DNA from: Dehalococcoidales bacterium
GTDB lineage: Bacteria > Chloroflexota > Dehalococcoidia > Dehalococcoidales > UBA2162
Assembly: GCA_020343555.1 (NCBI GenBank)
Contig: CP070800.1
Span: forward strand, 1,967,505 to 1,984,770
Length of the DNA: 17,266 bases
Direction: 5' to 3'
In this document: positions 1 to 17,266 of the stretch, piece after piece
Numbering within the stretch: position 1 is the first letter of the stretch
How the letters are laid out: the number at the start of each line of letters is the position of its first letter
Notes under the pieces: model-generated
Seen by the model: the letters and a program-made list of their open reading frames with translations, nothing else
What the model was told of the DNA's origin: nothing
Database searches by the model: none
Translations under genes and position numbers: made by a program

Positions 1-787
1 CCAGCGGGTATTCATTACGAACATAAACATACCCTTTGGTCGCACCAACCGCAAAAGCTCCGATTGTCATACCTTCGAGTACCAGGAAAGGATTACCTTC
101 TAGTAGGCAGCGATCCATGTATGCTCCGGGATCGCCTTCATCTGCATTACAGATCACGTATTTTTCATCACTCGGAACATCGCTGCACTCAGCCCACTTT
201 CGACCAGTAGGAAATCCACCACCACCTCGACCTCTTAATCCCGATATTTTGACTTCTCTTATAGTTTCCTCTGGAGAGAGGTTTTCCAACGTATGAGATA
301 ATGCCTTATAACCACCTGTGGCGATATAATCCTCAATTGATAAGGGGTTAATTTCTCTGTTCTGGGACAACAGGTGGCGTTCCTGTGCTTTATAGAAAGG
401 AATCTCAGATTCAGTTCGAATTTTACTCCCAGAAACAGGATCGGTATATAGCAGCCTGTCTATTATTTCACCATCTCTCAGAGTTCTTGTAACGATCTCA
501 TAGACGTCATCCGCTGTCACCTGGCAGTAGAAAGTATTGCCTGGCTCTATAATCATTATCGGTCCCTGCTCACAGAAACCGTGGCATCCCGTTACACGCA
601 AATGGACCATAGAATCCATTTCCTGTGTTAGCAGTTCCTGATTAATAGCATCGATAACCTCTTGGCTTCGGGATGCCTTGCATCCTGTACCTCCGCATAT
701 GATAATTGTCTGGTTTTTCGCTTGTCTATTCTGGAGAAATACTTTTCTGTTAGTTGCAAGGTCTTCCGTATTGATGAGTTTAATCAT
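1..787 (-). CDS. NuoF/HndC-like NADH-binding flavoprotein subunit, 3' end off window
   Basis: This is the NADH- and FMN-binding subunit of a diaphorase module, which passes electrons between NAD(H) and an iron-sulfur chain in complex I, NAD-reducing or bifurcating hydrogenases and formate dehydrogenases. The first 262 residues are visible; the gene continues beyond the left edge. Residues about 25-110 form a thioredoxin-like 2Fe-2S domain with Cys31, Cys36, Cys68 and Cys72. This N-terminal extension is typical of HndC/HydB-like subunits and absent from plain complex I NuoF. The glycine-rich FMN loop (RGRGGGGFPTG, about 185-195) and ICNADEGDPGAYMDR (about 212-226) follow. The start codon overlaps the end of the upstream nuoE-like gene by 8 bases (ATGATTAA), implying translational coupling. 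Which partner (hydrogenase, formate dehydrogenase or complex I) it serves cannot be seen. Confidence 0.93.
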   Translation of the reverse strand, partial: MIKLINTEDLATNRKVFLQNRQAKNQTIIICGGTGCKASRSQEVIDAINQELLTQEMDSMVHLRVTGCHGFCEQGPIMIIEPGNTFYCQVTADDVYEIVTRTLRDGEIIDRLLYTDPVSGSKIRTESEIPFYKAQERHLLSQNREINPLSIEDYIATGGYKALSHTLENLSPEETIREVKISGLRGRGGGGFPTGRKWAECSDVPSDEKYVICNADEGDPGAYMDRCLLEGNPFLVLEGMTIGAFAVGATKGYVYVRNEYPL

Positions 788-1262
788 TCGTTACCTCCGC
801 ACTTTCTTTTTCCCTAATCGATTCAATAAATTTACGGAGTTTGGATGGAGTCATATGATGATGATAGGATCCATTTTCTGAAGCAATGGGACCCAGAGCA
901 CATGCTCCGAGACAATTGACGCTTTCTATGGTAAATAAACCATCCTCCGTTACCTCTCCCGGTTGGATATTGAGTTGACTGATTGCCTGATCAAGTAACA
1001 ACTCCGATCCACGAACATGACAGGCTGTACCGTTACAGACAGTGATAACATACTTACCACTCGGTTTGAGTTTGAAAGCCTTGTAGAATGAGGTTACACG
1101 GTATACTTCTATTAAAGGTACACCCAGAGTCTTGGATATTTCCTGCATCGCCTGTTCTGGTATGTATCCGAATTCTTCCTGCACATCTTGCAATACCTCA
1201 ATAAGTTGATGAGGTTGACTGCTACGTTCTTTTAATATAGATTCCAGTCTTGTAGAGCTCAT
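780..1262 (-). CDS. NuoE/HndA-like 2Fe-2S thioredoxin-fold subunit
   Basis: This 160-residue protein matches the 24-kDa NuoE family, which holds one 2Fe-2S cluster and works with NuoF in NADH-linked electron transfer. The N-terminal helical part (about 5-65) contains the family pattern EEFGYIPEQAMQEISKTLG and the VTSFYKAF segment. Cluster ligands are Cys76 and Cys81 (VCNGTACHVRG) and Cys117 and Cys121 (NCLGACALGP). Length is normal for the HndA type. The start is fixed by AGGAGG at 1268-1273, five bases upstream. It is the first gene of a leftward unit, and its stop overlaps the start of the nuoF-like gene. It diverges from the LuxR-type regulator across a 181-bp region with paired palindromes, so regulation by that protein is plausible but inferred. 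Confidence 0.94.
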   Translation of the reverse strand: MSSTRLESILKERSSQPHQLIEVLQDVQEEFGYIPEQAMQEISKTLGVPLIEVYRVTSFYKAFKLKPSGKYVITVCNGTACHVRGSELLLDQAISQLNIQPGEVTEDGLFTIESVNCLGACALGPIASENGSYHHHMTPSKLRKFIESIREKESAEVTND

Positions 1263-1299
1263 AATAACCTCCTGTTTATACCGACAGAATGTTGGGTTA

Positions 1300-1328
1300 T
1301 TGACTTTCCTAATGTTAACTAGTAAAGT
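1300..1328 (+). promoter_or_regulatory. Predicted sigma70-like promoter for the LuxR-type gene
   Basis: TTGACT (1300-1305) and TAAAGT (1323-1328) are separated by exactly 17 bp. Matches to consensus are 5/6 and 4/6. Transcription would begin near 1335 and leave a leader of about 110 nt containing both palindromes. Predicted from sequence only. Confidence 0.4.
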
Positions 1329-1364
1329 AGTAATATAAAATACGGAATAATTACCCTAATATTG

Positions 1365-1379
1365 CCTATACATAATAGG
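1365..1379. promoter_or_regulatory. Palindrome 1 (CCTAT-N5-ATAGG), candidate operator
   Basis: The sequence CCTATACATAATAGG is a dyad of two 5-bp arms with a 5-bp centre. It sits in the wider context TTGCCTAT...ATAGGTATA, shared almost exactly with a second copy 48 bp to the right. It lies between the divergent nuoE-like and LuxR-type genes. The binding protein is unknown; the adjacent regulator is the natural candidate. Confidence 0.6.
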
Positions 1380-1412
1380 TATATTTACTTACCAATTAAT
1401 GCCAGCATATTG

Positions 1413-1427
1413 CCTATGATATATAGG
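1413..1427. promoter_or_regulatory. Palindrome 2 (CCTAT-N5-ATAGG), candidate operator
   Basis: The sequence CCTATGATATATAGG repeats palindrome 1 with the same arms and flanks (TTGCCTAT...ATAGGTATA), differing only in the centre. It ends 16 bp before the start codon at 1444 and just upstream of the weak ribosome binding site GGAG. Occupancy here could block transcription or translation of the regulator (inference). Confidence 0.6.
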
Positions 1428-1443
1428 TATAACGGAGTGATTT

Positions 1444-2418
1444 ATGCTTGATAACAACCGGAAATCAGATGATAATAGTAATAGTCTCGGATTCCCGAAT
1501 ACGGAACTTGCCCGTCTGTGGCGAATTCCTTTCAGCGATGAAACTGAACAGCCAAAAATGGAAAATGCGCTCCGTGAGCGTATTAAAGAGCTTAACTGCC
1601 TTTATGGAGTATCACAACTCGCAGAACGTCATTTGAATTCTCTCGAAGGTTTACTTGAGGAGTTGGTTAACTTTTTACCCCATTCCTGGCAATATCCAGA
1701 CATTACACGCGTAAGGATTGTGTACAACGATAAAACATACAAAAGTCACGGATTCAAGGTTACAGAATGGCGCCAAACTTCAAGAATATATCTCTATAGC
1801 GAGCCGGTAGGTGAAATAGCCATATTTTATCTCGAAGAACGACCACCCGCTAATGAAGGTCCGTTTCTGGCAGAAGAACGTGCACTTTTAGATGCCCTGG
1901 CAGACCAGATTGGAACGATCGCAACAAGAATATCGGCCGAACTTGAATTACAGGAATCAAATAAACAGCTGACCCTGGAGCGAAAAGCTTTACAGGAGTC
2001 CAATGCTGCGCTTCGCGCAGTCTTAGTAAGAATCGAAGAAGAAAAAAACGAAATATATAAAAACATAAAAACGAACGTAGATAAAGTATTAATGCCGATT
2101 TTATTTGCTCTTACTCTTGAAATACCTCAAACACAGAGTAAATATATCGAAATACTGAAATCTAACCTAGAAGAAATCACTTCTCAGTTTGTACGACACC
2201 TGTCCGATATCTACCGTTCCTTGACACCTACAGAGATAACCATATGCAATATGATCCGGAGTGGGTTAAGGACAAAAGAGATAGCTCGAACAAGAGGTGT
2301 ATCTGTATCTACAATTAATCGACAACGCGAGAATATACGGCGAAAACTCAATATTACTAATGAGGATATTAACCTCGCAACATATCTGCAATCGAGTATG
2401 TGGGAAGAAGAATATTAA
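1444..2418 (+). CDS. LuxR-family transcriptional regulator with GAF-like sensor and coiled coil
   Basis: A 324-residue cytoplasmic regulator with three parts. Residues about 41-165 resemble a GAF-type sensor fold, starting with RERIKELNCLYGVSQLAER, a segment common at the head of bacterial sensor proteins. Residues about 163-215 form a long heptad-like coiled coil (ESNKQLTLERKALQESNAALR...). Residues about 255-310 are a LuxR-type helix-turn-helix: LTPTEITICNMIRSGLRTKEIA, then GVSVSTINRQRENIRRKL. No receiver domain or conserved phosphoacceptor aspartate context is seen, so direct ligand or redox sensing is more likely than phosphorelay. It is transcribed away from the nuoE-like gene. The start has a modest site (GGAG, 1434-1437) and follows the second palindrome, suggesting autoregulation. 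The inducer is unknown. Confidence 0.88.
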   Translation: MLDNNRKSDDNSNSLGFPNTELARLWRIPFSDETEQPKMENALRERIKELNCLYGVSQLAERHLNSLEGLLEELVNFLPHSWQYPDITRVRIVYNDKTYKSHGFKVTEWRQTSRIYLYSEPVGEIAIFYLEERPPANEGPFLAEERALLDALADQIGTIATRISAELELQESNKQLTLERKALQESNAALRAVLVRIEEEKNEIYKNIKTNVDKVLMPILFALTLEIPQTQSKYIEILKSNLEEITSQFVRHLSDIYRSLTPTEITICNMIRSGLRTKEIARTRGVSVSTINRQRENIRRKLNITNEDINLATYLQSSMWEEEY

Positions 2419-2608
2419 CCTTCCTTTTTACTACCAATGTAAGAATACAGGGATGAACATGTAGACATGATACTGACCAAAATAAATATAACCAGATGGG
2501 ATGATTTGATTGCTGATTTTGTATATTGAGCAACGTCCTACAATCAATTCATTTAAATTTTGCACTTCTCTCAACAACAGATAATAAAAAGTAAATCAAG
2601 TGCTACTA

Positions 2609-3478
2609 TTAACCCCTCATGAATTTCGTATAGGCTGAGTATACCTTTGACTCATCGAGATTTTCCATGAGTTTGGCTACCGGTATTTCGGCACCGAGTT
2701 CTTCCGCCATCTCTATTGCCAGCACCTGGTCTTTATTAATGAATTGAGGTGGAGGAGAATCGACGGTCGGAGGTGACGGAGGTGGCATTCCCCTCGTTCC
2801 GGATTCAAGCCTGGTTCTCATGCTGTTTGCCATCCAGCTGGCGCCGGTGCCTTCCTGCATCACGTCCAGCATTATCTTCATATCGAGACCGGCTTTCAGC
2901 CCGACATTCAGGCATTCATGTATCACTGTTCCCATGTTAAATGCAACCATGTTATTGACAAGCTTATATGCCTGACCGTTTCCTATCTGGCCTGCCCTGA
3001 AGACCTTTCTACCCATCGCTTCGAACACTGGCCAGCACATATCGATCACATCATCGTCGCCGCTTACCATCAGTGTAAACTGGCCTATTTCGTTGGTAGG
3101 AATGTTCTTGGTAACGCCTATGTCTATCACCCTGACGCCTTTTTCCTTGCCTTTTTCATACAATTCACGCGGGTAAGACGGTCCGATGGTGCTGGAGAGT
3201 ATGATAATGCTTCCCTCCTTTGCGCCTTTCCAGAGCCCGTCCGTACCGAAAACAACCTCTTCTGTCTGTGGTATGTCACGGACCATGCTGATTACGGCGT
3301 CACTTGTTTCCATTAACTCCCTGCAAGAACCGGCGGCTACGGCTCCTTCAGTCACTAACTTATCAACGGCTTCTTCATTGAGGTCGTATACCGTGAGAGG
3401 TATACCGGATTTCAGTATACTTCTTGCCATTACATTGCCGATGTCCCCTACTCCGACAAATCCCATTTTTACAGTCAT
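2609..3478 (-). CDS. NAD(P)-binding beta-hydroxyacid dehydrogenase (GarR/HIBADH superfamily)
   Basis: A 289-residue oxidoreductase of the 3-hydroxyisobutyrate/tartronate-semialdehyde reductase superfamily, which interconverts a beta-hydroxyacid and its semialdehyde with NAD(P). The Rossmann motif is GFVGVGDIGNVMA (6-18), ending in a D32 that suggests NAD. The catalytic lysine is K172 within GNGQAYKLVNN, and the late KD pair is K249-D250. Two departures are visible. The usual DAPVSGG substrate-carboxylate loop is replaced by DIGVTKNIPTNE (119-130), and a proline-rich stretch (PPPSPPTVDSPPP, 232-244) occupies the region before the KD motif. Substrate is therefore unlikely to be a standard one. 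It is the last gene of the leftward cupin/URO-D unit, 96 bp after URO-D paralogue 1, with a strong hairpin in that gap. Confidence 0.85.
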   Translation of the reverse strand: MTVKMGFVGVGDIGNVMARSILKSGIPLTVYDLNEEAVDKLVTEGAVAAGSCRELMETSDAVISMVRDIPQTEEVVFGTDGLWKGAKEGSIIILSSTIGPSYPRELYEKGKEKGVRVIDIGVTKNIPTNEIGQFTLMVSGDDDVIDMCWPVFEAMGRKVFRAGQIGNGQAYKLVNNMVAFNMGTVIHECLNVGLKAGLDMKIMLDVMQEGTGASWMANSMRTRLESGTRGMPPPSPPTVDSPPPQFINKDQVLAIEMAEELGAEIPVAKLMENLDESKVYSAYTKFMRG

Positions 3479-3516
3479 TGCACAGCTCCTTTCTCACTCA
3501 TTTAATTTTTCAGAGA

Positions 3517-3550
3517 AATTGAGAGTCCTGATGTTTCAGGACTCTCAATT
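3517..3550 (-). terminator. Perfect 15-bp hairpin between URO-D 1 and the dehydrogenase
   Basis: The arms AATTGAGAGTCCTGA (3517-3531) and TCAGGACTCTCAATT (3536-3550) are perfectly complementary with a 4-base loop. The hairpin starts 24 bases after the URO-D 1 stop on the minus strand. No convincing U-run follows on either strand, so a partial terminator, attenuator or mRNA processing/stability element inside the operon is more likely than a full terminator. Confidence 0.6.
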
Positions 3551-3574
3551 GGCAAAACTTGATATCACCGGCAG

Positions 3575-4828
3575 CTAATTATATACGCCGTATTCCTTGG
3601 TATAGTCGATCATCGCATGAAGATTTTCCGGTTTTGCGAAATCGGGTACGACCCTGGGACACATGACATAGCCGCCGTCCTTACCGACGTAATCTATCAG
3701 CTTCTTAACATGGGCTTTCACTTCATCGACGGTACCGGCTGTAAGCAATGAACCGGGGAAATTACCCCTGATACACATATGCCCTTTCAGTACGTCCTTT
3801 GCCCGGAAAATATCCGTGGAGTCGAAATGAGCCATGATCTTGCCCTTCGGCAGCTCGAGAAGATATTCGAGACGGGTCGTCCAGTCTCCTTCGAAGAAGA
3901 TACAGGGGATGATGCCCTTATCGATGGCGGCAAGGTAAATCTTCTTTAATCCGGGCCAGTAAAATTCCTCGAACTGCTTTTTCGACATGAATCCGTCCGA
4001 ACCCCTGTGCGTAGCCATAAAGCTTCTCTTGTGGTGTTCACGATACGGCATGGCTTCGATTCGCCTCAGACTTCTCTCAAGGAAATAATCGATGAGTTCA
4101 TGAAGTTTATCCGGCTGGCGGTACATGTCCATCATCGTCCCCGGCATTCCCCGGAAACCGTTCATGACCTGATCGTAGGGTGCACCACCGGCACCCATAC
4201 CGCCTACGGGGAAACCGAGTTCTTCCACCGCTGCGTTTACGTCCGGCAGGCTTTTTCTCCATTCGGCCACTTCGCGGCCAACTTCCTGCAAGGTAGCTAT
4301 TGAAGTGGCAAGATCGGGCCTGGCTAAGGCTTCAGCGATCATCATTGCACCCATCTGTCCCCTTCCTGCATCGGAAAGATCCGGGAAATTTTCCCAGGCT
4401 TCCATAGAACCGACAGTCCTCGGCATCAGATACCTGAGCGTGAAGTTGGTAGAATCTTTCATAACCAGGTCGTACTCGTCCGCCATCATGAATTCGCCTT
4501 CGATTGCCTGGTTGCCGGTGTTTTCGGGTACTCCGTGTCCCGGCCATCTCTGTGTCTTGGGATCAAGTTTCTCAAGGGCTTTACCCGGTTGCAATCCCTG
4601 GATGTAGAACAGGGAATCAGGTTGGAAGTCCACCACTGTCTTCTTAACCGCTTCCAGCCACTTCTGCGGCTCATAATAGACAATGGAGAATGGCTGGTTG
4701 GTATACTTCGCCGGGAAATAACCGAAAGACATATCGATCGGCACGCGATCCGGTATCCTCAATTCGATTGTATCAGCAAGCCTTTGATCTCTTTCCTTAT
4801 ACAGTTCTTCGGGTGATTTTTCTGCCAT
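3575..4828 (-). CDS. URO-D-fold protein, paralogue 1 (methyltransferase-like family)
   Basis: A 417-residue soluble protein of the uroporphyrinogen decarboxylase superfamily, which includes HemE and the methylcobamide:thiol methyltransferases. Visible family features are IPDRVP (25-30) at the N-terminus, HRGSDGFMSKKQFEEFYWP (274-292), FFEGDWTTRLEYL (311-323), AHFDSTDIFRAKDVL (334-348) and the GYVM segment (387-390). In methyltransferase members a His-x-Cys pair sits before the conserved Gly of the barrel strand; here the position reads IFFEG, so the zinc thiolate appears missing, although Cys390 remains. Neither haem synthesis nor standard zinc-dependent methyl transfer is well supported. It is 74 bp downstream of its close paralogue and preceded by GGAGGT. 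The reaction is unknown. Confidence 0.85.
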   Translation of the reverse strand: MAEKSPEELYKERDQRLADTIELRIPDRVPIDMSFGYFPAKYTNQPFSIVYYEPQKWLEAVKKTVVDFQPDSLFYIQGLQPGKALEKLDPKTQRWPGHGVPENTGNQAIEGEFMMADEYDLVMKDSTNFTLRYLMPRTVGSMEAWENFPDLSDAGRGQMGAMMIAEALARPDLATSIATLQEVGREVAEWRKSLPDVNAAVEELGFPVGGMGAGGAPYDQVMNGFRGMPGTMMDMYRQPDKLHELIDYFLERSLRRIEAMPYREHHKRSFMATHRGSDGFMSKKQFEEFYWPGLKKIYLAAIDKGIIPCIFFEGDWTTRLEYLLELPKGKIMAHFDSTDIFRAKDVLKGHMCIRGNFPGSLLTAGTVDEVKAHVKKLIDYVGKDGGYVMCPRVVPDFAKPENLHAMIDYTKEYGVYN

Positions 4829-4902
4829 ATACTGCTACCTCCACATGCACATTTTACTAGCTAACTTTACTAAAGGCGGTAACATCCGTCAAATGGATTT
4901 CC

Positions 4903-6155
4903 CTACCTGTAAACACCATATTCCTTGGTAAATTCCACCATGGTTTTTATATTCTCAGGTTTTGCTTTATCGATGGAACTTCCGGCTGTCAGGATATATC
5001 CGCCGTCCTTACCGATATTGTCAATCAGTTTCCTGCAGCAGTTTTTCACGTCATCCGGCGTACCGGTCTGCAATATCGATGCCGGGACGTTTCCCATGAT
5101 CGCCGTATGACCTTTAAGAATTTCCTTTGCCTTGTAGATATCCGTAAGGTCGAGACGGGCGACACTTTTCCTACCGGCAGTTCCAGGAGGTACTGGATTC
5201 TCGTTGTCCAGTCGCCTTCGCAGAATATCAGAGGTGTCATTCCGGCATCTATCACGGCAAGAAGAACCTTTTTCAGAGTGGGCCAGTAAAACTTCTCAAA
5301 CTGCTTCACGGACATGAAACCGTCCGAGCCACGGTGCATCCCCATGAACAGAAGTTGAGGACATTCTTTATCTACCTTGACTGTCGGAATCCCTCTTTTT
5401 ATCCTGTCTTCCAGTATCTTGTCGCATGCTTCCAAAAGCTTATCGGGCTGGCGGAACATGTCCTTCATCGTTCCCTGCATTCCCCTGAGAAAATCGGATA
5501 TCGAATCAAAAGGCGCCTGTGCCGTGCCGGGGTAGAACCTTGGATATCCCAGATTATCTATCTCTTCACCGAACGACCGCATTTTATCTCGCCATTTCAG
5601 CTGGACCTGCCCGATTTCCTGGAGTGTATCAATTGAAGCAGCAACCTCGGGATCCGCAAGCGCTTCTGCCAGGGAGAGTGCTCCTCGAAAACTGAAACCC
5701 AGAGAAGAAAGTTGCGGAAGTTTACTGAACGCTTCCATTGCCCCGCAGACGCGGGGGAGATGCTTACGCATAACGAAATCGGAAGTATCTTCCATGAGGT
5801 CATCGTATTCGTCAGCTTTCATAGCTTCAAGTTCAAGGTACTGGTGCGAGTCATTGGATGAGACACCGTGTCCCGGCCACCTTAGTGGTTTAGGATCTAA
5901 CAATTCGAGGGCTTCACCAGGCGAAAACGCGGTAACGTGCACGAGATCCGGATCGAAATCGGTTATTGTCTTGATATTGGCTTTCAGCCAGTTACCGTAA
6001 TCGTAAAACGCAGCTTCGAATGTCAGTCCTGTGTACCAGGCGGGGAAGTAACTTAACTCCAGCATTACCGGCACTCGGTCCGGTATCTGCAGCCTGACAG
6101 TATCGCCGAGTCTCTTTCCTTTTTCCCTGTAACGCTGTTCAGGAGTAATACTCAT
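4903..6155 (-). pseudogene. URO-D-fold protein, paralogue 2, interrupted by a one-base frameshift
   Basis: This gene parallels paralogue 1 along its whole length (IPDRVPV at 24-30, RWPGHGV at 92-98, HRGSDGFMSVKQFEKFYWP at 274-292, FCEGDWTTR at 311-319). The frame is broken near 5157-5162: after residue 332 (ELPVGKVS) the upstream frame runs into unrelated sequence ending at 5046. The other frame resumes as RLDLTDIYKAKEIL and continues to the stop at 4903-4905 (EYGVYR). Adding one base restores exactly 417 residues, the length of paralogue 1. This may be a recent mutation or a sequencing error in a GCCC run. Position 313 is Glu as in paralogue 1, Cys312 is next to it, and the late cysteine of paralogue 1 is absent. 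It lies 46 bp after the cupin gene, in the same operon. Confidence 0.85.
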
Positions 6156-6201
6156 GTTCCATTTCCTTAATAAGTTATGTTAAGTATTGTATTATCCGGG
6201 A

Positions 6202-6717
6202 CTATTGTGGTCTGCCCTCGAGAGAGGCAGCTTCCTGCCGCTGGGTGCTGGGATCGAACGGACTGCATGACACTACTACGAATACACAGGATCTTTTCAC
6301 GTTTTTCCATGTCATTGGAAAATGTGCGAGTCCTGCCGGGACGAAGATACAAGCCGAGGTATTTATCTCGATCTTCTCAAGTTCGTCATCTTCTCCCAGC
6401 CAGAACTCCACGTCTGCTCCAAGGTCTTCGATATCATTTGGATTTGTCCCCATGAAGAGGAACATTTCATCGAAATCGTCATGTTTGTGGGGCGCCAAGC
6501 CGCCGTCGCTACCGGTACCTACCGTAAAATCACCCGAAATTATCCCGGATTCCAGACCCGTTATCGCACTCGGAATAATCTCCTTTCCGACCCATACCAG
6601 TGGTCCGGTATCAACCTTACCTTCAAGGTCGATCTTATCAGGTATTTCAAGGTGTCCGCCCTGGCTGATAATAGCCGGTTTTCTGATCACGTATTGTGAA
6701 TACCTGGATTTTGCCAT
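6202..6717 (-). CDS. Cupin-domain protein, first gene of the leftward operon
   Basis: A 171-residue single-domain cupin. The start MAKSRYSQYVI matches the MAxxxYxKYI opening of the cupins encoded at 7838-10232. The first cupin motif is HKHDDFDEMFLFMGT with probable metal ligands His77, His79 and Glu84. The second is CIFVPAGLAHFPM with His132. Between them is DLGADVEFWLGEDDELEKIEI, a block shared with the plus-strand cupins. Enzymatic cupins with three His and one Glu usually bind Fe, Mn, Ni or Zn; the substrate here cannot be inferred. The start is set by AAGGAGGAA (6725-6733). The leftward operon begins here, under a predicted promoter whose spacer holds a 21-bp dyad. The C-terminal tail (about 150-171) lacks conserved features. 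Confidence 0.85.
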   Translation of the reverse strand: MAKSRYSQYVIRKPAIISQGGHLEIPDKIDLEGKVDTGPLVWVGKEIIPSAITGLESGIISGDFTVGTGSDGGLAPHKHDDFDEMFLFMGTNPNDIEDLGADVEFWLGEDDELEKIEINTSACIFVPAGLAHFPMTWKNVKRSCVFVVVSCSPFDPSTQRQEAASLEGRPQ

Positions 6718-6750
6718 ATATAAGTTCCTCCTTCATCAATTTAAGAACAT

Positions 6751-6779
6751 AATTTACCGGATGATACTCATCCGGTCAG
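6751..6779 (-). promoter_or_regulatory. Predicted promoter with internal 21-bp dyad operator for the cupin/URO-D operon
   Basis: On the minus strand, CTGACC (6774-6779) and TAAATT (6751-6756) are separated by 17 bp, each matching consensus at 4/6. The dyad of ACCGGATGA (6756-6764) and TCATCCGGT (6768-6776), with a 3-bp centre, fills the spacer almost exactly. This is a classical repressor position. The dyad is certain; the promoter and its regulator are inferred. Confidence 0.5.
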
Positions 6780-6841
6780 GATATTAATAATACCAGAAAC
6801 CGACGTTATTAGATACATCAATCCCGACTAGATACCGGTAA

Positions 6842-6870
6842 TTGACTAAAGATTTAGTAATAAATATATG
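6842..6870 (+). promoter_or_regulatory. Predicted promoter for the methyltransferase gene
   Basis: TTGACT (6842-6847) and TATATG (6865-6870) are separated by 17 bp. Transcription would start near 6877, which rules out the ATG at 6876 as the start codon and supports the start at 6954. Confidence 0.5.
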
Positions 6871-6910
6871 ATAGAATGTCAGATATTTATGTGAAGAATA
6901 CAAAACAAAT

Positions 6911-6934
6911 GGAAGAACTATATGTAGTTCTTCC
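6911..6934 (+). repeat. Perfect 10-bp inverted repeat in the methyltransferase leader
   Basis: The arms GGAAGAACTA (6911-6920) and TAGTTCTTCC (6925-6934) pair perfectly around a 4-base loop. A G-U pair and two A-U pairs can extend the stem to 13. It lies between the predicted transcription start and the GAGGAG ribosome binding site near 6942. It may be an operator, a stabilising 5' hairpin or part of an attenuator. Confidence 0.65.
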
Positions 6935-6953
6935 GTTGTTAGAGGAGTACGAA

Positions 6954-7592
6954 ATGAATAAAGATGAAAGATTCTGGGACAAACAAGCTAAAGATTTTAT
7001 CAATCATGAAGAGCATACTCAACTGGACAAAAATAAAGATTTCATCACCACATTAAAGTATCTCGATAAAGATGATACGGTGCTTGATTATGGTTGTGCT
7101 ACAGGTATCATCTCTAATGCGATTTCAGATAGAGTGAAGGAAATTCATGCTATCGACATTTCCTCGAAAATGATAGAAATGGCCAGGAATAAAGCTGAAA
7201 AGATGCGTATCGATAACATTAATTACGCCCATGCAACGATATTTGATGAAAGATTTAATGATGAGTCATTCAACATAATCCTGGCTTTTAGAATCCTGCA
7301 CATGTTGGATGATATAGATATGGTAGTATCTCGGATTCATAGTTTGTTAAAACCGGGAGGAACCTTCATATCAGTCAGTGCCTGCATGGGCGACAAGAGA
7401 TCCCTTTTGAGTATAATCGTGTATCTCGCCAGTAAACTAAAAATTGTCCCCCAGCATATCAATTTGTTTAAACTCCCGGAATTGCAGTCAATCATCACTA
7501 ATGCTGGTTTTCATATCATAGAATATGAAAAAATGGATGACAATGTACCGCATTATTGTATTGTTGCGCGAAAGATGCCTGATAAAACTTGA
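6954..7592 (+). CDS. Class I SAM-dependent methyltransferase
   Basis: A 212-residue Rossmann-fold methyltransferase. Motif I is VLDYGCATG (43-51), motif II ends in the acidic residue of AIDIS (66-70), motif IV/V includes FNIILAFRILHMLDD (106-120), and LLKPGGTFIS (131-140) is the usual post-motif strand. This places it with UbiE/UbiG-like small-molecule methyltransferases; the acceptor is unknown. The start at 6954 was chosen over the ATG at 6876 because GAGGAG precedes it at good spacing and the upstream stretch holds the promoter and hairpin. The gene is visibly more A+T-rich and lysine/isoleucine-rich than the flanking cupin and URO-D genes, so it may have a separate origin. It stands alone between two divergent units. 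Confidence 0.85.
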   Translation: MNKDERFWDKQAKDFINHEEHTQLDKNKDFITTLKYLDKDDTVLDYGCATGIISNAISDRVKEIHAIDISSKMIEMARNKAEKMRIDNINYAHATIFDERFNDESFNIILAFRILHMLDDIDMVVSRIHSLLKPGGTFISVSACMGDKRSLLSIIVYLASKLKIVPQHINLFKLPELQSIITNAGFHIIEYEKMDDNVPHYCIVARKMPDKT

Positions 7593-7752
7593 ATTACAAT
7601 GACTCACGTATACTATGCCAGTTCAGTCTTCCTGCTTTCCATTGTATTATTCTAACCCTCTTAAGTGCCCTTTCAATTCCTTACTCGCAAATTTCTGTCA
7701 TACCATCCGTTGACATGAGTGTTCGGGCTGTACTCCTTTCCCTTCATATGGG

Positions 7753-7781
7753 TTGAACTGTCAATATTAAGTCATTATGAT
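7753..7781 (+). promoter_or_regulatory. Predicted promoter of the cupin array
   Basis: TTGAAC (7753-7758) and TATGAT (7776-7781) are separated by 17 bp, with a likely start near 7788 and a leader of about 50 nt to the cupin gene at 7838. The rest of the 7593-7837 gap shows no gene or clear terminator. Confidence 0.5.
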
Positions 7782-7837
7782 GAGTGCAGTTATTTACTAA
7801 CCCACGGTAATGATTTCATTTGTGAAAGGAGTTTCGG

Positions 7838-8803
7838 ATGGCTGAATTGAGGTATGCGAAGAACATAATCACTGATACCAGGGAATATACTCCTGAAGAA
7901 ATGGCCAAGATAGAAGAAATGCGGGAGAAAAGTCCCATAGATTCGACCGTGGAAGGAATGCGGTTACTCTGGATGGATGATGAAAAGGTAGAAGGGGCGG
8001 AATTCTACATGGAATGCCTGTGGTTGTGGGAAGGTGTGACCACGTCAGGTACCTCCGAAGAACCTCACCACCATGATTTTACCGAGGTTATCGGTTTTAT
8101 CGGCACCGACCAGGATAATCCCGGTGAACTGGATTCCAGGATGGAAATTATCCTCGGGGACGAGACACATTATCTGACGAAAAGTTGTCTTGTTCATGTG
8201 CCACCCGGCATGAAGCACTGCCCGTTAACATTTCGTGAGGTCAATCGACCGACTTTCTTCTTCACCCTTGCCCCGATAAGCCGGTACGGTCGGACTTCCG
8301 AGTCTGCCGAACTTAAGGAAGGACAGTCCAAAGAACCTTTCTTCCCAGCTCCAGAACCTGATTCATCCGGAACAAGGTACGAGCGATTCATCGTCACCGA
8401 TCCGAAACCGCACTGGGATCCTGAAAAGCCTCCTCCTCCGCCGCCACAACCGAGAACGGCAAAATCCAATCAGATCGTATCTCTGGATGATGAAGCTTCA
8501 CCAGGTGGATTCTATGTTGATTTCGTTTGGATATGGAGCGGAGACATGACGATGTCGTCGGAACCTCATTCGCATGATTTCGACGAGATGATAGGTATAA
8601 TCGGTTTCTGTGGAAAAGATGACCCTCGGAAGGTTGATGGCGACGTCTCCATTGTTCTCGGGGATGAAACACACATCATCGACCAAAGTTCACTTATTTA
8701 TATACCGAAAGGACTGGACCACTGTCCTATCGAGTTCAAGAACATAAATCAACCGGTGCTGTGCTTTACCATCGGTAATACTCCCAAATGGGAGAAACAG
8801 TAG
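7838..8803 (+). CDS. Two-domain (bicupin) protein
   Basis: A 321-residue protein with two cupin domains joined by a proline-rich linker (about 165-207, including a run of prolines at 198-203). Domain 1 has HHHDFTEVIGFIGT with His77/His78/His79 and Glu83, then VPPGMKHCPL with His127. Domain 2 has HSHDFDEMIGIIGF with His244, His246 and Glu250, then IPKGLDHCPI with His295. Both metal sites therefore appear complete. Each domain resembles the single-domain cupins nearby more than a generic cupin, pointing to duplication and fusion within this family. Ribosome binding site GGAG precedes the ATG at 7838. It is the first of four co-directional cupin genes. The substrate is unknown; bicupins elsewhere include dioxygenases, decarboxylases and isomerases. 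Confidence 0.88.
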   Translation: MAELRYAKNIITDTREYTPEEMAKIEEMREKSPIDSTVEGMRLLWMDDEKVEGAEFYMECLWLWEGVTTSGTSEEPHHHDFTEVIGFIGTDQDNPGELDSRMEIILGDETHYLTKSCLVHVPPGMKHCPLTFREVNRPTFFFTLAPISRYGRTSESAELKEGQSKEPFFPAPEPDSSGTRYERFIVTDPKPHWDPEKPPPPPPQPRTAKSNQIVSLDDEASPGGFYVDFVWIWSGDMTMSSEPHSHDFDEMIGIIGFCGKDDPRKVDGDVSIVLGDETHIIDQSSLIYIPKGLDHCPIEFKNINQPVLCFTIGNTPKWEKQ

Positions 8804-8838
8804 CCAGATATCATGTTTATAAACGGAGAGGAAGGAAA

Positions 8839-9258
8839 ATGAAAGAAAAGAAAGAAGTCGACAAATATATTCTCGCCCCAGAAATAAAACAGTACGGCGA
8901 CCTGCAGGTATTTGAATTTCATGGGAAAGACGCACGTGGATATGATTTCGGCGTTCAACTTACTCCTGTCCAGGCATTGCCGCTAATAAACGAACCTCCT
9001 AAAGTAGTAGATGCCGACCGCGTTAATATGTATGCAGGCGGAGATCATGAAAAGATCGATGAGTTAAATACCGAGATTGAGATTTCTATGGGCGAAGAAT
9101 CGGAACAATATACAATAGATTCAGCAGCAATGACCTATGTCCCCAAAGACGTTCCTTATGGTCACCGCGTCACCGGAAGTACAGATAAAGCATCCTGGGT
9201 GCTGACTCTCACTCTCCCACCAAAATACGTTCCTCCGGATAAAACCGGCAGCGAGTAA
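8839..9258 (+). CDS. Cupin-like protein lacking the first metal motif
   Basis: A 139-residue member of the local cupin family. It keeps the opening VDKYILAPE, the mid-domain block ELNTEIEISMGEESEQYTID (75-94) and a second motif YVPKDVPYGH ending in His109. The first motif is degenerate: where the others have HxHDFxE this one reads VVDADRVNMYAGG (57-69), with no histidine pair or glutamate. Metal binding in the usual way is unlikely, so a structural or regulatory partner of the active cupins is possible (inference). The start at 8839 was preferred over an ATG at 8788 inside the bicupin gene because GAGAGGAAGG lies just upstream and the protein then aligns with the neighbours. The gap to the bicupin is 35 bp. 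Confidence 0.75.
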   Translation: MKEKKEVDKYILAPEIKQYGDLQVFEFHGKDARGYDFGVQLTPVQALPLINEPPKVVDADRVNMYAGGDHEKIDELNTEIEISMGEESEQYTIDSAAMTYVPKDVPYGHRVTGSTDKASWVLTLTLPPKYVPPDKTGSE

Positions 9259-9298
9259 TACCCGGGGTATACAACGATTATAATTAATGGAGAAAATG

Positions 9299-9733
9299 AT
9301 GGCAGATAATAAATATGGAAAATATATTTTAAGAGATGTAAAGAAGCCCTGGCCGTCATTTGGGGCTATGAACAGTGATTTTCTCGGCGGAAACCAGGAA
9401 TTCATGAAAGAGATAGAAGGTGCCAGACCGAATTTTGCTCTTTATTACGTCGTCAGGGCTGGTATGTTCGCTGAACCTCCGCATTCACACTACGCCGATG
9501 AATATCTCATGTTTTTTGGCACTGATCCCCATGACATGAAAAATCTTGGGGCAACGGTTGAGGTAGCATTTGGAGAGGAGTGGGAAAAAGCTGAATTCTC
9601 AACCTCGGCGATGGTATATTTCCCTAAAGGCCTCCAGCATTGCCCGATACACGTAAAGAAGATGGACAGACCGTTTCTGTTCGGTCATTTCTGGCCGATG
9701 GGAGAGGATCCTGTACTTGTGCCGGCGGAATAA
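9299..9733 (+). CDS. Single-domain cupin protein
   Basis: A 144-residue cupin opening with MADNKYGKYILRD, in register with the MAxxxYxKYI start of its neighbours. Motif 1 is PHSHYADEYLMFFGT with His62, His64 and Glu68; motif 2 is YFPKGLQHCPI with His114. Between them lies NLGATVEVAFGEEWEKAEF, the shared mid block. Three candidate ATGs lie at 9287, 9296 and 9299. GGAG at 9290-9293 suits only 9299, and that choice matches the paralogue N-terminus. The gap from the previous gene is 40 bp. The conserved HDF of the other members is changed to HYA here, so its site may differ. Confidence 0.82.
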   Translation: MADNKYGKYILRDVKKPWPSFGAMNSDFLGGNQEFMKEIEGARPNFALYYVVRAGMFAEPPHSHYADEYLMFFGTDPHDMKNLGATVEVAFGEEWEKAEFSTSAMVYFPKGLQHCPIHVKKMDRPFLFGHFWPMGEDPVLVPAE

Positions 9734-9755
9734 AAAGAAACAGGGAGAAGCGGTA

Positions 9756-10232
9756 ATGGCAGAAAAAAAGTATCAAAAGTATATATTGACCGAACCGGAT
9801 AAAGATTACCTGGCATCGTTGAAACCTCCCAAAAGTATCGAGGAACAGAGGAAATCCGGTAATTATTTCGAGGGAGTCTATATGTTCCACCTGGATGACA
9901 AGATACTCCCCGGAGGTTTCTATACCGACTGTCACTGGATCACTGCCGTGCATGGTAACGGGGGCGTTCAGACTGAGATAGCCCACACACATGATTTTGG
10001 TGAAACACTCGGTTTTGTCGGTTCGGTTCTCAGTGATCCGCGTGAACTGGGTGGCGAAATAGAATTCTGGCTTGAAGATGAGCAGTACGTTATCGATAAA
10101 AGCTGCCTGATATTCGTACCGGCTGGAATGAAACATTTACCCCTGGTTTTCCGCAGAGTGGACAGCCCGATTTTTTTCTGGACGGCAAGTGACAGCAAGA
10201 CTTACGGGAGGACGTCTGGTAACGAATTCTAG
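9756..10232 (+). CDS. Single-domain cupin protein, last of the array
   Basis: A 158-residue cupin starting MAEKKYQKYILTEPDK. It has a longer N-terminal region (about 15-70, including PGGFYTDCHWITA) that resembles the lead-in to domain 2 of the bicupin (PGGFYVDFVWIWS). Motif 1 is HTHDFGETLGFVGS with His77, His79 and Glu83. Motif 2 is FVPAGMKHLPL with His127. GREIEFWL-type mid block and IDKSCL also match bicupin domain 1. Start 9756 was chosen over 9717, which overlaps the preceding gene, because GGGAG lies upstream and the N-terminus fits the family. The gap from the previous gene is 22 bp, consistent with one operon. Confidence 0.85.
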   Translation: MAEKKYQKYILTEPDKDYLASLKPPKSIEEQRKSGNYFEGVYMFHLDDKILPGGFYTDCHWITAVHGNGGVQTEIAHTHDFGETLGFVGSVLSDPRELGGEIEFWLEDEQYVIDKSCLIFVPAGMKHLPLVFRRVDSPIFFWTASDSKTYGRTSGNEF

Positions 10233-10267
10233 ATAGTTACTGTTGTGATATAAAAACTCCGTTTAAC

Positions 10268-10296
10268 TTGACATTCAACCGTAAAAGAGTTACATT
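10268..10296 (+). promoter_or_regulatory. Predicted promoter of lipoprotein gene 1
   Basis: TTGACA (10268-10273, perfect) and TACATT (10291-10296) are separated by 17 bp. The arrangement is nearly identical to the promoter before lipoprotein gene 2. Confidence 0.55.
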
Positions 10297-10627
10297 CAAT
10301 ATTGTTGAGAGTAATCTGTCAAAAGACAGTTATCGACTAGTGTCACCTCTATAACTGGAAAGAAGAGTACTGGAGCCGCTAAAAGATTCTAAGTTTTCTA
10401 GTGCCTTTCAGCGTGTTTAACAAAGTTATACTTGATATATTCGTGTGCGTGGAACTGGAATCAATCGTTTTTCAGACCCTTGCTCAGTTTACTATCATCC
10501 GGACTTTAACCATGACCGGTATAATCCTTGTGGATAATCAGGTTTTCAGGACAGGTCCGATTCAGGAGGTGGAATATAGATCAATACAATTGAATATTTT
10601 TCAGTTAGTACCAGTAAAAATGTCATA

Positions 10628-10652
10628 TCTTTCATAAATCTTCTATGAAAGA
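10628..10652 (+). repeat. Hairpin adjoining the ribosome binding site of lipoprotein gene 1
   Basis: TCTTTCATA (10628-10636) and TATGAAAGA (10644-10652) are perfect 9-bp arms with a 7-base loop, ending a few bases before ACGAGGAGGAAA. The block from here to the ATG is conserved ahead of lipoprotein gene 2 (15844-15889), where the right arm is imperfect. Confidence 0.6.
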
Positions 10653-10675
10653 AAGTACGAGGAGGAAACACTTAT

Positions 10676-12535
10676 ATGACAAAAAAATTAGTTTGGTTAT
10701 TGGCCAGCTGCCTTATGGTCATATCACTCCTAATCGCATCTTGCGGTGAGACAGAATCCACAGGAACGGTAACAACCCAGGGTGAAGGGCAGACCGTGAC
10801 TGTGGGTGGCGGTGAAGAGGATGATGTCAGTACCGGACCTGGAACAGCGACCACGGTCGGCGAAGAGCAAAACAGGCCGCAATATGGCGGCAGGCTTACT
10901 TTTCCTGTCATTACTGCTCCTTCCGCATGGAATCCCGGTGCGGTTGTCGGTACAGGTGCCGGACAGTCAGCGATTGTTCTCGAGCAGATTTTTGGTCGTA
11001 ATTGGGCAGAAGGTGCGGCAGGTTCCGGAAAATATAACTTCGTCGGCGGTGTACCTGAGTGGGGTGCCGTTGGCGGTAACCTGGTCGAGAGCTGGGAAAT
11101 TCTAGGTATTGGCATCTGGAAACTTCACGTACGCCAGGGAGTTCATTTTGCTTATCATCCGGAATTCGAAGCTTCCAAGCTGGTGGGCGGACGCGAGATG
11201 ACGGCTGAGGACGTTGCCTACAGCATCGAGTGGATGAGGGATACCGAGTCTTCAGCCGGTATGATGAGTGAACCAGCCCTCTTTTCGAATGCCACTGTTG
11301 AACGTAATGACCAATGGACGATTACACTAAACACACCGGTCAACCCGACCACGGGATACCTGTGGATGCTGGGTGGTGGTGGTGTCCAGTATGTCTGGGC
11401 AAAAGAGCATCTTGATAACTACGCAGAAAGTAACGAGTGGTACGACACGGTCGGTACCGGTCCATATATCACGGACGATTACGTAACCGATGTGTCGATC
11501 AAGTACATCAGGAACGACAATTACTGGGATGTCAATCCCGTTGGTCCTGGTCAAGGGGATCAGCTGCCCTACATCGATTCGATCAACTACCAGATAATAC
11601 CCGACACATCGACGAGGATGGCGGCATTCCGAACAGGTAAACTCGATGTCTTTGGGTTTGGGATGGATCTGAACGCTGAAGAGTACGCACAATTACTAAA
11701 GACAAATCCTGAAGTGGAGTCCGTCGAGGTAATAATGGACCCGATGAAGCTCTGTGGCAGGGTCGACTTACCGGAAGATCCTTACTCGAACCTGAAAGTA
11801 CGCCGGGCGATAATGCTGGCAATTGATCATCCGTCGATCGTCAACGACTTCTATGAGGGTAAGGCGGAACTGCTGGATACTCCGGCGCGAAAGTGGTACC
11901 CGAGTATTTATACACCACTGGAAGAATATTCACCCGAGGTACAGGAGTACTACGGATACAATGTTGAAAAAGCGAAGCAGTTGATGGCTGAGGCCGGGTA
12001 TCCGGATGGCTTCAAGAAGAAAGTTGTCTTTGTTAATAATCCAGCTTCCGAAGAAGCCTCGGCGATACTGAAGGCATACCTGGCAGAAATCGGTATCGAG
12101 CTTGACTTGCAGCCGTTGGAAAGCGGCATATTCATGGGCATGTTCTGGGGAGGAGATATCCAGGACTGGATCATTAATAACTGGCCTGGAGGAAACGGAG
12201 CATTCTTCGTCAGGTACAGCATGGGTTACTTCAGAGGACCGAATGTATTCAACACGGCTCATGTTAACAATCCGATAGGGAGTGAACCGGTAATCGAAAA
12301 GGCTTTCGAGGAACAGGCTGCGGCGGTCATGGTTGATTATCCGAAAGCTGACGAAGTAACCAAGGCGGCCTATAAATATTGTGTCGAACAGGCATACCTA
12401 ATCCCGATGCCGGCGCCGTATGGATACAGGGTCTGGCAGCCCTGGTTGAAGAACTACTACGGTACGAATGATATGAAGTTCTGGCTGAGATGGGCCTGGC
12501 TAGACCAGGATCTCAAAGAGGAGATGACCAGGTAA
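10676..12535 (+). CDS. Family-5 ABC transporter substrate-binding lipoprotein 1
   Basis: A 619-residue extracellular solute-binding protein of the SBP_bac_5 (DppA/OppA/NikA) family, which delivers peptides, nickel or other solutes to an ABC permease. The signal peptide is MTKKLVWLLASCLMVISLLI with lipobox IASC, giving lipidated Cys23. A low-complexity acidic Thr/Gly/Glu linker (24-66) follows. The body starts at PQYGGRL, the usual entry to this family. It also has REMTAEDVAYSIEWMRD (about 173-189), GTGPYI, and RRAIMLAIDHPSIV (about 377-390). Length is normal to slightly long. The start is set by GAGGAGG. No permease or ATPase gene is adjacent, so the transporter must be elsewhere or shared. 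Its ligand is unknown. A strong terminator follows 25 bp after the stop. Confidence 0.93.
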   Translation: MTKKLVWLLASCLMVISLLIASCGETESTGTVTTQGEGQTVTVGGGEEDDVSTGPGTATTVGEEQNRPQYGGRLTFPVITAPSAWNPGAVVGTGAGQSAIVLEQIFGRNWAEGAAGSGKYNFVGGVPEWGAVGGNLVESWEILGIGIWKLHVRQGVHFAYHPEFEASKLVGGREMTAEDVAYSIEWMRDTESSAGMMSEPALFSNATVERNDQWTITLNTPVNPTTGYLWMLGGGGVQYVWAKEHLDNYAESNEWYDTVGTGPYITDDYVTDVSIKYIRNDNYWDVNPVGPGQGDQLPYIDSINYQIIPDTSTRMAAFRTGKLDVFGFGMDLNAEEYAQLLKTNPEVESVEVIMDPMKLCGRVDLPEDPYSNLKVRRAIMLAIDHPSIVNDFYEGKAELLDTPARKWYPSIYTPLEEYSPEVQEYYGYNVEKAKQLMAEAGYPDGFKKKVVFVNNPASEEASAILKAYLAEIGIELDLQPLESGIFMGMFWGGDIQDWIINNWPGGNGAFFVRYSMGYFRGPNVFNTAHVNNPIGSEPVIEKAFEEQAAAVMVDYPKADEVTKAAYKYCVEQAYLIPMPAPYGYRVWQPWLKNYYGTNDMKFWLRWAWLDQDLKEEMTR

Positions 12536-12560
12536 GCAACACCTTATGTAGATAGAAATT

Positions 12561-12593
12561 AAGAGACCCCCGTTCAGGGGGTCTCTTCTTTTA
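12561..12593 (+). terminator. Rho-independent terminator after lipoprotein gene 1
   Basis: AAGAGACCCCC (12561-12571) pairs perfectly with GGGGGTCTCTT (12577-12587) around a 5-base loop and is followed by CTTTTAG on the plus strand. It separates lipoprotein 1 from the SDR gene. Confidence 0.85.
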
Positions 12594-12605
12594 GCATATA
12601 ATCAC

Positions 12606-12634
12606 TTGAAATATCGGGCAGGAAATACTATTAT
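12606..12634 (+). promoter_or_regulatory. Predicted promoter of the SDR-ThDP unit
   Basis: TTGAAA (12606-12611) and TATTAT (12629-12634) each match consensus at 5/6 and are 17 bp apart. They lie directly after the terminator and about 70 bp before the SDR start codon. Confidence 0.6.
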
Positions 12635-12704
12635 TCTCTCGTTCTCTGATTTTTAAATATTTAATTTCAGGTACGGTGTATCTACAAATCCCTTGGAGGT
12701 TTTA

Positions 12705-13556
12705 ATGAAGCTTGAAGGTAAAATAGCAGCGGTTACAGGAGGAGGAGCGGGAATAGGTGAGGGCATTGTCAAATGCCTGGCAGAAGAAGGAGCTGATATC
12801 GCGGTAATAGATATCACCAGCGAAAATGCTGAAAAAGTATCTTCGGATGTTCAGGCAATGGGCCGCCGGTCACTGGCAGTTATTGCCAATGTAACGGAAA
12901 AAGACCAGGCTGATTATGCTTTAAAACAAATACTGGATTCGTTCGGAAGGATAGATATCCTCGTAAATAATGTTGGTGGGGAGTCAAAATATTATTACGA
13001 GGAACCGGGAGTAGATTACTCTGAAGAAAAGGAGTGGGATGATACCATCAGGTTGAACCTGAGAGCTGCAATGCTGATGACCAGGGCTGTAACTCCTCTT
13101 TTTATAAATCAGAAAAGCGGCAAGATCGTGAACATATCCTCTATAGGTGGAAGACCTATGTCTGGAGGCCCACCTGCAAGTGGAGGAATGTCGGGAAAGG
13201 GAGCCGCACTTTCTCCAATGACAAGTTATGGGGTTGCTAAAGCAGGGGTAATCCAGTTTTCACGGTTAATGGCATTACAGCTGGCGCCGTATAATATCAA
13301 TGTAAATTGTGTCTGCCCTGGAGTCCTGTATACACCTTTGTATGAAAGAAGCGCGCCAAGGCGTATTCAATCGACACCCGGAGCGGAAGGTCTATCGTAT
13401 CGGGAATATTTTGACAAATATGTGGCTTCACGAGTACCACTAGGGAGAGAACAAACTCCAGAGGATATCGGGAGGGCTGTGGTCTTTCTTACTTCAGAGG
13501 AAGCGAGGAATATTACAGGTCAGTCAATCAATGTAGATGGAGGATTGACACCATAA
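12705..13556 (+). CDS. Short-chain dehydrogenase/reductase (SDR) with an insertion before the catalytic tyrosine
   Basis: A 283-residue classical SDR that would oxidise a secondary alcohol or reduce a ketone with NAD(H). The cofactor loop is TGGGAGIGEG (11-20), and Asp36 after the second strand points to NAD rather than NADP. NNVGG is at 88-92. The catalytic set is Asn118, Ser145 (or Ser146), Tyr175 and Lys179 (YGVAK). The Ser-Tyr distance is about 30 residues instead of the usual 13, because of a glycine/serine-rich insert (153-170, GGPPASGGMSGKGAALS). The C-terminus GQSINVDGG is standard. Start 12705 is preferred over the TTG at 12693, which lies within the ribosome binding site region (GGAGG at 12695-12699). 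The ThDP enzyme follows 61 bp later, so the two are probably co-transcribed. Confidence 0.88.
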   Translation: MKLEGKIAAVTGGGAGIGEGIVKCLAEEGADIAVIDITSENAEKVSSDVQAMGRRSLAVIANVTEKDQADYALKQILDSFGRIDILVNNVGGESKYYYEEPGVDYSEEKEWDDTIRLNLRAAMLMTRAVTPLFINQKSGKIVNISSIGGRPMSGGPPASGGMSGKGAALSPMTSYGVAKAGVIQFSRLMALQLAPYNINVNCVCPGVLYTPLYERSAPRRIQSTPGAEGLSYREYFDKYVASRVPLGREQTPEDIGRAVVFLTSEEARNITGQSINVDGGLTP

Positions 13557-13617
13557 AAATCACCGGAAAATGAATATATGATACCCATTTATTAATAAAT
13601 CTCATAGGGGGAAAGGC

Positions 13618-15333
13618 ATGGAACAATACACTGGAGCAGAAGCATTCCTGGAAATCTGCAATGCGAACGGTATTGAGAATATTTTCTTTAATCCGGGTGG
13701 AGAATTTGCATCGATAAATGCTGCTGTATTGAAGTATTATGCGCTTGGTAAACCTGCTCCGAAACTGAGCGTCTGTCTGCACGAATCCGTAGCACTAACA
13801 GCTGCTTACGGTCATTATATGGTATCGGGTAAACCGCAGGTAGTCCTGGTACACAGCGAACTTGGAACTCAGCAGGTAGCTGGAGCTCTTCACAATGCAC
13901 AGTGGGGAAGAATACCGGTAGTTTTGATGGCTGGGATTGCTGCTGCCCCCAGCAGAACCAACTGGAAGGGTGAACCGTATTACCAGGGATTGATGACTCG
14001 AAACAGCGTGAAATGGGATTACGAGATAAAACCGGACGAGGATATACACGAGATACTTCAGAAAGCAATCAATATATCTCTAAGCGAACCTCGCGGCCCG
14101 GTGTACCTTTCCTACACGAGAGATATTTTGATGAAGAGAATCGACAGGCGTGAGTTCGACTCATATAAGGGAACTGTCGAACCGCTTCCACCGGCAAATC
14201 CCGACGACCTGTCGAAAATTTCCGATTATCTACTGGCGGCAGAAAATCCGCTTATTGTGGCAGGATACGTTGAAAGACACCACGCATCGGTTGGGAAACT
14301 AATTGAACTTGCAGAAATCCTTTGCGTTCCGGTCGTTCCAGGATTAACGCGGATGAATTTCCCCACCACGCATCCGTTATGTGCAGGGATGGAGGAAATG
14401 GGTGGTGGGATCAGGGGTAACGAACCTTTCGCAGAAGCTGATGTTGTTCTGGCTATCGATTATGATACACCTTACGTACCGGCTAACATATTCCCGAAAG
14501 AAGATGCAACCATCCTTCATATCGATATTGATCCGATGACACAGGGAAGACCGCTATGGGGTCGCGGTGCGGATGTTTTCGTGAAAGCTGATTCCAGGGA
14601 AGCGATACCTTCTCTGACCGAGATTATTAAAGATAAGATGACACCAGAACTTAAGACCAGACTCCAGGCACGCTACGAGATGGTTGAAGAAAAGTACAGA
14701 AAGCAGCGCGAGGAGAACCGGATAACGGCAAAAAGCAAATCATCTGAAAAACCGATCTCACCCGACTGGTTGGGATACTGCTTAAATGAGATCATAGATG
14801 AGGATACCGTGCTCGTGAACCACCTTATCAGCCAGTCATCTTCGGTAGCGGCGCAGGTTGACCGAGTAAAACCGGGGACTCTGTGCTCGTGTGCCGGCGG
14901 TTCGATTATGTGGGCTCTAGGTGCAGCCCTGGGAGTAAAAACAGCAGTCCCTGACAAAACGGTTGTCAGTGTCATGACAGATGGTGGATTCGTCTGGGGT
15001 TGCCCGATTGCTTCTCTCTGGACTTCCAATGCTTATAAAGTACCCTTCCTGTCAGTTGTTTTCAACAATCAGTCATACGGGGCTATTCGTACGATAGTAG
15101 AACGGCTTTCAGAGACTCCCATGTCCGAAGAAATGGGATATATATCCGGTCTCGATATCTCTCCTCCTCCGGATTATGCCTTAATAGCAGAATCCTGCGG
15201 CGGTTACGGTAAGATAGTAACCGAGCCTGAGGACGTTCTACCTGTTCTGAAAGAAGCTCTCAAACGGGTGAAAAGCGGCAAACTGGCTGTAGTTGATATC
15301 AGGTTGGAGTTGGGTTTGGCGGGAGTATTGTAG
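13618..15333 (+). CDS. ThDP-dependent enzyme of the acetolactate synthase/benzoylformate decarboxylase superfamily
   Basis: A 571-residue thiamine diphosphate enzyme with the usual three domains. The N-terminal pyrimidine-binding domain (about 1-175) carries the catalytic glutamate in CLHESVALTAAYG (Glu56). A central domain spans about 195-340. The C-terminal diphosphate-binding domain (about 380-560) has VMTDGGFVWGCP with Asp455, and Asn483-Asn484 about 28 residues later, the ThDP-Mg motif. The first residue of the usual GDG is Thr here (TDGG). Candidates are a lyase, a decarboxylase or an acyloin-forming synthase acting on a 2-oxoacid-like substrate. Glyoxylate carboligase is unlikely because it lacks the catalytic Glu. 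It follows the SDR gene, which could reduce a hydroxyketone product (inference). A GGGGGAAAGG site precedes the ATG. Confidence 0.88.
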   Translation: MEQYTGAEAFLEICNANGIENIFFNPGGEFASINAAVLKYYALGKPAPKLSVCLHESVALTAAYGHYMVSGKPQVVLVHSELGTQQVAGALHNAQWGRIPVVLMAGIAAAPSRTNWKGEPYYQGLMTRNSVKWDYEIKPDEDIHEILQKAINISLSEPRGPVYLSYTRDILMKRIDRREFDSYKGTVEPLPPANPDDLSKISDYLLAAENPLIVAGYVERHHASVGKLIELAEILCVPVVPGLTRMNFPTTHPLCAGMEEMGGGIRGNEPFAEADVVLAIDYDTPYVPANIFPKEDATILHIDIDPMTQGRPLWGRGADVFVKADSREAIPSLTEIIKDKMTPELKTRLQARYEMVEEKYRKQREENRITAKSKSSEKPISPDWLGYCLNEIIDEDTVLVNHLISQSSSVAAQVDRVKPGTLCSCAGGSIMWALGAALGVKTAVPDKTVVSVMTDGGFVWGCPIASLWTSNAYKVPFLSVVFNNQSYGAIRTIVERLSETPMSEEMGYISGLDISPPPDYALIAESCGGYGKIVTEPEDVLPVLKEALKRVKSGKLAVVDIRLELGLAGVL

Positions 15334-15399
15334 AAATCTCGTGCCGATAACTGAAATACTAGGTAGTAACTATGGTTTCTATTGTCTCTTACGTACGTA

Positions 15400-15428
15400 T
15401 TGACAAGACTATAAAAAATTATTACACT
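15400..15428 (+). promoter_or_regulatory. Predicted promoter of lipoprotein gene 2
   Basis: TTGACA (15400-15405, perfect) and TACACT (15423-15428) are separated by 17 bp. The -10 closely resembles TACATT of lipoprotein gene 1. Confidence 0.55.
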
Positions 15429-15506
15429 TTAGCCTAAATTACTCGTTACAACTGAATATACCTTTACTATCTCGCTTACGCCTGCCAGAACCGGAGGTGG
15501 AACTGA

Positions 15507-15542
15507 ATGATAAGGATTAGGGTACTAAAGCTGCCAAAATAG
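15507..15542 (+). CDS. Possible 11-residue leader peptide
   Basis: The short frame MIRIRVLKLPK follows GGAGGTGG (15493-15500) at good spacing and ends in TAG. It lies inside the predicted leader of lipoprotein gene 2. It is basic but has no run of one amino acid, so classical attenuation is not evident. The lipoprotein 1 leader has a similar GGAGGTGGAA without an ATG, which weakens the case. Confidence 0.25.
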   Translation: MIRIRVLKLPK

Positions 15543-15651
15543 TACGGCGGTTGTTGGTGCTCTTTTTCTTTATCTGTGTGCGTCTATACAAATTCTTGGT
15601 TGTTAAGGGAAATATACGAAAATAACGTGGTTAAAATTGCATAGCTGCCTT

Positions 15652-15683
15652 TACCGTGAACACTTGCGTGTTTCATTTCGGTA
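15652..15683 (+). repeat. Imperfect hairpin in the leader of lipoprotein gene 2
   Basis: TACCG (15652-15656) pairs with CGGTA (15679-15683), and TGAACAC pairs with GTGTTTCA with one bulged base, around the loop TTGC. No U-run follows, so it is not a terminator; it may be part of a structured leader. Confidence 0.45.
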
Positions 15684-15889
15684 GTTTTCAGCTTGATTGT
15701 TAATTACTCCTTCGCGCTTGCGTGCTTGGAAACCAGGGAAAAGGCAGGTGATGCGGTGAGGGCCATTTAAGGAGGTGAGTTTTGACCTGATTAAATAAGA
15801 CTCCAGAGATTCTGTATTAGAGCTGCATTAATACGTGTAAAGATCTTTCATAAAAAATGTGAAGGAAAACACGAGGAGGAAAAGCTTAT

Positions 15890-17266
15890 ATGACAAAGAA
15901 AATAGTTTGGTTTATTGTGAGTTGCCTTATGGTAGTTACCCTTGTGTTGGCTTCGTGTGCCGAAGAAACTGATACTGGCGGAACTGTCACTACCACGGAT
16001 GAAGGGCAGACTGTAACGGTAGGAAGTGATGATGAAACAAGAGAAGAACCAGGGAAACCTTCGGTTATGGTTGATCCTGACAAACCCAGGTACGGGGGTA
16101 GGTTGGTAATCCTTGCCGGATCAGATATATCGAACTGGAACGTAGCTTCCGGAGCTTGCCAGTGGCCTTCCCAGGGCGGTTATGTAATTGAGCAGATCCT
16201 GGGTATTCAAAGAGAGAAGGGTTTGGCTGGAACGGGTGAGACTGATTATTCCCAGGGTGTAACTGATTATACCTTCCTTGGCGGTCACCTTGCCGAGAGT
16301 TGGGAAACTCCTGCTGTAGGTGTCTGGGTACTCAATATCCGTCAGGGTGTACACTGGGCTTTGGATCCGGAATTTGAGGCTTCAAGGCTGGTCGGTGGAC
16401 GCGAGATGACAGCAGAGGATGTTGCCTATAGTATTGAGTACATGAGAGATACACCATTAACCTGTACCAACTGTAATGAACCTGCCTTGATTCAAAATGT
16501 TATTGTTGAGAGAACAGGACCATGGCAGATCACGGTAAATACACCGGTGGCTGCCGGTACCGGATATCTGTGGATAATGGGTGGCGGTGGCGCCCAATAT
16601 GTTTGGGCGAAGGACTTCCTGGATGCTGGTTACGGCGAAAGCAACAACTGGTATGACACTGTCGGTACCGGTCCCTATATACTAAAAGACTATGTTACGT
16701 CCAGTGCTGCTAAGTATGTCAGGAACGATAACTACTGGGAAGTGAATCCGGTTGGTCCCGGAATGGGAGATCAGCTTCCCTACATAGAGAGTATAGGCTA
16801 CCAGATAATCCCCGACCAGTCGACAAGACATGCCGCTCTTAGAACAGGCAGAGCTGACTGGTCAGCCGTCGATACACTGACTATTGAAGACTTTGGTACT
16901 CTGATAGGATCAAACCCAGAGATAGAGTATGTCGAGACAATCACTCCACCGATGCAGATTTCCGGAAGGGTGGATCTTGACGGACCTTATTCTGACGTAA
17001 GAGTCAGGAAAGCAATGATGCTTGCCATCGACCATCCGACGATCGTCAGAGACCTGTATGACGGTAAAGCCGAGTTGATAGACAGTCCGGCAAGGAAGTG
17101 GTATGACACTATCCACACGCCGCTCGAAGAACTGCCAGCTGAAACACAGGAGCTTTACGGATACTATCCGGAAAAAGCAAAGCAGCTGCTGGCAGAAGCC
17201 GGATACCCCGATGGTTTCAAGATCAAAGTGAACATGCAGAACAACCCAACGTCAGAGGCGGCTGGA
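15890..17266 (+). CDS. Family-5 ABC transporter substrate-binding lipoprotein 2, 3' end off window
   Basis: A second SBP_bac_5 lipoprotein; 459 residues are visible and the frame stays open to the edge. The signal peptide MTKKIVWFIVSCLMVVTLVL and lipobox LASC give lipidated Cys23. The acidic linker (24-66) retains GTVTT and EGQTVTVG from paralogue 1. The body matches paralogue 1 closely (PRYGGRL, EFEASRLVGGREMTAEDVAYSIEYMRD, DTVGTGPYI, ARKWYDTIHTPLEE, AGYPDGFK), so the pair arose by duplication. It differs by a CTNC pair (Cys192, Cys195) where paralogue 1 has AGMM and by substitutions in ALRTGRADWSAVDTL, so the bound solute may differ. ACGAGGAGGAAAAGCTTAT precedes the ATG, nearly as in paralogue 1. 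Confidence 0.93.
   Translation, partial: MTKKIVWFIVSCLMVVTLVLASCAEETDTGGTVTTTDEGQTVTVGSDDETREEPGKPSVMVDPDKPRYGGRLVILAGSDISNWNVASGACQWPSQGGYVIEQILGIQREKGLAGTGETDYSQGVTDYTFLGGHLAESWETPAVGVWVLNIRQGVHWALDPEFEASRLVGGREMTAEDVAYSIEYMRDTPLTCTNCNEPALIQNVIVERTGPWQITVNTPVAAGTGYLWIMGGGGAQYVWAKDFLDAGYGESNNWYDTVGTGPYILKDYVTSSAAKYVRNDNYWEVNPVGPGMGDQLPYIESIGYQIIPDQSTRHAALRTGRADWSAVDTLTIEDFGTLIGSNPEIEYVETITPPMQISGRVDLDGPYSDVRVRKAMMLAIDHPTIVRDLYDGKAELIDSPARKWYDTIHTPLEELPAETQELYGYYPEKAKQLLAEAGYPDGFKIKVNMQNNPTSEAAG

Follow-up and report, generated by a model that had tools for sequence, protein, structure and literature searches.

Cupin genes beside CdmB-like methyltransferase homologues in a Dehalococcoidales-related bacterium: a candidate module for demethylation

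Introduction

What might a group of cupin genes do next to a pair of genes of the URO-D fold? The question is raised by a 17,266-nucleotide stretch of DNA (here called the window) of a Dehalococcoidales-related bacterium that has not been cultured. Six cupin domains, spread over five genes, lie at positions 2609-10232 of the window together with two genes of the URO-D fold and one for a beta-hydroxyacid dehydrogenase. A sequence-only reading of this DNA had reported six cupin domains in five genes together with two URO-D paralogues, and the gene content confirms this description. It knew of no described pathway with this composition; a literature search for the cupin/URO-D composition likewise found no pathway of such kind. 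We asked to which enzyme family the URO-D proteins belong, whether the gene set recurs in related genomes, and which function is the most probable.

Results

The URO-D proteins resemble type-I corrinoid methyltransferases. URO-D1 (3575-4828, minus strand, 417 aa; 96% identity to its counterpart in locus L001) is a CdmB/MtoB-like homologue of this class (MTI). Among the proteins of the PDB, CdmB (9rui) is its sole strong relative (E = 6.1e-37), the next match having an E value of 0.1. Two stretches of URO-D1, residues 10-78 and 163-415, are similar to CdmB. On sequence grounds, the two URO-D proteins are more aptly seen as kin of corrinoid methyltransferases than as haem-pathway decarboxylases. 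Assignment of URO-D1 to HemE (TIGR01464, 23.7 bits against a cut-off of 302.95) or to MtaA/CmuA (TIGR01463, 17.2 bits against 235.4) was rejected. URO-D2 (5046-6155, minus strand), a paralogue about 50% identical to URO-D1 of L001, is frameshifted. A one-base deletion relative to L001, where the intact counterpart (6045-7298) encodes 417 aa, puts its last part out of frame, and for this reason URO-D2 barely passes the PF01208 cut-off of 23.9 bits (24.8 bits vs. 65.2 bits for URO-D1). The DNA can still be aligned with that of L001 in the part compared, down to position 5000.

CdmB is the MTI of the chloromethane system CdmBCA of Acetobacterium dehalogenans; it uses haloalkanes and is encoded together with the corrinoid protein CdmC and the MTII CdmA (PMC13222342; PDB 9rui). 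URO-D1 shares with CdmB the URO-D fold, about the same length and a similar sequence. Unlike the Cdm system, the window contains cupins and an SBP_5 protein, and no corrinoid-protein, MTII or RACo domain was found in the 16 window ORFs scanned. The main text of PMC13222342 mentions neither cupins nor Dehalococcoid- names. A second related system, described in PMC8630106, is the methoxy-aromatic O-demethylase MtoB1/MtoB2-MtoC-MtoA-MtoD of Methermicoccus, which likewise has two adjoining MTI paralogues with putative transporters alongside. Its operon includes the corrinoid protein, MTII and activase that the window lacks, and import is suspected to run through MFS-type transporters whereas the window encodes SBP_5 proteins of an ABC importer; cupins are not mentioned in the main text. 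Because genes for the corrinoid protein, MTII and activase are missing alongside, we claim that the URO-D proteins may work like these systems, not that the locus is a Cdm or Mto system.

The sequence-only reading had the cupins flank the URO-D genes. Instead, the URO-D genes lie on one side only, grouped on the minus strand with CupA and the HIBADH-like gene. CupA (6202-6717, minus strand; 95% identity to L001) has a single cupin domain with the motif HKHDDFDE and a later His. On the plus strand, CupB (7838-8803) has two cupin domains, both with complete metal-ligand sets, and is followed by CupC (within 8788-9258, start perhaps at 8839), CupD (within 9287-9733; HSHYADE; 93% identity to L001) and CupE (9756-10232; HTHDFGE), whose ORF is listed from a TTG at 9717 and likely starts at the ATG at 9756. 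Five of the six domains have the full ligand set, HxH(3-4)E with a His further on, and CupC is without it; the CupC counterparts in L001 and L002 lack it also, so that the absence is seen in three genomes in all. The proposed family N-terminus MAxxxYxKYI holds well for CupA, CupB, CupD and CupE, and fits CupC only loosely.

No NCBIfam family was assigned to the cupins and no Pfam family scored above its cut-off. With Pfam Cupin_2 (cut-off 27.2 bits), CupB reached 21 bits and CupE 16 bits, and CupA, CupC and CupD gave no match. In phmmer comparisons among the window cupins, CupB matched CupE (5e-55) and CupD (6e-22), CupA matched CupD (2.5e-13), and CupC paired with CupD alone (2e-6). AF2 models show CupB (mean pLDDT 92.9) and CupE (93.1) as cupin barrels, and we take both proteins, as modelled, to have the double-stranded beta-helix fold; the sequences of CupA, CupC and CupD identify them as predicted cupins. 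CupE has 217 relatives at E <= 0.001. A PDB search with the CupE family alignment returned nothing significant (best E 0.44), and the fold matches are generic, mostly at 10-16% identity. The window cupins are 11-13% identical to the named bicupins (oxalate decarboxylase, BacB, KduI, IolB and quercetinase).

Further genes complete the locus. The beta-hydroxyacid (3-hydroxyisobutyrate-type) dehydrogenase, named as such in the sequence-only reading, is borne out by Pfam (2609-3478, minus strand, 289 aa; PF03446 125.6 bits, PF14833 51 bits), and a homologue with 88% identity occupies the same place in L001. Downstream of the cupins on the plus strand lie an SBP_bac_5 protein, the solute-binding part of an ABC importer of the peptide/nickel type (10676-12535; PF00496 174.9 bits; 82% identity to L001; PDB matches to haem-, dipeptide- and agrocinopine-binding proteins), a short-chain dehydrogenase/reductase (SDR; 12693-13556; PF13561 182 bits; PDB matches FabG and BbsD; kept in L001), a benzoylformate-decarboxylase-like ThDP enzyme (13618-15333; NF006203 475.5 bits, cut-off 456; PDB match to benzoylformate decarboxylase at 4e-39; kept in L001) and a second SBP_bac_5 protein (15890-17266, cut by the window end; PF00496 154.8 bits). 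Ring cleavage of the phloroglucinol type was considered on account of the SDR and dropped; the main text of PMC10470551, on that pathway, makes no mention of cupins. A perfect 9-bp palindrome with a 3-nt spacer (6756-6776) upstream of CupA is kept in L001 (7898-7916) and scored as terminator-like on the minus strand. The divergent region also carries a SAM-dependent methyltransferase gene (6876-7592, plus strand), which is probably not part of the module, since L001 is without the stretch of about 1 kb in which it lies. On the corresponding side L001 extends for 3.6 kb, with other genes and neither the LuxR-type gene nor nuoE/F, which are therefore treated as neighbours.

The gene set recurs. 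L001, from the Dehalococcoidia MAG W403, carries it in the same gene order, with one SBP_5 gene more, and L016 and L042 contain the same kinds of genes, in line with the view that the genes form one system. A 10.5-kb contig (L002) has the cupins and the importer without a URO-D gene, and its importer genes separate CupC-CupD from CupE-CupB. A scan of genome contigs gave 124 confirmed stretches with the cupin family, of which 80 loci were kept; a URO-D gene lay within about 10 kb in seven of them, and many of the homologues stand alone or belong to other arrays. Because most cupin homologues lie away from URO-Ds, this proximity belongs to a sub-branch. The earlier interpretation thus stands in part: the module recurs, and the cupins at large are not general URO-D neighbours. 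By the refuting condition set in the sequence-only reading, cupin homologues mostly without URO-D neighbours, the link fails for the family as a whole but not for this module. The family is patchy, being present in 4 of 197 genomes of a class-wide sample and in 1 of 12 of the family of G001, and G001, as the sole cupin genome of its family, may be a mixed bin.

A tree of 79 unique URO-D relatives (97 less 18 duplicates; members shorter than 350 aa left out; midpoint root) separated clade A (33 members, including the window URO-Ds) from clade B (46 members). A neighbour had to lie within 4 kb and four genes, a limit through which inner members of long arrays can miss a corrinoid gene (L131, L132). 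A corrinoid-protein, MTII or RACo gene lay in this range for 2 of 33 in clade A, both of them from L102, vs. 38 of 46 in clade B. A cupin lay within 4 kb of 14 of 33 clade-A and 5 of 46 clade-B members. When loci retrieved through cupins were removed, these counts became 9 of 28 and 3 of 40, to be read against a background of 13.6% that is rough because the controls are few (contig starts, 40 stretches, 366 kb, seven cupin ORFs in four stretches). Clade A is above this background and clade B is not; the cupin link of clade A is modest. The nine clade-A cases come from eight loci, four of which (L110-L113) are one syntenic group, and the three clade-B cases, from loci retrieved through URO-D, all share one 92-aa cupin ORF in L133. 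Divergent URO-D/cupin layouts were seen in several contexts. Two unrelated kinds of bicupin adjoin clade A (20-21% identity). UbiD was nearby in just 3 of 33 cases in clade A and 1 of 46 in clade B.

Corrinoid-protein domains are encoded in 18 of 19 genomes. PF02607 had no match in G002, the draft MAG that contains L002, and no RACo was found in 4 of 16 genomes, these also being draft MAGs. RACo and PF02607 serve other corrinoid enzymes too.

Discussion

Our tentative proposal, which we hold at somewhat short of an even chance, is a catabolic module in which cupin-linked MTIs of the CdmB/MtoB kind would take methyl groups off an imported compound, served by a corrinoid protein encoded elsewhere, and the cupins would follow up. 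The SBP_5-type ABC importer would take up a methylated compound, most likely methoxylated and possibly aromatic. URO-D1 and URO-D2 would then transfer its methyl group to Co(I) of a corrinoid protein. This protein, a tetrahydrofolate methyltransferase and an activase, none of them encoded here, would probably come in trans from array loci at other places in the genome. The cupins may next act on the demethylated product non-oxidatively, as an isomerase, lyase or decarboxylase type, perhaps as a heteromer in which CupC is kept as a metal-free subunit alongside the metal-binding cupin domains. Finally, the SDR, ThDP enzyme and beta-hydroxyacid dehydrogenase could process later products. Several observations speak against this proposal: the 16 window ORFs scanned are without corrinoid-system domains, and among draft MAGs G002 is without PF02607 and 4 of 16 genomes are without RACo; the cupin link is modest, the bicupins are of two unrelated types, UbiD is rarely near and the cupin fold matches are generic. 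CdmB, the closest characterised enzyme with a structure, uses haloalkanes and not methoxy aromatics, so that the substrate may also be of another class.

An unlikely alternative is that the clade-A URO-Ds abandoned corrinoid chemistry for another reaction, such as decarboxylation or hydration, on the substrate of the cupins. The near absence of adjoining corrinoid-system genes in clade A (2 of 33 vs. 38 of 46) favors this idea, as do several positions that differ between the clades, including M228/T and R275/K. However, 45 positions are at least 90% conserved in clade A and the corrinoid-linked clade B alike (the out-of-frame end of URO-D2 left aside), the two clade-A proteins compared with CdmB are no more distant from it (130.7 and 144.3 bits) than one clade-B protein (134.3 bits), and corrinoid-protein domains persist in 18 of 19 genomes. 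It is rather unlikely that the two families are so expanded that they meet without a functional link, the window being inherited by descent. Thirteen of 15 genomes counted one by one have 31-66 cupin places, up to 41 URO-D matches occur per genome, 13.6% of control positions have a cupin at 4 kb or less, and just 7 of 80 cupin loci have a URO-D, all of which agree with chance. Against it, only clade A exceeds the background, divergent layouts appear in several contexts, and within the order URO-D is present in 30 of the 32 genomes that bear cupins vs. 17 of 124 others, a contrast inflated by shared ancestry and based on per-genome tallies that are lower bounds used for presence alone.

The sequence-only reading had suggested that the cupins are one multi-subunit metalloenzyme, with the URO-Ds as accessory parts. 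Six diverged domains kept together and the ligand-less CupC conserved in the window, L001 and L002 are consistent with this, but the split of the cupin genes by importer genes in L002 and the many homologues found singly or in other arrays make it improbable. Organohalide respirers belong to the wider host group. Together with CdmB being the sole strong PDB relative, this would fit haloalkane dehalogenation, the URO-Ds acting as CdmB does on chlorinated or brominated methanes. We consider this highly improbable: so small a substrate would scarcely call for cupins, an SDR, a ThDP enzyme and import through an SBP_5 system, and O-demethylases are closely related to CdmB (PMC13222342). Because a clade-B protein matches CdmB equally well, similarity to CdmB alone does not set the substrate. 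At the far end of probability, we give very little credence to the idea that in clade A a cupin complex replaces the corrinoid protein as the direct partner, with metal cupins that either bind the methylated substrate and activate it or receive the methyl group themselves; this would be a corrinoid-free or corrinoid-sharing demethylation unlike any described, with many expanded copies in Dehalococcoidales.

Bacteria of the Dehalococcoidales type are common in anoxic sediments and aquifers, and to our knowledge the diet of those that do not dehalogenate is poorly known. In many of the genomes examined, cupins are counted by the dozen and CdmB-like URO-D matches number up to 41. Should the corrinoid partner of the URO-Ds be lost, they would be an example of an enzyme class turned to another use. 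If, as we tentatively propose, the clade-A/cupin module carries out demethylation, methylated organic matter would be suggested as a diet, with named candidate genes.

Results

In the window, a nuoF fragment, nuoE and a LuxR-type gene precede the module. Its minus strand carries, in this order, a beta-hydroxyacid dehydrogenase, URO-D1 (3575-4828), URO-D2 (5046-6155) and CupA. The plus strand carries a SAM methyltransferase, CupB, CupC, CupD and CupE, followed by an SBP_bac_5 protein, an SDR, a ThDP enzyme (NF006203 score above the cut-off) and a second SBP_bac_5 protein. The SAM methyltransferase (6876-7592) weakly resembles the corrinoid-associated methyltransferase CpaM (62.8 bits vs. a cut-off of 180). 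A perfect 9-bp palindrome with a 3-nt spacer (6756-6776) lies upstream of CupA, with the SAM methyltransferase on its other side. It is present in L001, the related locus of Dehalococcoidia MAG W403, and its core is matched exactly nowhere else among 140 loci. The palindrome is a candidate operator or hairpin.

The sequence-only reading of five cupin genes with six domains beside two URO-Ds was borne out: CupB has two domains, the cupin genes are mutually related by sequence comparison, and structure prediction folds both CupB and CupE into a cupin barrel with confidence. The nearest folds to the CupE model are MarH epimerase and DddK lyase. The three-His-one-Glu ligand set is retained in five cupin domains and gone from CupC. 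Because the CupC ligands are missing in L001 and L002 too, CupC is a retained ligand-less protein and not a newly decayed gene.

The recurrence expected of a single system was also found. L001 keeps the same gene order with 82-96% identity; it has an additional SBP_5 gene after CupE and lacks the segment with the SAM methyltransferase. Protein searches assign the window to Dehalococcoidales: in one MAG of this order, a relative each of URO-D1, CupB and CupE carry neighbouring locus tags (JW712_01630, 01620 and 01605) on a single contig of 152 kb. The module is real and recurring. A second locus of the genome that contains L001 (G001), L042, with a clade-B URO-D, cupins, a bicupin, an SBP_5 protein and an SDR, is a parallel module of similar composition. 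CupE of L001 seems interrupted (L001:10001-10477), its match spanning 158 residues and its open frame just 118 aa. The end of URO-D2 is out of frame by a one-base shift relative to L001; since the downstream DNA is still alignable, the frameshift arose recently or reflects a sequencing error.

URO-D1 scored far below the cut-offs for HemE and MtaA/CmuA, and both assignments were rejected. Its sole strong match in the PDB is CdmB, described as a corrinoid-dependent methyltransferase acting on chloromethane and grouped among O-demethylases such as MtoB, MtvB, OdmB and VdmB (PMC13222342). URO-D1 has 41 matches in G001. In related genomes, URO-D relatives form arrays whose neighbours are RACo (L134, L139) or, in L132, a corrinoid protein together with a pterin-binding MTII. 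L132:15-11193 holds seven tandem CdmB-like URO-Ds, one corrinoid protein and one MTII, which looks like a single corrinoid protein serving many substrate-specific methyltransferases; comparable arrays occur in L131, L133 and L135.

A midpoint-rooted FastTree tree was computed for those URO-D cluster proteins in the loci collected up to then that reached 350 aa (97, 79 unique), and neighbours were tallied within 4 kb and four genes. Clade A (33 members, support 1.0) contains both window URO-Ds. A cupin lies near 14 of its 33 members and a corrinoid-system gene near 2, whereas the remaining 46 (clade B) have 5 and 38, respectively. Because part of the loci had been found via cupins, the count was redone on URO-D-retrieved loci only: cupin 9/28 and corrinoid 2/28 in clade A, 3/40 and 34/40 in the others. 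The contrast is very strong for corrinoid neighbours (Fisher, 6e-11) and moderate for cupins (P = 0.02). In 40 contig-start stretches of same-group genomes, a cupin lay within 4 kb at 13.6% of positions; clade A exceeds this background (P = 0.009) and the other clade does not. All of these P values are optimistic because the members are related. Forty-five positions are conserved in both clades alike.

The expectation that cupin homologues generally stand beside URO-D failed for the cupin family as a whole: only 7 of the 80 kept cupin loci hold a member of this URO-D family at distances up to about 10 kb. The family also accompanies SDRs, old-yellow-enzyme-type oxidoreductases, aldehyde ferredoxin oxidoreductases, SnoaL proteins and branched-chain-type importers. 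The link to URO-D thus belongs to a sub-branch. Bicupins near clade-A URO-Ds are of two unrelated types (20-21% identity). Among 156 genomes of the order of G001, 32 have the cupins and 47 the URO-D (E 1e-30 or better); URO-D occurs in 30 of the 32 cupin-bearing genomes vs. 17 of the 124 others. Cupin expansion is extreme in G308, G005, G306, G300 and others: of the 15 genomes counted singly, 13 have 31-66 matching places each, at genome sizes of 1.5-3.3 Mb, and the remaining two have 3 and 15.

Discussion

The window URO-Ds probably work like known corrinoid methyltransferase systems, though they are not encoded like them. Of 19 genomes searched, 18 have the corrinoid-protein domain PF02607, and RACo is present in 12 of 16. 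We infer a route in which a compound would be imported and demethylated by the URO-Ds using a corrinoid protein from another locus; the cupins would carry out a non-oxidative step, as suggested by the presumed anaerobic lifestyle and the folds nearest to CupE, and the SDR, ThDP enzyme and dehydrogenase would complete the breakdown. UbiD genes adjoin three clade-A URO-Ds (L116, L118, L119), a thin hint that aromatic acids may be involved. At L118:1-4733 and L116:7872-14000, the clade-A URO-D lies beside a UbiD decarboxylase and a molybdopterin oxidoreductase; L118 also has two cupins.

In agreement with the earlier statement that no described pathway with this composition was known to its author, literature from mainly non-subscription journals on cupins or demethylation in Dehalococcoidia, Dehalococcoidales and Chloroflexi/Chloroflexota, or on cupins in corrinoid gene clusters, yielded no paper joining cupins and URO-D. 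Unlike the window module, the Cdm (PMC13222342) and Mto (PMC8630106) systems are described without cupins anywhere in the main text of either paper.
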